From assembly GCF_002177135.1 (NCBI RefSeq), contig NZ_MWPH01000003.1, positions 620,001 through 684,000 of the forward strand: a stretch of 64,000 nucleotides of DNA, given 5' to 3'. Position numbers and translations under genes: made by a program. This DNA comes from Natronolimnobius baerhuensis. Its GTDB lineage: Archaea > Halobacteriota > Halobacteria > Halobacteriales > Natrialbaceae. The notes below the pieces were generated by a model. It was not told where the DNA came from, did no database searches, and saw only the letters and a list, made by a program, of their open reading frames with translations. This document shows, one piece after another, positions 1 through 64,000 of the stretch (within the stretch, counting starts at the first letter, position 1; the number at the start of each line of letters is the position of its first letter).

Positions 1-1028
1 AACACGAGTTCGATCACCTCGTCGTCGAGGCCTCCGGCGTCAGCGAACCCGAGCCGATTGCTCGTCAGTTCGTCCGCGGACCCGCCGGCGGCCCGTACGA
101 TCTCGAGGCCGTCGTGACGGTGGTCGACGCGCGGCGATTTTACGACCGCTTTGCCGACGCCGACGCGGACGGACCCGAGATACAGGGGGCCGACGACTCC
201 GGCACGCGCCCGCTCGCGGATCTGGTCCTCGAGCAAGTCGAGTTCTGCGACCTGCTGGTGGTCAACAAGTACGATCTCGTCGACGACGACGAACGCGAGC
301 GCGTCGTCGCCTTACTCGAGACGCTCCAGCCTCGCGCCGAAATCGTGACGACGGAGTACGGCGCGCTTGAGCCCGACGAACTGTTGGGAGTCGAGCGATT
401 CGATCTCGAAGAAGCCGCCGAGTCGGCGGGCTGGAAGCAGGTGATCGAGGCAGAGGAACACGAGCACGATGGCCACGACCACGATCACGGTGACCACCAC
501 GACCACACGGACAGTGATCACGATCACGACCACGACCACGACCACGACCACGATCATCACGACCACGTCCACCCGCCCGAGCGCTACGGCATCGCCGTCG
601 ACACCTACCACCGTCGCCGGCCGTTCCACCCCGAACGCCTCGAGGCGTTCCTGTCGGACCTCCCCGACGGCCTCGTGCGCGCGAAAGGCCTCTGTTGGAT
701 CGCCGGTCGCGAGAAACAGGCCATCACGATGAGCTACGCCGGTGACGAGACCGCACTCGAGGTGACGGGCCGGTGGATCGCCAGTTTCTCCGAGGAGCGC
801 CAGGAGCTGTACCGGCAGGGCCAACCCGACCTCCCCTGGGACGACGAATGGGGCGACCGAGAGACGCGACTGGCGCTGATCGGGCGCAACATCGATCTCG
901 AGGCGCTTGCAGCGCGCCTTGATGAGTGTCTGCTCACCGACGCCGAGATGGACGAGGATTGGCCCGCCTACGAGAACCGTGCGCCGACTGGAATGGGCGA
1001 GAGCGCTGTGGTCTCGAGTGAGCGCTAA
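1..1028 (+). CDS. CobW/G3E family GTPase metallochaperone, 5' end missing
   Basis: The reading frame is open from the first base (first full codon at base 3), so the start and the P-loop lie outside the window. What remains has the G3E signature EASGVSEP near the left edge, the guanine-specificity motif NKYD near 264, and a C-terminal CobW_C domain from about 585 (GIAVDTYHRRRPFHPERL onward). Between the domains, about 457-572, lies a long His/Asp run, expected to bind Zn, Ni or Co. Members of this family load a metal into a client protein in the cytoplasm at the cost of GTP. The client is not evident here. The gene converges on the next one with a 30-base gap. Confidence 0.88.
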   Translation, partial: HEFDHLVVEASGVSEPEPIARQFVRGPAGGPYDLEAVVTVVDARRFYDRFADADADGPEIQGADDSGTRPLADLVLEQVEFCDLLVVNKYDLVDDDERERVVALLETLQPRAEIVTTEYGALEPDELLGVERFDLEEAAESAGWKQVIEAEEHEHDGHDHDHGDHHDHTDSDHDHDHDHDHDHDHHDHVHPPERYGIAVDTYHRRRPFHPERLEAFLSDLPDGLVRAKGLCWIAGREKQAITMSYAGDETALEVTGRWIASFSEERQELYRQGQPDLPWDDEWGDRETRLALIGRNIDLEALAARLDECLLTDAEMDEDWPAYENRAPTGMGESAVVSSER

Positions 1029-1058
1029 GCAGACGTAATCACTGGGGCGAGATACAAA

Positions 1059-2525
1059 CTACGCTGGCTCCGGGTACGCTTGCCGCCAGAGTCCGTGCAC
1101 GACGAGTGCGAGAAACGGCAGTCCAAAGACGACGTAGGGCAGGGCACCCACTAGTGGCCACGGCCCGGCCGCGAAGACGACGGCACCGACGAGTACGCCG
1201 CCGAGGGGGACGACTGCAGCCGTCGCAAGCCGCCGGTTGAGTGGCTCCAACTCGAGTGTCGTCTCCCGAACCGGCAACTCGAACGCGGCGACGAACGCCT
1301 CGGCGTCCGTCACCGGGCCGACCTCTCGCATCGCCGCGTCGTCGCCCCAGCCCATCTGGGCCTCGAGCGTTCGCGTGTCATACATCCGGTCGGGATACCG
1401 AGTGTGAACGACGCTGATATCGCGGACTTCGTGTAGCGGCAGCGCCCACTGTGGCTCTTCAACCCACGTATCGTACGCGACGATCTGGTCGTCGTACCGG
1501 CGATACTCGAGCGGGGCGTACTCGAGGATGTGTTCGGTCGTTTTGATCGTCAGAAAGCCCACGAGCGCCGCGAACGCGAGGAGACTGATGCCGACCGTCA
1601 GCGCGACCGCGGCCCCGCCGCTGGCGGTGCCTCCTAACACCCCGAGGGAAACGACCCACGCGAGCAGGACGATCCCGGTGTAGAACGGGGCCGGTTTGAT
1701 CAGCGTGCGGAGAACGCCGGTCAGAACCACCGTCCGCGTGTGCGTCCCAACTCGAGCGTCCGGTTCGCCCTCGGGGATAGCCAGCGCCTCGAGGGGTTCG
1801 CCCTCGTCGTCTGGACCAGAGAGCCAGCCGGTGAGTCGCCCGCCACCGCCGTTGGTCGCGCGAAACGCCGACCAGTCGACGAGCAGTTTCACGGCGACGA
1901 ACGCGCCGAGGACGACGGCACCGCTGGCTTCCGCGACGACGAACAGGACGAAAATCAGGAAGAACGCCTGTCGCGCCGGGGTTTCGATGACGGCGTACGG
2001 CGAGGTCGTCTCGTAGCGTCCGCCGCGGAAATAGTCGCGCCAGGTCTCGATGACCTGTCCGCTCACCAGCGCCGCGACGCTGAGCCAGACCTCCGGGCGC
2101 GCGAGGGCCTCGCCGACTGCAACCTCGGACAGCAAGCCGACGATAAAGAGCGTCGACCACACGGTCGCGAACAGCAACGCGCCGATAAACGGCAGGTTCC
2201 GCGGGTAAACCGGCGGGAGCCACCACGTGAGCGTGACGCTCCCGCGCTTTTGTGCCAGTTCGGTGTTGCCAACGCCGACGACGCTCGAGTCGCTCTCGCC
2301 GTCGTCCGTCTCCAAGTCCTCGATTCGCGGCGGCTTCCCCGCAAACAGCGCCTTCCCCGCGGCGAGCGGAAACGCGAGCAACACCTCGAGCGCGTAAATG
2401 ACGACCAGCGTCGCCGGGTCCCAGCCGAACTCGAGCACGCCGACCAGCGGCACCAGGTTTCCGATGAAAATCGGCACGAACGCCACGGGACGGGGGATGC
2501 GTTCGGATACGGCTCGAGTGACCAT
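1059..2525 (-). CDS. multi-pass membrane protein (DUF6498-like)
   Basis: About 488 residues. The N-terminal half has several hydrophobic segments (from FVPIFIGNLVPLVGVLEFGW), with an acidic soluble insert near residue 85 and another near residue 235. A soluble C-terminal part (about 370-455, YDTWVEEPQWALPLHEVRDISVV) looks like a small PH-type beta domain and is followed by two more membrane segments. The start is taken at the ATG giving MVTRAVSERIPRP because the open frame upstream of it has arginine/serine-rich non-coding character. The DUF6498 resemblance is from memory of haloarchaeal proteins; the function is unknown. Confidence 0.72.
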   Translation of the reverse strand: MVTRAVSERIPRPVAFVPIFIGNLVPLVGVLEFGWDPATLVVIYALEVLLAFPLAAGKALFAGKPPRIEDLETDDGESDSSVVGVGNTELAQKRGSVTLTWWLPPVYPRNLPFIGALLFATVWSTLFIVGLLSEVAVGEALARPEVWLSVAALVSGQVIETWRDYFRGGRYETTSPYAVIETPARQAFFLIFVLFVVAEASGAVVLGAFVAVKLLVDWSAFRATNGGGGRLTGWLSGPDDEGEPLEALAIPEGEPDARVGTHTRTVVLTGVLRTLIKPAPFYTGIVLLAWVVSLGVLGGTASGGAAVALTVGISLLAFAALVGFLTIKTTEHILEYAPLEYRRYDDQIVAYDTWVEEPQWALPLHEVRDISVVHTRYPDRMYDTRTLEAQMGWGDDAAMREVGPVTDAEAFVAAFELPVRETTLELEPLNRRLATAAVVPLGGVLVGAVVFAAGPWPLVGALPYVVFGLPFLALVVHGLWRQAYPEPA

Positions 2526-2667
2526 CTGGGGAACAGGTTGCTCGAGTGGCAGTAAAACGTTCCGAACGGCGGCGACAGCGGGTGGGTTTACGGCAGCTGC
2601 GCCCGGCGACGCACTCGAGCGACGCAAACGGCGGAATCTTATGGCACTGGGATGCGGACGTGTACGC

Positions 2668-3261
2668 ATGCCAACCGACCGAGACGAGCGACGCGGCACC
2701 GACCATCACGGCCACGACATCATCGATCCCCTCTACGTCGGGATTGTCACGGTCTCGACCTCGCGCGCCCAGTCCGACGAAAAAGCGCCGGACGATCCGG
2801 GCGGCGACACCGTCGAAGAGTGTTTCGAGGCTGAGGGCCACGAGGTCCAAGAGCGCGTGCTCGTTCGGGACGACTACGCTGCGATTCGCACGGCGGTCCG
2901 ACGACTCGTCGCGCGCCGGGATATCGACGTCGTGATCACGACCGGCGGAACGGGCGTCTCCGCTGACGACGTGTCGCCGGAGGCCACGTCCGCGCTGTTC
3001 GAGCGCGAACTGCCCGGCTTCGGCGAGTTGTTCCGGTCGCTGTCGTGGGACGAGGTCGGCACGCGGGCGATGGCCTCGCGCGCGACGGCCGGCATCGCCG
3101 TCGACACGCCCGTCTTCTGTCTGCCCGGCAGCAAGAACGCCTGCCGGACCGCCTGCGAGGAACTGATCGTTCCAGAAGCGCCCCACCTCGCGGGCGTCGC
3201 AACCAGCCACCAGACCGACCGAACGGACCAGTCGCTGTCGGCCTACGGCGACGACGAGTAA
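2668..3261 (+). CDS. moaB: MoaB/MogA family molybdopterin adenylyltransferase-like protein
   Basis: A 197-residue protein of the MoaB/MogA fold, which adenylylates molybdopterin before molybdate insertion. Visible are VGIVTVSTSR at the start of the domain (residues 24-33), the substrate-binding TTGGTG loop at residues 91-96 followed by SADDVSPEA, and the PGSKNA turn at residues 153-158. The ATG at 2668 is chosen because it begins MPTDRDERRGTDHHGHDIIDP, a typical acidic/His-rich haloarchaeal N-terminus; upstream codons are poor. It is transcribed divergently from the membrane protein gene and stands alone. Confidence 0.9.
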   Translation: MPTDRDERRGTDHHGHDIIDPLYVGIVTVSTSRAQSDEKAPDDPGGDTVEECFEAEGHEVQERVLVRDDYAAIRTAVRRLVARRDIDVVITTGGTGVSADDVSPEATSALFERELPGFGELFRSLSWDEVGTRAMASRATAGIAVDTPVFCLPGSKNACRTACEELIVPEAPHLAGVATSHQTDRTDQSLSAYGDDE

Positions 3262-3338
3262 CGGCCGAACCGAACTCCTATCTAGCCGCCTTCGGGCGAT
3301 TGTACCGCCGCTGTTCACTTTCACCACGGTTGCGGCAA

Positions 3339-3346
3339 TTTAAATA
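3339..3346 (+). promoter_or_regulatory. TATA box of the rpa operon
   Basis: TTTAAATA sits about 25 bases before the ATG at 3368 and 59 before the chosen rpa start. With the usual archaeal spacing, transcription would begin near 3366-3370, almost on the first base of a short upstream frame. Confidence 0.6.
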
Positions 3347-3367
3347 CTATTGGGCGCGAATAGTGGT

Positions 3368-3400
3368 ATGCCTCCCAATGAAACGAAAGAGGAGGCGTGA
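3368..3400 (+). other. possible 10-codon upstream open reading frame
   Basis: ATG at 3368 opens a frame encoding MPPNETKEEA and stopping at 3398-3400, five bases before the rpa start. Its last codons contain GAGGAGG, the Shine-Dalgarno-like sequence for rpa. Since the predicted transcript begins at about this ATG, it could be read as a leaderless mini-gene coupled to rpa. An in-frame rpa ATG at 3378 (MKRKRRRDT) is an alternative explanation. Confidence 0.35.
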
Positions 3401-3404
3401 CACA

Positions 3405-4334
3405 ATGAGCGACGTACGACAGCATGCGGACGACATACACGACCAGTTTTCGGACCACATAGACGTTAGCGTCGACGACATCGCAGAGCGACTCACGACG
3501 CTCGTCGACGAGTACAAAGTACCCATGGACGAGGCACGACGAAGCGTCACCAACCACTACTTAGAGGAGGCCGGTCTCGAGCGCGAGGATATCTCGAGTG
3601 GCTCGAGCGAGGCCGTCAACATCGAAGACGTTGACGAACCCGAGGAGTGGATCGACCTCACCGCGAAAGTGATCGAGCTGTGGGACCCACGCAGCGACTC
3701 CGTCGCACAGGTCGGCCTGCTGGGCGACCCGACGGGAACGATCAAGTTCACCAAGTGGGCCAAATCCGACCTGCCCGCGCTCGAGGAAGGCGGTGTCTAC
3801 GACCTTCAAAACATCGTCACTGACGAGTATCAGGGCCGGTACTCGGTCAAACTCAACTCGACGACCATCGTCGAAGAGCGTGACGAAGAGATCGAAGTCG
3901 GCGACGACACCAGCGTCGTCGAAGGCGCGCTCGTCGACATGCAACGCGGGAGTGGCCTGATCAAGCGGTGCCCGCACGAGGACTGTACCCGCGTTCTCCA
4001 GAACGGTCGCTGTAACGAACACGGCGAGGTCGAAGGCGAGTTCGACCTCCGCATCAAGGCCGTCGTCGACGACGGCATCGACGCCCACGAGGTCATCTTC
4101 AACAAGGAAGCCACCGAGGACCTGACGGGACTCAGCCTCGAGGAGGCCAAGGACATGGCGATGGACGCCTTAGACACGACCATTGTTGCCGACGAGATCG
4201 CAGACGACATCGTCGGCACCTACTACCGAATCGAGGGGCCGACCTTCGGCCGGTACGTCTTGGCTGACGAGGTCGAGGAACTCGAGGGGCCAGCGGATGC
4301 AGAACAGTTGCTGATCAAAGCGAGGTCGATGTAA
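3405..4334 (+). CDS. rpa: replication factor A-like single-stranded DNA-binding protein
   Basis: A 309-residue archaeal RPA. After a helical N-terminus (residues 1-70) comes an OB fold at about 80-160 (VIELWDPRSDSVAQVGLLGDPTG). A zinc-binding motif follows with Cys189, Cys194, Cys203 and His206, set in a second OB-like region to about 300. It protects single-stranded DNA in replication and repair. The size and gene order match the haloarchaeal rpa3-rpap3 type. The start at 3405 (MSDVRQHADDIHDQFSDH) is preceded by GAGGAGG and matches family N-termini; ATG 3378 would add nine basic residues. The next gene starts on the base after its stop codon. Confidence 0.92.
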   Translation: MSDVRQHADDIHDQFSDHIDVSVDDIAERLTTLVDEYKVPMDEARRSVTNHYLEEAGLEREDISSGSSEAVNIEDVDEPEEWIDLTAKVIELWDPRSDSVAQVGLLGDPTGTIKFTKWAKSDLPALEEGGVYDLQNIVTDEYQGRYSVKLNSTTIVEERDEEIEVGDDTSVVEGALVDMQRGSGLIKRCPHEDCTRVLQNGRCNEHGEVEGEFDLRIKAVVDDGIDAHEVIFNKEATEDLTGLSLEEAKDMAMDALDTTIVADEIADDIVGTYYRIEGPTFGRYVLADEVEELEGPADAEQLLIKARSM

Positions 4335-4973
4335 ATGTCTCAGGCAGAACTCACCCGCGAAGTCGCCCGCCGCGTCTTCGCCTCCGAATTCAACGACGCG
4401 ACGTATTCGTTCAAAGAAAGCGACGACGAACGCGCGCCAAACTACGCGCTCTTGCCGACGGGGGACCGCGCAAACCGCGTCTTCGTCGTCGGCACTCTCA
4501 CGGAAACCGAAGATGTCGGCGAGGACAGCGAGTACTGGCGGGGCCGGGTCGTCGACCCGACAGGGACGTTCTTCGTCTACGCCGGCCAGTACCAGCCCGA
4601 AGCCGCCTCGGCACTTCGCGACACGGAGCCGCCAGCGTACGTCTCCGTCGTCGGGAAGCCCCGAACCTACGAGACCGAAGACGGCACGGTCAACGTCTCG
4701 TTGCGACCCGAGAACATCACCGTGGTCGACGACGCCACCCGCGACCGCTGGGTCGTCGAAACCGCCGAACGGACGCTCGACCGCATTGAGGCCTTCGGAG
4801 AGTGGGAAGCCGAACAGGAAGCACCCGAGAGCGGGTCGACCGCCCCGACCAACGAGTACGCCGAGATGGTCCGTGACCGGTACGACTCACCTGTCGAGAA
4901 CTACCGCCGCGACGTGATTCAGGCACTCGAGCAACTCGAGACGGTCGAGGATACGGAAGCCGCCCCGCAGTAA
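4335..4973 (+). CDS. rpap: RPA-associated protein (COG3390 family)
   Basis: 212 residues with an OB-fold-like core (about 45-130: RVFVVGTLTETEDVGEDSEYWRGRVVDPTGTFF). The gene directly abuts the rpa stop codon, the standard haloarchaeal rpa-rpap arrangement in which the associated protein binds its cognate RPA. Its acidic C-terminal tail carries a helical MVRDRYDSPVENYRRDVIQALEQLE segment, conserved in this family as far as I recall. Translation is probably coupled to rpa, since there is no room for a separate ribosome site. Confidence 0.9.
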   Translation: MSQAELTREVARRVFASEFNDATYSFKESDDERAPNYALLPTGDRANRVFVVGTLTETEDVGEDSEYWRGRVVDPTGTFFVYAGQYQPEAASALRDTEPPAYVSVVGKPRTYETEDGTVNVSLRPENITVVDDATRDRWVVETAERTLDRIEAFGEWEAEQEAPESGSTAPTNEYAEMVRDRYDSPVENYRRDVIQALEQLETVEDTEAAPQ

Positions 4974-5101
4974 CAGTCGGTAGCCTATCGCAAACACAGC
5001 AGGGTCGTTTTTCGATCCTGTTTCACCCCATTTTCGTGATGTCCGTGTGTGCACACTCCAGCACAGCCATTACTGGATTCGGCCTCGTTGGCTCGAGTAC
5101 T

Positions 5102-5638
5102 ATGGTGACTGACGCTGAGTCCGATGCTGACGACGAGGCTCCCAACGGTTCTGCAGACCACCTCGAGAGCACAGCGCCCGACCGCGCGCGTCTCGTTGGG
5201 ACCAACCACGTCGCACTCGAGGTCGGCGACATCGACGAGGCGCTCGCGTTTTACGACTCGCTATTCGCCTTCGACCTCCGGGGCCGCGGTGACACGAAGG
5301 CCTTCATCGACATGGGCGATCAGTTTATCGCGCTCGCAGAGACTGACGCAGCGGACAAGGCGACCGACGACGCCCGTCATTTCGGGCTGGTCGTCGACGA
5401 CGCGGCTGCCGTCGAGCGCCGACTCAAAGACCTCGAGATCGACCAACTCGACGCTCCTGGCCTCGAGTTTCACGATCCGTGGGGAAACCGGGTACAGGTC
5501 GTCGACTACGAGGAGATCCAGTTTACGAAGACAGACCACGTACTCGAGGGAATGGGTCTTACAGACCTCGAGAAGACGGACGAGGCACTCGAGGAGCTAC
5601 GTGAAAAGGGGCTCGCACCGGACTCGAGCGGTGAGTGA
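5102..5638 (+). CDS. VOC (glyoxalase/bleomycin-resistance) superfamily protein
   Basis: 178 residues. An acidic disordered N-terminus of about 35 residues precedes a single VOC domain: GTNHVALEVGDIDEALAFYDSLFAFDL, then HFGLVVDD and FHDPWGNRVQVVDY. A metal site could be formed by His in TNHVAL, His in ARHFGL and a distal acidic residue, but the substrate cannot be read from the sequence. The ATG at 5102 is chosen over 5036 because the extra stretch (MMSVCAHSSTAITGFG) lacks haloarchaeal composition. It faces the two-gene operon that follows and may or may not be related to it. Confidence 0.8.
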   Translation: MVTDAESDADDEAPNGSADHLESTAPDRARLVGTNHVALEVGDIDEALAFYDSLFAFDLRGRGDTKAFIDMGDQFIALAETDAADKATDDARHFGLVVDDAAAVERRLKDLEIDQLDAPGLEFHDPWGNRVQVVDYEEIQFTKTDHVLEGMGLTDLEKTDEALEELREKGLAPDSSGE

Positions 5639-5641
5639 TGA

Positions 5642-6316
5642 TCAGGTGTCGTCTGCGAGCAGCGCCTCGAGCATCGCCCGGACGGCGTCGAACTCGTTGT
5701 CGGTGACTTCGTGGCCGACGCCGGGATAGGCTCGCTCGTCGACGTTGGCACCTGCATCCGCGAACGTGCGGGCAGTCCGTACGACTCGCTTGGAACTGAC
5801 GTGTGGGTCGTCCTCGCCGTAGCCGAGCAGTACTGGCGTTCCCTCGAGCGCGCCTGCAATTTTCCAGTCGTCATCGCTCGAGCCAGGGAGCACACCCGAA
5901 AGACAGCACAGACCGCCGTAGCGCCGTGGATTTCGGCGGAGGAACTCCGCGGCGACACAGGCACCCTGCGAGAAGCCACCGATGACGGTTCGTTCCGGGG
6001 GCACATCGACCGCTCGCGCGGCCTCGAGTGCTGCGCCGACGCACTCGACGCTCGAGGTGAGCCAGGGTTCGTTCTCGGCTCGCGCTGCGGTTGCACGGCG
6101 AGGATACCAGCGACTGCGCTCGGCGTTTGGCGCGAGGACGGTCACGCCGTGGCGATGGGTCGGTGAAAAGAGGTTGACGACACCCTGTGCAGTTGCGCCG
6201 CGGCCGTGACAGAGCACGAGCGCGGCGTCGGCGGCCATCGCGGGCGCACCCGCCGTCACCATCGGCTGGCCGCGGTGGGGGCCGGAAACGGACTCGAGGC
6301 GGCGAGTATCGCTCAT
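5642..6316 (-). CDS. alpha/beta hydrolase, carboxylesterase/phospholipase type (MhqD-like)
   Basis: 224 residues with the esterase core: LVLCHGRGA (oxyanion region, residues 33-41), the nucleophile elbow GFSQGA with Ser116, the acid in GYGEDDPHV and the His in PGVGHEV. This is the short family of carboxylesterase/phospholipase proteins. The gene lies 4 bases downstream of a two-domain VOC dioxygenase on the same strand. That pairing matches MhqO-MhqD of Bacillus, which protect against hydroquinones and quinone-like electrophiles; the physiological role here is inferred from the pairing. Confidence 0.85.
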   Translation of the reverse strand: MSDTRRLESVSGPHRGQPMVTAGAPAMAADAALVLCHGRGATAQGVVNLFSPTHRHGVTVLAPNAERSRWYPRRATAARAENEPWLTSSVECVGAALEAARAVDVPPERTVIGGFSQGACVAAEFLRRNPRRYGGLCCLSGVLPGSSDDDWKIAGALEGTPVLLGYGEDDPHVSSKRVVRTARTFADAGANVDERAYPGVGHEVTDNEFDAVRAMLEALLADDT

Positions 6317-6320
6317 CGTT

Positions 6321-7283
6321 TCACTTCGATATCGTCTCCGGAAGGTGTAGTTTTGGCAACTGACTCTCGATCAGATCTCGGTCCTGTTCGAACCACTCAG
6401 GAAGTACGAGTTCGATGCTGGGTTCGGCTGCCCGGTCGCCGTCGTCGAGGGCAACGCCACCCGTCTCGGTCGCCAACTCGACGAGCACGCCACCCGGCTC
6501 GCGGACGTACAGCGAGTGAAAGACGTGGCGATCCTTGACGCGTGAGACGTCGTAGCCGCGGTCGTCGAACAGGTCGCGCCACTCGTGTAACTCGTCTTCG
6601 TGTTCGACGCGGACGGCGACGTGGTGGTGTGTTCCCTGCCCTTCGCGGCCGTAGGGACCGTCTCGAGTCAGGATATCCACTCGCGTCGCTCGCCGCCCTG
6701 GGGCTTCGTACCGGACGCGCTCGCCCTGTTCGGCGACGTACTCGAATCCGAGCGTCTCGAGCAGGCTCGCCGTCGCGTAGGGATTGACCGAGAGTGTCGT
6801 GACGCCGTCGATACCACGGAGTGCGTGCTCGAGGGGGACTGGGCTGTATTCCCACGACTCGAGGGCACTCGCATCGATTTCTGTGGCCGGTCGGGCGACC
6901 AACTCGAGGTGAGTACCGACCGGATCCTGAAACTGCACGACGGTGTCGCCGAAGCGTTCACGTCGCTCGAGTTCGATGTCGTGGTCCTCGAGTCTGTTCT
7001 GCCAGTAGGGGAGGCTATCCTCGGAGATCAGAAACGAGACTGATTCGACTTGTGGTCGACCAACGCGGCCGTCGTCGCCGTAGGGGTCGGGAAAGACGGT
7101 CAGGACCGTTCCCGGCGTTCCGGCCGCGTCGCCGAAGTAGAGGTGATGCTGGAGGATGTCCTCGAAGTTCACCGTCTGCGTGACGAGGCGCAGTCCGAGC
7201 ACGCCGGTGTAGAACTCAATCGCTTCCTGCGCGTCACCGACGATGCCCGTCACGTGGTGAATCCCGGACGTCTCTGAGACCAT
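6321..7283 (-). CDS. ring-cleaving dioxygenase-like VOC protein (MhqO-like)
   Basis: 320 residues with two tandem VOC domains. The first starts GIHHVTGIVGDAQEAIEFYTGVLGLRLVTQTVNFED; the second carries HHHVAVRVEHEDELHEWRD, with GVLVELATE near its end. The spaced His residues and final Glu form a mononuclear metal site in this family, and MhqO members cleave hydroquinone rings. The start MVSETSGIHHV is preferred because the open frame beyond it is low-quality. It is the first gene of an operon with the esterase 4 bases downstream. Regulation is not visible; no MarR-type regulator adjoins it. Confidence 0.87.
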   Translation of the reverse strand: MVSETSGIHHVTGIVGDAQEAIEFYTGVLGLRLVTQTVNFEDILQHHLYFGDAAGTPGTVLTVFPDPYGDDGRVGRPQVESVSFLISEDSLPYWQNRLEDHDIELERRERFGDTVVQFQDPVGTHLELVARPATEIDASALESWEYSPVPLEHALRGIDGVTTLSVNPYATASLLETLGFEYVAEQGERVRYEAPGRRATRVDILTRDGPYGREGQGTHHHVAVRVEHEDELHEWRDLFDDRGYDVSRVKDRHVFHSLYVREPGGVLVELATETGGVALDDGDRAAEPSIELVLPEWFEQDRDLIESQLPKLHLPETISK

Positions 7284-7368
7284 TATTGATGCTTCGGCCT
7301 CGAGCGAGATAGGGTGTGGGGTCGGCGCTGTGGGTCCGCCCATCCGCTCGAGCGCGCCAGCGCCCGTT

Positions 7369-7986
7369 TTAGAAGAACTTGTAGAGATCGTCCCGATTCT
7401 GTTCGTGGAGCTGGTCGCGAACGGCCTCGTTGAGCGCGTCGATCTGGCCGCGTTTGGCGGTGATCGGCGCGATAATTTCTTGCCACTGCTTCCAGGGTGG
7501 GTAGAGCCCGAGTCGATCACAGAGTTCGTTCAGCCGCTCGTCTTTGTCATCGACCTTATCCATCTTGTTGACGGCGACGACGGTCGGAATGTCCAGCTCC
7601 CGCAGGAAGTGAAACATTTCCACGTCGTAGGGGATCTCGTCCGGCCCCGAGTGGCGGTCGATGATATCGATGGCGCTCTTGCCATCGACGACCAAAATTG
7701 CGACGAGGATGTTGTCGGCATAGTCCTCGAGATAGTGGACGATGTTGGTCTTGATCTCCTCGCGGTAGTCTTCTTCGACGCCGCTCATGAAGCCAAAGCC
7801 GGGCAAATCCGTGATGACGAAGTCCTCGGCGTTCCAGTCGTAGTGGTTCGGGTTGCGGGTCACACCGGGCTTGCCGCCGGTGTCGAAGCTGTGGCCGGTT
7901 ATCTCGCGCATGAGCGTCGACTTGCCCACGTTCGAGCGACCGACGAGTGCGACCTCGGCCTCGCGATTGGGGCGATTCTCAAACAT
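7369..7986 (-). CDS. engB: GTP-binding protein EngB (YihA family)
   Basis: 205 residues, the full length of a TrmE-Era-EngA-EngB-type GTPase. It has G1 GRSNVGKST at about residues 16-24, the switch with [14 protein letters not shown]3 DLPGFG and G4 NKMD. EngB acts in assembly of the large ribosomal subunit in bacteria; archaeal members are presumed similar. The start [16 protein letters not shown] is the usual position close to the G1 strand. The upstream neighbour is a divergent or independent membrane gene, so it appears monocistronic. Confidence 0.92.
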
Positions 7987-8044
7987 AGCGCCACCTAGGT
8001 TCGTCAGCCGTTTATACGCAGTGTGTTCAAGTCGCCCGCTCGAG

Positions 8045-8518
8045 TCACACGACCATTGCAAGAATGAGTCCGATCCCGATGGAGCCAATCGCGAGTGCGA
8101 ACACGCCAACGAGCCGTCTGCGGGAGGGTGTCGCCTCGAGGTCGACGTGGCGCGTCTCGCGGGCAGTCTGTACGCCGAACCAGCCCAGCGAGATGCCACC
8201 GATGATGGCTGCCACGCTGAACAGGAGCGGTGCTGTCCCGTCAACGATGATGGCTGTGTGAAGCCCCGATGCGATGATACTGACCGCCAGAACGCCGTCT
8301 GCCCCACCGAGCAGTGTGTTCCACGGAACCGTGTACGGCCCAATCGAGACTGACGAGCGGACTCCACCGAGGATCGACAGCACACCGACAATCATGAGTC
8401 CACCAACGCCGAGTGCAATCAGTGGCTCCGTAAGCGCCTCGAGTCCGAAACCGACGAGACCGCTGGCGGCGAGTCCCAGCACGAACAGACCGAACCAGGG
8501 AGCGAGGCGTCGATGCAT
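8045..8518 (-). CDS. small integral membrane protein
   Basis: 157 residues with about five hydrophobic segments ([97 protein letters not shown]). There are no catalytic motifs and no family I can name. Codon use is normal for the window. It lies upstream of, and on the same strand as, engB but 58 bases away. Confidence 0.6.
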
Positions 8519-8650
8519 GCTGTCAGTACAGTGAGTTTACAGATAGTAGTTGTGGTGGTCGTTTTCCGTCCGGAGACGAGGGACTGACTCGTGTGCCCAG
8601 AGACGACAAAAGAGCCGAAGTTATGACCCCAGGGGTTCTCAGCCAGAGAC

Positions 8651-9943
8651 GTGCGGCTCGTACAGCTGACGGTTCCGACGGGAAAGCAGGAGACGATCCT
8701 CGAGGCGTTAGACGACCGAGAGATCGATTACGTGTTGACTGACGAGAACAGCAATCGCGAGTACGCGGGCGTCGTGTACTTTCCGTTACCTGCACCCGCT
8801 GTCGAACCCGTCCTTGACGAGCTACAGGACGCTGGCGTCAACGAGGATGCATACACGGTCGTCGTCGACGCTGAAACGGTCGTGTCACGACGGTTCGAAG
8901 CCCTCCGAGACGAGTACGAAAATGGTGACGTCGATTCCGACCGCATTTCGCGTCAGGAACTACAGGCCGAAGCCCAGTCGCTGACGCCGACGTTTGCCGT
9001 CTATGCGATCATGACGATCATCAGCGCCGTCGTCGCAACCGCGGGGTTGTTCCTCGACTCGCCGGCCGTCGTCGTCGGCTCGATGGTGATCGCGCCGCTG
9101 ATCGGGCCAGCACTCGGTCTCTGTGTCGGCTCGGTCATCGACGACGAAGAGCTGTTTCGTGAAAGCCTTCTGTATCAGATTCTCGGCGTTCTCCTCGCGA
9201 TCAGCGCCGCGGCCATCTTCGCCTGGCTGGTTCGGATAACCAACATCGTTCCGCCCGGCCTCGAGATCGGGTCCGTCGACGAGATTTCGGAACGACTCGC
9301 GCCGGATCTACTCTCGCTGGCGATTGCGCTCGGAGCCGGCGTCGCGGGGATTATCAGCATCGCAACGGGTACCTCCGTCGCGCTGGTCGGCGTAATGATC
9401 GCTGCCGCGTTGATTCCGCCCGCTGCGGCGGCTGGCATCGCAATTGCGTGGGGCCAGCCGTCGGCTGCAATCGGCTCGACGGTTCTCGTGCTGGTAAACG
9501 TCCTCTCGGTGAACCTCGCCGGCTTGCTCACCCTCTGGTACACCGGCTACCGACCCGAGAACTTGTTTTCAATCGGTCAGACCGAACAGCGGGTCCGCCG
9601 CCGTGTGATCGGGCTTGCCGGCATCGTGCTCATCTTCGCGCTTTTTCTCGGCGCGATTACCTACACCTCGTTCGTCGCCGCGTCGTTCGAAGAAAACGCC
9701 CGCGAGGAAGTCGAGATGATCCTCTCCGAAGAAGAGTTTGCCGAGTACCAACTCCTCGAGTTCGAGGTCGTCATGGATGACGACTACCCCTTCGTTGGCC
9801 CGGAGCGCGTCGTCGTGACGATTGGCGGCCCAGCAGGTGAGTCACCGCCGGAACTCGCGGATCAAATCCACGAGCACATCAATCGCCATAGCGACGAGAC
9901 TGTCGCTGTCGAAATTCGCTATTTCGAAACGGTCGAGCGCTGA
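8651..9943 (+). CDS. DUF389 / TIGR00341 family membrane protein
   Basis: 430 residues. A soluble N-terminal domain of about 110 residues (MRLVQLTVPTGKQETILEALDDREIDYVLT) precedes a membrane core with six or so segments: VYAIMTIISAVVATAGLFLDSPAVVVGSMVIAPLIGPALGL is the characteristic DUF389 block. A second soluble domain follows from about residue 345 (FEENAREEVEMILSEEEFAEYQ). The GTG at 8651 gives the expected N-terminus. DUF389 proteins are widespread in halophiles; their transport or sensing role is unproven. Confidence 0.85.
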   Translation: MRLVQLTVPTGKQETILEALDDREIDYVLTDENSNREYAGVVYFPLPAPAVEPVLDELQDAGVNEDAYTVVVDAETVVSRRFEALRDEYENGDVDSDRISRQELQAEAQSLTPTFAVYAIMTIISAVVATAGLFLDSPAVVVGSMVIAPLIGPALGLCVGSVIDDEELFRESLLYQILGVLLAISAAAIFAWLVRITNIVPPGLEIGSVDEISERLAPDLLSLAIALGAGVAGIISIATGTSVALVGVMIAAALIPPAAAAGIAIAWGQPSAAIGSTVLVLVNVLSVNLAGLLTLWYTGYRPENLFSIGQTEQRVRRRVIGLAGIVLIFALFLGAITYTSFVAASFEENAREEVEMILSEEEFAEYQLLEFEVVMDDDYPFVGPERVVVTIGGPAGESPPELADQIHEHINRHSDETVAVEIRYFETVER

Positions 9944-9996
9944 CCTGCCGACACTCCGGCGCTGCTTTTTCGTGACGTTCCAGAACAACTGTCTCG

Positions 9997-10365
9997 TTAT
10001 CGCCTGCGAAGTCGCTCGAGCAGACTCGGACTCGAGTGTCTGGAATCGGTCTCTCCAGTCTGTGCTCCCGACCTCGAGTCGGCCTCTGATGGATCGTCGG
10101 CTGCCTGGTCGGACTCGGACTCCGATGTCCGTCCGAGGCGGCGCGCGACCCACGTCCGCGGGCCGCCGATTCGGCGCACACGACCGGTGAAGCGGTTGAC
10201 CAGAAACGTCGGGAGATACAGCGCGAACGCTCCCATTGCAAAGAAGCCAATTCCGGCCGCGGTCCGCCCGGTCCGGACGAACTCGAGGCCAACGACGAAC
10301 ATCGGGCCGGCCATCGAGAACCCGGCGGCCGTCTGCAGCATCCAGAGGATACCCGGATTTTTCAT
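9997..10365 (-). CDS. small membrane protein with charged C-terminal tail
   Basis: 122 residues. Two hydrophobic segments (ILWMLQTAAGFSMAGPMFVVGLEF and AAGIGFFAMGAFALYLPTFLV) are followed by a basic then Ser/Asp-rich tail of about 60 residues. This resembles a common haloarchaeal type of two-helix membrane protein of unknown function. The gene sits 24 bases upstream of nog1 on the opposite side of its stop, both on the minus strand, so nog1 is read first and this gene last. Confidence 0.65.
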   Translation of the reverse strand: MKNPGILWMLQTAAGFSMAGPMFVVGLEFVRTGRTAAGIGFFAMGAFALYLPTFLVNRFTGRVRRIGGPRTWVARRLGRTSESESDQAADDPSEADSRSGAQTGETDSRHSSPSLLERLRRR

Positions 10366-10389
10366 CGACTCGTCACCATCGTTCTCGCC

Positions 10390-11382
10390 TTAGCCGTCGA
10401 ACGGCAATTCCGGCTCGTAATCGACTGCCTCGACTGCTGCCTCGAGGACGGTCTCGACGTTTTCGCCAGTCTCAATACTCATCTCGAAGTCGGCCTCGAG
10501 GTCCTCGAGTTGGTCGTCCCAGACCTCTCTGCGGTCGGTCTTGTTCGCGATTGTGAGTACGGGGACGGTCTCGAACTGGGCGGCAATCGAGTCGCGTAAC
10601 TCGAGTTGGGAGGCAAGCGGGTAGCCACACTCGCCGCTCGGATCGACCATCACGAGCATGCAGTCTGCGAGGTGTTCGACGGCGCTGACGGCCTGTGATT
10701 CGATCTCGTTGCGCTCGGCTGGTGGCCGGTCGAGCAGTCCCGGCGTGTCGACGATCTGGTAGCGAAGCCGTTCGTGTTCGAAGTGACCGAGGCCGATCCC
10801 TTTCGTCGTGAAGGGATAGGATGCGGTCTCGCCGCGGGCGTTCGTCACGTCGTTGACAAACGAGGACTTGCCGACGTTGGGGTAGCCGGCGACGACGATG
10901 GTTGGCTCATCGGGGTTGATCTCCGGCAGGTCGCGCAGGTCGTTACGCGACTTGTTGATATACAGTAGTTCGTCATCGACCTGCTCGACGATATCCGCCA
11001 GTCGCGCGAAGGCCTGCTTGCGGTGCTTGCGCGCCGTGTCGGTGTCCGTTTTCCGGAGACGTGGTTGGTACTCCTCGTGAATCTCGCGCGTTTTCCGGCT
11101 GGCCCACATTACCTCCGAGAGGCTCTGTCGGAGCCGGTCGACGTCGACGATGGCGTCGGCCAGTTCGTAGTAGAACGGATGGACGTCGTCTTCGTACTCG
11201 AAATCGGGCCACGCCGTGACCACGTTCTCGAGGTTATCCGACATGATGTTTGCCGCGGTTTGGAGCATCGACTGCTGGGCCTCGAGGCCGCGTTTTGCGT
11301 TGCCTGACCGTGCTGCCCGCGAGAACGCCTTGTCAATCAGCTCTTCCGACGTGGGCGTCGTCGGAAGGTCTTCGAAAATCAT
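10390..11382 (-). CDS. NOG1-type GTPase (ribosome biogenesis)
   Basis: 330 residues. A helical N-terminal domain (about 1-150) is followed by an Obg-type G domain: G1 AGYPNVGKSS, the YPFTTKGI switch, G3 VDTPGLLDRP and G4 ANKTDRRE. This order is that of archaeal NOG1, which acts in 50S/60S subunit maturation in eukaryotes; the archaeal role is inferred. The ATG giving MIFEDLPTTPTSEELIDKAF matches the conserved NOG1 start, so the longer open frame upstream is ignored. Confidence 0.92.
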   Translation of the reverse strand: MIFEDLPTTPTSEELIDKAFSRAARSGNAKRGLEAQQSMLQTAANIMSDNLENVVTAWPDFEYEDDVHPFYYELADAIVDVDRLRQSLSEVMWASRKTREIHEEYQPRLRKTDTDTARKHRKQAFARLADIVEQVDDELLYINKSRNDLRDLPEINPDEPTIVVAGYPNVGKSSFVNDVTNARGETASYPFTTKGIGLGHFEHERLRYQIVDTPGLLDRPPAERNEIESQAVSAVEHLADCMLVMVDPSGECGYPLASQLELRDSIAAQFETVPVLTIANKTDRREVWDDQLEDLEADFEMSIETGENVETVLEAAVEAVDYEPELPFDG

Positions 11383-11592
11383 ACTCGGTCTAGCGGCCCC
11401 AATCATAAAAGGCCGTTCGATCCGTGTGTCGGTGTTTCGACTTACGCGCGCAGCGATGTCGACTTCCTGTGGGTGCAACTGTCTCGATCCGTCGCTGATT
11501 ATCCGTTCGCATCCCCGATTCTCGAGGTCGTCACGTTCTGGCGCACGCCAGACGGCGAGTCGTTTATCTGGATGCCAGCCCTTTAGACGGCT

Positions 11593-12003
11593 ATGACCAA
11601 CTGGCGGGCCGTCATTATTGGCTTTCTCGTCGCAACCGTTGTCGGCGTGCTCGGCGTCGCCGTCCCCGGAATCGGACAACTCGCCGCCGGACTATTCGGT
11701 GGCTTTGTCGCTGGCTACATCGCCGGTGGCGGACTCCTGCGGGGCTTCTGGCACGGCCTGCTCGCCGGCGCGCTCGGTGGGATCGTCGCCGGACTCGCAA
11801 TCGCGTTCATCGTTGGCATCGTCGGCTGGGCTGGCGGCCCACTCGGTGGCGCGCTTTCGGGCATCGCCGGCATTGGCATCTTTGCCGTCGTGGTGCTCGT
11901 TTCATTCGTCATGGCACTCGAGAGCGCGATTGCAGGAGCTATCGGCGGCGTGCTCAACGCCAACCCGGAGTCGTCTCGCTCACAAACCCATACTCGCTAC
12001 TGA
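11593..12003 (+). CDS. glycine-rich membrane protein (DUF5518-like)
   Basis: 136 residues, nearly all hydrophobic, with four segments separated by Gly-rich turns (VIIGFLVATVVGVLGVAVPGIG, LFGGFVAGYIAGGGLLRGFWHGLLAGALGG). Haloarchaea carry many such Gly/Ala-rich proteins, often labelled DUF5518. No active-site residues are visible. The final 12 residues are polar (NPESSRSQTHTRY). Divergent from nog1 across 210 bases. Confidence 0.7.
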   Translation: MTNWRAVIIGFLVATVVGVLGVAVPGIGQLAAGLFGGFVAGYIAGGGLLRGFWHGLLAGALGGIVAGLAIAFIVGIVGWAGGPLGGALSGIAGIGIFAVVVLVSFVMALESAIAGAIGGVLNANPESSRSQTHTRY

Positions 12004-12037
12004 TCGCTCCACTCACTCGAGTGAACCGACATGCTGC

Positions 12038-12385
12038 TCAACTCGCGGTCATCTCGCGACAACTGTTGACGCACTCCGGCAGCACTTCCGCACAGGCCTG
12101 ACAGTGGTCGTGATCGTGCTGGCTGCACTCCTCAGCACACGCCTCGCAGAGATCCGCACAGAGTTCGCCCAGTTCCGCGTGATACCCCGAGTTTCGGGCC
12201 ATGAACCGTGCGTGCAGCGACGCGATATCCGCGACGTCCCGACAGAGTCGGATACAGCGGGCCATCTCTTCGCCCTCGCCCGCACAGGCATCAGCGCACC
12301 ACTCACAGACCTGTGCGGCCTCGAGACAGTTGTCGATACACTCTTGCATCTGGTCGTCTGCGTGCTCGAGTTGTTGCAGTGCCAT
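12038..12385 (-). CDS. four-helix bundle copper-binding protein (DUF326 type)
   Basis: 115 residues with fourteen Cys residues placed at helix spacings: MQECIDNCLEAAQVCEWCADACAG, then MARCIRLCRDVAD, LCADLCEACAEECSQHDHDHCQACAEVLPECVNSC. This is the pattern of the Cys-lined four-helix bundles (Csp family) that store Cu(I) in bacteria. No signal peptide is present, so the protein should be cytosolic, like Csp3. A neighbouring copper exporter or regulator is not seen, so the link to copper rests on the family. Confidence 0.87.
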   Translation of the reverse strand: MALQQLEHADDQMQECIDNCLEAAQVCEWCADACAGEGEEMARCIRLCRDVADIASLHARFMARNSGYHAELGELCADLCEACAEECSQHDHDHCQACAEVLPECVNSCREMTAS

Positions 12386-12459
12386 TGCACTGCACCGTCA
12401 TCGACCGACCCAATGAAAATGAGAGTAGCGAGTGCAAGCGCCGCGCTGTTGAACGGATC

Positions 12460-12744
12460 TTACCGGCGTGCCTCGAGTTCGGCCTCCAAGTCCTCGAGAT
12501 CCATGTCTTTCATCGAGAGCAAGACGAGCATGTGGTAGACGATATCGGCGGCTTCGTAGGCGATTTCGTCGTGGTCGTCGTCTTTCGCGGCGAGTACGAG
12601 TTCCGTCGATTCCTCGCCGAGTTTCTCGAGGACGGCGTTTTCGCCTTTCTCGTGGGTAAACAGCGAGGCGGTGTAGGAGTCCTCAGGGAGCGTCTCTTTG
12701 CGGTCTTCGATTACGTCAAATAGCTCGGCGAGTGTGTCATCCAT
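12460..12744 (-). CDS. hisE: phosphoribosyl-ATP pyrophosphohydrolase
   Basis: 94 residues, the length of stand-alone HisE, which hydrolyses phosphoribosyl-ATP in the second step of histidine synthesis. It shows the family core LGEESTELVLAAKDDDHDEIAYEAADIVYHMLVLL, with the acidic metal ligands E, E and D of MazG-type pyrophosphatases. The ATG directly follows the stop codon of the upstream bifunctional nuclease gene with no gap, so the two are probably translated together. Confidence 0.93.
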   Translation of the reverse strand: MDDTLAELFDVIEDRKETLPEDSYTASLFTHEKGENAVLEKLGEESTELVLAAKDDDHDEIAYEAADIVYHMLVLLSMKDMDLEDLEAELEARR

Positions 12745-13212
12745 CTATAGGTCACCGGGTACGTTGCGGATATCTTCGAGTTCCGCGAACTTTGCGCTGT
12801 CGTCTCGACTACTTTCGAAGACTGCCTCTGTGACGTCGATTTCGACGTTCGTCCGTGCCGCGAGCGCGAGTGAATCGCTCGGGCGGGCGTCAATCACGGT
12901 CTCCCCGCGTGGCGTCTCGACGTGGAGATCAGCGATGTAGGTGCCACCCTCGCCAACGCCGCTGCCGTCGATTTCACTGACGACGACGCGGTCGATCCGC
13001 CCGCCGAGTTCTTCGACGACGTCCAACAGCAGGTCGTGTGTCATCGGCCGGCCGATATCTTCGGCCTCGAGGCCGCGGGCGATGCTCGTCGCCTCGCTGA
13101 AGCCGATGAAAATGGGGACGACATCGTCTTCGCCCTCAATTGTGAGGACCACGACCGGTATCGGTCCCTGCTGGGTCCCGGCGACGCGAACCGCGTCGAT
13201 AGATGCCTGCAT
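12745..13212 (-). CDS. bifunctional nuclease domain (BFN/DUF151) protein
   Basis: 155 residues. The whole protein is one BFN domain: MQASIDAVRVAGTQQGPIPVVVLTIEGEDDVVPIFIGFSEATSIARGLE, then RPMTHDLLLDVVEELGG and VIDARPSDSLALAART. Some family members have RNase/DNase activity; the substrate here is unknown. The ATG giving MQAS is chosen because it is the usual N-terminus; the long open frame beyond it overlaps the divergent promoter region. It is the first gene of a two-gene unit with hisE. Confidence 0.87.
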   Translation of the reverse strand: MQASIDAVRVAGTQQGPIPVVVLTIEGEDDVVPIFIGFSEATSIARGLEAEDIGRPMTHDLLLDVVEELGGRIDRVVVSEIDGSGVGEGGTYIADLHVETPRGETVIDARPSDSLALAARTNVEIDVTEAVFESSRDDSAKFAELEDIRNVPGDL

Positions 13213-13332
13213 ACACCAGTGCTTGCGGGCGAGCGGGAAAACAAGTCCGGTCGCGAATGCATGCATACGGCCAGCCGCGGCCGCTCCGACCGAATCGCAA
13301 CCGATATTCCGACCGCGCTGATCGACTCGAGT

Positions 13333-13755
13333 ATGGATATTTTCTTCAGCGGTTCGATCCGCGGCGGTCGCGACGATGTCGACCTGTACGCAGCCCTCAT
13401 CGACTGTCTCGAGACTCATGGCACCGTCCTCACTGAACACGTTGGAACTGAAAATGTCGAAGCAGTCGAACAGGAACAGGGACTCACCGACGGCGATATT
13501 CACGACCAGGACGTGACCTGGCTCGAGCAGGCTGACGTCGTCGTCGCCGAGGTGACGACGCCGAGTCTCGGCGTCGGCTACGAACTCGGTCGTGCGGTTG
13601 CCTGGGAGAAGCCCGTTCACTGCCTGTATCGCCCGGACTCGACGCACGACCTCTCGGCGATGATCCGGGGCAACGACGCCGTGACGATCACCGAATACGA
13701 CGACCTCGAGGAGGCCGAAGCTGCGCTCGAGGACTTTCTCGAGCGCAACCGCTGA
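13333..13755 (+). CDS. nucleoside 2-deoxyribosyltransferase family protein
   Basis: 140 residues: MDIFFSGSIRGGRDD at the start (the SGSIRGG nucleotide-binding turn), DIHDQDVTWLEQADVVVAEVTTPSLGVGYELGRAVAWEKPV in the middle (Asp and Glu at the expected catalytic positions). This fits the 2-deoxyribosyltransferase/DNPH1-like family, which cleaves or transfers the N-glycosidic bond of deoxynucleosides or their monophosphates. The exact reaction cannot be read off. Divergent from the BFN-hisE pair across 120 bases. Confidence 0.85.
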   Translation: MDIFFSGSIRGGRDDVDLYAALIDCLETHGTVLTEHVGTENVEAVEQEQGLTDGDIHDQDVTWLEQADVVVAEVTTPSLGVGYELGRAVAWEKPVHCLYRPDSTHDLSAMIRGNDAVTITEYDDLEEAEAALEDFLERNR

Positions 13756-13766
13756 GCTAGTTTAGG

Positions 13767-14402
13767 TTAGACGCTCTCTGCTCGGTCTGCATCACCGATG
13801 ACCGCGTCGTCGTTCGCAAAAAAGGCAAGTTCGTGAATCCGGTCGTCGGGCGTCAGTTCCGGGTGGAACGCGGTGGCGACGACTGGCCCCTGTTTGACCG
13901 CAACCGGGCGGTCGTCCCACGTCGCGAGGACCTCGGCGTCGCTGTCGTCGACGGCGTCGATTGCTGGTGCACGGATGAATACTGCAGGGTAGGGGTCGTC
14001 CTCGGCGAGGCCATCCACGATTAGCGGCGCTTCGAAACTGTCCTTCTGCCGGCCGAAGGCGTTGCGCTCAACGGTCACGTCCAGTAACTCGAGTTCTTCA
14101 ACGCGGTCATCGGCCGCATCACTCGAGGCGACGATCAGGCCGGCACAAGTCGCAAGCAGCGGCTTGTCTGCCTCGACGTGGGCGACGATTTCGGGGGCAA
14201 TGCCGTCGCTATGAATCAGCCTCGAGATCGTGGTCGACTCGCCACCGGGCATCGCGAGCAGGTCGCAGTCGGGGACGATGCCGGCCTCGCGGATTTCGTG
14301 GACGGTGATCTCGTAGCCGTGTGCGCGGGCCGCCCGCTCGATGGCGGCGGCATGTTCGGAGACATCGCCCTGGACGGCGATGACGCCAGCGGTCAGTGAC
14401 AT
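13767..14402 (-). CDS. pdxT: pyridoxal 5'-phosphate synthase glutaminase subunit
   Basis: 211 residues, class I glutaminase fold. GVIAVQGDVSEH begins the protein; MPGGESTTI (residues 51-59) is the diagnostic PdxT motif; the nucleophile is Cys86 in TCAG; His180 and Glu182 (FHPE) complete the triad. It supplies ammonia to PdxS for making vitamin B6; pdxS is not in the window. The downstream neighbour on the minus strand side is a ribosyltransferase (convergent), and secG lies 64 bases upstream on the same strand. Confidence 0.95.
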   Translation of the reverse strand: MSLTAGVIAVQGDVSEHAAAIERAARAHGYEITVHEIREAGIVPDCDLLAMPGGESTTISRLIHSDGIAPEIVAHVEADKPLLATCAGLIVASSDAADDRVEELELLDVTVERNAFGRQKDSFEAPLIVDGLAEDDPYPAVFIRAPAIDAVDDSDAEVLATWDDRPVAVKQGPVVATAFHPELTPDDRIHELAFFANDDAVIGDADRAESV

Positions 14403-14466
14403 ACTCCGGCGTATGAACAGCGGCGGGAAAAGTGTCGCGTCACGTCCGTCGAGTCTTGTTCCGAGC

Positions 14467-14643
14467 CTACGCGATTGGGGCAACGGCAACCCACGTCAGC
14501 AACTGGACGAGAATGCCCAGCAGGACGCCGCTCGCGATGATCGTTTTCGGGTTGAGCAAGATCGCATTCGAGTCTTCCGCGTCGAAGTACCGGACCAGTC
14601 CGGCACTGGACATCAAGCCGCCAGAGTTCTGTCCTCTATCCAT
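14467..14643 (-). CDS. secG: preprotein translocase Sec61-beta subunit
   Basis: A 58-residue gene shorter than usual ORF cut-offs. The translation opens [20 protein letters not shown] and continues through [14 protein letters not shown] to one C-terminal membrane helix ([21 protein letters not shown]). This is the archaeal Sec61-beta pattern: a Gly/Ser-rich cytosolic N-terminus, the invariant SSAGLVRYF...EDSNA block and a tail anchor. It is the small subunit of the SecYEG channel in the cytoplasmic membrane. Adjacency to pdxT is, as far as I know, common in haloarchaea. Confidence 0.93.
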
Positions 14644-14815
14644 ACTCGTGTGTATGGGTCCCCGAAACTAAATCTTTCGTCCTTGCATCTACCTCCACTC
14701 GAGTCCGCAATATCCCTCCAGCGGAGGGGATAACACGCTCTCGCCCGAGGTCGCGGCAAACGATTACGACTGGGAAACCCTTATGCGCGACGGGTAGCAA
14801 CGTAGCGATGACTGC

Positions 14816-15085
14816 ATGACTGTTACGCTTAAGGATTTCTACGCGGACTGGTGTGGCCCCTGCAAGACGCAGGATCCCATCCTCGAGGACCTCGAGGACG
14901 ATTGGGATGGCCGCTTCGAAGTCGAGAAAGTAAACGTCGACGAACAGCAGGATCTGGCAAACGAATATCAGGTCCGTTCGCTGCCAACGCTGATTATCGA
15001 AAACGACGACGGCATCGTCGAGCGATTCGTCGGTGTCACTCAGCGCGAAGACTTAGAAGACGCCCTCGAGACGGCTGGCGCGTAA
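14816..15085 (+). CDS. trxA: thioredoxin
   Basis: 89 residues. The active site is WCGPC with Cys13 and Cys16, and the conserved cis-proline is in RSLPTLII. It lacks the first strand/helix of longer thioredoxins, as is common in haloarchaea. It reduces protein disulfides in the cytoplasm; the cognate reductase is not nearby. The ATG at 14816 is preceded by a TTATGC box about 35 bases upstream, so the leader should be short. Confidence 0.92.
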   Translation: MTVTLKDFYADWCGPCKTQDPILEDLEDDWDGRFEVEKVNVDEQQDLANEYQVRSLPTLIIENDDGIVERFVGVTQREDLEDALETAGA

Positions 15086-15096
15086 GTTTTCTGCCG

Positions 15097-15117
15097 ACGA
15101 CCCGTCTTCGGTTTTTG
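15097..15117 (+). terminator. possible terminator after the thioredoxin gene
   Basis: A short imperfect dyad (CCGACGA...TCTTCGG) is followed by a run of five T residues 26-31 bases after the stop codon. Archaeal terminators need little more than the T run; no other evidence. Confidence 0.4.
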
Positions 15118-15214
15118 CGTCCTGTCGGGAGTCACAACGATATATACTACCTCTACGCGCCCCGGCGGTAAACGACCACGGGTCGGGTGACCCGTGGAAC
15201 TCTCGCTGTTTTCT

Positions 15215-15880
15215 TTAGACCCACTTCACGCCGGCCTCATCCAGTTCGCTGTTGTATTTCGTGATGTTGATCACGAGCGGGGTGAGGCTCTCGACTTCGC
15301 GCGCGTTCGCGAGTGGACCAGCCGCGAGTCCGCGGAGGCCCTCGACTTCGTTTGTGAGCGAAATAACCATCTGGACGGCGTCTGTGTCGCCGACGACGGG
15401 AGTGTCGAAGTCAATCTCGGTCTCGAGGTCGGCGAGGGTGTTCGCAGGAAGGTTATGGTAGGTGCCGACGACGGGGGTGCCCGCAGGTGCGCGATTCGCG
15501 ACGAGTTCGGTCGTGCTGCCGGCGGGCGGAGAGTGATAGTGCATGCCGTTTTCATCGCGTTTCATGCCGACAGCGGGCGAGACGAGAATCGTATCGCCAT
15601 CGAGTTTGTCTGCAATCGCGTCAACCGTGTCACCGACGTAGTACGGCGGGACTGCGAGGACGACGATGTCGGCTCTGTCCGCGACCATTTCGTTGGTAAA
15701 GCCCTTGATCGAGCCGGACGCGCCGTGGGTCTCGAGGGTGTCTTCGTACGCTGTCACGGCCTCGCGGGCGCGTTCCGGGTCGCGCGAGCCGATGAGGATT
15801 TCGTGATCGGTGTCGCGAGCGAACCGAAGCGCCAGCCCTTCCCCAAAGTCTCCGGTCCCGCCGAGCAGTGCAAGTCGCAT
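15215..15880 (-). CDS. npdG: NADPH-dependent F420 reductase
   Basis: 221 residues. The N-terminus MRLALLGGTGDFGEGLALRFA is the dinucleotide-binding fold of F420H2:NADP oxidoreductase (TIGR01915 type), followed by IGSRDPERA for the NADP phosphate. VVLAVPPYYVGDTV and VVGTYHNLPANTLAD line the F420 site. The enzyme shuttles hydride between F420 and NADP. Two genes of F420 synthesis, cofG and cofC, lie 46 kb away in this window, consistent with an F420-using organism. The upstream ATG-rich extension is rejected because MRLALLGG fits the family start exactly. Confidence 0.92.
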   Translation of the reverse strand: MRLALLGGTGDFGEGLALRFARDTDHEILIGSRDPERAREAVTAYEDTLETHGASGSIKGFTNEMVADRADIVVLAVPPYYVGDTVDAIADKLDGDTILVSPAVGMKRDENGMHYHSPPAGSTTELVANRAPAGTPVVGTYHNLPANTLADLETEIDFDTPVVGDTDAVQMVISLTNEVEGLRGLAAGPLANAREVESLTPLVINITKYNSELDEAGVKWV

Positions 15881-15947
15881 ACTGGCCACTCTGAGCGAAA
15901 TCAGGATAAAAGCACAGGATCCGGACGCGGACAGCCGACTCGAACGG

Positions 15948-17339
15948 TTACCGTGAAAACACTTGCACGGTCGTCTGGACGGTGTCGTCGGCCCCGACCA
16001 CCCGAACCGGAAACTCCTCGTCTTGCCGTGTCGGATACGTCTCGAAGCCAAGCGTCGCCGCGCCGGTCTCGCCCGGTTCGACGATGATCTCCTGTGTGTC
16101 AAGCACCTCGGGGTCGTGGCCCACGACTAGCTCGAGGACGTCCTCACCTATCTCAGAGCCGGTATTTTCGATGTCGACGATCACCTCGAGATACTCGCCC
16201 GCGTCGACGGGCGAGTCTGCGTGTCGGATCGAGAGGTCGAGCGTTGGGCCGGGTTGCTCGTCGCCGTTGTCGTCGTCATCCTCGACCATCTCGAGTTGCC
16301 ACTCGCCGTCCAGTTCGGCGACGGTGCCGTCCGCACAGATCACCCATGGGACGACATGGCAGGTGTGACAGGTCGAATCCGTCGTGAGCTGTGCCGTGTC
16401 CCTCGTGCCGCTGAGGTCGCTCGTTCCCACGATCACGTCGGCCTGCGTGAGCCACCAGACAACGCGCTCGAGGCTGGTCGCTGGATCGCTCGCCTCGAGT
16501 TCGAAGGTAATCTCATCGCCGCGTGCGGGAACGGTGCCGAGGGCGGGCTGGAGTGCTTCGACTGTCGGTGCGTGCCAGCCGCCGTTGGTCACCTCGACCT
16601 CCCAGTGGAGCGTGTAGGTTTCTTCGCGGTCGTGCGGGAGTATGGCTACGGCGACGTCGTGCGTGCCGGGCGTCTCGAACGATTCCTGGGCAAAGTGTGC
16701 GCCGGTTTCCTGTAGATACTCCCACTGCCAGGGACCACCCAGTGCACCGACCTGCTCGCCGTCGACCCACCAGACCGTCTGCTGGGATTCGTCCGGATCG
16801 ACGGGGACGGCCTCGAACATGACGGTTGTGTCCGGCTGGACGCTGACCGTCTCCGACGGATCGGGGCTCCCATCCGACAGAAACGATGCACCGACGACGG
16901 AGACCATCTCGTTGGCCGCGTCGCCCTCGACTGCGACCCGGATCGGAAACTCGTCGTCAGTCGGCACCGGATAGGTGTAAAAGCCGAGCGTCATCGTGTG
17001 TGTCTCGCCCGCCTCGACCGTCGTCGTGATGCGACTGAGTTGGGTCCGATCCTCGCCAACGAGCAGGTCGACGTCGGTCCGGACGTTCGATGCGCTCGTA
17101 TTCTCGATCTCAGCGGTCACATCGAGATACTCGCCCGCGCCGACCGGCGCATTTGTCTCGCGAATCGATACCTCGAGTGCGTCAGTGGCTGCATCCTCGA
17201 GCGCGGTGACGTCGTCACCGGCCGCTGCTGTGGCAGTAGATGTTCCACGGTCTCGAGTCCGCGTCCAGGCCGCTGTTCCGAGGACGACGGTGCCAGTTGA
17301 GACTCCGTGGAGCACCCGTCGTCGCGTTGGTCGCGTCAT
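15948..17339 (-). CDS. exported protein with two CARDB-type domains
   Basis: 463 residues. The N-terminus MTRPTRRRVLHGVSTGTVVLGTAAW is a twin-arginine signal, so export by Tat is expected. Residues about 50-150 (SIRETNAPVGAGEYLDVTAEIENTSAS) and the last 95 residues (SIRHADSPVDAGEYLEVIVDIENTGSE) are copies of the same CARDB-like adhesion domain, both ending near a GFYTYP/GFETYP strand. Between them are two beta-sandwich-like segments with WWVDGEQVG and WWLTQADV. No enzyme motif is seen; a surface or ligand-binding role is inferred. Confidence 0.75.
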   Translation of the reverse strand: MTRPTRRRVLHGVSTGTVVLGTAAWTRTRDRGTSTATAAAGDDVTALEDAATDALEVSIRETNAPVGAGEYLDVTAEIENTSASNVRTDVDLLVGEDRTQLSRITTTVEAGETHTMTLGFYTYPVPTDDEFPIRVAVEGDAANEMVSVVGASFLSDGSPDPSETVSVQPDTTVMFEAVPVDPDESQQTVWWVDGEQVGALGGPWQWEYLQETGAHFAQESFETPGTHDVAVAILPHDREETYTLHWEVEVTNGGWHAPTVEALQPALGTVPARGDEITFELEASDPATSLERVVWWLTQADVIVGTSDLSGTRDTAQLTTDSTCHTCHVVPWVICADGTVAELDGEWQLEMVEDDDDNGDEQPGPTLDLSIRHADSPVDAGEYLEVIVDIENTGSEIGEDVLELVVGHDPEVLDTQEIIVEPGETGAATLGFETYPTRQDEEFPVRVVGADDTVQTTVQVFSR

Positions 17340-17469
17340 ACTCTTGTAGAGTCGTCAAGACACGCAAAAGTCCGCGTACCGTTTCGCGAGGAAACACGTT
17401 GTTTCGGCCTGTAGGCTCTCATTTCAGCCGTTGCACGTGCTGGGATCGGCGTCGATTTCACCAGTCGTC

Positions 17470-17727
17470 TCAGGGCGCGTCGTCATCCGTCGGATTCATC
17501 GCCGACCCAAGCCCGCCATCGTAGGCATCACGCTCACTGACCGCTCGCAGGCGCTGTTGCACTCGCTCCTCGAGTTCCGTCCGGCGTTTCGCATCGACGC
17601 TCGAGTCGCCCTCCAGCGACTCGAGTCGATCCTGTGTCTCACGGATGAGGGTCATCGCGTCCTCGGTCTCGAGTTCCGTTGCCCGATTGAGCTGGCGTTC
17701 GATCTCCTCGAGCGGTGACTCGGTCAT
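17470..17727 (-). CDS. small helical acidic protein
   Basis: 85 residues, nearly all predicted helix with heptad-like spacing (LEEIERQLNRATELETEDAMTLIRETQDRLESLEGDSSVDAKRRTELEERVQQRLRAVSE). Its C-terminus ends in DDDAP. The ATG giving MTESPLEEIE is chosen because the longer frame has Ser/His-rich non-coding composition. Such small coiled-coil proteins are common in haloarchaea, without assigned function. Confidence 0.62.
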   Translation of the reverse strand: MTESPLEEIERQLNRATELETEDAMTLIRETQDRLESLEGDSSVDAKRRTELEERVQQRLRAVSERDAYDGGLGSAMNPTDDDAP

Positions 17728-17840
17728 AGCAACGGTCTTGCTCCCAACCGTTGTGAATGAATGGCAAGAATGTGCCGACGTGCCCTCGAACACGACTCTG
17801 TGAGAGTGAGTTATACTATTCATCACGTTGAGAAGCCTGT

Positions 17841-18692
17841 ATGAGCGGTCCTTCACTCATCGCCCATCGCGGCTATGCCGGCATCGCCCCCGAAAACACC
17901 GTTGGCGCGGCCGTTCGTGCGGCCGGTCACGACGCGACGACGATGATCGAAATCGACGTCCAGCCCGCCGCTTGCGGAACACCGGTTGTCATCCACGACA
18001 CCGCACTCGATGGGAGACGTGATGGCCGCCCGTTGACCGACGCGACGGGTCCCGTCTGGGACGCCTCGCTCGAGGCGCTCGCAGAAACCAGCGTCCTCGG
18101 CACTGACGAATCCGTCCCGACGCTTCGGACACTGCTCGAGGCGATTCCGGACACCGTCGGCGTTAACGTCGAACTGAAGAATCCGGGCTGTGCGCCAACC
18201 GAACTGCGTGTCGGTGAGGCTCTCGACGCTGCCACACGCGAGGAGCGCCAGGCTGTCTGGCAGCCGTTCGTCGAGCGCGTCGTCGATGACTGTGTCGAGG
18301 CTGTGTTCGGTGGTGAGGTGCTCTTCTCGACGTTCTGTGAAGGCGCACTCGCAGCGGTTCGTGACGTCACGCCCCACTATGGGGTCGCCCCGCTCGTCTG
18401 GGATGACCTCGAGGCCGGACTGGAACTTGCTCGTCGCTACGACTGCGAGGCGATCCATCCACCCAGAAACGTCATCGCCGAGACAGCGCTTTCGAGCACC
18501 GCCTATGCGGGTTTCACCGCCAGCGAACCCGCTGTCGACGTCCTCGAGACTGCCCATGCGGAGGGGCGAGCCGTCAACGTCTGGACCGTCGAGACCTGGC
18601 AGCAGGCTGCCCAACTCGAGGCTGCCGGTGTCGATGGGCTCATCGCGGAGTATCCGGGGGTTCTCGAATGGGCTGCCGACGCTTCGGAGTGA
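17841..18692 (+). CDS. glycerophosphodiester phosphodiesterase
   Basis: 283 residues with the GDPD barrel motifs: AHRGYAGIAPENT (catalytic His and Glu), EIDVQ (metal-binding Glu and Asp), VIHD (second catalytic His) and VELKNPG. It releases sn-glycerol-phosphate from glycerophosphodiesters; in archaea the natural substrate is likely a polar lipid breakdown product or an inositol/glycerol diester. The C-terminus has NVWTVET, the usual final strand. No transporter gene is adjacent. Confidence 0.92.
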   Translation: MSGPSLIAHRGYAGIAPENTVGAAVRAAGHDATTMIEIDVQPAACGTPVVIHDTALDGRRDGRPLTDATGPVWDASLEALAETSVLGTDESVPTLRTLLEAIPDTVGVNVELKNPGCAPTELRVGEALDAATREERQAVWQPFVERVVDDCVEAVFGGEVLFSTFCEGALAAVRDVTPHYGVAPLVWDDLEAGLELARRYDCEAIHPPRNVIAETALSSTAYAGFTASEPAVDVLETAHAEGRAVNVWTVETWQQAAQLEAAGVDGLIAEYPGVLEWAADASE

Positions 18693-18701
18693 CAATACTC
18701 C

Positions 18702-19340
18702 TCACGGCGCCTCGCCGAAGCCAACGTGTAGCGCGAGCAACTGGATACTTACCGCAGCGACTGCACCGACTGTTGGCTCGAGAATCCACGCGCCAAGCAG
18801 TGTCTCGAGAATGCTACTGAGCGAGAGCAACGACTCGAGCGTGACGACAGCGAGGACGGCACACAACACGACGAGAAACGCCCAGCCGAACTGTGCCGTC
18901 TCGAGTGACAGTCGCTCGAGACCACCGTCGAACGCGAGCCAGCCGGCACAGAGCACACACGCAGCGAGATAGAGATTGATGAGGAAACCGGGACCGTCGA
19001 CGAGAGTCCAGAGTGCATAGCCAGCGGGCAAGAACAAGATGGGGAGATAGCAGACGCCGAGCCAGGCAAAGTCCCGGCCGGCGTGTGCGTTCGCACGCAG
19101 GTATCGAGAGCCGCCGTGCTCGAGCCAAATCGTTCCTGTTGTAGCGACTGCGAGGACGCCGATCCAGAGCCCCGCTTCGGGAACCCAGCTATCGGCTGTC
19201 GACCACTCGAGAAGGCGACTGCCGGCGATCACGAGGTGGCCGGTGAGCCAGGTGAACGCGACGAACGTCCCAACGGCTGCGCCGATTTCAGCGAGTATCG
19301 AGCCAGCAGTCGTCCGGAGCGTCCGAATCGTTCTGGTCAC
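18702..19340 (-). CDS. multi-pass membrane protein, GTG start
   Basis: About 212 residues with six hydrophobic segments (IGAAVGTFVAFTWLTGHLVIAG, AGLWIGVLAVATTGTIWL, WLGVCYLPILFLPAGYALW, LINLYLAACVLCAGWLAF, FGWAFLVVLCAVLAVVTL, VGAVAAVSIQLLALHV). No family recognised. A GTG at 19364 would lengthen it by eight residues, but the strong TATA box at 19371-19383 predicts transcription starting near 19350, inside that extension, so the GTG at 19340 (MTRTIRTLRTTAG) is preferred. Confidence 0.6.
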   Translation of the reverse strand: MTRTIRTLRTTAGSILAEIGAAVGTFVAFTWLTGHLVIAGSRLLEWSTADSWVPEAGLWIGVLAVATTGTIWLEHGGSRYLRANAHAGRDFAWLGVCYLPILFLPAGYALWTLVDGPGFLINLYLAACVLCAGWLAFDGGLERLSLETAQFGWAFLVVLCAVLAVVTLESLLSLSSILETLLGAWILEPTVGAVAAVSIQLLALHVGFGEAP

Positions 19341-19370
19341 CAGCGATCTTTTTCGAGTTCTCACAGCGAG

Positions 19371-19383
19371 TTTAAATAAATAT
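19371..19383 (-). promoter_or_regulatory. TATA box upstream of the membrane protein gene
   Basis: On the minus strand this reads ATATTTATTTAAA, an unusually long A/T block in this GC-rich segment. It lies about 35 bases before the GTG at 19340, which places the probable start of transcription about ten bases before that codon. Confidence 0.55.
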
Positions 19384-19479
19384 CTCTGCTACATGTGTTT
19401 GTGATTGTCTATCCTACTGAACACTAGTACCGACTAGCGGTTCGAATCCGACACTACTATTCTACAGCCGGGGCCGACG

Positions 19480-21081
19480 CTATCGCTCCGACTGGGTGTC
19501 TCGAGTCGGTAACGGGTCGGTTGCCGGCCCCTCGAGTACCTCGCCGTCGAGGTCGAATCGGGAGCCGTGACAGGGACAGTCCCAGCTGCCTTCGGCGTCG
19601 TTCCACTCGACGACACAGTACATGTGGGTACAGACGGCCGAGGTCGTATGCAGGTCGCCGTCGGCATCGCGAGCGCAGGCGACCGGTTTCCCACCCTCGC
19701 GGATGACGGTTCCCTCGCCGGGCTCGAGGGCGGCGTGGTCGGGGCCGAACAGCGTCTGGAGCCAGTCAGTTGCGAACGTACTCGCGGTGTCTGCGTTCTC
19801 GGTGAGCGTCGTTCCAAGCGAGGGCTTCGGGGTGAATCGAAGCGGGTCGAACAGGCTCCGTGTCGATGGCTGGTCGCCAGCGATCAGGCCCGCGAGCAGC
19901 CGGCCCGCTGCGACGCCGTTCGTCATTCCCCAGCCGCGAAAGCCGGTTGCGACGGAGACGTTCTCGGTTCGCGGGCCGGCACGACCGACGAGTGGCACCT
20001 GATCTGCGGGAACGTAATCCTGCGTTGACCAGTGGTACTCGACCGACCGAACCGGAAAATGCTCGCGCGTCCAGCGCAGCAGTCGCTGATAGCGATCAAT
20101 TGTCGACCCACCCTGTCCAGTCTTGTGGTTTTCGCCGCCGACGAGCAGCAGTTCGCCGTCCTCGTCGCGGTGGGTCCGCACCGAGCGATAGGGATCGCCC
20201 GGCCGGTAATACATCCCCTCAGGTGGGCGTCCGTCGAGTCGCACGCCGAGTACGTAGGATCGTTTCGGATGCATCCGAGCGAAGTAGCCCGCTCGGTCGA
20301 ATATCGGAAAGCCAGTCGCGAGAACAACCTGCCGTGCCCGAACCCGCTGTCCGTTCGCCCGAATCTGACACGGCGATCCCGGTTCGAGGTCTGTCACTTC
20401 GGTCCCCTCCGCAATCGTCGCGTCGTCGTCTTCGGCCAGCGCGTCGGCGATCCCGAGGAGGTACTTTCTGGGGTGGAACCACGCCTGTTCGTCGAACCGG
20501 ACGCCGGCCTGCGAGCGCTCGAACGGCGGCACGGACGTGACGTACGTCGCATCAAGCCCTGCTGCTCGAGCAGCCTCAGCCTCGCGCTCCATGGTATCGG
20601 GCTCGTTACTGTAGAGATACGACGGTACCCGTTCGAACCCACACTCGATACCGAGGTCCGCGATTCGCTGTTCGACGGTGTCGATGGCGTCTTCCTGTGT
20701 CTGGGCGTACTGGCGTGCCTGTCTCGAGCCGAACTCTCGCGTGAGGTGATCGTAGATCTGTCCGTGTTGGCTCGTCAGTTTTGCTGTCGACTTGCCGGTG
20801 ACACCCGTCCCAACCCGGTCGCGCTCGAGGACGAGCACGGTCTGGCCTTGCTCTCGGAGTTCGAATGCGGTCGACAGCCCGGCAATGCCAGCCCCAATCA
20901 CTGCGACATCGACTGGGTCATCGTCAGCGCCGAATGCCTGCTCGAGGGGTATCTCCTCGCTCGAGGGTCGTTCATCACTCGAGGGGGCGGACGAGTCAAC
21001 AGGTGGCTCCTCGAGTGTCTCTGCAAGCCAGGGCGAGGTCGGTTCGCCGGGGAGTGTGTTGGTGCGGGGCACGTTGGGCAT
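19480..21081 (-). CDS. FAD-dependent oxidoreductase with C-terminal Rieske domain
   Basis: 533 residues. An acidic N-terminal linker (about 1-55) is followed by a D-amino-acid-oxidase-type FAD fold: [30 protein letters not shown], and at the C-terminal side of the domain [24 protein letters not shown] Rieske [2Fe-2S] domain ends the protein, with CTHMYC and CPCHGSRF giving the two Cys and two His ligands. Bacterial homologues with this architecture are of the YhfW type, with unknown substrate. The ATG giving [14 protein letters not shown] is chosen over an upstream TTG. Confidence 0.88.
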
Positions 21082-21235
21082 GAGTCGACTCTCGTGAGAA
21101 TACAGCAACAGGTACCAAAAAACGGGTGCCCGCCGTGGCTCTCGACTCGAGCACGTCGGCTGGCTCGAGTGCGGCGTCTTCCCACGACCCGACCCTCACC
21201 GCGATGCTCTTGCTGACTGGCCGACTAGTCTCGAT

Positions 21236-21811
21236 ATGCCCCAAAAACGCCCCTCGCTCGAGGAGCCAGTGACCGTTCTACTGGTAGAGCCAAACCCTGG
21301 TGACGCCAGGCGCTTTGCCGAATCGTTCACAGACGCGAGTATTGCGTGTGACGTTGTCTCGGTCTCGAGCGGCGAGGATGCACTCGATTACATTCACCAG
21401 CGACATGAGTACGCCGACAGTCCACCCCCGGATCTCGTGTTGCTCGACTTCCATCTGCCAGATGTCAGCGGCGAAGACGTCCTCTCGGAGATCAAATCTG
21501 AACCGACGCTGCGACAGATTCCGGTAATCGTCCTCACGAGTTCGGACGCCGAAGTAGATATTGCGCGGTCGTACGATCTGCACGCCAACGCAACCATTCA
21601 GAAACCCGACAAACCCGACGAGTTCGTCGACCTCGTCCGCTCGTTCGAGAACTTCTGGCTCACTGCTGTCCGACTGCCCACAACCACCGATTCACGGTCG
21701 GATATTCATCCATCCTCGACCATCGACCAACCAGGGGCAGATCCGTCCGCAGAGTCCGACACGGAGCGCCACACTCGGCAACAGGGTCCTGAGCGTGGCG
21801 GAACTGACTGA
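21236..21811 (+). CDS. stand-alone response regulator (receiver domain)
   Basis: 191 residues. One CheY-like domain: LLVEPNPGDARRFAESF (here the usual acidic pair is partly replaced, E then D four residues later), LVLLDFHLPDVSG with the phosphoacceptor Asp, IVLTSSD with the switch Thr/Ser, and a C-terminal IQKPDKPDEF with the conserved Lys. No DNA-binding or enzyme output domain follows, only a 40-residue acidic tail. It would pass signals by protein contact, as in Rcp1-like regulators; the partner kinase is not adjacent. Confidence 0.88.
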   Translation: MPQKRPSLEEPVTVLLVEPNPGDARRFAESFTDASIACDVVSVSSGEDALDYIHQRHEYADSPPPDLVLLDFHLPDVSGEDVLSEIKSEPTLRQIPVIVLTSSDAEVDIARSYDLHANATIQKPDKPDEFVDLVRSFENFWLTAVRLPTTTDSRSDIHPSSTIDQPGADPSAESDTERHTRQQGPERGGTD

Positions 21812-21840
21812 CAGGTGCCAGTATGTGACAGCGTCGGCGT

Positions 21841-21926
21841 CTATAGTGACAACACCAACTATTTACACACTGATCGCCGAGCCATCTGTCGATCAGGTGT
21901 ACATTGACTTGCAGTGGCTACTATAG
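21841..21926. repeat. 86-bp imperfect inverted-repeat element, copy A
   Basis: The first and last ~36 bases are imperfect reverse complements (both ends begin CTATAGT and both inner ends finish CTGATCG), around a loop of about 13 bases. The same 86-base structure occurs at 52601-52686 with 73 of 86 positions identical; most differences fall in the loop. It lies between two convergent genes, so it could also act as a two-way terminator. No open frame is present. It looks like a MITE-type element or a dispersed structural repeat. Confidence 0.7.
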
Positions 21927-21944
21927 ATCAGTATCCGACCACGA

Positions 21945-22823
21945 TTAGGCGTCCTCGAGCAGGTCGGGCACCTCGTTGACCGACTCGAGGACGGCTGCGG
22001 CATCCTCGGCTTCGTATTTTCGTCGTCCCTCCTCGCCAGTCAGCCCGCCAGTTAGCACGCCAACGCCGTGATACTCTCGCTCCGAATCAGCATCGGCGGC
22101 GTTAGTCGCGGTTCGGACGTCGTCTAACGTATCGCCAACGAAGACAACACGCTCGGCATCGAAGCGCTCGGCGAGCGTCGTCAGCGCCCGCGGATGTGGT
22201 TTGCCTTCCTCCCAGTCGTCCATCGTGAACCGGTGCTCGAGCGAAATCGCGTCTTCGAGGCCGACGCGCTCGAGCGCGATCTCGGCTTCAGCCTCCGGGC
22301 GGCCAGTGAGGACGCCGACGTCGTACTCGGCGAGCAGTCGGTCGCGAGTTTCAGCCTCGAGGATGATCGGCTCGTCGTGGATGAACCCGCGGGTCTCGCG
22401 GTCGGGTTCGCCACCCTCGAGGCCGCGATACAACTCCGCACCGAGATACAGTTGCTGGAAGACGTCACGCAACTGCTCGCGATCCCAGCGCTCTGTGACG
22501 CGTTGGGTTGCCCGCGCACCGATTCGATCCCGGACTGCGGATTCAGCCGCCTCGAGGCCGCCACCCTCCTCCGCGATGGCGTCCGTGAATGCCTCGAGCG
22601 ATTCGTCGTACCCTTCCTCGGTCGCGAGGACGTACAACGCAGCGGCGTCGGTCAATTCCCAGTCGTTGTTGAACCCGCCTGCGTCTTTGAATAGCTGGAT
22701 GTCGTCTTTGCGAATCGTCCGGTCATAGACCGATTCGACGGACTCGAGGATTGCGCGCCGGTAGGAGTCGGCCACGTCGACGAGCACTCCGTCGATGTCG
22801 AGGACGACGGCGTCTGCGTTCAT
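21945..22823 (-). CDS. HAD-superfamily hydrolase (TIGR01548-like)
   Basis: 292 residues. HAD motif I is [12 protein letters not shown], motif II is GVLTGRP, and motifs III/IV are KPHPRAL and [12 protein letters not shown]. The cap domain is a helical insert (about residues 45-150) containing [21 protein letters not shown], a block typical of the archaeal HAD subfamily related to HisB/phosphoglycolate phosphatase-type enzymes. The substrate is unknown. Neighbours do not suggest a pathway. Confidence 0.85.
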
Positions 22824-22941
22824 ACCCGTTCGAACGGGCGGGTGGGAATAAAGGCGGTCGATTTCGACTGTGGGTTCTGACTCTCGAGTTGTCCTGTCAT
22901 TGCTCCAAAATAGTTTTCACGTGATGGGTTGTGCGTGGAAT

Positions 22942-23079
22942 ATGGCTCTCGAAGTCCTCTTCAGTCTCACGACGCTTGCAGTGATCAGCGCGCTCGTCGC
23001 AGTCGGCGCGGCCTCGTACGTCGGAACGCGACTCGCATTTCGGCGATCCGATGCAGAGGACCTGTATCCGTCTCAGTGA
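22942..23079 (+). CDS. 45-residue single-helix membrane protein
   Basis: The translation is MALEVLFSLTTLAVISALVA followed by a short basic and acidic tail ending DAEDLYPSQ. One hydrophobic helix spans residues 4-30. It has correct codon bias and a possible CAAAATAG box about 35 bases upstream. There is no family or neighbour to suggest a job; the longer open frame starting at 22870 lacks such composition in its first 24 codons. Confidence 0.5.
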   Translation: MALEVLFSLTTLAVISALVAVGAASYVGTRLAFRRSDAEDLYPSQ

Positions 23080-23136
23080 CGGGCAGAACTGGTCGCTGCT
23101 GTCACACCCGCGATAACACCTACCGCTATCGGCTTC

Positions 23137-24030
23137 TCAAGCGAACACATCGCCAGCCGACGTCGGACAGCCGTCGGGAACCTGATTCTGTGGGTTGGTG
23201 CCATTTCCGCTCTCGAACGCAATCGTACTCCCTGACTGTTCCGTCCACCCACCGTTGAACCCGTCGTCCCACTCGGTGTCGGTGATTGTCATGTGGCTTG
23301 GCTCGCCGTTCGCTCCGGCCCGGAACGAGTAGTGGTGGCCGTTCATGTCGAACTCGGAGTCAACGACCTCGACCGTTCCCGGATTCCACGCCCAGACGCC
23401 CCGGCCCTGTCGATACGGTCTCGAGTCAGTCACACTCGCGACGCAGTTGTCGATGGTCCCTGCTGCGAGTCGATACTGGGCAACCCAGCAGTTCGCCGCG
23501 TAGCAGTCCCTGAACGCGACCGTCCCGCCACCCGCGCGGCCGGGTGGTGAGCAGTAAAATGCGTTGTCCGAGAGACTTTGGACGTTGACGCGCTCGATCT
23601 CGAGATGGCCGTCGTGACTCGGCGGGGTCCAGAAGCCCGTTGCGCCTTTTTGCTGGTAGTCGTCTCCGTCGCCGAGCCACACGTTCTCGATGCGAGAGGT
23701 CCCACCGTCCGTATCACCCACGCTGAACACGCTGTTGTCGCCCATCTCGACCGTGCCATGGATCGCAACGTTCCGGATTGTCCAGTCCGTCTCGACTGCG
23801 ACGATTGAGACGCCCGCGCCGGCCGCCGTCACATCGTACGTGACGTTCTCGAGTGTCTCGCCATCATCGACGAAGACGACCTCACGGGTATCTTCGGCGA
23901 CTGTGACGGTCTCGAAATCGCTCTTTGCAGTCGCTGTTGCCGTTGCCGACCCGACGACTGCGCCGCCGATCACTCCGAGACACGACCGTCTCGTGATGGC
24001 TCCCAGCTGCTGGTTGGTCTGGTTCGTCAT
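23137..24030 (-). CDS. exported beta-helix protein with Tat signal
   Basis: 297 residues. The N-terminus ITRRSCLGVIGGAVVGSATATATA is a twin-arginine signal with a Cys two residues after the arginines. The body is made of short repeated turns with strand-like NNxIxxxxVxG patterns (ENVTYDVTAAGAGVSIVAVETDWTIRNVAIHGTVEMGDNSVFSV, VAFRDCYAANCWVAQYRLAAGTIDNCVASV), typical of a right-handed beta-helix of the pectate-lyase type. Four or five Cys are scattered in the turns. Catalytic Asp/Arg motifs of pectate lyases are not evident, so a binding role is as likely as a lyase. Confidence 0.75.
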   Translation of the reverse strand: MTNQTNQQLGAITRRSCLGVIGGAVVGSATATATAKSDFETVTVAEDTREVVFVDDGETLENVTYDVTAAGAGVSIVAVETDWTIRNVAIHGTVEMGDNSVFSVGDTDGGTSRIENVWLGDGDDYQQKGATGFWTPPSHDGHLEIERVNVQSLSDNAFYCSPPGRAGGGTVAFRDCYAANCWVAQYRLAAGTIDNCVASVTDSRPYRQGRGVWAWNPGTVEVVDSEFDMNGHHYSFRAGANGEPSHMTITDTEWDDGFNGGWTEQSGSTIAFESGNGTNPQNQVPDGCPTSAGDVFA

Positions 24031-24130
24031 TGTTCCAGCCTACTCATTCATGTATTCATTATAGAATACGATGCATAGACTCAGTGGCTGAAAATATGGG
24101 AGTGTCGCTGTGCTATCGGTCGGTGGCTCG

Positions 24131-24778
24131 TCACGGAATAATCCCGCCGACGAGCGAAAACGCGAGCACGAGCAATGCGAGGGCATAGAGCACGTCCGCC
24201 CACAGCCACGAAAGCACGTTCACGACGTAGATCACGACGACAACGGGCAATCCGAGCAAAACGAGCGGGGATCGTTTCCACTCGAGGCGCGAGCGCGTCC
24301 AGAGCTGGTTCGCGTCGCCGGTGCTGGGAAATGCAGCCATCCCGACGGAGAGCCCGAGCCACGCGAGACCGAATCCGGCGAGGAGTGTCTCCCGTGGGGC
24401 CGATAGCACGCGCTCGAGGCTCACCGGCTCCTCGAGTGTGCCGACCACGACGGCGAGGCCGAGAAACGTGACGAGCGCAACGGCGGTGTTGACCAGAAAC
24501 GGCGCGACGCAGATGACGAACGTCTCGCGATAGCGCGCCGGCTGTTCGTGGCGGACGTAGCCCGCTGGGTCGCCGAATCGGAAGTAGACGACCTCGAGTA
24601 CCCGCACGCCGACGAGTTGACAAGCGCTTTCGTGGGCGAATTCGTGGACGACGACGCCGGGAATCGAGAACAGTCGAACTGCGATCCAGAGCATCGTTCC
24701 GATGCCGATGACGGCGAACGTGAGGACGACTACAAGGAGGACAATTACGAGAGACAGCGGGAGTGACTCGAGGGGCAC
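24131..24778 (-). CDS. membrane metalloprotease-like protein with HEFAH motif
   Basis: 215 residues. After a first membrane helix (LVIVLLVVVLTFAVIGIGTMLWIAV) comes VVVHEFAHESACQLVGV, with His45, Glu46 and His49 forming a zinc HExxH site at the start of the second helix. Four more hydrophobic segments follow. The arrangement fits DUF3267/M50-like intramembrane peptidases, but the third metal ligand (usually Asp in a C-terminal LDG motif) is not evident, so activity is uncertain. Confidence 0.68.
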   Translation of the reverse strand: MPLESLPLSLVIVLLVVVLTFAVIGIGTMLWIAVRLFSIPGVVVHEFAHESACQLVGVRVLEVVYFRFGDPAGYVRHEQPARYRETFVICVAPFLVNTAVALVTFLGLAVVVGTLEEPVSLERVLSAPRETLLAGFGLAWLGLSVGMAAFPSTGDANQLWTRSRLEWKRSPLVLLGLPVVVVIYVVNVLSWLWADVLYALALLVLAFSLVGGIIP

Positions 24779-24820
24779 GGAAACGTCTCGTCGGTCGACA
24801 ACGAACGGATGGCTGTTAAC

Positions 24821-25234
24821 TCATGTGCTCTGTTCGTCGCCGTCGTGGGCCACGTACAGCGTCCCCTCTTGAACCGTCTTCCGCTCGACCGGAACCGTGG
24901 GCTGATCGCCGCCGAGCGTGGTAAAATAGAACGCAGTGTCGACCTCGCGGGCAACCTCGAGTGCCGGCCGGTGTAACTCCGGGGGCAAGTTGCGCGCGTA
25001 GATGGCGTCTGCGTCGGCGTAGACCGCGAGGTCCGGATCGACGATATCGTCTTCGACGAACTCTACACCGGCGGGAACCTCGCGCTGGGTAATATCGGTT
25101 GCGACGACCGACACGCCCGCGTTCTCGAGTGTTACCGCGAGATCCGTGCGGCGACCGATTCCAATTTCGACGACATGTTCGAACCGAGTAAGGTAATTTA
25201 TTATTGACTCAAGATTGCGGCGAGAGTGGGACAC
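24821..25234 (-). CDS. UPF0146 family protein, GTG start
   Basis: 137 residues. The family core is NYLTRFEHVVEIGIGRRTDLAVTLENAGVSVVATDI, a Rossmann-like motif resembling SAM-binding methyltransferases, then DADAIYARNLPPELHRPALEVA. Function unknown. The best start is the GTG giving MSHSRRNLESIINYL (25234). That codon overlaps the divergent open frame of the archaemetzincin gene, so the two transcripts begin within a few tens of bases of each other. Confidence 0.82.
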   Translation of the reverse strand: MSHSRRNLESIINYLTRFEHVVEIGIGRRTDLAVTLENAGVSVVATDITQREVPAGVEFVEDDIVDPDLAVYADADAIYARNLPPELHRPALEVAREVDTAFYFTTLGGDQPTVPVERKTVQEGTLYVAHDGDEQST

Positions 25235-25273
25235 GGCGGGACGTTTATGATGGCCGCGCTCATAGCAGTTGCC

Positions 25274-25795
25274 ATGCTCGTCGACATCGTGCCGATCGGA
25301 AACGTCCCCGCGGAGGTCAAACGGGCAGCCTCCGGTGCGTTGCGATCGGTCTATGACTGCGAGGTCACGGTCAACGACTCGCAGTCGGTTCCAAACGGCG
25401 CGTACGACTCCGGGCGGAACCAGTACTCCGCCGAGCCGTTCATCCAACTCGCCGAACGCGTCGGTCGCGGTGAGAAAAACATCGCGATCACGCCACACGA
25501 TCTGTTCTATCGCCGGCGTAACTACGTCTTCGGACTCGCCTACCTCGACGGCAGCGGCAGCGTCGTCTCGACGTACCGCCTCCAGACCTCAAGTGACGGC
25601 GGCTTCTCGAATCAAAGCGCCAACGAAATCTTCGAAGATCGCGTCCGCAAGGAAATCGTCCACGAAATCGGCCACACCTACGGGCTCGAACACTGCGACA
25701 ACAACCGGTGCGTGATGAACTTCTCGCCGACCGTCCGCGAAGTCGACATTAAAGAGGAAAACCTCTGTGGTAGCTGTCAGCGCCTGATTAGCTAA
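25274..25795 (+). CDS. amzA: archaemetzincin-type zinc metallopeptidase
   Basis: 173 residues. The extended zinc motif HEIGHTYGLEHC gives ligands His130, His134 and His140 with catalytic Glu131, and a CxxxxC / CxxC pair (Cys141, Cys146, Cys165, Cys168) binds a second zinc, which is the archaemetzincin signature. It is a cytosolic metallopeptidase of unknown target. The ATG at 25274 (MLVDIVPIGNVPAEVK) fits the family start; an in-frame GTG at 25226 would add 16 residues and run into the UPF0146 start. Confidence 0.93.
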   Translation: MLVDIVPIGNVPAEVKRAASGALRSVYDCEVTVNDSQSVPNGAYDSGRNQYSAEPFIQLAERVGRGEKNIAITPHDLFYRRRNYVFGLAYLDGSGSVVSTYRLQTSSDGGFSNQSANEIFEDRVRKEIVHEIGHTYGLEHCDNNRCVMNFSPTVREVDIKEENLCGSCQRLIS

Positions 25796-25869
25796 CCCCG
25801 AGACCCATTTGTTCGTCCGAAACGCCGACGAACACAACTCCTTTCTTTTCGGCTTGTGTCTGTTGACCA

Positions 25870-26529
25870 ATGCCGACTCCCACCCCCTTTGAAACACAGA
25901 CGGCAGCGTACGACGACTGGTTCGACGCGAACGACGGCGTCTACCGCACCGAACTAGCCGCCCTCGAGCGCGCACTCGAGGACGTCGCTGTCGATACCGA
26001 CACGCAGGCTCTCGAGGTTGGCGTCGGCACTGGCCGGTTTGGGGCCCCACTCGATATCCCTGTAGGCGTCGATCCAGCCCACTCGCCGCTCGAGCGCGCC
26101 GCTGAACGTGGCGTCTCCACTGTCCGCGGCGTCGCCGAGTCGCTGCCGGTCGCCGACGACGCGCTCGATCTCGTCCTGTTCGTCACCGTCCTCTCGTTCG
26201 TCGACGACCTCGAGGTAACACTGCAGGAAGCCCGCCGTGTGCTTGCGCCCGATGGCACGCTCGTTGTTGCCGTCCTCAACCGAGCGAGCCCCGGCGGACA
26301 GGTGTATCAGGAACACAAAGACGAGGACCCCTTTTACGCCGAGGCTGCATTTCTGAGCGCCGACGAGGCGTGTACTACACTCGAGGATGCGGGATTCACT
26401 GTCGAGCAGCGCCGCCAGGCGGTGTTCGGCGATCCGACCGAGATCGACGCTGACGCTGAACCGGACGTTCGCGAGGGCCACGGCGAGGGCCTGTTCGCGG
26501 TGATTCGAGCCGACCCAACTGATGCGTAA
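25870..26529 (+). CDS. class I SAM-dependent methyltransferase
   Basis: 219 residues. The motif I loop is ALEVGVGTGRFGAPL, motif II is GVDPAHSPLERA, and motifs III/IV are LVLFVTVLSFVDD and GTLVVAVLNR. This is a Methyltransf_11 type fold with a short N-terminal helix (MPTPTPFETQTAAYDDWFDAND). The substrate is unknown; the FETQTAAYDDWF start is shared by small-molecule methyltransferases. Confidence 0.85.
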   Translation: MPTPTPFETQTAAYDDWFDANDGVYRTELAALERALEDVAVDTDTQALEVGVGTGRFGAPLDIPVGVDPAHSPLERAAERGVSTVRGVAESLPVADDALDLVLFVTVLSFVDDLEVTLQEARRVLAPDGTLVVAVLNRASPGGQVYQEHKDEDPFYAEAAFLSADEACTTLEDAGFTVEQRRQAVFGDPTEIDADAEPDVREGHGEGLFAVIRADPTDA

Positions 26530-26598
26530 CGCGTCGGACCGACCAGCGGGAACAACCACTTATCCGGAGGCATCCTACAGGGTCGTACCAAAGCGACC

Positions 26599-27405
26599 GT
26601 GACCGATTCCACCGACCGAGACGACGAGATCGAAATCGAAATCGAGCAAGACCGGCCGACACCCAGTGACGACTCGAGCGATTCCGGCGCTCACTTTGAC
26701 TCTGGCGCTCACACTCCTGGTGAGACCAGCACCGAGGCGTCCACAGATAGTCCCAGTTCGCGTTCACACACGGGTCGGCAGCCCCTCGAGACGCCCGAAC
26801 GTCGCCTCGAGGACGAACTCGGCCGGGTCGACGTCTCGACGACCCACGACGGGTTCGTCGAAGGCCACGTCGTTGGCTTCGACTCACTCGATGAGACGAC
26901 AGTTCGACTCGAGGTGGCGCTTCCCCACGGTGGGATCGTCGAATTCACGCTCGAGAAGCCGATTCCGTGGTCTGAGGAGTTCTTGCTGGCTCGCATCGTC
27001 GACGACGTCGGCTACGATGCGACTTCGATTAGCCACCTCGTCGATGAAACGGTGTACGTCACTCGCGCTGATCTCGAGGACGACCCTGAAGTCGACTGGT
27101 GGACACAGCCGGTGCTGGCTGCACAGTCATCGCTCGGAGACTGGTTCACGGTTGACGACCCTGGACCCCAGTGGCGACTCGTCGATCCGCGAGAGCGCCA
27201 GACAAGAGACGAGACCAGGCGATTCACGGCACATACGCCAGAACTCGCGACGCTTTTGATCGTCCTCGCGCCGCTGGTCACCGCGCTCGGCGTGGCGTAC
27301 GCACTCACTGGGGGACTTGTTCTCTCCGCGCCCGTCATTGGCGCGACACTCGCTGGAATCGTGCTTGCACTCCTCGGTGCGAGCGGATTCGTCATCGACG
27401 AGTAA
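26599..27405 (+). CDS. membrane-anchored protein with acidic N-terminus
   Basis: 268 residues, GTG start. A low-complexity N-terminus rich in D, E, S and T (about 1-75) is followed by a beta-rich soluble domain (LEDELGRVDVSTTHDGFVEGHVVGFDSLDETTVRLEVALPHGGIVEFTLEKP) and two C-terminal membrane helices (LATLLIVLAPLVTALGVAYALTGG, LSAPVIGATLAGIVLALLGASGF). No family recognised. Similar haloarchaeal proteins have no known role. Confidence 0.65.
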   Translation: MTDSTDRDDEIEIEIEQDRPTPSDDSSDSGAHFDSGAHTPGETSTEASTDSPSSRSHTGRQPLETPERRLEDELGRVDVSTTHDGFVEGHVVGFDSLDETTVRLEVALPHGGIVEFTLEKPIPWSEEFLLARIVDDVGYDATSISHLVDETVYVTRADLEDDPEVDWWTQPVLAAQSSLGDWFTVDDPGPQWRLVDPRERQTRDETRRFTAHTPELATLLIVLAPLVTALGVAYALTGGLVLSAPVIGATLAGIVLALLGASGFVIDE

Positions 27406-27458
27406 GACGTGAAAAATCGGTCCGACGCTCCGTCGCTCCGATGTTCGAGAGACGACGA

Positions 27459-29273
27459 TTACGGCGCGTAGTAGTACTCGCCGTCGCTTTTTTGCTGTTT
27501 GTCCAACTGCGAGTCGGGCTTGTTGATCCGCGGGCGCGAGGTCCGCTCGTCGCGACGGAACGTGACCTCGAGATTTGCGAGGAAGTCGTTCATGCCACCA
27601 CGCATCGACTGTGGCGTGCCAGCGCGACCATGGGCCGCGGGTTCGCCGTCGAAGACCATCATCCGGTCCGCAAGCAGATCCATCATGTAGATGTCGTGGT
27701 CGATGACGAGCACGGTCGCATCCTGCTGTTCGGCGTATCGGCGAATCGCGCTCGTGGCCTGAACACGCTGTTCAACGTCCAGATGTGCCGACGGTTCGTC
27801 GAGCAAGTAGAGGTCCGCGGAGTCGGAGAGACACGCAGCAATCGCAACTCGCTGGCGCTCACCGCCGGAGAGATCCGAGAGATTCTGCTCCATGATCCGC
27901 TCGAGTTGGAGCGGCTGGGCGATTTCGGTGTTCCAGTAGGACGAGCCGAACTGGTCCGTAATCGACGAGAGGAACGCATCGACGCGCATGTGCTGGTCGA
28001 TGGTCACATACTGCGGCTTGTAAGAAATGTTCAGGTCGAGGTCTGCGTCACCCTCGTCGGCCTCGAGGTTTCCGGTCAACAGTTTCGCGAACGTCGACTT
28101 CCCGATCCCGTTCGGGCCGACGATGCCGAGGACTTCGTTCTCCCGAATTTTGCCTGACTCGACCTCGAGTGTGAACTCGCCGTCGCCGTAGCTCTTGGTG
28201 AGGTCGGGGTATTCGATGAGCGTGTCCCCGTGGCCACCGCTTCGGGGTGCGTGTTCCTCGAACTCGATTGGGTTCGGCCGGATTCGCATGTTCTCGTTGT
28301 CGAGATAGCCCGAGAGGTACTCGTTGATCCCGTTTCGGACGGATTTCGGCGAGGTGATGACACCGTACGCGCCGGGTTCACCGTATGCGACGTGAAGCGT
28401 ATCGGCGAGCAAGTCCAGAATCGCAAGGTCGTGTTCGACGACCAGCATCGACCGATCTTCCTCTTCGGCGAGTTCCTGAATCAGTCGCGCCGCGGTGACA
28501 CGCTGGCCGATGTCGAGATACGGCGTGACTTCGTCGAGGAAGTAAAAGTCCGTATCGCGCGCTAAGGTCGCTGCGATGGCGACACGCTGGAGTTCACCGC
28601 CCGAAAGATCGTCGATTGAGTGGTCCATCACTGGCCCAATCTCGAGGCGCTCGACTAACTCATCGAGCGCACCACGTTCGTCAGTCTGCTCGAGCAGTTG
28701 GCGTGTGTTGCCGTCGAAACTGTTCGGAATCTGGTCGACGTACTGTGGTTTGCGCGCAACCGTCACGTCGCCGTCGCGAACGTCCTCGATGTAATCCTGT
28801 AGTTCGGTCCCGCGATAGGCCTCGAGGACGTCATCCCAGTCGATGTCTTCGTCGTGGCGGCCGAGATTCGGCTCGAGTTCGCCGGCCAGGATGCGCACGG
28901 CCGTCGTTTTCCCGATCCCGTTCGGGCCAAGAATCCCCGTGACCTGACCTTCCTGTGGTGCCGGCAGCCCGTACAGCGAAAAGGCGTTTTCGCCGTATCG
29001 GTGGACTGGATCATCCTGTAGTTCGTTGGGAAGATTGATGATCTCGATGGCATCGAAGGGGCACTTTTCGACGCAGATTCCACAGGTTTCACCGAGACAG
29101 ATCTCCTCAGAGATATGAACCTGTTCGGGTTGGCCTTCGTCGGTTTCCTCGCCGCGCAGCGTGATACACTCCTTACCGGTGCGGTTTGGCGGACAGTAGT
29201 TCTTGCACTCGTAACTACACCGATCTGGCTGGCACCGATCAAGGTCGACGACGGCAATACTATCGTCCGCCAT
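27459..29273 (-). CDS. abcE1: ribosome recycling ATPase ABCE1/Rli1
   Basis: 604 residues in the full ABCE1 layout: an N-terminal iron-sulphur domain with eight Cys in two clusters (CQPDRCSYECKNYCP and CLGETCGICVEKCP), then two ABC ATPase domains, each with a Walker A (GPNGIGKTT and GPNGIGKST) and a signature (LSGGELQRVAIA and LSGGERQRVAIA). It splits ribosomes into subunits after termination. The gene is 3 bases downstream of a small membrane protein gene on the same strand, so both are probably in one transcript. Confidence 0.96.
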   Translation of the reverse strand: MADDSIAVVDLDRCQPDRCSYECKNYCPPNRTGKECITLRGEETDEGQPEQVHISEEICLGETCGICVEKCPFDAIEIINLPNELQDDPVHRYGENAFSLYGLPAPQEGQVTGILGPNGIGKTTAVRILAGELEPNLGRHDEDIDWDDVLEAYRGTELQDYIEDVRDGDVTVARKPQYVDQIPNSFDGNTRQLLEQTDERGALDELVERLEIGPVMDHSIDDLSGGELQRVAIAATLARDTDFYFLDEVTPYLDIGQRVTAARLIQELAEEEDRSMLVVEHDLAILDLLADTLHVAYGEPGAYGVITSPKSVRNGINEYLSGYLDNENMRIRPNPIEFEEHAPRSGGHGDTLIEYPDLTKSYGDGEFTLEVESGKIRENEVLGIVGPNGIGKSTFAKLLTGNLEADEGDADLDLNISYKPQYVTIDQHMRVDAFLSSITDQFGSSYWNTEIAQPLQLERIMEQNLSDLSGGERQRVAIAACLSDSADLYLLDEPSAHLDVEQRVQATSAIRRYAEQQDATVLVIDHDIYMMDLLADRMMVFDGEPAAHGRAGTPQSMRGGMNDFLANLEVTFRRDERTSRPRINKPDSQLDKQQKSDGEYYYAP

Positions 29274-29276
29274 GGT

Positions 29277-29612
29277 TTAGGCTGCGGCCCCCGCCGTCAG
29301 CATGATGCCCCACACCACGAACCAGAACGCAAACGTCATGAACGTGACGTAGAGGTAGTGTTTCATCCCGAACTCGTCGTCACCGTAGATGCTCGTCACA
29401 TCGTAGAAAATAATCTGTGCGAGGATCGCACCCACGACGAGCAACAACGCCCGCGTATCACCCGCGGCAGCGTCCGCCGCCTCGAGTGAGTTCACGTCGC
29501 CCGTGATCGCCATCGAGGCAAATGCCGCGGCGACGCCGAGCAACGCAGACAGCGCGGTGACGCTGATCGAGCGGATATGCTCACGTCGGTCACTAATCGA
29601 TTCAGTCGACAT
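29277..29612 (-). CDS. EMC6-like small membrane protein
   Basis: 111 residues with three membrane helices (ISVTALSALLGVAAAFASMAI, TRALLLVVGAILAQIIFYDV, YLYVTFMTFAFWFVVWGIML). An acidic loop joins the first two. Its size, three-helix layout and position directly ahead of abcE1 fit haloarchaeal proteins labelled EMC6-like, i.e. related to the ER membrane insertase subunit. This label is from memory and is the weakest part of the call. Confidence 0.7.
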   Translation of the reverse strand: MSTESISDRREHIRSISVTALSALLGVAAAFASMAITGDVNSLEAADAAAGDTRALLLVVGAILAQIIFYDVTSIYGDDEFGMKHYLYVTFMTFAFWFVVWGIMLTAGAAA

Positions 29613-29699
29613 GTATCGACTTCTGTTGTCGGTGGTGAAAAGGGGTTCGGGTTCGGTTGTGATTTAGAGTTCGCTGTGAACTCGTATTGTGCTGCAAAG

Positions 29700-32600
29700 T
29701 TAGTTTTCAATCACAATATAGTCGTTTTCGAATTCGAAGCCAATGTCGATAGCACCGCTGTTGTGTTCGTTCGTCCCTCCTTCACCGGCTTCAGGTGTGG
29801 GACTCGAGCCTTCGACTGGGTCTCCGTTCTCGAGTCCGAATTCGATTTCGTCCGGCATGCTGGCGTCGCCGCCTTCTCCAATACCAACTGTTGATTCCTC
29901 GCCGTTACTGTGGGGGATAATATCGATACTCGGTGTGCCGGGATTAACATCCGCTCGGTTCACTCGGACGTATACGATCAGATCGTTGAAATTGGGGTCT
30001 CCAGCACCGCTCGTTTGCTGTGCACTCTCCCACAGTGCATCAATGTTCTCGTCATCTTCGCTGCAACCTGCATCCGACATTCCACATTGGGTTGTCGTCT
30101 CAAAGAGGAAAATAAACTCGTTATCCTCGAGGTTGAGTTCACCGTTCTCCCACAGACTGTCTCGATTAATCGCCGGATCAGAGATATCTGCAAGGATTTC
30201 GTCGACACTCTCCTGTTCGCTGTTACCTGGTTGGAGTGATGGAACATCGTTGTTTTCAGCACTTCGAACGCGGAGATTCTGTTCCTGTTCATCAGTTGTC
30301 GCATCAACTGGATCAACCAGATAGTCTGTTGAGCTATCGTCAAACTGAGTACACCACCTGTGGTCTCCCCGCCCGCGACTTGCCGTTTCTAGTTCACAGC
30401 CAGCAGTACTTTGTGGTAGTCCATATGAACGTGAGGCAAGCGTCAGCGTCGACTCTTCTTCGATCTCAATCGTCGTGTTATATACATAATGGTCTTTGTT
30501 CTGCCATGCAGGATACGTATTGATATTGTTCCCACCTTCCGGATTTTCGAACACGTGTTCTGTCTGGGTTTGACCATTTTGCTCAGTGAGCACATCGAGT
30601 GTCATTGTTCCAAGGGAATGGTCTCTATCCAAGAAATCCGTTCCAGACACCTGCGAACCCAGTACAGAGATATCAACGGTCGCATTATCGATCTCACCCA
30701 ACCCAACCCGACCGGGGTCTACACCAGCACTGACTGTAAACTCTGTCTCCACTTCGTCGTATTGCGTGCTGATCGTCGCAGTGTAGTTTCCATCAAGGAG
30801 TTTACTCTGATTAATTGGTAGTTCGATACTACTATTTGTTCCGAGCGGCTGTTCGACAGGTCCTGCATTGATCGGATCTTCGTACGGATCTTCGTCAAGT
30901 TCCTCCGGTAATCCATCTTCTTCAGTGTACTCGAGATCGACGTAGACGGGACTCTCGATTGCATTATCGACGCCAACGTTGTGGAGGTCTGCAGTAATTG
31001 TGACATCATCATCGACCGTCGTGTCCGCATTCGAGAGCCTGAGGTCAGTGCCAGACGAACCGAAATAGAACGTTCCGTTCTCTGAAAGACCATCGCCTTC
31101 GGCTTGCATATCGTACTCGTAGACTGTACCAAGCTCAAACTCGTATTCATCAGGGTCGACTTCGAATGTGATCATCTCATGTTCGCCTTCGTTGAGCGTT
31201 ATCGACTCGTTGTATTCCTCAACACCGGCATCGGGAATCGTCAGCGTCACATCTCGAGTTACATTATCGTGGGGGTACGCACTCTGGATACCACCACGGA
31301 CTTCGAACAGTTCTCCGTTGTCTTTGACGATTTGGTCGCTGCCAGCACCTTCGTCTTCGACGACGACGAACATTCCGTCGCCGTCGCTGGCGATCCCAGT
31401 GACTGTACCGCTCGCAACAGACTCGTCTCCGAGCGAAACGGTGAACTCGTTCGATCCAGCAGGCAAGGACGTTTTGTTGACGGTCCAGTCGGCCGTCGTT
31501 TCGCTCCCGTAGTCAACATCTATTGACTGTGTTGAATTCGCATCGAGGTCACCGAACTCCAGTTCGAGATCAGCAGACGTATCCTTGATACCCGTATTTT
31601 TGACCGCCAGTTCGATTGTTGCGTTTCCGTCGACAATATCAGGAGTAATCTCACCGCTTGAAGGATTGATCACATCCAGATTCGAACCCTCGTGGCCGAA
31701 GTAGAACGTCCCCGCGTCGCTGTCGTCGTCATCGGTCTCAATAGTGTACTCGTACGTTTCCCCTGGTGTTAGTTCAGAGAGGTCGTCTGGTGCGAAGTTG
31801 AGGACGTCACCCGTGTAAGTGGGGTCGTCTGGATAGAGTGAGATTTCCGTCTTTGTTTTTGTCTCTCCCTCGATTATCAGTTTGACCTCCTGCGTTGCGT
31901 GTTCATCACCCTCGTTTCTGATCGTGCTGTTGACGCCGATTTCGTCAGTCTGATTTTCATGAATGACGTGGTCAATAGAGCCACCATCGTCGTCAACGAA
32001 GCCGTTTTCGTCCTCAATCACGAACAGAGAGGGATCTCCTGGGTCTCTAGCTCCGGTAATATCGACAGTAACAGTATCTCCATTACTGTCGACAGTCGCG
32101 TTCTCGTGACCTCCAATTTCATCTTCCAAATAGGTTTCCCACCCCTCGTAGTACTCACTCTCAATTTCGATTGAGACATTTTCACCGTCAGACTCATCAG
32201 CAGCCTCACTAATTCGGTCGTTCAGATCTGTTGCCGCTGTATGATTTGCCCGCGCAACTGGGTTAGACAATTCAGTTGTATCTTCGTCAATCTGAAGAAC
32301 CGTTAGAGAAAGACGCTCACCATCGTATTCAATTGGTGGCTCAGAATTGACCAGTACGGTATCACCAGTATCCTCCCATATGCCGCCTCCCTGATGCGCA
32401 ACGGTTCGGTCTGCAAATTCAAACTCGAGTGCACCAAGCGGGCCATTTGCCGAACGGTTTTCATCACCACCATGCCATGTAACGTTGATTTCGCCAGCAT
32501 TGCTGTCTACTACAAACCGATCTGTCGACATATCGCTAATCGGTAGTTCTTGTGCATGGCCCGTTGAGGCAACCGTTAGGAGATTGTGGTTGGTTTCGTC

Positions 32601-32792
32601 AATGAATAACTGACTTTGTTCGTCTTCGGCACCAGACTCAATTGCATCCAGAACTGCTGACCCTGTTACGAATAGAAGCGTACTTGCAATAAGTACCATC
32701 CCAACAAGGAGTACAACCCCTACGACAGGGCTAACGCTGCGTTCTGTGCCGGTTCTCGTATGCTCTCTTGGCCGATTAGTGCCCGATGTCAT
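29700..32792 (-). CDS. giant pilin-like surface protein with internal repeats
   Basis: 1030 residues. The N-terminus ERSVSPVVGVVLLVGMVLIASTLLFVTGSAVL is the archaeal type IV pilin N-terminal helix, so the protein may be processed and assembled on the surface. Two related segments of about 200 residues follow (roughly 250-435 and 470-670). Each opens with an FV-V/I-EDE strand, then a YEY strand, then GTFYFG..G-L, then a CARDB-like sandwich (VKNTGIKDTSAD; LHNVGVDNAIES). The C-terminal third has four to six Cys and an acidic GEGGD region. No terminal membrane anchor is seen. Codons are clearly less GC-rich than in neighbouring genes. Confidence 0.75.
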   Translation of the reverse strand: MTSGTNRPREHTRTGTERSVSPVVGVVLLVGMVLIASTLLFVTGSAVLDAIESGAEDEQSQLFIDETNHNLLTVASTGHAQELPISDMSTDRFVVDSNAGEINVTWHGGDENRSANGPLGALEFEFADRTVAHQGGGIWEDTGDTVLVNSEPPIEYDGERLSLTVLQIDEDTTELSNPVARANHTAATDLNDRISEAADESDGENVSIEIESEYYEGWETYLEDEIGGHENATVDSNGDTVTVDITGARDPGDPSLFVIEDENGFVDDDGGSIDHVIHENQTDEIGVNSTIRNEGDEHATQEVKLIIEGETKTKTEISLYPDDPTYTGDVLNFAPDDLSELTPGETYEYTIETDDDDSDAGTFYFGHEGSNLDVINPSSGEITPDIVDGNATIELAVKNTGIKDTSADLELEFGDLDANSTQSIDVDYGSETTADWTVNKTSLPAGSNEFTVSLGDESVASGTVTGIASDGDGMFVVVEDEGAGSDQIVKDNGELFEVRGGIQSAYPHDNVTRDVTLTIPDAGVEEYNESITLNEGEHEMITFEVDPDEYEFELGTVYEYDMQAEGDGLSENGTFYFGSSGTDLRLSNADTTVDDDVTITADLHNVGVDNAIESPVYVDLEYTEEDGLPEELDEDPYEDPINAGPVEQPLGTNSSIELPINQSKLLDGNYTATISTQYDEVETEFTVSAGVDPGRVGLGEIDNATVDISVLGSQVSGTDFLDRDHSLGTMTLDVLTEQNGQTQTEHVFENPEGGNNINTYPAWQNKDHYVYNTTIEIEEESTLTLASRSYGLPQSTAGCELETASRGRGDHRWCTQFDDSSTDYLVDPVDATTDEQEQNLRVRSAENNDVPSLQPGNSEQESVDEILADISDPAINRDSLWENGELNLEDNEFIFLFETTTQCGMSDAGCSEDDENIDALWESAQQTSGAGDPNFNDLIVYVRVNRADVNPGTPSIDIIPHSNGEESTVGIGEGGDASMPDEIEFGLENGDPVEGSSPTPEAGEGGTNEHNSGAIDIGFEFENDYIVIEN

Positions 32793-33306
32793 CGATGATC
32801 CCTACTGCTGTTGTCTGACCCGTTCTGCCCGTGCTCGAGCACGCCATGTCTCCCCGACTGGCAGCCCCGAACGCCGAGTACTCGAGTGGTTGTGAGTTCC
32901 CCGCCACACTGTGAATGCCCGCCCCCGCGACATGGGTGGCTGATTCACAACGTTACCATAAAAATCTACTCGAAAGCTACTGTTATAATAGTTATTCAGT
33001 ATTTCCAACTTAACTTGCGGGAAGACGTACTGTCTCACCGCACCTCTATCAGCGCGCACGACTATTGACTGGCCACAATGTTCATGTACGACGACCACCA
33101 CCACGTCGTGTTCCCAATATTGTGACGTACTGTGCACAAGAACTCCCACTGTACCAACACCTATCCTGACCAGCCGGTCAATTGCTGTATTGTTGTATTA
33201 CAGGCACTATAGGTGTATTTTACGTACGTTCGTCTCCGTAACTTGTCGGCTTTTTCTCGGGTAGAAGGCTCAACTTTTATACTGCTGGGAGTTTTCGAAT
33301 CGTAAT
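32793..33306. other. 514-bp AT-rich stretch without a convincing gene
   Basis: Between the pilin-like gene and the HTH gene, which face away from each other. The part 32950-33250 is the most AT-rich in the window and contains short A/T tracts such as GTTATAATAGTTATTCAG. Open frames on both strands lack haloarchaeal codon bias. It probably holds the promoters of both divergent genes and may be part of transferred DNA. Confidence 0.5.
33274..33283 (+). promoter_or_regulatory. TATA box for the HTH protein gene
   Basis: CTTTTATACT lies about 26 bases before the ATG at 33307, so the transcript would start within a few bases of the start codon (leaderless). Confidence 0.6.
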
Positions 33307-33600
33307 ATGGCAGAGACTGACGGGGAGGACATCGAAGACTTGCCACCAAGCGCCAAACTCGTCTTCAAGGTTCTCGAATATGATGGTCCATTGACGCAAA
33401 AACAGATCGTCGAGGAATCGATGCTCTCGGCTCGAACGGTTCGCTACGCCCTCGAGCGCTTAGAGGACATCGGAATCGTCGATGAGGATATCTACTTTGC
33501 AGACGCTCGACAGAGTCTCTATCGGCTCGAGGAACCGCTTGCAGCCGATGGAAATGGTGTCGAGGAGTCACCAAAGAAAGACGCCTGCTGCGCGGAGTAA
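33307..33600 (+). CDS. small winged helix-turn-helix regulator
   Basis: 97 residues. The DNA-binding region is PPSAKLVFKVLEYDGPLTQKQIVEESMLSARTVRYALERLEDIGIVDEDIYFADARQSLYRL: a MarR/TrmB-like helix-turn-helix with the recognition helix SARTVRYALERL and a beta wing. The tail has KKDACCAE, two adjacent Cys that could sense metal or redox. It is a leaderless gene next to the divergent pilin-like gene, which makes that gene a plausible target; this is inference. Confidence 0.82.
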   Translation: MAETDGEDIEDLPPSAKLVFKVLEYDGPLTQKQIVEESMLSARTVRYALERLEDIGIVDEDIYFADARQSLYRLEEPLAADGNGVEESPKKDACCAE

Positions 33601-33672
33601 CGCTCGTTCCGCCCCGTACGTACAAACAGCAGAACAGCAGGATTATTTTCGTTCAATGACTGTCTCTCCAGT

Positions 33673-34086
33673 ATGGACAAACAACGGCTCCCACGATGGG
33701 GCTGGTTGCTGCTTGGGTTGTTTGCGATGTCGGTTCTCTCGACGGCGATTAATATGGCCCTTCTCGATCCGCGAGGGTTAGAAGAGGCGTATCAGATCGT
33801 CACCGTCATCACGATGATGGCACCAGTGTTGATCTACGTCGGCGTCTGGTACGATGAGCACCGCCAACACTACTGGGAGCATCCAACTGAACGGATTATC
33901 GGTGACCTGACGTTCGTCCTCTTCGGGGCACTAATCGGGTCGACGATGACGCTCGCAGTGATCCTCGGTCTTGGACTCCCCCGCGTGATACAGGACATCA
34001 TCGCGATGGGTGGCGGCTTCATGCTCTCGTGGGGCCTGTTCTGGTGGCGAAATCCGGATCTCTACTTCGAGGAAGCCACGAGCTGA
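33673..34086 (+). CDS. small four-helix membrane protein
   Basis: 137 residues with four hydrophobic segments (WGWLLLGLFAMSVLSTAINMALL, IVTVITMMAPVLIYVGVWYD, ERIIGDLTFVLFGALIGSTMTLAVILGLGL, IIAMGGGFMLSWGLFWW) and charged loops. No family recognised. It follows the HTH gene with a 72-base gap and may share its transcript. Confidence 0.62.
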   Translation: MDKQRLPRWGWLLLGLFAMSVLSTAINMALLDPRGLEEAYQIVTVITMMAPVLIYVGVWYDEHRQHYWEHPTERIIGDLTFVLFGALIGSTMTLAVILGLGLPRVIQDIIAMGGGFMLSWGLFWWRNPDLYFEEATS

Positions 34087-34166
34087 ACAGCACACTCAGC
34101 AGTGAATATCGTCTCTCAGCTGAACACTGTTTTCGACTCTCGAGTGAGTATTCGTGTTCCTCGGAG

Positions 34167-35081
34167 TCAGCTCCCGCCGTCGAAGCCAGCGCTCGAGTCG
34201 GGTCGATCTACAACACCCGGCGTCGGTGGCTGGGTGCGTTTGTGTGCTGTTTCCGCCGAACGCCACGCGAGCGAGCGGGCTATCTCAAGGTCAATCGAAA
34301 GCTCCGTCGCTGCCTCGTGAATGGAGGTGTCTGTTTCGAAGAGACGCTCGAGGAGTGGATCGATCACGTCGTAGGGGGCACCAAGCTCACTGGCGTCGGT
34401 CTGGCCGGCCCAGAACCCTGCCGTTGGCTCCTTGCTGACGATGCGGCGCGGAATGCCGATCCGGCCTGCAAGCGCTCGAACCTCGGTCTTGTAGAGGTCT
34501 CCGAGTGGATAGGTGTCTGCTGCACCGTCACCATACTTGGTGAAATAGCCAAGCAGGAGTTCCGACCGGTTCGCTGTCCCGAGCACGAGACGCGAGTGGC
34601 GGTTTGCCGCGTAGTATGCACACACCATCCGCAGACGTGCCGTTACGTTCCCGAGCGCATCGTTTCGCTCAGCAGGGCGCGCGGTTGCCGTCTCTTCACC
34701 TGTCTCGAGTGCGGGGTCGACCGCCGTTTTGAACGCCTCGAGCAGCGGTCGGAGTTGAATCTCCTGAAACTCCATTCCGAGTCCGTCTGCGATTGTCCGC
34801 GCGTCACTCACGTCTGCGTGATCGGCCTTGTGACAGGGGAGTCCAAGTCCGAGGACCTGGTCACCGCCCAGTGCGTCGACCGCCAGGGCTGCCGTGACCG
34901 TCGAATCAATGCCACCGCTCATTGCGACGACGACACCATCAGCGCCCGCGTCGGCGACACGCGTCTGAATGTCGTCGATAATCCGCTTGCGGACATCCTC
35001 GAGCGCCGCGTCGTTGGTAATGAACGATCCCTTCTGTGCACCGACTTCCGGATAGACGAACGTATTGCTTTCTGCAGCCAT
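34167..35081 (-). CDS. nadE: NAD+ synthetase, ammonia-dependent
   Basis: 304 residues. The ATP-pyrophosphatase loop SGGIDST lies at residues 55-61, RLRMVCAYYAANRHSRLVLGTANRSELLLGYFTKYGDGAADTYPLGDLYKTEVRAL follows, and KEPTAGFWAGQTDASELG closes the active site. It converts deamido-NAD to NAD with ATP and ammonia. There is no N-terminal glutaminase domain, so ammonia is the nitrogen source. The start MAAESNTFVYPE is about 50 bases downstream of a TATATA box near 35130. Confidence 0.94.
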   Translation of the reverse strand: MAAESNTFVYPEVGAQKGSFITNDAALEDVRKRIIDDIQTRVADAGADGVVVAMSGGIDSTVTAALAVDALGGDQVLGLGLPCHKADHADVSDARTIADGLGMEFQEIQLRPLLEAFKTAVDPALETGEETATARPAERNDALGNVTARLRMVCAYYAANRHSRLVLGTANRSELLLGYFTKYGDGAADTYPLGDLYKTEVRALAGRIGIPRRIVSKEPTAGFWAGQTDASELGAPYDVIDPLLERLFETDTSIHEAATELSIDLEIARSLAWRSAETAHKRTQPPTPGVVDRPDSSAGFDGGS

Positions 35082-35603
35082 TGTAGTGGATCTCTCTTTG
35101 TTCTCTATCACAAGTAGACAAGCGTCTCGTATATAGGCTTAATCCTTAAACACCTAATAGTGAGAAGATACTCGGCTGGACAGACTGTCTCTTAACTACC
35201 GGCATAGTTCGTTACTGTCAATAACTCCTCCAACACAGACTTGCTCGTAGCAATACCAGCACTTTGGAGTCAGATACCACTCGAGACACCGTTCTACGAT
35301 CTTTTCAATGTGGTTCTGGCACCACGAAAATACCGTTCTCCGATAGAGACCCTTACGACGGCACGACCGTTACCGGCTCTTTCCGGTCGATTGACTGCTC
35401 TAACTCTTCGGCAATTGCACTCCCCCGCGAAACCTGTATCTCACGCACGTACCTTTTTTCTCGTCGGGTTCACTCACTCTGTTCGCGAACCGCTTCTCGA
35501 AAAAATCTACGCTAAAAAAGGCCGCTCACTCACTGACTCACGGGCGGTGCCCGTTCGTCTTGGCGCGGAGCGCCGCGCTTTCGCTCGTTCGCGGGACAAT
35601 ACC
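35082..35603. other. 522-bp gene-free stretch with a displaced gene end
   Basis: No convincing coding frame. Bases 35082-35150 hold the nadE leader and a TATATA promoter (minus strand, about 35129-35136). Bases 35353-35441 are a second copy of the 3' end of the neighbouring PIN-ATPase gene (listed separately). Bases 35442-35600 between the two copies are T-rich, then GC-rich, and include a TAAAAAAGG stretch. Part of it resembles terminator-like runs. Confidence 0.5.
35353..35441 (-). pseudogene. displaced second copy of the PIN-ATPase gene 3' end
   Basis: The minus-strand translation of this stretch ends in the last 29-30 residues of the neighbouring gene's product, from EIQVSRG through the terminal PVTVVPS and stop, at an offset of exactly 251 bases. 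Most of the block is identical, and the differences I see in codons for the shared peptide are silent. Upstream of EIQ the similarity stops at once. This is what integration at a gene end, or recombination with a relative's allele, would leave. Confidence 0.72.
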
Positions 35604-37487
35604 TTACGAGGGAACGACCGTTACCGGCTCTTTCCGGTCGATTGACTGCTCTAACTCTTCGGCAATTGCACTCCCTCGAGACACCTGAATTTCGCCCCCG
35701 CGACTCACCGTCGCCGTAAAGAGGTAGTCGCCGCCGGCTTGGACCTCGACGGTCTCGCCGTGGTTGCCATCAACCGGGATGACGATGTGTCTTGAGGTGA
35801 CCTCAGGAGTAACCATCTGGCCGGCGGTCTGTCCGCCACCGCTCCCGCCGCTGCCGTTGGCGCTTGCACTCCCGGCACCCGCTCCGTAGTTGGGATTCTC
35901 GTCGTGTGTTCGGACGTCGATATTGATCCCGAGGCGGTTTTCGACGTCCGTGATGCGACCGCCACCTTTGCCGATGACACTCGAGATGTCATTTTCTTCG
36001 ACGTAGACGATGGCCTTGTCCTGGCTTTTGAGTTCGACATCGACGTAGCCTTGGGCGATTGACCGAATCTCACGTTCGATCTCCTGTTTGGCGATGCGGT
36101 CGACGCCGGACTCGTTGCCGGGGCCGCCCTCCTCGTCCGTGAGCGGGACGGTGACGACCTGGCGGTTGAAGGTGTAGATCTCGTACTCCGGCTCGCCGGT
36201 ATCGAAGTTGGTGATCTGAATAACTGGTCGCGCGAGGTCTTCTTCGGTGAGTCCAGCGGGCACTTTGACCGTCGTCTTGACGTCGTAGACGGTGTGGACT
36301 TCACCGGCTTCGATGTAGACGACGGTGTCGACGACCTGCGGGATCATCCCGAGTTCGACACGGCCGACGAGACGCTGGAGAGCGTCGATTGCTCTGGTCG
36401 CGTGAACGACGCCGATCATGCCGACGCCCGCGAGTCGCATATCGGCAAAGACCTCGAAGTCGTCCGTTTTGCGGACCTCGTCGTAGATGGTGTAATCCGG
36501 CCGAACCATCAGGAGGGCGTCTGCGGTGTTTGCCATCTCCCCGCCCAGTTCGGTGTACTGCGTAATTTCGGGGCCGACCTGCAGGTCCCGTGGCTTCTCC
36601 ATCGTCTTCACGGAGAAGTCGTGATCCGAAATGTAGCGCGCAACTGCCTGTGCAAACGTCGACTTCCCGGCACCCGGCGCACCCGAGATGAGGACGCCCC
36701 GCTGGTGCTCGAGCAGTCGGTCTTTTAACTCGTCGGCGTTATCGTAGTCGTCGATATCCGTCTGCGCGATTGGTCGGACGGCGGTGATCTCGATGCCATC
36801 CGAGAAGGGTGGCCGACCGACGGCAATCCGGTAATCACGGAACTGGACGATTTTCATGCCCGGCTGTGAGAGTTCGAGAAAGCCATCGGACGATTCCTTG
36901 GCGGCGTCGGTGACCTCTCGGGCGTACTCGTCCATTGTCGACTCCTCGAGTGGCTCGTCGGCAATCGGCTCGTAGCGCATCTCGCCGAGTTCGCCCCGCT
37001 TGGCTTTTGGCACCGCGTCCGTGCGGAGGTGGACGCTCATCGTTTGGTCGTCGAAGTAGTTCTCGACGGCGAGTGTTCCGACATCGACCTCTCGAATCTC
37101 GGGTGCAATGTGTTCGACATCGAGGCCTTTCGCCTGGGCGACTTCAGCCTGGACGATATCGCTCGTCAGGAACGTTGCCTCGAGGTCCTCTGCGAGGTCA
37201 CGGATCAGGGCATCAATCTCGCCTTCGGAGGCGTGGCCACGCTCGATGGCGTTTGGCCGCTCCCCGATGTACTCGAGGTCGATGGTGCCCTCATCGGCGA
37301 GGTCGGCGAGGCGCTGGAGTTCTTCCAGGCCATCCCAGCCGCTCTCGATGCCGTCGTTGGCCTGCGCTTCGAGTTCTGCGACGACGGCTTCCGGCACCGA
37401 AATCATCGCTCCCTCGAACTGCCCGTCATCTATCGTCGCTGAGACGCGGCCGTCGATAACCACGCTCGTATCCGGCACGACGTTCAT
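35604..37487 (-). CDS. PIN domain-ATPase-KH domain protein (PINA type)
   Basis: 627 residues. The N-terminal PIN domain has PDTSVVIDGR (Asp6) and DALIRDLAEDLEATFLTSD acid residues. A PilT/VirB11-like ATPase domain follows with Walker A GAPGAGKST (residues 269-277), the VRPDYTIYDEVRKTDDF Walker B-like segment and GVVHATRAIDALQRL. A KH-type nucleic acid-binding domain lies near 500 (SVIGKGGGRITDVENRLGINIDVRTH), then a Gly/Ser-rich linker and a small C-terminal beta domain. In Sulfolobus this type of protein drives Holliday-junction migration; the role here is inferred. Confidence 0.9.
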   Translation of the reverse strand: MNVVPDTSVVIDGRVSATIDDGQFEGAMISVPEAVVAELEAQANDGIESGWDGLEELQRLADLADEGTIDLEYIGERPNAIERGHASEGEIDALIRDLAEDLEATFLTSDIVQAEVAQAKGLDVEHIAPEIREVDVGTLAVENYFDDQTMSVHLRTDAVPKAKRGELGEMRYEPIADEPLEESTMDEYAREVTDAAKESSDGFLELSQPGMKIVQFRDYRIAVGRPPFSDGIEITAVRPIAQTDIDDYDNADELKDRLLEHQRGVLISGAPGAGKSTFAQAVARYISDHDFSVKTMEKPRDLQVGPEITQYTELGGEMANTADALLMVRPDYTIYDEVRKTDDFEVFADMRLAGVGMIGVVHATRAIDALQRLVGRVELGMIPQVVDTVVYIEAGEVHTVYDVKTTVKVPAGLTEEDLARPVIQITNFDTGEPEYEIYTFNRQVVTVPLTDEEGGPGNESGVDRIAKQEIEREIRSIAQGYVDVELKSQDKAIVYVEENDISSVIGKGGGRITDVENRLGINIDVRTHDENPNYGAGAGSASANGSGGSGGGQTAGQMVTPEVTSRHIVIPVDGNHGETVEVQAGGDYLFTATVSRGGEIQVSRGSAIAEELEQSIDRKEPVTVVPS

Positions 37488-37541
37488 AATGAGGGGTTCG
37501 CTCTTCGCAGGTAAAAGGGTGCGGACACGTCGGCAGTGGCA

Positions 37542-38315
37542 CTACTCAGAGTTTCCGCTGTGTGCGGGTTGAATGCGCGTCGCTTGCGTGCGATAGCGCT
37601 CGTATATCTCGTCAGCCCAGTCGCGAAACGCTGGCGCGGTGCTTTCGATACACGCAACGAACGTTCCGGCGTCGTAGGTACCGACGAACGCCCGTTCATC
37701 CGTCAGCGTCACCCCGAACTCGAGTGTGTCCTCGAGCATGTAGACGTCGAATATCGGCGAGGGAAGCTCCTCGATTGGGGGTGGGGCGGCCTCGAGAACG
37801 GGCCGTGGTGCGATCAGTTCCGTTTCGACGCCGTTGTCGAGCAGATCACGGTGGACTTCGATGAGCAGTTCGCTGAAGATCGGCAGGATACCACGGATGG
37901 TGTCGGTCGTCGTCCCGGTGATCGCGTTCCGATAGTGATAGATCGGCTCGTGTGGATCGTTCGGTTCGGCGACTGAGACCGTCGCATCCGACAGTAAGAG
38001 CGGATCGAACGAGTCATCAATCGAGGCGAGACAGTCGATCACCGCACTGTGTTCCTCGAGGACGGCCAACTCCTCGAGATACGTCGTCGTGGCATCACAG
38101 ACGCGTTCGCCGACCGGTGTGAGTTCGTACTGGCCGTCGACTTTCCGAATCCAACCGTGTTCCGTGCAGTGATTGAGGTGGCGCTGAACCGTGACACGGG
38201 AAATTGAGAGTGTGTCCGTCAGCGTCTTCGTATCCGCGGGATTCGAGCGAAGTTCTCGAAGTAACGCCAGGCGATGTGACGAGGCAAATAGCTGTGTGCC
38301 CCACTCGTACCCCAT
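37542..38315 (-). CDS. winged-helix transcriptional regulator with sensor domain
   Basis: 257 residues. The N-terminal HTH (FASSHRLALLRELRSNPADTKTLTDTLSISRVTVQRHLNHCTEHGWIRKVDGQYELTPVGERV) is ArsR/IclR-like. The C-terminal part (about 100-245) is the putative effector-binding region shared by a haloarchaeal regulator family (LPIFSELLIEVHRDLLDNGVETELIAPRPVLE, then DVYMLEDTLEFGVTLTDERAFVGTYD). The ATG giving MGYEWGTQLF is preferred. Effector and targets unknown. Confidence 0.83.
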   Translation of the reverse strand: MGYEWGTQLFASSHRLALLRELRSNPADTKTLTDTLSISRVTVQRHLNHCTEHGWIRKVDGQYELTPVGERVCDATTTYLEELAVLEEHSAVIDCLASIDDSFDPLLLSDATVSVAEPNDPHEPIYHYRNAITGTTTDTIRGILPIFSELLIEVHRDLLDNGVETELIAPRPVLEAAPPPIEELPSPIFDVYMLEDTLEFGVTLTDERAFVGTYDAGTFVACIESTAPAFRDWADEIYERYRTQATRIQPAHSGNSE

Positions 38316-38715
38316 TACGTGACCTCTGGTTGACACAGCGCCTTATTCCTTCCGGTAAAATCACCCGACAGCACCGATCAGTCGCGACTGATTTCCCAAT
38401 GAGACCTTGCTGTGGCGATAGTCTGACTGACGGAGAATGGAATCAATCAACAGACTGCTATCGTCTGAAAACCAATCAGTGACTGAACCTGTTGGCCTCA
38501 GTCACTGTTCGTTGGCCGGTGTGCGTTCATGTGGTGAACAGGCACACAGACGATAAGGTAAGGTTTGGTTCGAGCCAATACCCAGTGCGCCACGACGTCA
38601 CAGTCGACAGTGTCCGTCTCTGTGCGTGTCTGGCACTCTCTCGTGATTGTCGTGTGCCTCTGACACATCGGCGCTCGAGTCTGCCCGACTCGAACGCCAC
38701 ACACTGGTTTCGTCC
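38316..38715. other. 400-bp gene-free stretch
   Basis: Lies upstream of the regulator and downstream of the histidine kinase gene, both on the minus strand. Open frames here are short and of poor codon quality. A GAATAAGG-like box on the minus strand near 38346 is the best promoter candidate for the regulator. Nothing else is recognised. Confidence 0.45.
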
Positions 38716-40764
38716 TTACTCCCCTGAGTCATGAGTCTCGCTTTCTTCCTCGAGTCGATGGATCGAGACGTCTTCGAACGTCGCCGTACACGGCGTGCCA
38801 GGGACGACACTACAGACGACGAGGCCGACGTCGACCGGCGACGTGTACTCGAGTGGCCGCTGATCGACCGGCGTCCACTCGCTCCCGTCCTGTGAGACGA
38901 AACAGGTCACGTCGCCCTCGAGTACGTCTACGCGAAACCAGGCCGAACAGGAGTCCTCGCGTAACTGCTGGCTGATTCCGTGCTCACCGCGGTGCATCCG
39001 CCAGAGCAGTTCCGTTCCGAACTCGGGTGTGGCCCCGATGTAACCGTAGGTCGCGTCGGTATCCCGGTTATTTCGAACCATAATACCAGCCTTGCTGAAC
39101 GGATCGACGTTCTCGAGTCCAGTGACACGGCCCCGGATACTGACGGGTGGATCAATGGCAGTCGAGACGAAGTAGAAATCATTCCAGTGACGCCAGATGT
39201 TTGACCCATCTGCTGTGACCGTCCAGCGCCCGGCCTTCGGGTCATACTCGGCGCTCGCATCTGCCTCGAGCGTGCCGACCGCACCCGTGTCGCTGAGTGC
39301 GACCGACGAAGTCGCGGTCGTAATATCGGCGCGGTCGGCTGCTGTCGGTGCTGTGGCAACCGGACAGTTCGTAAACTCGAATCGGGCACCGCCCTCGTCG
39401 CTCTCGGTGATCGTGAGGTCCCAGTTTTGCTGTTGGCAGACGTCGGCGACAATGCTAAGTCCCGTTCCGCTGCCAGTTGGGGCCGTCGTATAGCCGCTCT
39501 CGAGCACTGCCATTCGTTTGTCTTCCGGGATTCCACCGCCCGTATCTTCGACGTAGAAACCGTCAGTGAGCGTCCCTACACGAACCGTGATATCCGACCC
39601 ACCGTGTGTGATGGCGTTTTTGAACAGATTCTCGAAGACCGGTCGCAGCGTCCCCTCGGGCGTGTACGTCCGGACGTGGTCGGGAAGTTCGACCTCGAGC
39701 GTCGCCTCACCTGTGTATAGAATCTCCCAGACGGACCTCGCAAGGTCGGCGAGCGAGTTTGGCCCCTGTTTCGGGCGCTTCGTCTCGTCTTTGGCGATTG
39801 ACTCGAGGTCCGTAATTATTTCTTCAATCCGCTCGAGTGCTTCGGTCGTCGTGTCGAACGCCTGCTCGTCGCCGGTTTCCCGTGCGAGTTGCAGGTTTCC
39901 AATCGCGACCTGCAGTGGGTTTTTGAGTTCGTGACGAACGTTCGAGGAGAACTTCTCGAATTGCTCTTGGAGAATCTCGAGTTCGACCTCCTGGCGTTTC
40001 AACTCGGTTATATCGGTGGTGATACCAACCAGTCCTTTTGTCGTCTCGTCGTCGGTCCACGGAATCTTCGTCGTTCGGACGACGTGTGCCGTGCGCCCGT
40101 CGCCGTACCACTCTTCGCGCCCGCGAATCGCTTCGCCCGACTCGATGACCTGCAGATCGTCTTCGTACGTCTGCCGTGCCATTTCGGGGTTGTTCTCCGT
40201 GTAGATATCGAGATCTGTTCGGCCGAGTTTCTCCTGATTGCTCGAGTCAGATCCAGCCGCTGCCCGGAGATACCGCGCCTGCTCGTCCTTGACGTAGATA
40301 TTCGTCTGGCCGTTCTCGAGTAACGTTTCGAACGCCGAACTCTCTTCACGGGCGACTCGCTGTCGGTCGTAGGCCTCGAGTGCCTCATCGACGGCCCGTC
40401 GAACGGTCTCGAGTGAGTCGTCAGTCGTATAGTACCCCGTTACACCCGCGTTGAGGGCGTCTCGAACCGTGTCCGACTCGTTGCTATCGCTGTCCGTCTC
40501 GGTGTAGACCACGACCGGAAAGCGGTCATCGTGTGCCTGGGCCTCGCGACAGAGATCGCCAGCAGTCGTCTCCGGCAGGGGTGTGTCGGTAAGGAGACAG
40601 CCGATATCCTCACGCTCGCGGATCAACTCGAGTGCAGCGTCGGCTGACTCGACGAGTTGGTAGTCGGTGGCTGTCCCGTTGAGCAGTGACTCACGAAGGG
40701 CGTCAGAACGGGTTGTATCACCGATTCCGACGACAACAGTGGGGTCAGTACAGAGGACGCTCAT
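38716..40764 (-). CDS. histidine kinase with receiver, PAS and C-terminal beta-sandwich
   Basis: 682 residues. Residues 5-135 resemble a receiver domain (acid Asp60 in LLTDTPLPE); 142-258 are a PAS domain ending in VGITTDITELKRQ. 262-325 hold the dimerisation helix with phospho-acceptor His278 (NVRHELKNP), and 340-466 the kinase ATPase domain (N-box FENLFKNAITHG, DTGGGIPED, GSGTGLSI). Unusually, about 495-670 form a beta-sandwich resembling DUF1349 domains (DPFSKAGIMVRNNRDTDATYGYIGATPEFG, then CFVSQDGSEWTPV). No membrane helix is seen, so sensing is cytosolic. Confidence 0.85.
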   Translation of the reverse strand: MSVLCTDPTVVVGIGDTTRSDALRESLLNGTATDYQLVESADAALELIREREDIGCLLTDTPLPETTAGDLCREAQAHDDRFPVVVYTETDSDSNESDTVRDALNAGVTGYYTTDDSLETVRRAVDEALEAYDRQRVAREESSAFETLLENGQTNIYVKDEQARYLRAAAGSDSSNQEKLGRTDLDIYTENNPEMARQTYEDDLQVIESGEAIRGREEWYGDGRTAHVVRTTKIPWTDDETTKGLVGITTDITELKRQEVELEILQEQFEKFSSNVRHELKNPLQVAIGNLQLARETGDEQAFDTTTEALERIEEIITDLESIAKDETKRPKQGPNSLADLARSVWEILYTGEATLEVELPDHVRTYTPEGTLRPVFENLFKNAITHGGSDITVRVGTLTDGFYVEDTGGGIPEDKRMAVLESGYTTAPTGSGTGLSIVADVCQQQNWDLTITESDEGGARFEFTNCPVATAPTAADRADITTATSSVALSDTGAVGTLEADASAEYDPKAGRWTVTADGSNIWRHWNDFYFVSTAIDPPVSIRGRVTGLENVDPFSKAGIMVRNNRDTDATYGYIGATPEFGTELLWRMHRGEHGISQQLREDSCSAWFRVDVLEGDVTCFVSQDGSEWTPVDQRPLEYTSPVDVGLVVCSVVPGTPCTATFEDVSIHRLEEESETHDSGE

Positions 40765-40996
40765 TTCTCGTTCACCCAGCGATGTACGCTTGATCGACTC
40801 GCGCGCTCAGCAGACTGCTGTCCGTTCATCGTCGCGTGATGGCTCCAAGAGAGATGATTCCCCCACTGGCCAGGGTAGAGTGTGATTGGGTTACGAATAC
40901 CACCATTCGAGTATGCTCTCGGTTTGCAACTAATTATCACTAGCGGCTTCCGGTCGCCACCGGTGCACTCACAGCCCTGGCGATGGAGCATCACGT

Positions 40997-42097
40997 ATGG
41001 CATCCACGGTTGCTGCACTGACTCAGGAACTGGTCGCGGTCCCGAGCCACGAGGACGAAACCGCCGTTGGCAACCACATCGAAGACTGGCTGCGCCGTGA
41101 AACCGATAGTGCGATCACTCGAGACGATGCGGGAAACGTGATCGCTCGCGCGGGCGCTGGCGAGAACTCACTCGCACTGGTCGGTCATCACGACGTCGTC
41201 GAACCGGCTCCATCACAGGTCGCTGGTCCCGACGAATACGTCGTCGACGAACGCGATGGCCGTCTCCACGGCCGGGGAACGGCCGACATGAAAGGGGCCG
41301 TCGCGGCTGCCATGCTTGCGTTTCGAGACGCTGTCGAGACGCTTCCGGAGTCGGCCGGCGATGGTGAACTCGTCTTCGCGAGTTTCGTCGGCGAGGAAGT
41401 CGGCGGCGTCGGCGCACGCCACGCCATCGACGACGGCTTCGCGCCGGAGTACGCCATCGTCGGTGAAGGCTCGACCGGCTACTCGAGTCCCGGCGTGACC
41501 GATGTCGCCATCGCCCACAAGGGACGGCGCGGGAGTACGATCACCGCCCACGGCAGCGCAGCTCATGCGAGCGAAGCCGATGCCGGCGAGAACGCTATCT
41601 ATCGCGCGACGGACGCTGTTGACCACCTCCGAGAACTCGAGGCACCCGCTGTCGAGGTCGCGGGCGAGACGCTGTCGGGGAGCGTCGTCGTCACCGAAAT
41701 CGAGGGCGGCACGGCCTGGAACGTCGTCCCGGACCGCTGTGAGATCACCGTCGACGAGCGGACAGTTCCCGGCGAACGCGCCTCGCTCGAGGCGGTCGAC
41801 GAACTCGAGGGCTTCGAGTGGACCGTCGACCAGGACCTGCCGCCGATGGAGTGCGGTGACGACGGGTTTGCCGACCTCGTGCTCGAGGCGGCCGACACTG
41901 CCCAGACCGGCTCGCCCGAACTCGTGACGAAACCCCACGCGACCGACGCTGGCTGGCTCTCACAGGCTGGAACCGAGTGCGTTGTCTGTGGCCCCGCTGA
42001 ACCCGGCGAGGCCCACACCGAATCCGAAAGCGTGAGCATCGCGGTGCTCGAGCGCTGTCAGGAGACCTATCGGCGGGCGCTCGAGTCGTGGCTGTGA
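40997..42097 (+). CDS. M20 family metallopeptidase/deacylase
   Basis: 366 residues, M20 fold with two-metal site: His64 and Asp66 (LVGHHDVVEP), Asp97 in RGTADMKG, and Glu133/Glu134 (FVGEEVGGVGA); a lid domain lies at about 175-280. The family includes ArgE, DapE and the LysW-carrier hydrolases; I cannot tell which without a tree. The neighbours are membrane proteins, not biosynthesis genes, so a general amidohydrolase role is as likely. Confidence 0.85.
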   Translation: MASTVAALTQELVAVPSHEDETAVGNHIEDWLRRETDSAITRDDAGNVIARAGAGENSLALVGHHDVVEPAPSQVAGPDEYVVDERDGRLHGRGTADMKGAVAAAMLAFRDAVETLPESAGDGELVFASFVGEEVGGVGARHAIDDGFAPEYAIVGEGSTGYSSPGVTDVAIAHKGRRGSTITAHGSAAHASEADAGENAIYRATDAVDHLRELEAPAVEVAGETLSGSVVVTEIEGGTAWNVVPDRCEITVDERTVPGERASLEAVDELEGFEWTVDQDLPPMECGDDGFADLVLEAADTAQTGSPELVTKPHATDAGWLSQAGTECVVCGPAEPGEAHTESESVSIAVLERCQETYRRALESWL

Positions 42098-42113
42098 CGA
42101 TTCTGTGTTCCGA

Positions 42114-42470
42114 TCACAGTCCTGGTACGCCGACTGCGTTGAAGCCCGTGATCCCGACTGCGGCGAGCACGTAGAGTGCAATGAGGACGGTCACCCAGGC
42201 GACGAGACCGATCATAGCCGCTGCGGTCCAGTCGCCGGGATACTGGAAATTGATTACCGTGATGTAGGCCAGCAACGCCAGTGCCGGGCCCAAAAGTGGA
42301 ATCCAGCCGACAAAGAAGCCGACGACTGCCCAGACGACCGCCCCGATTAACGCGGTGACGAGTGCGTGGTCGTAATTGCCCGCGCCGACGATGATTCGCG
42401 CCCCGAGATAGATCCCGAGTGCACCGATGAGCAAGCTCGCCAGGAACACGACTGCGGATGCAACAACCAT
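42114..42470 (-). CDS. small membrane protein
   Basis: 118 residues with four hydrophobic segments (VVFLASLLIGALGIYLGARIIVG, LVTALIGAVVWAVVGFFVGWIPLLG, LALLAYITVINF, AAMIGLVAWVTVLIALYVLAAVGI). No family recognised. The ATG giving MVVASAVVFLASLL is taken; the longer frame adds 55 residues of mixed composition. Confidence 0.62.
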   Translation of the reverse strand: MVVASAVVFLASLLIGALGIYLGARIIVGAGNYDHALVTALIGAVVWAVVGFFVGWIPLLGPALALLAYITVINFQYPGDWTAAAMIGLVAWVTVLIALYVLAAVGITGFNAVGVPGL

Positions 42471-42622
42471 GCATATCGACTCACCAGCCAGGTCGAACAA
42501 CCTGCGGCTTGCACCTTCCTCGGATTTTACTGATCCGGATGGGAGTCCGTTGAGGACCTGTAGAAAACACGTCTCGAGTACTTTCGGTCGATTTATATTG
42601 ATTGTTCCATCGAGTGGCATGT

Positions 42623-42823
42623 ATGGACGATTCAACCGCGATTACGGCCGGCTTTGGAGTATTGCTCGTCGGCGTCCTCGTCATCCTCGCTGGCGTATTC
42701 ACCGGCGGTCAGGAACTGATCATCGGCGCTGGCGGCATCCTCATGATTCTCAGCGTGAGCGGCTTCGTCATCCCGCTCTTTGGCGGCGACTCCCACCACG
42801 AGAGCGCGGCCGGCGCAGACTAA
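42623..42823 (+). CDS. 66-residue two-helix membrane protein
   Basis: MDDSTAITAGFGVLLVGVLV opens the first helix; a second (ELIIGAGGILMILSVSGFVIPLF) follows, then a short His/acidic tail (GGDSHHESAAGAD). The TATA-like TTTATATTG lies about 30 bases upstream of the ATG at 42623. Function unknown. Confidence 0.6.
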   Translation: MDDSTAITAGFGVLLVGVLVILAGVFTGGQELIIGAGGILMILSVSGFVIPLFGGDSHHESAAGAD

Positions 42824-42959
42824 CGCTCGAGTAAATCTATTTTCACCCGCTTCGAAGCCGTCGCAACCAGGAGACAGTGCCGTCGCTCGAGTCGACGCCT
42901 CGATCACAGTATACCCGGAACCACGAGGTTGATACAGCGTCCACACATATCGCTCTGAT

Positions 42960-44480
42960 ATGGCATCCGAGCAGGCCCACAGCGACGAGCGGGCCGATAC
43001 CTACGACGAGTTCGAATCGCGCGTCGAACGTATTTCTAACATCGGCAACGCGGCCGGTATCCTGCGTTGGGACCAGGAAGTCGTCATGCCCGAAGCAGGG
43101 ACGCCCGCCCGCGCACAGCAACTGTCGACGCTGTCCTCGCTCAGCCACGAACTGCTGACCGCCGACGAAACTAGCGACCTACTCGAGGCACTCGAGTCCG
43201 ACGATCTCTCCGACGAGCAGGCTGCGGTCGTCCGTGAGATCCGTCGCCAGTACGACCGCGAGACGAGCGTTCCCGGCGAACTCGTCGAGAACATCTCGGA
43301 GACGACGACGAACGCCCATCCGAAGTGGATGGAAGCCAAGGAGAACAACGACTTCGAGACCTTCGCGCCCGTGCTCGAGGAACTGGTCGAACTCAAACGC
43401 GAGTACGCGAATCACATCGATCCCGACGCCGATCCCTACGCGGTGCTATTTGCAGACTACGAACCCTACATCGACCTCGAGACCGCGGAGAAAGTGCTCG
43501 AGCGCCTGCGTGACGAACTCGTCCCGCTCATTGACGAGATTCAAGCGAGCGACACCGACTTGACCACGGACGCGTTCGCAGGGACGTTCGACGACGACGA
43601 TCAGGAAGCGCTCGCCCGCGACGTGCTCGATTCGCTGGGCTACGACTGGGATCGGGGCCGCCTCGACACCGCACCGCATCCGTTCTCTTCGGGGACACAG
43701 TTCGATGCCCGCGTGACGACCCGTTTCGAGGAGGACGATCTGCTCGGCTCGATCACGTCGACGATCCACGAGTTCGGCCACGCCAACTACACCATCGGTC
43801 TTCCGGACGAGGGCTACGGCACGCCACTGGGCGAGGCGCGCGACCTTTCAGTCCACGAATCCCAGTCGCGTCTCTGGGAGAACCACGTCGGCCGTTCGCG
43901 GCCGTTCTGGGAACACTTCCTCCCCATTGCCCGCGAGCGATTCGCCGAACTCGAGGACGTCTCTCCCGAAGCAGCCTATGAGTCTGCAAATCAGGTGTAC
44001 GACGACAACCTGATCCGCGTCGAGGCGGACGAACTCACCTATCACCTCCACATCGTCATCCGCTTCGAGATCGAGCGCGACCTCATCTCGGGCGACCTCG
44101 CCGTCGAAGACGTGCCCGAGGTCTGGAACGACAAGTACGAGGAGTATCTGGGCGTCCGGCCCGAGACCGACGCCGAGGGCTGTCTGCAGGACATTCATTG
44201 GTCCCACGGCTCCTTTGGCTATTTCCCAACCTACTCGCTTGGGTCGGTGCTCGCCGCGCAACTCTACGCCGCTGCCGAGGAGGACCTTGGGGAGTTCGAC
44301 GACCAGATTCGCGAAGGCGAGTTCGACGAACTCAACGGTTGGCTCCGCGAGAACATCCACCAGCACGGCAAACAGTTCACCACGCCCGACCTGATCGAAC
44401 GCGCAACCGGCGAGGGCTTTACAGCAGATTACTTCCTCGAGTACGTCGAGTCGAAGTACGGCGAACTGTACGACCTGTAG
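42960..44480 (+). CDS. carboxypeptidase Taq family metallopeptidase (M32)
   Basis: 506 residues, full M32 length. The zinc motif HEFGH (His270, Glu271, His274) is followed by GLPDEGYGTPLGEARDLSVHESQSRLWENHVGRSRPFW, with the third ligand in VHESQSR, and by WSHGSFGYFPTYSLGSVLAAQ further on, both M32 hallmarks. It removes C-terminal residues from peptides in the cytoplasm. The gene stands alone. Confidence 0.95.
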   Translation: MASEQAHSDERADTYDEFESRVERISNIGNAAGILRWDQEVVMPEAGTPARAQQLSTLSSLSHELLTADETSDLLEALESDDLSDEQAAVVREIRRQYDRETSVPGELVENISETTTNAHPKWMEAKENNDFETFAPVLEELVELKREYANHIDPDADPYAVLFADYEPYIDLETAEKVLERLRDELVPLIDEIQASDTDLTTDAFAGTFDDDDQEALARDVLDSLGYDWDRGRLDTAPHPFSSGTQFDARVTTRFEEDDLLGSITSTIHEFGHANYTIGLPDEGYGTPLGEARDLSVHESQSRLWENHVGRSRPFWEHFLPIARERFAELEDVSPEAAYESANQVYDDNLIRVEADELTYHLHIVIRFEIERDLISGDLAVEDVPEVWNDKYEEYLGVRPETDAEGCLQDIHWSHGSFGYFPTYSLGSVLAAQLYAAAEEDLGEFDDQIREGEFDELNGWLRENIHQHGKQFTTPDLIERATGEGFTADYFLEYVESKYGELYDL

Positions 44481-44548
44481 CTGGAACGCATTCCAAGGCT
44501 TGGACTTGCCGGGGTGACACTCACGGCTGCTGGGATGCTCCTGTGGGT

Positions 44549-45127
44549 ATGCGTGTTTCAGTTCCGGGGGTCCCTGGCGTCTACTACGATACCGACACGG
44601 GGACGACAGCGATGGCAACCGCCTTTTCACTGGCAGGCCGTACCGCACCGAAACCGAAAGGCTACGCACTGCAGGCGCTGCCCTATCTCTGGTCGTTCGA
44701 GGTCGACCTCCACGAGGTGCCCAACACGCACCCGATTCAGTACCTCCATCCCGAGGGTGCCCAATCACTCGGCGCACTCTCGCCCGACCAGAGCGTCCGC
44801 CAGGCCGGCATCGAACTCGAGGCCGTCCTGCGATTCGCCTGGGAAGTCAACCGCGAGGTCGAAACCGCGACGAACAGCCTGATCGGGCGCGCGCCCGAAG
44901 ACGACGGGGTCGTCATCGAAATCGAGGACGGCAGCGTCAACGTCGGCGGCGACGAACTCGAGACGGACGAGTTCGATCTCGAGGACGAGTCGACGGACCA
45001 GGCGCTTGACGACGTGAACACTGGCGCCGACGCCGACACCGATGCCGAGACCGACGGCTCAGTGACGGAGACAGACAGCGAGTTCGACGGCGTGGACGAC
45101 GGTGTGGACGACGATGACACGGAATAG
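44549..45127 (+). CDS. acidic haloarchaeal protein of unknown function
   Basis: 192 residues. A compact N-terminal part (MRVSVPGVPGVYYDTDTGTT... LPYLWSFEVDLHEVPNTHPIQYLHPEGAQSLGALSPDQSVRQAGIELEAVLRFAWEVNREVE) is followed by an acidic tail of about 65 residues rich in Asp, Glu and Thr. No metal or catalytic motif seen. The ATG at 44549 fits the codon bias. Possibly a DUF5796/5797-type protein, but I am not sure. Confidence 0.7.
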   Translation: MRVSVPGVPGVYYDTDTGTTAMATAFSLAGRTAPKPKGYALQALPYLWSFEVDLHEVPNTHPIQYLHPEGAQSLGALSPDQSVRQAGIELEAVLRFAWEVNREVETATNSLIGRAPEDDGVVIEIEDGSVNVGGDELETDEFDLEDESTDQALDDVNTGADADTDAETDGSVTETDSEFDGVDDGVDDDDTE

Positions 45128-45223
45128 CGGCCAGTAGCCACTCGAGATAGCGTTCACGCCGCGGAATTCGAGCGGCTGTAACGAGAGTAAAGCGTTTTCA
45201 CCCTTCGTTGGCTATATGCGTGC

Positions 45224-45871
45224 ATGCTCCGGTGGATCCTCGCGTTGTTGTTCATCCCGTTTCTCGACGCCGTCTTGCTGGCTATCGTAGTCAGTCAGAC
45301 GTCGTATCTCGGCTGGGTCGGGATGGTCTTGCTCGTCGTCCTGACAGGTCTCGTCGGGATGTTATTCGTGCGTATGGAGGGCCGTCGAACCCTCGGGAAG
45401 ATGCAACAGTCGCTCGCACAGGGCCAGCCGCCGACGAACGAACTGCTCGACGGCGGGCTACTCATCGCCGCCGGTGCGTTCCTGTTGACGCCCGGGCTGG
45501 TCACCGACGCGATTGGATTCATGCTCGTGCTTCCGATAACGCGAATTCCCATCCGTGCCGGCCTCAAGCGCTTCGTGATCGTCCCCTACGCGGACAAGAA
45601 AACGGACGGCCTCGCAAGCGGCGTCGTCTGGACCTACGGCTTCCCGGATGAGGATGCGCCAGGTAGCGCAACCGGCACTGCCGGCTCGAGTTCCGCTGGA
45701 ACCGCTGGAAGCTCCGGCACTGCCGGAACCTACGACCTCGGCAGTGATTCCTATACTGTTGAAGGTGAGAACGACTCGAGCGAGCGCTATCGCGTCGATC
45801 TTGGCGATGGGAGTACGCACGATGCGGATGAGGATTCGGAATCGGACGATGGCGATGGGGTTTCTCGGTAG
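45224..45871 (+). CDS. fxsA: FxsA family membrane protein
   Basis: 215 residues. Two N-terminal helices (LRWILALLFIPFLDAVLLAIVVSQTSYLGWVGMVLLVVLTGLVGMLFVRMEG) and a third (LIAAGAFLLTPGLVTDAIGFMLVLP) give the FxsA core; the LTPGLVTDAIGF motif is highly characteristic. The last 85 residues are Gly/Ser-rich then acidic, a haloarchaeal addition. In Escherichia coli, FxsA relieves phage F exclusion; no such role is implied here. Confidence 0.88.
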   Translation: MLRWILALLFIPFLDAVLLAIVVSQTSYLGWVGMVLLVVLTGLVGMLFVRMEGRRTLGKMQQSLAQGQPPTNELLDGGLLIAAGAFLLTPGLVTDAIGFMLVLPITRIPIRAGLKRFVIVPYADKKTDGLASGVVWTYGFPDEDAPGSATGTAGSSSAGTAGSSGTAGTYDLGSDSYTVEGENDSSERYRVDLGDGSTHDADEDSESDDGDGVSR

Positions 45872-45898
45872 CGGTTCCCACAGCACGTGCGGAAAGAA

Positions 45899-45911
45899 AC
45901 GCTTAAACATA
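45899..45911 (+). promoter_or_regulatory. TATA box for tRNA-Ile
   Basis: CGCTTAAACATAC about 30 bases ahead of the mature tRNA 5' end, at typical archaeal spacing. Confidence 0.5.
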
Positions 45912-45939
45912 CCACCACGCAACTACTGAATGCAGACGC

Positions 45940-46013
45940 GGGCCAATAGCTCAATCAGGTTGAGCGCCACTCTGATAAGGTGGAGGCTCTCGGTTCAAAT
46001 CCGAGTTGGCCCA
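45940..46013 (+). tRNA. tRNA-Ile (anticodon GAT)
   Basis: A 74-base cloverleaf: acceptor GGGCCAA/TTGGCCC with discriminator A, D arm GCTC/GAGC, anticodon stem CCACT/GGTGG with loop CTGATAA (anticodon GAT, Ile), variable loop, and T arm CTCGG/CCGAG with loop TTCAAAT. No intron and no encoded CCA. It reads ATC and ATT codons. Confidence 0.95.
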
Positions 46014-46347
46014 CTTCTTGGGGCGAACAAACTCGTGAGCCGCAAGCACGTGCTGCCGCGAGGATTTGAATCAGGGAGTGGGAGGTGAGCGAGGCCCCGC
46101 CGAGCGAACGGGAACGACCGTGGTTCAAATCCGAGTTGGCCCTTTTTGTAGTGACTAAGAGTACAAGTTCGAAATTGAGACTCGAGAAGGCACCCACCTC
46201 GAGTGATTGTTGTACGGACTGACACGCAAGTATCTGTGAGCGACTGGAACAGAGTCATGACACGCCTACGGCACGCTCGAGTGACTCGAGTCTCACCACC
46301 GCCATACCATCTCAACGGACAGTATATTCCAAAACCACCGCCCAGAA
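46014..46347. other. gene-free stretch with a tRNA-Ile 3' end remnant
   Basis: No gene is supported. Bases 46122-46142 repeat exactly the last 21 bases of tRNA-Ile before its discriminator (45992-46012). The 109 bases between the two copies contain GC-rich, G-rich segments and a TTTGAA stretch of no recognised function. A run of five T follows the second copy at 46143. Open frames crossing it read through tRNA-derived sequence and are spurious. Confidence 0.75.
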
Positions 46348-47418
46348 CTAGAACGCGCGCAGGTCCTCGAGAACCGCTGCAGCACTGCCGTCGTCAATCA
46401 CGCTGCGGGCCTGCTCGAGGCCGGTCTCGAGGTCGGGCACGTCGTCGCGTGCATAGATTCGGAACGCGGCGTTGAGGGCGATTGCGTCGGCAAAGTGGCC
46501 CTCGCGGTCGCCGGCAAGGACCGCCTCGGTGATCGTCGCGGAGTCAGCGCGGACGTCGTCGACCTCGAGATCGTCGCTGTCCATTTCCATGCCGTAGTCG
46601 GCGGTTTCGATCTCGAAATCCTCGAGCCCGTCCGTCTGCTCATCCCATTCGGCGACTTTCGTGTAGCCGGGGCGAATGTCGTCGTAGCCTTCCATCCCTT
46701 GGAAGAAGATCGCGCGGGAGTACTCGAGTTCGGTGCTTTCCTGGATCAGGCTGGTTAGCTTCTTTGCGAACGCGAGGTGGTAGAACGAGCCGAGGTGGAC
46801 GTCAGCGTTGGCGGGGTTCGCGACGGTTTCGATGGTGTTGATGAACGTTCGGACGCCCATTTCGTCGCGTCGGTCGAAGAGCGCGTCGATGGCGGGGTTG
46901 AACGCCGGCTGGTAGTAGAAGCCGAAGCCGGTCTCGTCGACCATTGTGGCGCTTTCGTCGGGCTCGAGATCGGTTCGGACGCCCAGTTCGTCGAGAACGT
47001 GTTTGTAGGCGGTTTCTTTCTGTGTCGGGACGCCGTCGCCGGAGTGAACGACGACGGGGGTGCCCGCAGCGGCGGCGACGACGCCGGCCCCGACGCCGAG
47101 GAGGGCGGAGGTGTGCTTGCCGTCGTAGTTCGCGCCGCAGTCGACGGGATCGCAGTCCGGTTCGGCGGTGATGACCGACTCCTCGCGCATGACGTCGGTG
47201 TAGCCCGCGAGCTCTTCGGGGGTGTTTCGTTTCCAGCGGTTTGCCAGCCAGAACGCGCCGAGAGTCGTTTCCTCGGGTTCCCCGGCGAAAATGCGCTGGA
47301 GCGCTTCGCGTGCTTGCTCGTGGGTCATGTCGTCGGCGGATTTTGGCCCAGAGCCGACGACCTCGGTCATGAGCCGTTTGAGCGGCCAGTCACCGAATTC
47401 CTGTGATGTCCGTGCCAT
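46348..47418 (-). CDS. anthranilate phosphoribosyltransferase-like protein (TrpD2-type)
   Basis: 356 residues with the glycosyltransferase family 3 fold: an N-terminal helical domain (AREALQRIFAGEPEETTLGAFWLANRWKRNTPEELAGYTDVMREE) and a large alpha/beta domain. The PRPP-binding GTGGD motif of true TrpD is replaced by CGANYDGKHTS, closer to TrpD2/YbiB proteins, and HSGDGVPTQ stands in the place of HGxR. The tryptophan pathway role is therefore doubtful. The ATG giving MARTSQEFGDWPL is preferred over a long unlikely extension. The nearest neighbours are not trp genes. Confidence 0.83.
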   Translation of the reverse strand: MARTSQEFGDWPLKRLMTEVVGSGPKSADDMTHEQAREALQRIFAGEPEETTLGAFWLANRWKRNTPEELAGYTDVMREESVITAEPDCDPVDCGANYDGKHTSALLGVGAGVVAAAAGTPVVVHSGDGVPTQKETAYKHVLDELGVRTDLEPDESATMVDETGFGFYYQPAFNPAIDALFDRRDEMGVRTFINTIETVANPANADVHLGSFYHLAFAKKLTSLIQESTELEYSRAIFFQGMEGYDDIRPGYTKVAEWDEQTDGLEDFEIETADYGMEMDSDDLEVDDVRADSATITEAVLAGDREGHFADAIALNAAFRIYARDDVPDLETGLEQARSVIDDGSAAAVLEDLRAF

Positions 47419-47527
47419 GTCGGGACTGTGTCTGGCGGGCGCAAAAGGCTCCCGTTTGCGGCGATGTTTCGAGCATCGGAAGGACCGTTCCGAATCCGTT
47501 ATCCAGTCGCCACTCGCACCACACCGT

Positions 47528-48448
47528 ATGCAGGTACTCGTCCACGGCGGTGCCGGCAGCGCCCCCGATGACCCCGACCCGAGACAGGCAGTCCTCGAGC
47601 GTGCAGCCGAGACGGGTTCGAACGAGACGGACCCGGTCGATGCAGTCGAGCAGGCAGTCCGCGTCCTCGAGTCCTCGCCGCGGTTCAACGCGGGCGTCGG
47701 CAGCGCCGTCCAGAGCGACGGCGAAATCAGGACTGATGCGGGGCTGATGACCGACGACCGGGCGGTCGGCGCAGCGTGTTCGATGCCCGGCGTCGAGCAC
47801 GCGGTCAGCGTCGCTCGCGTCGTGATGGAGGAGACGCCACACGGCTTCGTTTCGGGCGAACAGGCCGTCTCGCTGGCCGATGTGTTCGATATCGAGACCG
47901 GCGTCGACCTCTGGTCGGAACGGACGCGTGAGAAGTGGGCCGACCTCGAGGCTCCAACTGGTGGCACAAAGGCCGAACTCGAGTGGATCAAACAGCGGTA
48001 CGGAGCGTCGGATCCGGGTGGCAGAGATCGAAGTGGCGAGCAGTCTGGCGACGCGCCAGATCGGGATCCACAGGATCACGACACCGTCGGCGCGGTCGCG
48101 TTCGACGGCGAGCGGCTCGCTGCGGCGACCTCGACGGGCGGGCGCTGGCTCGCGCTTGCCGGTCGCGTCGGCGACGTGCCACAGGTCGGGGCTGGCTTTT
48201 ACTGCTCGCCCGCCGCTGCAGTGAGCGCGACCGGTGCTGGCGAAGACATCGCCCGTGTCACCCTCTCGAGACGCGTCGCGCGTCACGTTGAGTGCGGTCT
48301 CGGGGCGGATACGGCTGCGTCGCTCGCGATTGAAGAGTTCGCAGAACTCACTGGCTCGACGGCCGGCGTGATCGTACTTGATGCTCATGGGACGCTCGGC
48401 TCAGCGTACAATAGTGACGCAATGCAGACGGCGTCACGAACGAGGTAA
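47528..48448 (+). CDS. isoaspartyl peptidase/L-asparaginase (Ntn hydrolase)
   Basis: 306 residues, MQVLVHGGAGSAPDDPD at the start (the HGGAG motif of plant-type asparaginases), GVGSAVQSDGEIRTDAGLMT in the middle, and the autoprocessing site HDTVGAVAFD with nucleophilic Thr. The precursor should split just before this Thr into two subunits. It cleaves isoaspartyl dipeptides and asparagine. Divergent from the TrpD-like gene across 109 bases. Confidence 0.92.
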   Translation: MQVLVHGGAGSAPDDPDPRQAVLERAAETGSNETDPVDAVEQAVRVLESSPRFNAGVGSAVQSDGEIRTDAGLMTDDRAVGAACSMPGVEHAVSVARVVMEETPHGFVSGEQAVSLADVFDIETGVDLWSERTREKWADLEAPTGGTKAELEWIKQRYGASDPGGRDRSGEQSGDAPDRDPQDHDTVGAVAFDGERLAAATSTGGRWLALAGRVGDVPQVGAGFYCSPAAAVSATGAGEDIARVTLSRRVARHVECGLGADTAASLAIEEFAELTGSTAGVIVLDAHGTLGSAYNSDAMQTASRTR

Positions 48449-48971
48449 CCGCCTCGAGACCGTGTGTCGGGATCCACCAGCATCATCTGAGTGGTCTCGA
48501 GACGGGTGGATTCACGACCGTTGTCGCTCGACCAGTGCTGGCGCGCGAGCGCCACCTGAGGCGATGCAATGGTGCGGTATAATGGCTCGTGACTGTTTCG
48601 AGACCCGGCGTGTGTTCACGCGTTGCTACCGAGTCTCAATCTTGGTGTTGGACCGTTGTTCGACTGTCTTCGGGTGAGTGAGCGATGCGGACGAATCGTC
48701 CGCACATGGTCGTGAGTTGGCCCTGCAGACGCAGCCTCGAGAATAAATACTCGATTAGTGCAGTCACCATAGCTTGCTGGGCTGTTTCAGGTCCAGTCGC
48801 TGACTCGAGGAGGGGAGTCGTTCAGTCTCGATGAGGTTCGGACTCGCACGTTGGCCGAGACTGCTGGGACGTGAGAGCGTTTCGACCGAACGGAGATCGA
48901 AACATGTCACTGACTGGTGTCAAAGAGTCTGAGGCGGAACCTCTTTTTGTCGACCGACCCAAGCCGATGGC
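48449..48971. other. 523-bp stretch without a gene
   Basis: Between the asparaginase and map genes, both on the plus strand. No credible frame. It contains a perfect 19-base dyad at 48686-48704 (nine-base arms around one base), an AATAAATA box near 48745, and a CTTTTTG box near 48942 that is well placed for map. The length and the dyad suggest a regulatory region or the remains of a lost gene. Confidence 0.5.
48686..48704. promoter_or_regulatory. 19-bp palindrome, possible operator
   Basis: TGCGGACGA, one A, then TCGTCCGCA: a dyad with no mismatch. It could be a binding site for a dimeric regulator or a short hairpin. No T run follows, so a terminator is unlikely. Confidence 0.4.
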
Positions 48972-49880
48972 ATGGCTGAATCCGACGAGGACGTCGATCT
49001 CGAGTCCGAGCAGTACGAAAAGCACCGCGAAGCAGGCGAGATTCTCGCCCAGGTTCGTGAGGAAACCGCAGATCGGGTCGAGGTCGGTGCGAGCCACCTC
49101 GAGATCGCAGAGTACGCCGAAGACCGGATTCGAGAACTCGGTGGAAAACCCGCGTTCCCGGTCAATATCTCGATTGATGAGGAGGCTGCCCACGCAACGC
49201 CATCAATCGACGACGACTCGACGTTTGGCGAGGAAATGGTCAACTTGGATATCGGCGTTCACGTCGACGGGTGGCTCGCCGATACGGCGATCACCGTCGA
49301 CCTCTCGGGGAATCCGGAACTCGCAGAAGCCTCTGAGCAGGCCCTCGAGGCAGCACTTGACGTGATCGAACCCGGTGTCAACACCGGCGATATCGGTGCT
49401 GAAATCGAGGACGTGATCAACGGCTACGGCTACAACCCCGTCGTGAATCTCACCGGCCACGGGTTGGGTCACTGGGAACAGCACACGGGTCCAAACATTC
49501 CGAACCGGGCCGTCTCCCAGGGAGCGACGCTCGAGGTCGGCGACGTCGTCGCAATCGAGCCGTTCGCGACGGATGGCGGTGGCAAAGTCACGGAAGGTGC
49601 GAGCGAGGAGATCTTCGCACTCGAACACGAGGGCTCTGTCCGAAATCGACAGGCACGCGATGCCTTGGACCAGATCTCAGCGGAGTTCCGAACGCTTCCG
49701 TTTGCAACGCGCTGGCTCGAGACGGACCGCCCGGAGATGGCGCTGCGCCGACTCAAGCGGAACAGCATCGTCCACGGCTACCCGGTGCTCAAAGAAGACG
49801 ATGGACACCTCGTCAGCCAGAAAGAGCATACGATCATTATCACTCCAGATGGCTGTGAGGTAACGACGAAGTCACGATAA
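48972..49880 (+). CDS. map: methionine aminopeptidase, type II
   Basis: 302 residues. The pita-bread fold motifs are all present: EEMVNLDIGVHVDGWLADTAITVDLSG (two metal-binding Asp), GHGLGHWEQHTGPNIPN (His ligand and the HTGPNIPN active-site loop) and IEPFATDGGG; the type II insertion lies before the final AKEYTIIITP-like strand (SQKEHTIIITPDG). It removes the initiator methionine in the cytoplasm. It is one of the essential enzymes. A TTTTTG box at 26-30 bases upstream fits a leaderless transcript. Confidence 0.95.
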   Translation: MAESDEDVDLESEQYEKHREAGEILAQVREETADRVEVGASHLEIAEYAEDRIRELGGKPAFPVNISIDEEAAHATPSIDDDSTFGEEMVNLDIGVHVDGWLADTAITVDLSGNPELAEASEQALEAALDVIEPGVNTGDIGAEIEDVINGYGYNPVVNLTGHGLGHWEQHTGPNIPNRAVSQGATLEVGDVVAIEPFATDGGGKVTEGASEEIFALEHEGSVRNRQARDALDQISAEFRTLPFATRWLETDRPEMALRRLKRNSIVHGYPVLKEDDGHLVSQKEHTIIITPDGCEVTTKSR

Positions 49881-49968
49881 TCCGAACCCGCGTTCGGTAG
49901 TGACCTCGTTGAGAGGGGGTGGGGACGGGAGACCGAATCGTGCGACTATTCCTGCGGTATGACGCCTG

Positions 49969-50169
49969 TTAAGCGTTGTTCATGCGCTGACTCGAGCGAT
50001 CACCACACCGCTGACACTCGCGGACGCGGTAGGGTTCGCGGGAGAACTGCGCGTTCTCTTCTTTGACGCTTTCGGTTCGGATCTGGACAGACACTTCGTG
50101 GAGCGTTTCCAGGTCGCAGCAATCACAGTATTCGGTCATCCCGTTAAAGGAGTCGTCTGTCGTTGCCAT
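49969..50169 (-). CDS. 66-residue zinc-ribbon protein
   Basis: Two CxxC pairs: YCDCCDLETLHEV near residues 14-20 and RECQRCGDRSSQR near residues 51-56, which form a zinc ribbon; SVQIRTESVKEENAQFSREPYRV lies between. Likely a small nucleic acid- or protein-binding ribbon of the type common in haloarchaea (possibly DUF7835). A strong AAAGGAGG sequence precedes the ATG by about six bases, unusual in this leaderless-rich genome, suggesting a leadered message. Confidence 0.75.
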   Translation of the reverse strand: MATTDDSFNGMTEYCDCCDLETLHEVSVQIRTESVKEENAQFSREPYRVRECQRCGDRSSQRMNNA

Positions 50170-50171
50170 TA

Positions 50172-50183
50172 CCGCCTCCTTTC
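50172..50183 (-). promoter_or_regulatory. strong Shine-Dalgarno sequence of the zinc-ribbon gene
   Basis: On the minus strand, AAAGGAGGCGGTA ends directly before ATG. Most nearby genes show no such site, so this gene's translation is probably set by a leader. Confidence 0.6.
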
Positions 50184-50270
50184 GATAGGGATTGCTTAAA
50201 AGCGCGTTTCATTTCGAGAACTGAGTCGAAACCGCCCAGCGCAAGCCAGTACTGGCGATATTCCTCTGTA

Positions 50271-50352
50271 TCGTTTAACATCGTTTAAGACCGCTTCTCA
50301 AGGCGTCTCATTTCAGCGTAATATCCTATTACTTTGGTGTAATATGCTATTA
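50271..50352 (+). promoter_or_regulatory. repeat-rich control region of the HIT gene
   Basis: Two tandem copies of TCGTTTAA[CG]A (50271-50280, 50281-50290) are followed by two copies of GTAATAT[CG]CTATTA (50318-50331 and 50339-50352) spaced 21 bases apart, i.e. on the same DNA face. The second pair runs into TTAAATA, a candidate TATA box. This looks like a regulator-binding region. Confidence 0.5.
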
Positions 50353-50434
50353 AATACCACTGAGAGCGGCCTCACGTAGCGGGCTCTCGCGCGCAACCAG
50401 CAACCAGATAGGGCCGGCTCGAGTGAGCCACCGT

Positions 50435-50974
50435 ATGGAGCAGGTGTTTGCGCCGTGGCGCATCGAGTGGATCAAACGCGAGGACAAGAACGCCGATATC
50501 GATGGCTGTGTATTCTGTGCGTTTCCCGAGCAGGAAACCGACCGCGAGAACTTACTCGTCGCGCGCAGCGAGCACGCGTTCGTGCTCCTCAACAACTATC
50601 CGTACAATCCAGGCCACGTCATGGTTATTCCGCGGGCACACACCGGCGACTACACCGACCTCTCGGACGCCTCCCTCCTCGATCACGCGCGGCTGAAACA
50701 GCGGACGTTCGACGCCCTCGAGGAGGCAATGGAGGCGGACGGGTTCAACGCGGGGCTCAATCTTGGCGATGGCGCGGGCGGCTCAATTGACGACCATCTC
50801 CACACGCACATCGTTCCCCGCTGGGAAGGCGACACCAATTTCATGCCGGTGCTCAGCGACACGTCGGTCATCGTCGAGGCGCTCGAGGAGACCTACGACC
50901 GACTTCACGAGGCGTTTGCGAGTCAGGAGGGTGCGACGGTTCCTGACGAGACTAGTGCGGTTGTTTTCGAGTGA
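50435..50974 (+). CDS. HIT family nucleotide hydrolase
   Basis: 179 residues. The histidine triad is HLHTHIV (His121, His123, His125), preceded by the domain core LLVARSEHAFVLLNNYPYNPGHVMVIPRAHTGDYTDLS. A zinc-binding CVFC near residues 25-28 is also present, as in many archaeal HIT hydrolases of the Fhit/HINT-like group. It hydrolyses nucleotide conjugates such as AMP-linked compounds. The promoter region is unusually rich in repeats (see the preceding entry). Confidence 0.92.
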   Translation: MEQVFAPWRIEWIKREDKNADIDGCVFCAFPEQETDRENLLVARSEHAFVLLNNYPYNPGHVMVIPRAHTGDYTDLSDASLLDHARLKQRTFDALEEAMEADGFNAGLNLGDGAGGSIDDHLHTHIVPRWEGDTNFMPVLSDTSVIVEALEETYDRLHEAFASQEGATVPDETSAVVFE

Positions 50975-50988
50975 ACAGGCGTCAGGCC

Positions 50989-51225
50989 TCAGGCGTACGT
51001 CTGCTCGAGATACTCGAGGATGTGTTCGGACTCCGGCATGGTGACGCCGTAGTCGTCGTCAATGATGACGGGGACACCGCGCTGGCCGGAGACGCGCTTG
51101 ACTTCGTCGCGGTCGGAGTGCAAGGCGTCGACCCAGACGCTTTCGTATTCGATATCGAGTTCCTCGAGGCGGTCGGCAACGGTTTCACAGTAGGGACAGC
51201 CGTCCAGTTCGTACAGTGTGACCAT
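50989..51225 (-). CDS. glutaredoxin-like protein (GST N-terminal fold)
   Basis: 78 residues, thioredoxin fold: MVTLYELDGCPYCETVADRLEELDIEYESVWVD. The redox motif CPYC sits at residues 10-13, the cis-proline in QRGVPVIIDDDYGV. Haloarchaea use thiols such as gamma-glutamylcysteine, so this is a thiol-disulfide exchange or glutathione S-transferase-like protein. It converges on the HIT gene with a 14-base gap. Confidence 0.9.
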   Translation of the reverse strand: MVTLYELDGCPYCETVADRLEELDIEYESVWVDALHSDRDEVKRVSGQRGVPVIIDDDYGVTMPESEHILEYLEQTYA

Positions 51226-51289
51226 ATCTCGAGTTTGGGCCGAATCACCAAAAGAATGGGTGGCCGATACCTGCTCACTGCGATCAATT

Positions 51290-51670
51290 CTAGTCTTCCG
51301 GCTCGAGTTCACAGTGCATCGAAAATCCCTGGACGACACACTCGATCTGTATCGGATCGTCGTAGGTCACGACGACCTGATCCATCGCCTGGACGTATTG
51401 CGTGGCGACGCCACCGGCGCGGTGCTCGAATCGCAGTATCAGGCCCGCCTCGTCTAACTCGGTGATCTTCCGGTATGCTGTCGACTCGGCCACGTCACAC
51501 TGTTCGATAATCTCGGCGACAGTCGCTGGCTCCTCGAGCGACAGGTAGATTCTGCGCGCTGTTTCGTCCGTGAGCGCCTCGAGGAGTTGCTGTGGCACAC
51601 AGCTCCCAGCGCCGTCCCGGTCGGTGCCGCCCCACGTACAGACTGTCGACTGATCAGCTGTTTCGCCCAT
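51290..51670 (-). CDS. helix-turn-helix transcriptional regulator
   Basis: 126 residues. SCVPQQLLEALTDETARRIYLSLEEPATVAEIIEQCDVAESTAYRKITELDEAGLILRF is a winged HTH of the ArsR-like group (recognition helix AESTAYRKITEL). The rest forms a small beta region with two Cys (ECVVQGFSMHCELEPED). Targets unknown; it lies beside the region with the displaced gene end and may or may not be part of it. Confidence 0.82.
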   Translation of the reverse strand: MGETADQSTVCTWGGTDRDGAGSCVPQQLLEALTDETARRIYLSLEEPATVAEIIEQCDVAESTAYRKITELDEAGLILRFEHRAGGVATQYVQAMDQVVVTYDDPIQIECVVQGFSMHCELEPED

Positions 51671-51765
51671 ACGTACAGATATCGGACTCTCGACTATAGT
51701 GGCTCGTGGCGATTCCTACGAACTGGGGACTGACTCGACTGATTTGCGGGCCAGTCTTTCAAGGA

Positions 51766-51804
51766 AGCTATATCGGCGTTCCGAACGCGTACATTGTCTC
51801 GTGG
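51766..51804 (-). pseudogene. displaced 3' end of the methylthiotransferase gene
   Basis: On the minus strand this encodes HETMYAFGTPI and stop, the same last residues as the intact gene ending at 52687. One base differs (T for C at 51795). Upstream of HET the similarity ends. Confidence 0.7.
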
Positions 51805-51816
51805 TATCCAATAGAT

Positions 51817-52296
51817 CTACCAGACATTGTCGTTCTCTGTGACAGCACGAATTGCGTGCTCGAGCAACGGCTTCGCGAGATACAACGTCGTGTCCTGGTG
51901 CAGCTTTCGGAGAAGCGATTTCGCCTCGTTGCTGGTGAGTTCGTCCTGCGAGTAGGCCGCAAGAACCACACCGATTGAGCCGTGAACTTCGATCTCCTGC
52001 TCAGTAGCAGTCTCTCGAGCGGCAAGATCATCGGTCAGAACGACAGTCTCGAGTTGGTCTGCGAGAAGCATTGCTGCCGTTTCGCCGGGATCTAAATTTG
52101 GATAGGCAGTTTCGTCACCATCGACAACGTGCGTTTCTACAGTACACTCAGAGAGTGCGTCCGGCGTAGACCCCCTTTCCAGTTCTTCTAACACTGTATG
52201 AGGAACGTGAACCGTGTCGAATATCGATAGTAACCAGAGCGCATCGGCTTCATCGAGATGAATAATTGGGCCAGTGTCAGCGACGACCGGTTGCAT
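51817..52296 (-). CDS. PIN-like toxin (DUF3368 type)
   Basis: 159 residues. VVADTGPIIHLDEADALWLL has the first PIN acid residue (Asp7), followed by VPHTVLEELERG, a DLETVVLTDDLAARETATEQ segment with the second acids, and GSIGVVLAAYSQDELT. DUF3368 proteins are PIN-fold RNases, usually toxins partnered with a UPF0175-type antitoxin. The start codon directly follows the antitoxin stop codon with no gap, so the two form one transcript. Confidence 0.87.
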   Translation of the reverse strand: MQPVVADTGPIIHLDEADALWLLSIFDTVHVPHTVLEELERGSTPDALSECTVETHVVDGDETAYPNLDPGETAAMLLADQLETVVLTDDLAARETATEQEIEVHGSIGVVLAAYSQDELTSNEAKSLLRKLHQDTTLYLAKPLLEHAIRAVTENDNVW

Positions 52297-52557
52297 TCAC
52301 GACGACCCGGTTTCGAGTCCCCATTCGACATCCGACTCGACAGCTGCTTTCGCTTTGTCGATCTCGCCGACGAAAGCCGGACCGAGTTCGTCACGTGCCT
52401 CTTCGCGATCAATTTCCCCAGCGACATACTGGTCAACGACGACATCGCGCCAGAGGTCTTCGACACCCTGTTCGACGGCTTGTTGGATAATCTCTGACTC
52501 GTTGAGATCACGATGGCGGGCAATCTCACGAACGCGTTCGGACACCTCGACAGCCAT
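52297..52557 (-). CDS. antitoxin, UPF0175-like
   Basis: 86 residues. The N-terminus AVEVSERVREIARHRDLNESEIIQQAVEQGVEDLWRDVVVDQYVAGEIDREEARDELG is a ribbon-helix-helix/UPF0175-like DNA-binding region, and the C-terminal half would bind the toxin. It is the first gene of the pair, read from a promoter at 52581-52590. Antitoxins of this group repress their own operon. Confidence 0.82.
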   Translation of the reverse strand: MAVEVSERVREIARHRDLNESEIIQQAVEQGVEDLWRDVVVDQYVAGEIDREEARDELGPAFVGEIDKAKAAVESDVEWGLETGSS

Positions 52558-52580
52558 TACTCATCTATGAGTGCTCGAGC

Positions 52581-52590
52581 GGTATAATGG
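52581..52590 (-). promoter_or_regulatory. promoter of the toxin-antitoxin pair
   Basis: On the minus strand CCATTATACC, centred about 29 bases ahead of the antitoxin ATG, predicts a leaderless transcript. It lies directly beside inverted-repeat copy B. Confidence 0.5.
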
Positions 52591-52600
52591 TTCCCTCGAG

Positions 52601-52686
52601 GTATAGTAACAACTGCAACTATTTACACACTGATCGCACAGCTGTCGTGCGATCAGGTGTGCATTGACTTACAGTGGCTACTATAG
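52601..52686. repeat. 86-bp imperfect inverted-repeat element, copy B
   Basis: Same length and structure as 21841-21926 (73 of 86 identical). Its outer end touches the stop codon of the methylthiotransferase gene at 52687. The terminal arms again read CTATAGT...CTGATCG and their inverse; the variable loop is GC-rich (about 52637-52650). Two copies so far apart in one window suggest more elsewhere in the genome. Confidence 0.7.
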
Positions 52687-53940
52687 CTATATCGGCGTTC
52701 CGAACGCGTACATCGTCTCGTGGGCCGTGATCTCGAGGTCGACAAAGTCGCCAGGCTCGAGGCCGTGTTCGCTTGCGTTCTGGACGATGATCTGGCGGTA
52801 GGCTGAGTCACGACACTTCACCGAGTCGGCGGTGCCCTCCTCGACGACCAGTACGTCCTCGCGTGTCTCGCCGACCATCGATTCGTAGGCCTCGCCGACA
52901 ATCTCGCGTTTTGCTGCGCTCATCGCTTTCGAGCGTTCTTTCTTGATGGTCCCACCGAGGCCCTTCATGTCGGCCGCGTCGGTGCCGGGTCGCTTCGAAA
53001 ACCGTGTGACGTTGACCTTCTCGGGGCGCGTCTCGCGCAAGAGTGCCATCGACTGGTCGTGGTCGTGATCCGTTTCGGTCGGGAAGCCGACGATGAAGTC
53101 AGTCGAGAGCGTCCAGTACTCGAGCGCCGAATCGAAGGTGTCGATGACCTCGAGGTACTCGCTGACCTGGTGCTGGCGGCGCATGTCGCCCAGAACGTCG
53201 TTGCTGCCCGACTGGACGGGTGCGTGCAGGAAGTCATAGAGTTCATCGTTTGCCGCGAAGACGTCGGCGAGTTCCTCGCGGATGCCGTGGACGCCCTTCG
53301 GGTTGGCCATGCCGACACGGACGCGGAAGTCGCCCTCGAGGGCACAGATTTCCTCGAGCAAGCGGTGCAGTTTCCGTTCGCCCTCATCCCAGCCGTAGAC
53401 GCCGGTGTCCTGACCGGTGATTCGAATCTCTTTCGCACCGGCGTGGATCAACGCGCGGGCCTTTTCGACGTTTTCCTCGATGGGCGGTGACTCGATTTTC
53501 CCGGTCGCCTGCTTGGTGATACAGTACGAGCAGTCGGACATACAGCCGCGTGCGATGGGGAGGATACCGACGACGCCGTCCAGAATTGGTTCGGCGTCGG
53601 GTGTCGTCGTCGGGCACTCGCCGTTCGTGACGGCTTCGGGGACCTCGTCCCAGTGGAGGACCTGTCCGTCGACGTCAGCCTGGGCGAACTCCTCGCCCTG
53701 GGCGAGGGCCATACAGCCCGTGATGAACAGATCCGCGGTTTCATCGGCCAACTCTTCCGCCCGGCGGAGCATGTTCCGCTCGGTCTTCTCGACGACGGTA
53801 CAGGTGTTCAGGATGGCGACGTCGGCCTCGTCGGCCCCATCGACCCGGTAGTGCCCGGCATCTCGGAGCCGGCGCTCGATCTCGCGACTCTCGCCACGAT
53901 TTGACGTACAACCGTACGTTTCGATGTGATACCGGGCCAT
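52687..53940 (-). CDS. tRNA t6A37 methylthiotransferase
   Basis: 417 residues, archaeal MtaB/CDKAL1-type. Cys11, Cys47 and Cys76 form the N-terminal cluster; the radical-SAM motif is CMSDCSYC (Cys133, Cys137, Cys140); the C-terminal TRAM domain begins near 355 (VGETREDVLVVEEGTADSVKCRDSAYRQIIV). It adds a methylthio group to t6A at position 37 of tRNAs reading ANN codons. Its 3' end is the repeat that flanks the toxin-antitoxin segment. The start MARYHIETYGC fits the family. Confidence 0.93.
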   Translation of the reverse strand: MARYHIETYGCTSNRGESREIERRLRDAGHYRVDGADEADVAILNTCTVVEKTERNMLRRAEELADETADLFITGCMALAQGEEFAQADVDGQVLHWDEVPEAVTNGECPTTTPDAEPILDGVVGILPIARGCMSDCSYCITKQATGKIESPPIEENVEKARALIHAGAKEIRITGQDTGVYGWDEGERKLHRLLEEICALEGDFRVRVGMANPKGVHGIREELADVFAANDELYDFLHAPVQSGSNDVLGDMRRQHQVSEYLEVIDTFDSALEYWTLSTDFIVGFPTETDHDHDQSMALLRETRPEKVNVTRFSKRPGTDAADMKGLGGTIKKERSKAMSAAKREIVGEAYESMVGETREDVLVVEEGTADSVKCRDSAYRQIIVQNASEHGLEPGDFVDLEITAHETMYAFGTPI

Positions 53941-54096
53941 TCGTCTCACTACAGTCTCAGGACGCCGTCGCCAAAAGCCCGACGGATCGGATGTCTGTGA
54001 GGTGTGAGCAATCCATCTGCTCGAGGAGGTGTCTCTGGTCCGGACTATTCGGGGAAAATTTTTGACACTGCGATATCAATGTGAACTAACCCCTCC

Positions 54097-55221
54097 ATGA
54101 GCTTTCGTGTGCGAATCTGTAGCGTCCTCGCCGTTCTGGTCGCAGTCAATGCGCTGTTTGTTGTTGCGCTCCTGTGGGCCTACGGCGTGTTCGTTCCGTG
54201 GGTCGTCGCCGGAACTATTGTTTTCCTCCGGCACGGGACTGTCTCGTTCGACCTGCTGCAGCTCCCCGTTTCGTGGCCGACCGTGGCCGTTCTGGTCGGG
54301 CTCTTTCTCATGGCACAGATCTACTACGGCTACCGACGCGTGCTCTCGGGAACCACTCGTGGAGACGCTGACCACGAAGCCGCCCGCATCGTTCGCCGAC
54401 TGGCGATGACAGCCGACGTTCCCGAACCGACCGTTCGAGTGGTCGATTCCGACGAACCGAGTTGTTACACCGTCGGCCGGTTCACTGACGCGACAATCGT
54501 CGTCTCGAGTGGGCTTCTCGAGCGACTCGACCCGGCCGAACTCGAGGCTGTCCTCGCACACGAGGTTGCACACATCGCAAACCGCGATGTGACCTTGATG
54601 ACGATTACGACGCTGTTCGTCGAGATTGCAGATCGGGCCTACCACAGCGCGCAGTTGGCTCGCCGTGCAATAACGAACCCCGATGGCCTCTCATCCGAAG
54701 GCCGCGTCGCAGTGACGTGGTTTCTCCCGCTCGTCGCGCTGACGTACGTCTTCGTGGCCCCGCTGTTGTGGGTGTTTCCGACGATTGCTGACTGGGCGAC
54801 ACGGACGCTCTCACACACCCGCGAGTTCGCTGCTGATGCGGGCGCTGCCCGGATGACTGGCTCGCCGCTTGCACTCGCGACGGCGCTGACGACGCTCGCC
54901 GGAGCAACAACCGCGCCGACGACTGATCTGCGCGTCGCCAAAACACGCGCGCTCTGTATCGTCCCGACACAACTCGTTACCGGCACGTCTGTCAGTGGCG
55001 ACTCGAGCGCTCCAGCGGACGTCGAGACTGAGACTACTGCCGACCTGACGACAGCACAGCGCCGCGAGGAGCTTCAAACGTGGCTCGAAGGGGAGACGCC
55101 GGCGACGGCAAAGCGTGACACTGGAACGGGGGCCGGTACCGGAACACACCCGCCAGTTGAACGTCGTGTCGAGCGACTCCAAGACCTCGCTGCGACCCTC
55201 GAGCGAGGTGTATCGCCGTGA
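54097..55221 (+). CDS. M48 family membrane metalloprotease (HtpX-like)
   Basis: 374 residues. Two N-terminal helices (VLAVLVAVNALFVVALLWAYG; VAVLVGLFLMAQIYYGYR) precede the zinc site HEVAH (His155, Glu156, His159) and the third ligand Glu243 in SHTREFAADAGA. Another helix pair lies at 205-232. It degrades misfolded membrane proteins in HtpX-type members. It is the first gene of a five-gene operon; the next gene begins with a GTG overlapping its stop codon by four bases. Confidence 0.87.
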   Translation: MSFRVRICSVLAVLVAVNALFVVALLWAYGVFVPWVVAGTIVFLRHGTVSFDLLQLPVSWPTVAVLVGLFLMAQIYYGYRRVLSGTTRGDADHEAARIVRRLAMTADVPEPTVRVVDSDEPSCYTVGRFTDATIVVSSGLLERLDPAELEAVLAHEVAHIANRDVTLMTITTLFVEIADRAYHSAQLARRAITNPDGLSSEGRVAVTWFLPLVALTYVFVAPLLWVFPTIADWATRTLSHTREFAADAGAARMTGSPLALATALTTLAGATTAPTTDLRVAKTRALCIVPTQLVTGTSVSGDSSAPADVETETTADLTTAQRREELQTWLEGETPATAKRDTGTGAGTGTHPPVERRVERLQDLAATLERGVSP

Positions 55222-56963
55222 GCGGGCGGCGACAACTCCTGTTCGTGTTTGGCTGTGTCATCTGCTTGCTCGTTGCCGCCAGCGCGTTGCCTGCGGCTGA
55301 TCCGCGGATCGATCCACCTGGCGGTGACGATGCGCCAATGGCTGGCGAGTGGGAGGCACTCGACGCCTCCGAAATCAGCCCAGATCCGGCGACCGAGACC
55401 GACGACGAATCCGACTCCAGTGACGACGACCCGGCGGCTGATGATCCCGACATCGAAATCGATGGCGCACTCGAGCCCGGTAACGAGGTTAGCATCCTCA
55501 TCGACGGCGGTGGCCCGTTCGATGATCGCGAGGTCGAAGTCAACGGCGACTCAATCGGGATGACTGACTGGGGGGATGCCACTGCGACCGTCCCGTACGC
55601 TGAGGAGATGACCGTTGCCGTCCCCGAGGACAACACCTCGCGGACAGTCGACATCGAGACGGATGCGACGATCACTATGCTGGATGAGCCAGCACCGAAC
55701 TCGACGGCCACGCTCGCGGTGGATGTCGGTTCGACATCGGTCGACAACGCCACCGTCTCCGTCGACGGTGAGCCAACGGTGCTGACGGACGACGGTGGAC
55801 AGGCGACGATCAGGCTGCCAGAAGCGGCTGGACCAGCCGAGGTTCACGTGGAACGCGGGCCTGTCTCGGGTGAGCGCACACTCGAGGTGCCGGAACTCGA
55901 GGTTGGGTTCGTGTCGCCGCTGTTGTTCCCAGGGTCGCCCGCACCAGTATCGGTGACCGCAGACGGCACGCCGGTCGAAGACGCGACGGTCTCACTTGCC
56001 GACGGCGGAACGTCGACGACGGGCAGTGACGGGCGAACGCACGTCTGGTTGCCGATAGATGACACGGCGACGATTACGGCCGCTGCGGGTGCAGAGTCCG
56101 CAACGGTAACCGTCGAAAACCTCTATCTCCGATTAGGTGCACTCGCCCTGCTCGGGTCCGGATTCGTCATCGGACTGGTCGTCACCTACTTCCGCATCAT
56201 CGCTCGTAACGAAGGCAAAATGGATGGCAGTCGCAGTAACGAACATGGCGGCATCGGACTCGAGGCGCTGTTCGTTGGCATCGCAAGTACGTTCACGGGG
56301 CTTTCGAACGCAGTCGGACACACCGGTACGTTCGCCTCGAGTGCGGCCCAGCGGCTCTCGGAGTTGGGCGCGCGAGTGTGGCGACTGCAACTGCCATCGC
56401 TGTCCATGTTTCGAGGGGGTCGCTCGCGAGCGGGACCAAGCGCGGGCGGGTTCAGTTTCAGCCTGCCATCGCTTGGACCAGCACTGTCTTCGTTTGGGAC
56501 CGCAGTCGGTTCTTTGTCGTCGCTGGGGTCGCTGTTTACGCTCTCGCGTGGCAGGGGTGGCGCTGGACAGGATGAGTCGACGCTTGGCTCACTGTTTGGC
56601 CGCGATACCACTGACGAGACCGACGCAGACGACGATGCACCTGCTGGCTCTGACAGACCGACACTCGCGGACGATCCACTCGGCCCGCAAGACCCACAAC
56701 GCGAAATTCGGGGGGCTTGGCATACCTTCCTCGACCGGGTTGGACTCTCGAACCGGGAGACACTGACGCCCGGACAGGCCGCCAGACACGCGCTCTCGGT
56801 TGGCTACCCGGCCACCCAGGTCTCGCGACTCGTTGCAATCGTCCGCGACGTCGAGTACGGCAGCCGTGATCCCTCCCCCGACCGCGTTCGGACTGTGCGT
56901 GACACGACGACTGACCTCCTCGAGCAACAGCCTGATGAGGACGACACGGAGGAAGACGAATGA
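55218..56963 (+). CDS. DUF4129-like protein with extracytoplasmic Ig-like repeats
   Basis: 581 residues. A signal-type helix (LLFVFGCVICLLVAASALPAA) leads to an acidic region and two or three carboxypeptidase-regulatory/Ig-like repeats (ASVDVGSTSVDNATVSVDGEPTVLTDDGGQ; TPVEDATVSLADGGTSTTGSDGRT). One membrane helix follows at about 300 (LRLGALALLGSGFVIGLVVTYFRII). The cytosolic end has the DUF4129 helix cluster (REIRGAWHTFLDRVGLSNRETLTPGQAARHALSVGYPATQVSRLVAIVRDVEYG). DUF4129 usually sits beside transglutaminase and DUF58 genes; here only DUF58 is found. Confidence 0.78.
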   Translation: MSGRRQLLFVFGCVICLLVAASALPAADPRIDPPGGDDAPMAGEWEALDASEISPDPATETDDESDSSDDDPAADDPDIEIDGALEPGNEVSILIDGGGPFDDREVEVNGDSIGMTDWGDATATVPYAEEMTVAVPEDNTSRTVDIETDATITMLDEPAPNSTATLAVDVGSTSVDNATVSVDGEPTVLTDDGGQATIRLPEAAGPAEVHVERGPVSGERTLEVPELEVGFVSPLLFPGSPAPVSVTADGTPVEDATVSLADGGTSTTGSDGRTHVWLPIDDTATITAAAGAESATVTVENLYLRLGALALLGSGFVIGLVVTYFRIIARNEGKMDGSRSNEHGGIGLEALFVGIASTFTGLSNAVGHTGTFASSAAQRLSELGARVWRLQLPSLSMFRGGRSRAGPSAGGFSFSLPSLGPALSSFGTAVGSLSSLGSLFTLSRGRGGAGQDESTLGSLFGRDTTDETDADDDAPAGSDRPTLADDPLGPQDPQREIRGAWHTFLDRVGLSNRETLTPGQAARHALSVGYPATQVSRLVAIVRDVEYGSRDPSPDRVRTVRDTTTDLLEQQPDEDDTEEDE

Positions 56964-57781
56964 GCGACCGTTCAATTCCGATCTGGCGGCCGCGTGCCTG
57001 GCTCAGGACCGTTGACTCAGAGCGCCTCGCAACCGCAGTGCTTGCGGGCGGACTCCTCATCACGATGGCTGCGCTCATACTCGGTGGCTTCGTTCAGTAC
57101 GGTTCGGGCACCGTCTCCATTCTCTATTCGCTCGCAATTCTCCTGCCCGCAATTGGCGTCTTACTCGTCCTCGGTGCGCTCTGGTGGGGCCTTTCGGCCC
57201 TCAAACCGACTGAACCTCGACTGGCCGGGGCCGACCCGCCCGAATGGGGGACGACACGAACGAACCAGCGGGTTGCTCGCGAGACCATCTGGACGCTCGA
57301 GCGAGCCACGTCGAACTGGTATCACTGTCGCGATGAGGGCGCAACCGACGAGGTCCGTGAGCGACTGACAGCGGGTGCGATTCGAGCACTGCGATCAACG
57401 TGTGGCCTCGAGCGCGAGCGTACCCGCGAGGCGGTACAGCGAGGAACCTGGACCGACGACCCTGTCGCCGGTGCGTTCCTTGCAGCCGACCTGTCACAGC
57501 CACTTGGCGAACGCCTTCGCGCGATGATCGACCCCGGTGCGGCGTTCGACCGTCGACTCCGTCGAACGCTGGCTGCAATCGACTCGATTGCAGACGATCC
57601 ACAGTGGCAGCCGCCGGTAGCGGGCGAGGAGTTATCGCCCGAGTCGACACCGGAAACGGCGACTGAATCCACGACGTCGACTGCAACAACACAGCCAACT
57701 TCGCTCGAGGCGACTGCGACTGAGACTCGAACATCGACGCGAGCCGACTCGAGCGAGCGGCTTCAGGAGGTGTCACAATGA
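56960..57781 (+). CDS. operon membrane protein (DUF7269-like)
   Basis: 273 residues. Two helices near the N-terminus (LATAVLAGGLLITMAALILGGFVQYG; SILYSLAILLPAIGVLLVLGALWWGL) are followed by a cytosolic helical region with TNQRVARETIWTLERATSNWYHCRDEGATDEVRERLTAGAIRALRSTCGLERERTREAVQRG. The last 60 residues are Thr/Ser-rich. The family label is from memory. Starts inside the previous stop (ATGA), so translation is coupled. Confidence 0.7.
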   Translation: MSDRSIPIWRPRAWLRTVDSERLATAVLAGGLLITMAALILGGFVQYGSGTVSILYSLAILLPAIGVLLVLGALWWGLSALKPTEPRLAGADPPEWGTTRTNQRVARETIWTLERATSNWYHCRDEGATDEVRERLTAGAIRALRSTCGLERERTREAVQRGTWTDDPVAGAFLAADLSQPLGERLRAMIDPGAAFDRRLRRTLAAIDSIADDPQWQPPVAGEELSPESTPETATESTTSTATTQPTSLEATATETRTSTRADSSERLQEVSQ

Positions 57782-59112
57782 GCGTTGCCGACCGAACCGT
57801 CAAGCGACTCGACCGGGGCGAGTGGGCACTCGCAGTGACGGTACTCCTTGCTGGCCTCGGCCTTGCAGTCGGGAGCCAGGTCCTCCTCGTTGGGGCAACG
57901 CTGCCGCTGTGGTACGTCGCCGCCGCAATTTTCGGCACGCCCCCGACCGGGACGGTTCGGATTGGTCGCGACCTGTCGCTCGAGGGCGAGAGTACGACGG
58001 AAGCGACACAAGCTGGCGACACGTCGCTTTCGGGTGATCCCAGCCAACGCGTCACCGTTCGAACAACAGTCCAGAACACCGGCTCAGATCCCATCGTCGA
58101 CCTCCGGGTTATCGATGGCGTCCCCGACGAACTCTCGGTCGTCGATGGCTCGCCGCGAACCTGTGTCACGCTCGAGCCACTCGAGACGACGACGCTCGAG
58201 TACACGGTTTCGCTCCAGCGTGGCGAGCATACCTTCGATGTGGCAACGGTTCGAACGCGTGATCTGAGCGGGACGATCACCGAGACGTGGTCGGAACCAG
58301 TCGAGGGACAGGACGAGATTCGCTGTACACCAACTGTTGAATCAGTTGCACTCGGAAACGCGACCACTGAGTACACGGGCGATGTGCCGACCGATGACGG
58401 CGGTGCTGGCATCGAGTTCCATTCCGTCAGGGAGTACGAGCCGACGGATCCAGTCAACGCCATCGACTGGCGGCGATACGCTGCGAACCGGGAGTTAGCG
58501 ACCGTCGAGTACCGTGCCGAGCGCTCGACGCACGTCGTCTGCGTCGTCGATGCACGGCCGAGCCAGTTCCGTGCAGCGACGACCGAACACCTGCCTGCGG
58601 TTGACCTCTCAGTTGATGCCGCCGACCGAACGTTCGAGACGCTCGTCGCGGCTGGCCACCCGGCAGGCGTTGCCAGATTCGGCTCCGGTGCCATCGAAAC
58701 GATCCCACCGGGAACTGATGCAGAGACGGCCGAACGCGCCAGTCGGCTCCTCGAGTCGATTTCGAACTCGAACAAACAGATGCGATTCTATACACGAACC
58801 TCGTCGAACAACTCCGTCGCAGAACTGGTCACCACGCTCCCCGGCGAAGCACAGGTCTACCTGTTCTCCTCGTTCGTCGATGACGACCCACTCGAACTCG
58901 TCGACGGCTTGCGGACCCGTGGCTACCCCGTTCGCGTCATCTCACCCGACGTGACCAACGGTGACGACTCCGCAACCCAACTCGAGGCGCTCGACCGCAC
59001 GACGCGACTGGCTCGAGCCCGCGCTGCCGGCGCTCGCGTCGTCGACTGGGACCTCGAGCGGTCGCTGGGACTTGTGCTTGCCGATGCAGTCGGGGAGGTG
59101 AAACACCGATGA
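57778..59112 (+). CDS. DUF58 domain protein
   Basis: 444 residues. Two short helices (ALAVTVLLAGLGLAVGSQVLLVGATLPLWYVAAAIFG) are followed by a beta domain (about 75-185) and the DUF58 domain with its signature REYEPTDPVNAIDWRRYAANRELATVEYRAERS near 225, then a VWA-like part (THVVCVVDARPSQFR) containing the metal-site Asp. DUF58 proteins act with MoxR ATPases; the expected partner moxR lies two genes away on the other strand. Overlaps its neighbours by four bases at both ends. Confidence 0.88.
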   Translation: MSVADRTVKRLDRGEWALAVTVLLAGLGLAVGSQVLLVGATLPLWYVAAAIFGTPPTGTVRIGRDLSLEGESTTEATQAGDTSLSGDPSQRVTVRTTVQNTGSDPIVDLRVIDGVPDELSVVDGSPRTCVTLEPLETTTLEYTVSLQRGEHTFDVATVRTRDLSGTITETWSEPVEGQDEIRCTPTVESVALGNATTEYTGDVPTDDGGAGIEFHSVREYEPTDPVNAIDWRRYAANRELATVEYRAERSTHVVCVVDARPSQFRAATTEHLPAVDLSVDAADRTFETLVAAGHPAGVARFGSGAIETIPPGTDAETAERASRLLESISNSNKQMRFYTRTSSNNSVAELVTTLPGEAQVYLFSSFVDDDPLELVDGLRTRGYPVRVISPDVTNGDDSATQLEALDRTTRLARARAAGARVVDWDLERSLGLVLADAVGEVKHR

Positions 59113-60488
59113 TGGCACAGCGCTCGAGTGGGCTGCCATCGACGACGGCGTGGGCGCTTGCAAGCGCTGGCGCTGTTGGCTCGCTCGCACTGATCGTCTT
59201 CGATCCGACCATTGCCCTCGGCGTCGCGTCCGGACTCGTCCTCGCAGCGGTGATCTCAGGATTCGATGGGCCGTACTGGCGTGTCGCCGTCGCAGCGGCA
59301 CTGTTGCCGGTCGCCATTTTCGGCGTGATTGGCGCGATAGCAACTGGCTCGCAGCTACTCACCGGGGGAGTGACGATAATCGCAGTGGTGATCGCCGTCG
59401 CAACCGGGCGCGTCGTCGCCGGCGACATCTCCGACCGCGCGCTCAATCAGTTGAGTGGCGCGTCGGTTACTGCCGGCTTCACCGCCGGTCTCGTTGGACT
59501 CGGCGGACTGCTCGTTGCTGATGCCGGCGGCTGGTCCACACTGGTCGAGGCGACGCTGTGGTTTTCTGGTACGGGGCTGGTCGGCGTGTTCGTCTGGGCT
59601 ATCGCTGGCGCGTTCGCGCTGGCGTGTGCAGTAACGGTCCTGCCCGCTGGCTCGTTTGTCCCACCGACGGATCACGAGTCGTATCTCGAGGTGCGGACCG
59701 GTCTGCTTGCGGCGCTCGCTGTGAGTGTCGTTCTTTTTGGTGTCGGACTTGCGGGACTGATCGTCGCCTCGTGGTACGTCCCGCTGTTCGGTGACGTTCT
59801 CGAGACGATTACAACCAGTTGGATCGTTCGCGGGGTCGGTGCACTCGTGACCGCACTCGGTGTCCTCTTGATCGTCTTTGCGATCAGTGTTCGCCACTCC
59901 TGGCTCAGCATCGATGCGCGACGAAATGCGGCCGTCCCGTTGATTGCTGGGTCCGCTCTTGGCGTCTTCATCGCGTTCACACTCACGCTCAGCGTCAGTG
60001 GTGGCTCACTCGAGACCGTCAGCCCGCTGTTCGGCCTCGGATCGGTCGTTCTCGGCGTCGGCTGGCTGATCGGCCAGGCGGGCCGGTGGGTCGAACGCGA
60101 GAGCAGCGCAGCCAGCGCCGCAGTACTCGCCGTCGCACTCGTCGCTGGCGGTGTCGTCACCGGCGCAACCGTCACCGAACTCACGACGCTCGAGGGGGTG
60201 CGAACCGCAGCGGTGTCGCTCGTCATGATCGCCGCAGGGCTGTTCGCGTACGATCTCAGTCGCTACGGGCGAACGCTGGCTCGAGATATCGGTCCGACTG
60301 CGTCACCGCGCCCGCAGTTCGTTCGCGCCGGCTGGAGTGCGCTGGTTGCCGGTCTCGGCGTTCCCGTCGCCGCGTTCGGACTCGTCGTTGCGACACTGTT
60401 CGCGCCGACGCTGTCGGTCCCGGCGACGGCAGCGGTGATCGTTGCGCTGGGTGCACTCGTCATCGGTACGCGCCTCCTATTCCGCTGA
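59109..60488 (+). CDS. multi-pass membrane protein ending the operon (DUF7519-like)
   Basis: 459 residues with about 12 hydrophobic segments, repeated in pairs (TAWALASAGAVGSLALIVFDPTIALGVASGLVLAAVISGF; VAVAAALLPVAIFGVIGAIATG; and onward). No catalytic motif. The gene's last 12 bases overlap the last 12 bases of moxR on the other strand. The family name is uncertain. Confidence 0.72.
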   Translation: MMAQRSSGLPSTTAWALASAGAVGSLALIVFDPTIALGVASGLVLAAVISGFDGPYWRVAVAAALLPVAIFGVIGAIATGSQLLTGGVTIIAVVIAVATGRVVAGDISDRALNQLSGASVTAGFTAGLVGLGGLLVADAGGWSTLVEATLWFSGTGLVGVFVWAIAGAFALACAVTVLPAGSFVPPTDHESYLEVRTGLLAALAVSVVLFGVGLAGLIVASWYVPLFGDVLETITTSWIVRGVGALVTALGVLLIVFAISVRHSWLSIDARRNAAVPLIAGSALGVFIAFTLTLSVSGGSLETVSPLFGLGSVVLGVGWLIGQAGRWVERESSAASAAVLAVALVAGGVVTGATVTELTTLEGVRTAAVSLVMIAAGLFAYDLSRYGRTLARDIGPTASPRPQFVRAGWSALVAGLGVPVAAFGLVVATLFAPTLSVPATAAVIVALGALVIGTRLLFR

Positions 60489-61442
60489 GGCGGGGTCCAT
60501 CGCGGGCACATCGACCTCCTCGAGGACGGACTCGATAACGCGGTGTCTGGATGCGCCCTCGACGCTCGCTTCCGGCGTTAACACGAGCCGATGGGCGAGT
60601 GCAACGGGTGCGATTGATTTGACGTCGTCCGGAACCACGTAGTCCCGACCTGCGAGGACGGCGCGTGCGCGGCTGACTTCGAACAGGCGTTGAACGCCAC
60701 GCGGGGAGACACCCACATCGACGCGGCCATCGCGTCGCGTCGTCCGACAGACGTCACCGATGTAGTCGCGGATCGGCTCGTCAACGGTGATTTCTTCGGG
60801 AACTGTCTGGAGTTCGCGGACGGTGTCGCGGTCGATAACGGGGGTGACAGTCGGATCCGGCTGGTCGCGGTCGGCGCGGCGGTCGATTAACTCGCGCGTC
60901 CCCGCGGTGTCGGGATAGCCAAGCGAGGTCTTGATCATAAACCGATCACGCTGGGCTTCCGGCAGTTCGAACGTTCCCTCCTGTTCGACCGGATTCTGCG
61001 TCGCGATAACGATAAACGGGTCCGGCAGTTCGTGCGTCTCGCCGTCGACAGTCACCTGCCCTTCGCCCATCGCCTCGAGCAGTGCGGACTGGGTTTTCGG
61101 TGGCGCGCGATTGATCTCGTCGGCCAACACGACGTTTGCAAACACTGGACCGGGCGTGAAGTGGAACTCGCCGGTCTCTTCTTCGAACACGTACGAGCCG
61201 GTCACGTCGGCGGGCATCAGGTCGGGCGTAAACTGAATCCGGGAAAACTCGAGGCCGAGCGCGGTCGCGAACGAGCGAGCAGTCAGCGTCTTACCCGTGC
61301 CGGGTACGTCCTCGAGCAGGACGTGCCCGCGCGCGAGCAAGCCGGCGGTGATCTCTTCGAAAATGGCTCTGTCGGCGACGACAGCGGAGAGAATTTCGTC
61401 GATAACGTCGTCGGCAGTTGCAGCGGCGTCGGGGACTGACAT
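60477..61442 (-). CDS. moxR: MoxR family AAA+ ATPase
   Basis: 321 residues. Walker A VPGTGKT (residues 46-52), Walker B VLADEINRAPPKTQSALLEAM, sensor ATQNPVEQEGTFELPEAQRDRF and the C-terminal helical lid (VGVSPRGVQRLFEVSRARAVLAGRDYVVPDDV). MoxR proteins are chaperone-like ATPases that work with VWA/DUF58 partners; the DUF58 gene lies head-to-tail on the other strand, two genes away, rather than downstream as usual. The convergent stop overlap may couple the two messages. Confidence 0.94.
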   Translation of the reverse strand: MSVPDAAATADDVIDEILSAVVADRAIFEEITAGLLARGHVLLEDVPGTGKTLTARSFATALGLEFSRIQFTPDLMPADVTGSYVFEEETGEFHFTPGPVFANVVLADEINRAPPKTQSALLEAMGEGQVTVDGETHELPDPFIVIATQNPVEQEGTFELPEAQRDRFMIKTSLGYPDTAGTRELIDRRADRDQPDPTVTPVIDRDTVRELQTVPEEITVDEPIRDYIGDVCRTTRRDGRVDVGVSPRGVQRLFEVSRARAVLAGRDYVVPDDVKSIAPVALAHRLVLTPEASVEGASRHRVIESVLEEVDVPAMDPASAE

Positions 61443-61500
61443 ATCGGGTATCGGAACCTACGAGACCTTATATCTCTCGACAAACAGTACGGGGGCGAAA

Positions 61501-62676
61501 TTATGTCTGCGACTCGAGGACTGCCCGATACCGTTTCCCCGCTGTGTCGTCGCTTCCGATGGCCTCGCGGATCGTCGACGAAATCCACTCGCGGTCGGCG
61601 TCGGGTGTGCGCCCGTCCATTGCGCCCGCCGTTCCATCGGCAGCCACGCCGTCGAACCCGTCCGTCCGCAACTCTTCAGGAAGGAATCGCTCGTAGACGG
61701 GCAGGCGCTCACCGAGTGGCAGATCCGCGCTCGCAGCGATCTCCTCGAGTTCGCGCAGTGCGGGCCACTTGTAGTCGGGGTTGATGTGGTCATCCGTAAT
61801 CGGCGAGACGCCGCCAAGGTCGTCGACACCGCAGTCGATCAACTCGTGGGCGGACGCGAGGTTCGGCGGCACCTGCACCGAAATTTCTTCGGGTAATGCG
61901 GCGCGAGCCATCGCCGTCACGCGACGCATCGTCTCGAGGTCGGGCGAGCCACCGGACCAGCGTTCGTTGTCCGCAACTGGCTGGACGATCACTTCCTGAA
62001 TGTGGTCGTAGCGGTCGTGCATCTCAGCAATTGCGAGCAGGCTCTCGGCGCGGTCGCGCCAGGACTCGCCGATGCCGACCAGAATGCCCGTCGTGAAGGC
62101 GACGTCGAGTTCGCCCGCGTTCTGGATGGTCCGCAGGCGTTGTCCCGGCTCTTTTTTTCGGGGACCGGCGTGGGCGTCGACCTCGGCAGTCGACTCGAGC
62201 ATGACGCCCATACTGGCGTTGACGTCTGCGACGGTCTCCATCTGTTCGATGGTCTGGTCGCCAGGATTCGCGTGGGGAAGGAGTCCTTCCTCGAGGGCGA
62301 CTTCACAGGCCTCGCGCAGGTAGCTATGAATCGAGTCATGGCCCCACGCTTCGAGTTGCTCGTGAATCTCCGTGTAACGGTCGTCCGGGTCGTCACCAAA
62401 GGTAAACAGCGCCTCCGTACAGCCTGCATCGGCACCGCGGGCACAGATATCGCGAACCTCCTCGAGTGAGAGCAGCGACGCCTGTCCGGGTGCATCGAAG
62501 TAGGTACAGTAGGTACAGGTGTAGCGACACGCCGTCGTCAGCGGGATGAATACGTTGCGCGCGAACGTCAGCGCCGGCGGGGCCTCGACAGCGGCTGGCG
62601 TCACTGCGAGCAACTCATCGACGGCTGTGTCGTCGATTTCGATCTCGACGCCGTACTCGCGCGCCCCGGGAATCAT
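61501..62676 (-). CDS. cofG: 7,8-didemethyl-8-hydroxy-5-deazariboflavin synthase, CofG subunit
   Basis: 391 residues, radical SAM. Cys50, Cys54 and Cys57 (CRYTCTYC) bind the 4Fe-4S cluster, and the barrel motifs ALFTFGDDPDDRYTEI and TTGILVGIGESWRDRAESLLAI fit CofG. With CofH it builds the F420 chromophore (FO) from tyrosine and a ribityl-aminouracil. cofC lies 68 bases upstream on the same strand. The ATG at 62676 (MIPGAREYGVEIEIDD) is preferred. Confidence 0.94.
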   Translation of the reverse strand: MIPGAREYGVEIEIDDTAVDELLAVTPAAVEAPPALTFARNVFIPLTTACRYTCTYCTYFDAPGQASLLSLEEVRDICARGADAGCTEALFTFGDDPDDRYTEIHEQLEAWGHDSIHSYLREACEVALEEGLLPHANPGDQTIEQMETVADVNASMGVMLESTAEVDAHAGPRKKEPGQRLRTIQNAGELDVAFTTGILVGIGESWRDRAESLLAIAEMHDRYDHIQEVIVQPVADNERWSGGSPDLETMRRVTAMARAALPEEISVQVPPNLASAHELIDCGVDDLGGVSPITDDHINPDYKWPALRELEEIAASADLPLGERLPVYERFLPEELRTDGFDGVAADGTAGAMDGRTPDADREWISSTIREAIGSDDTAGKRYRAVLESQT

Positions 62677-62744
62677 TACCTCGGAGTGTCCCCGCGGCCC
62701 ACATAAGCGCTTCACTTCGGAGGCGAACGCAACCCACAGCCACG

Positions 62745-63410
62745 TCACTTCGACGGGTTCGACTCACGCCGACTGACTGTGACGCGCCCGTCGGTCTCAG
62801 TGAGTTCAAAGCCACACTCTCGAAGCACGGCGGGCGCGCGGGCATCATCTCGCCCGTGAACCAGCACCTCCACGAGATCTGCAGGCTCGTCAATATCCGT
62901 TGCCAACCGGAACGAATCGACCGTCTCGAGGCTGGCACCCACGTCTTGTGCGCGTTCGCGATGGTCGAGATACGACGTGCCGTGGTAGTCGACTCGAAAT
63001 TCGGGGTGGCGTACGACGAGTGCGTTCGTCCCGCTGCCACGACCCGGAGCGATAGCGACGTCTGCCTCCGTCTCGAACAGTCGCTCGAGCGCTGCCGGCG
63101 TCGCAAGCGCCAAATCCGCCATCACGACGGCGACGGGGTCGTCCGTCCCAAGACGAGCGTTAACCGCCTCGGTGAGCGGTCGCTCGTCGACAGCGACTGA
63201 CACCCGCTCGAGCACGTCGGGGTCGATGTCGTACTCCTCGAGATCCACTGGTGTCGTCGCGAGAATCGTCGCCTCGTGGCCCGTCTCAGTGAGTGTAGTG
63301 AGCACATCGGCCAGCATCGCCTCCGCAACCCTCGAGCGCTCCGCTGGTGAGAGCACGGGGCTCAGACGGGTTTTCGGTGCGGTTGCAGCGAACGGAACGA
63401 CGACGCGCAT
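62745..63410 (-). CDS. cofC: 2-phospho-L-lactate guanylyltransferase
   Basis: 221 residues, nucleotidyltransferase fold: MRVVVPFAATAPKTRLSPVLSPAERSRVAEAMLADVL at the N-terminus, VVMADLALATPAALERL (metal-binding Asp) and IAPGRGSGTNALVVR. It activates 2-phospholactate with GTP to form the lactyl-(2)-diphospho-5'-guanosine used to finish F420. First of the cofC-cofG unit. Confidence 0.93.
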   Translation of the reverse strand: MRVVVPFAATAPKTRLSPVLSPAERSRVAEAMLADVLTTLTETGHEATILATTPVDLEEYDIDPDVLERVSVAVDERPLTEAVNARLGTDDPVAVVMADLALATPAALERLFETEADVAIAPGRGSGTNALVVRHPEFRVDYHGTSYLDHRERAQDVGASLETVDSFRLATDIDEPADLVEVLVHGRDDARAPAVLRECGFELTETDGRVTVSRRESNPSK

Positions 63411-63578
63411 TCGTTGCTGGGAACTCAGTCTGTCCTCAAAAGACCGTCGAACCGGGTACAATCCGTCACAAACGCCGACAGCACAGCACTCCGCGTTGTG
63501 CCCCCCGACACGACCCTCCTCGTCGCAACTCGAGTGGGCCACACTGACGCCACACGAGCAGTAGACGCTCGAGGCCGC

Positions 63579-64000
63579 TTAGAACAGCGGCTCGAGTTCG
63601 TCTTCGTCGTCTTCGACGAGCTCTTCCAGGTTGTCCTCGCTTTCCTGTTGGATGTCGTCGATGTTTTCCTGTGCTTCGATTGCAACCTGCTGGAGACGCT
63701 TGATGCGCGGGACGTTGGTGACTCCCGACAGCAGGATGGCGGCTGCGACTTCCGGCTCCTCGCGCGGATAGTCGCCGCCACGAACTTCCATACTTCCCGT
63801 TTCCTCCTCGAGCCATTTCCGCCCGCGTTCGATGCCTTTCCGGTTCAGATACTCCGAGGGACCGGCAAGTACGAGCAGCGCGCGCTCGGTGCCTTCAATC
63901 TCACAGGGGAGTGTGAGGCGACCGAGTGCGGCCTTGCGGACGAGACTCGTAATGCGGTTGGTCGTGTTCGCCGCGTCGAGATTGTCGTCGCCGCCACCGT
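63579..64000 (-). CDS. tubulin/FtsZ-superfamily protein, CetZ type, 3' part
   Basis: About 140 residues of the C-terminus, continuing past the window edge. The segment GDDNLDAANTTNRITSLVRKAALGRL, AGPSEYLNRKGIERGRKWLEEETGSMEVRGGDYPREEPEVAAAILLSGVTNVPRIKRLQQVAIEAQ matches the C-terminal domain of haloarchaeal CetZ proteins, which affect cell shape and motility. The tail is acidic (EDDEDELEPLF). In Haloferax a CetZ gene neighbours cofC, as far as I recall, and that fits here. The GTP-binding domain is outside the window. Confidence 0.8.
   Translation of the reverse strand, partial: GGGDDNLDAANTTNRITSLVRKAALGRLTLPCEIEGTERALLVLAGPSEYLNRKGIERGRKWLEEETGSMEVRGGDYPREEPEVAAAILLSGVTNVPRIKRLQQVAIEAQENIDDIQQESEDNLEELVEDDEDELEPLF

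Follow-up and report, generated by a model that had tools for sequence, protein, structure and literature searches.

The nearest described case to the gene-end arrangement reported here is known from fungal mitochondria, in which mobile ORFs encoding endonucleases import foreign C-termini and displace the native ones, with synonymous differences between the two (PMC3630166). The genes whose C-termini are replaced are atp6, atp9, cox2, and nad3 in Glomus and atp6 in Allomyces (PMC3630166). As with those ORFs, the C-terminus that would have been inserted completes the gene, the presumed native one lies downstream, and the differences can be all synonymous (PMC3630166). However, the fungal elements carry a homing endonuclease ORF, whereas the haloarchaeal gene ends carry only a hairpin of ~85 nt, often in tandem arrays and with gene conversion; the linkers between the tails are too short for such an ORF. 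Integrative elements with attachment sites at gene 3' ends likewise leave the gene end directly repeated and the gene whole, but here no integrase or element body is seen, several boundaries occur per gene, and arrays are present. Transcription terminators of Haloferax volcanii contain a T-stretch, with hairpins at some sites as well (PMC7237163). The present gene ends resemble its intergenic terminators in having T-tracts and a hairpin right behind the gene (PMC7237163), yet this hairpin is long and imperfect, has conserved internal mismatches, and is followed by a repeated gene tail. REP and MITE palindromic repeats are also small, dispersed, and structured, but REPs reach high copy numbers, compared with up to 36 matches per genome here; MITEs have terminal inverted repeats with a short target-site duplication, whereas the hairpin is flanked by about 30-115 bp of the neighboring gene's tail. 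No description of a tail-hairpin-tail architecture was found in the literature covered, which excluded most subscription journals.

The window analyzed here is a stretch of 64,000 nucleotides from Natronolimnobius baerhuensis (contig NZ_MWPH01000003.1, positions 620,001 to 684,000), and its relevant features are listed in Table 1. The ATPase gene product matched NCBIfam NF010335 (PRK13764 ATPase) with 857 bits, over the cutoff, and scored 410 bits with the PINA model NF053733, under that model's cutoff of 800. The end of this gene belongs to a repeat pair (35351-35449 and 35602-35700; 99 nt, 90% identity) with a start-to-start distance of 251. The recurrence noted by the initial annotation, at a distance of 251 bases, was confirmed: it comprises 90 coding bases, with the stop codon among them, and seven differences separate the copies, all at third positions and all silent (E1, I2, V4, S5, R6, V27, and P28 of the 30 tail codons). 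That annotation placed some 60 identical bases at the distal end; in fact, the identical core is the central 62 bp, flanked by five silent changes on its upstream side and by two beside the stop. A run of 20 unchanged codons has p = 0.0004 when seven changes are placed randomly over 30 third positions. When 982 gene ends in 1.17 Mb were scanned, repeats this good turned up only at the ATPase locus, and chance origin of the repeat is therefore excluded.

Table 1. Features of the repeated ATPase gene end in the window
Feature	Position	Strand	Evidence
PIN-domain/VirB11-like ATPase gene, 627 aa, 3' end repeated	35604..37487	-	ORF and NCBIfam
Gene-proximal tail: final 30 codons with TAA	35604..35693	-	
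Displaced tail: second copy of final 30 codons, own TAA, 7 silent differences	35353..35442	-	
62-bp stretch identical to displaced copy (35363-35424), read as a gene-conversion tract; holds Ser of QSIDRK	35614..35675	-	
3' UTR, stop to hairpin, CCGCGAACGAG...GTGAGTGAGCGG	35523..35603	-	
Conserved hairpin element, T6-AGCGTAGA-T6 ... A6-GG-TACGT	35439..35522	-	Covariance model, covariation, fold
Downstream neighbor gene, NAD synthetase-like (by reading of the translation), outside the array	34167..35111	-	ORF

Both tails share an Ala-to-Ser change (in QSIDRK), while Ala is found in every other genome listed. Since this change is common to the two tails and absent from the other genomes listed, the 62-bp core is best read as a probable tract of recent gene conversion between them. 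To judge which tail is native, we considered the five differing codons at which one of the tails agrees with the sister genome G001; by reading, the gene end matched at four and the displaced tail at one. The gene end therefore looks native in the window, so that, of the two sources left open by the initial annotation, it is the remnant that appears less native.

The linker hairpin has a constant layout: a 7-base box sits between two T5-6 tracts, a variable inner stem-loop comes next, and A5-6, GG, and the box's complement close the element, directly before the displaced tail. In the window, the base of the 3' arm abuts and slightly overlaps that tail. Within the box, one base pair was C-G in nine, G-C in eight, and U-A in seven of 24 sequences, a three-way compensatory change, and shifting the 3' partners by 1-3 columns reduced the paired cells from 98.7% to 48-82%. 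The window hairpin scored 73.6 bits (E 3.8e-20) with covariance model R1, of which its own sequence is a training row. Its fold of -26.2 kcal/mol (z -1.86 relative to shuffles) is only moderately stable, and an Rfam search with the linker hairpin gave zero matches at E <= 1. A T-tract and hairpin after the stop, as in a transcription terminator, are present, and the hairpin may well act as one. A second, weak match to the hairpin model in the window (59730-59805, + strand; 12.7 bits, E 0.22) is probably due to chance. An integron attC-like hairpin was considered by shape only and set aside, there being no integrase; a guide-RNA reading, with scaffold and 3' guide, was rejected on the grounds that the repeat reaches the stop codon and in many instances enters the UTR.

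The arrangement is not confined to the window. Among 116 usable gene ends of the family, strong tail copies (E < 1e-5, within 700 bp) were present in 30 genomes of 15 genera, and copies at E < 0.01 in 42 genomes of 16 genera; named carriers include Natronorubrum texcoconense, Natrialba aegyptia, Natrinema mahii, and Salinadaptatus halalkaliphilus. In strong or complete copies the 5' boundary is always codon -30 and the 3' boundary is anchored at the stop, across 15 genera. First strong copies begin 65-186 bp past the stop, and the linkers of 64-185 nt that precede them are too short for a mobility gene. A shorter class, starting ~35 bases before the stop, occurs in G042, G045, G053, G079, G104, G105, and G118. 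G001, the one additional genome from this genus, has three tandem tails with the same linker between them. Outside the family, the same arrangement was found in four genomes of two families (G340, G354, and G268 of f3; G159 of f12). Apart from two copies on a separate contig of G036, in which another contig stops just past the ATPase gene, no tail copies away from the ATPase locus were among the matches listed for family genomes.

Several further features were noted around this locus. In G055 and G068 (L073/L057), a 1.6-kb ORF, seen only in these two genomes, lies behind the gene tail and ahead of a decayed displaced tail, as cargo of the array; it has ~500 codons, spans ~190-1710 bp after the ATPase stop, and is lipoprotein-like, not integrase-like, by reading. 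G083 (L173, 2641-6453) contains a 1.9-kb tandem duplication (99.5%) spanning gene end, array, and further downstream DNA, which we set apart as a separate recent event. In G031 (L125), tandem GC-rich units of roughly 75 bp follow the ATPase stop in place of the hairpin array, and genus g16 has weak blastn matches 4-6 kb downstream of the locus. Diverged second PIN-ATPase copies (58-62% identity) occur on other contigs of three genomes (G095:C2:889979-891796, G002:C3:619349-621172, and G007:C2:562603-564417). Translation of the displaced copy from a start in the linker was considered and rejected; by reading, many genomes have a GTG one codon ahead of the copy, but at least six have GCG.

The same design recurs in many genera behind a dozen further conserved genes. 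Model R1, which was trained on linkers of the ATPase gene and gives rough E-values, detected 6-12 hairpins per genome in five genomes. Tail-hairpin-tail arrangements were seen behind purH, hisF, hisH, etfA, ileS, a radical-SAM gene (ending QVVERTPLA), and an aminopeptidase-like gene, as well as dph6, argF, sufS-like, and metallo-beta-lactamase-fold genes, the ileS, sufS, radical-SAM, and aminopeptidase identities being assigned by reading of the sequence. The window's own genome carries such hairpins with tail repeats behind purH, hisH, and the radical-SAM gene. With the ATPase gene excluded, 33 of 47 family hairpins abut a direct repeat (score of at least 16, starting within 12 bases of the hairpin 3' end), nearly always the upstream gene's tail, a share that is biased upward because of the training of R1. 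Mis-paired control loci gave a median repeat score of 8, their few high values being taken as same-gene locus pairs. In other families, hairpins were present in 35 of 42 genomes, and tail repeats flanked 7 of the 30 hairpins read. The tails repeated at these other genes are about 30-115 bp long and begin at varying codons. Since junctions fall at different codons of one gene (two in the ATPase gene and three in the radical-SAM gene), the underlying events appear to recur.

Many hairpins lack any repeat and lie between genes. Some of these apparently adjoin convergent genes or an opposite-strand tRNA, and a terminator role is therefore suggested; two hairpins (L358 in G334 and L376 in G309) abut an apparent tRNA 3' end on the other strand, which hints at bidirectional terminator use. 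At L341 (G097), an 82-bp direct repeat around the hairpin resembles the 5' end of an opposite-strand ORF and not a tail, the sole exception seen. At the radical-SAM gene end, L424 (G047) and L427 (G046) have very short tail-like repeats (~18-22 bp, such as GCGGACACCGGTAGCGTAA) that no hairpin separates.

Genomes with and without the hairpin differ at purH. Without the hairpin, this gene ends in ...GAC TGA, with TGA in 19 of 21 genomes; with it, the gene-proximal end differs and is not TGA in seven of eight (Fisher p = 0.0002), and the displaced tail is the family-typical GAC TGA in most hairpin genomes. In Natrinema mahii (G063), the ATPase displaced tail matches the gene tail of its sister G077 at 86 of 90 positions and its own at 80 of 90, the ATPase gene bodies of the two being 95% alike. 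Because of this purH allele split and the closeness of the G063 displaced tail to G077, the comparison supports import of the gene end at purH and in the G063 ATPase gene. The radical-SAM gene shows no allele split, most of its copies agreeing with their own genome; import is therefore not general. A foreign gene-proximal tail ahead of a native displaced one is thus the pattern at purH and in G063 but was not seen at the radical-SAM gene, and in the window the gene end is the more native-looking. Silent-only differences indicate, as the initial annotation held, that both tails once functioned, and its two-allele view holds at purH and in G063.

The tails of a genome evolve in concert. In 18 of 26 cases, the gene that the ATPase displaced copy resembles most is that of its own genome, and copy and gene are 100% identical in G033, G035, G040, G072, and G083; in intact copies, about 80 of 90 differences from the gene are at third positions. 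When changes were polarized by genus, the copy side had 24, 12, and 7 at positions 3, 2, and 1, and the gene side 14, 0, and 0. The weaker bias on the copy side indicates that constraint on the copies is not tight. Arrays of identical units are common (G041 has five hairpins, 124 bp apart), and their last units retain a decayed UTR and hairpin.

With modest confidence, we consider the displaced tail of the window to be one case of a haloarchaeal gene-end architecture, consisting of gene tail, short UTR, terminator-like hairpin, and second tail copy with its stop, that local recombination at the hairpin produces repeatedly and that is afterwards subject to conversion. The second gene end is thus read as a probable member of a widespread family of recombination scars and not as a one-off leftover. 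DNA ending at the hairpin base would join, via a few matching bases (junction microhomology was judged by eye), to a point inside the coding tail. A cassette of tail, UTR, and hairpin, whose source is either the gene of the same cell or a related strain, would thereby be placed before the older tail, which would be left behind as a scar. Such an event would be tolerated because the gene retains a complete tail. The direct repeats could then swap by gene conversion and unequal crossing-over, giving multi-unit arrays, and exchange between tails would keep them alike within a genome and leave differences mostly silent. Both the joining mechanism and import by homologous recombination are what we infer from these patterns.

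Alternatively, a non-coding mobile element, MITE-like or homing-like, might enter the ends of conserved genes with a replacement tail and push the native tail downstream, a reading that we regard as unlikely although several observations favor it. Both hairpin arms share sequence among unrelated genes, and could be copies of one mobile element or, alternatively, a terminator consensus; in purH hairpin genomes a distinct gene-proximal end accompanies a mostly family-typical displaced tail; insertion points lie inside coding sequence; and Glomus mitochondrial mobile ORFs do exactly this (PMC3630166). In contrast, the hairpin comes with no coding sequence, transposase, or nuclease, tail boundaries vary within one gene with no common target motif seen, and many hairpins are repeat-less and intergenic. 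In its broadest form, a gene-less, homing-like hairpin cassette, class-wide in haloarchaea, would enter essential-gene ends, spread between strains, and supply a working replacement tail; this, too, is a doubtful proposition.

Tandem duplication in cis of the tail and terminator, at a mutational hotspot that the hairpin creates and followed by conversion without import, seems improbable. It would explain the five genomes whose copies are identical to their own gene, and it predicts the decayed UTR and hairpin in the last units. However, it does not account for the purH allele split with its changed stop codon or for the G063 displaced tail matching a sister species, and the silent share in intact copies exceeds that expected of a freely drifting copy.

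Still less probable is selection for a function of the displaced tail or hairpin-tail RNA, as a double terminator or 3' UTR regulator. The structure covaries, its T-tracts match Haloferax termination signals (PMC7237163), and it recurs at the same genes, but most family genomes have no strong tail copy, many copies are decayed by stops or frameshifts, and variation follows codon position, which is not expected from an RNA function.

The reading of the initial annotation, a remnant of a single integrating element with the ATPase gene end as attachment site, is very improbable. The presence of two coding alleles, the direct repeats on either side of a short linker, and the 1.6-kb ORF in G055 and G068 fit it, but the same boundary in 15 genera and two more families of haloarchaea, the multi-unit arrays, and the many genes involved do not. 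Such a spread is what the initial annotation itself had named as refuting its reading, which as a one-off event is thereby refuted. By reading, that ORF looks lipoprotein-like and not like a mobility gene, no integrase was seen, and a search for free tail-bearing elements gave no phage match and one weak plasmid match (58.6%) not tied to the ATPase locus.

Recurrent recombination at the hairpin, the reading that we prefer, would tie a small conserved structure to the ends of core genes being replaced again and again across Halobacteria. If true, haloarchaeal gene ends are replaced or exchanged as cassettes, which would affect gene trees, annotation (through orphan tails), and assembly, as in G036, and would bear on work on terminators, on gene conversion, and on the exchange of genes in polyploid archaea. 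The paired tails may also serve as natural reporters of gene conversion, since each pair provides two marked copies about 200 bp apart within one cell.
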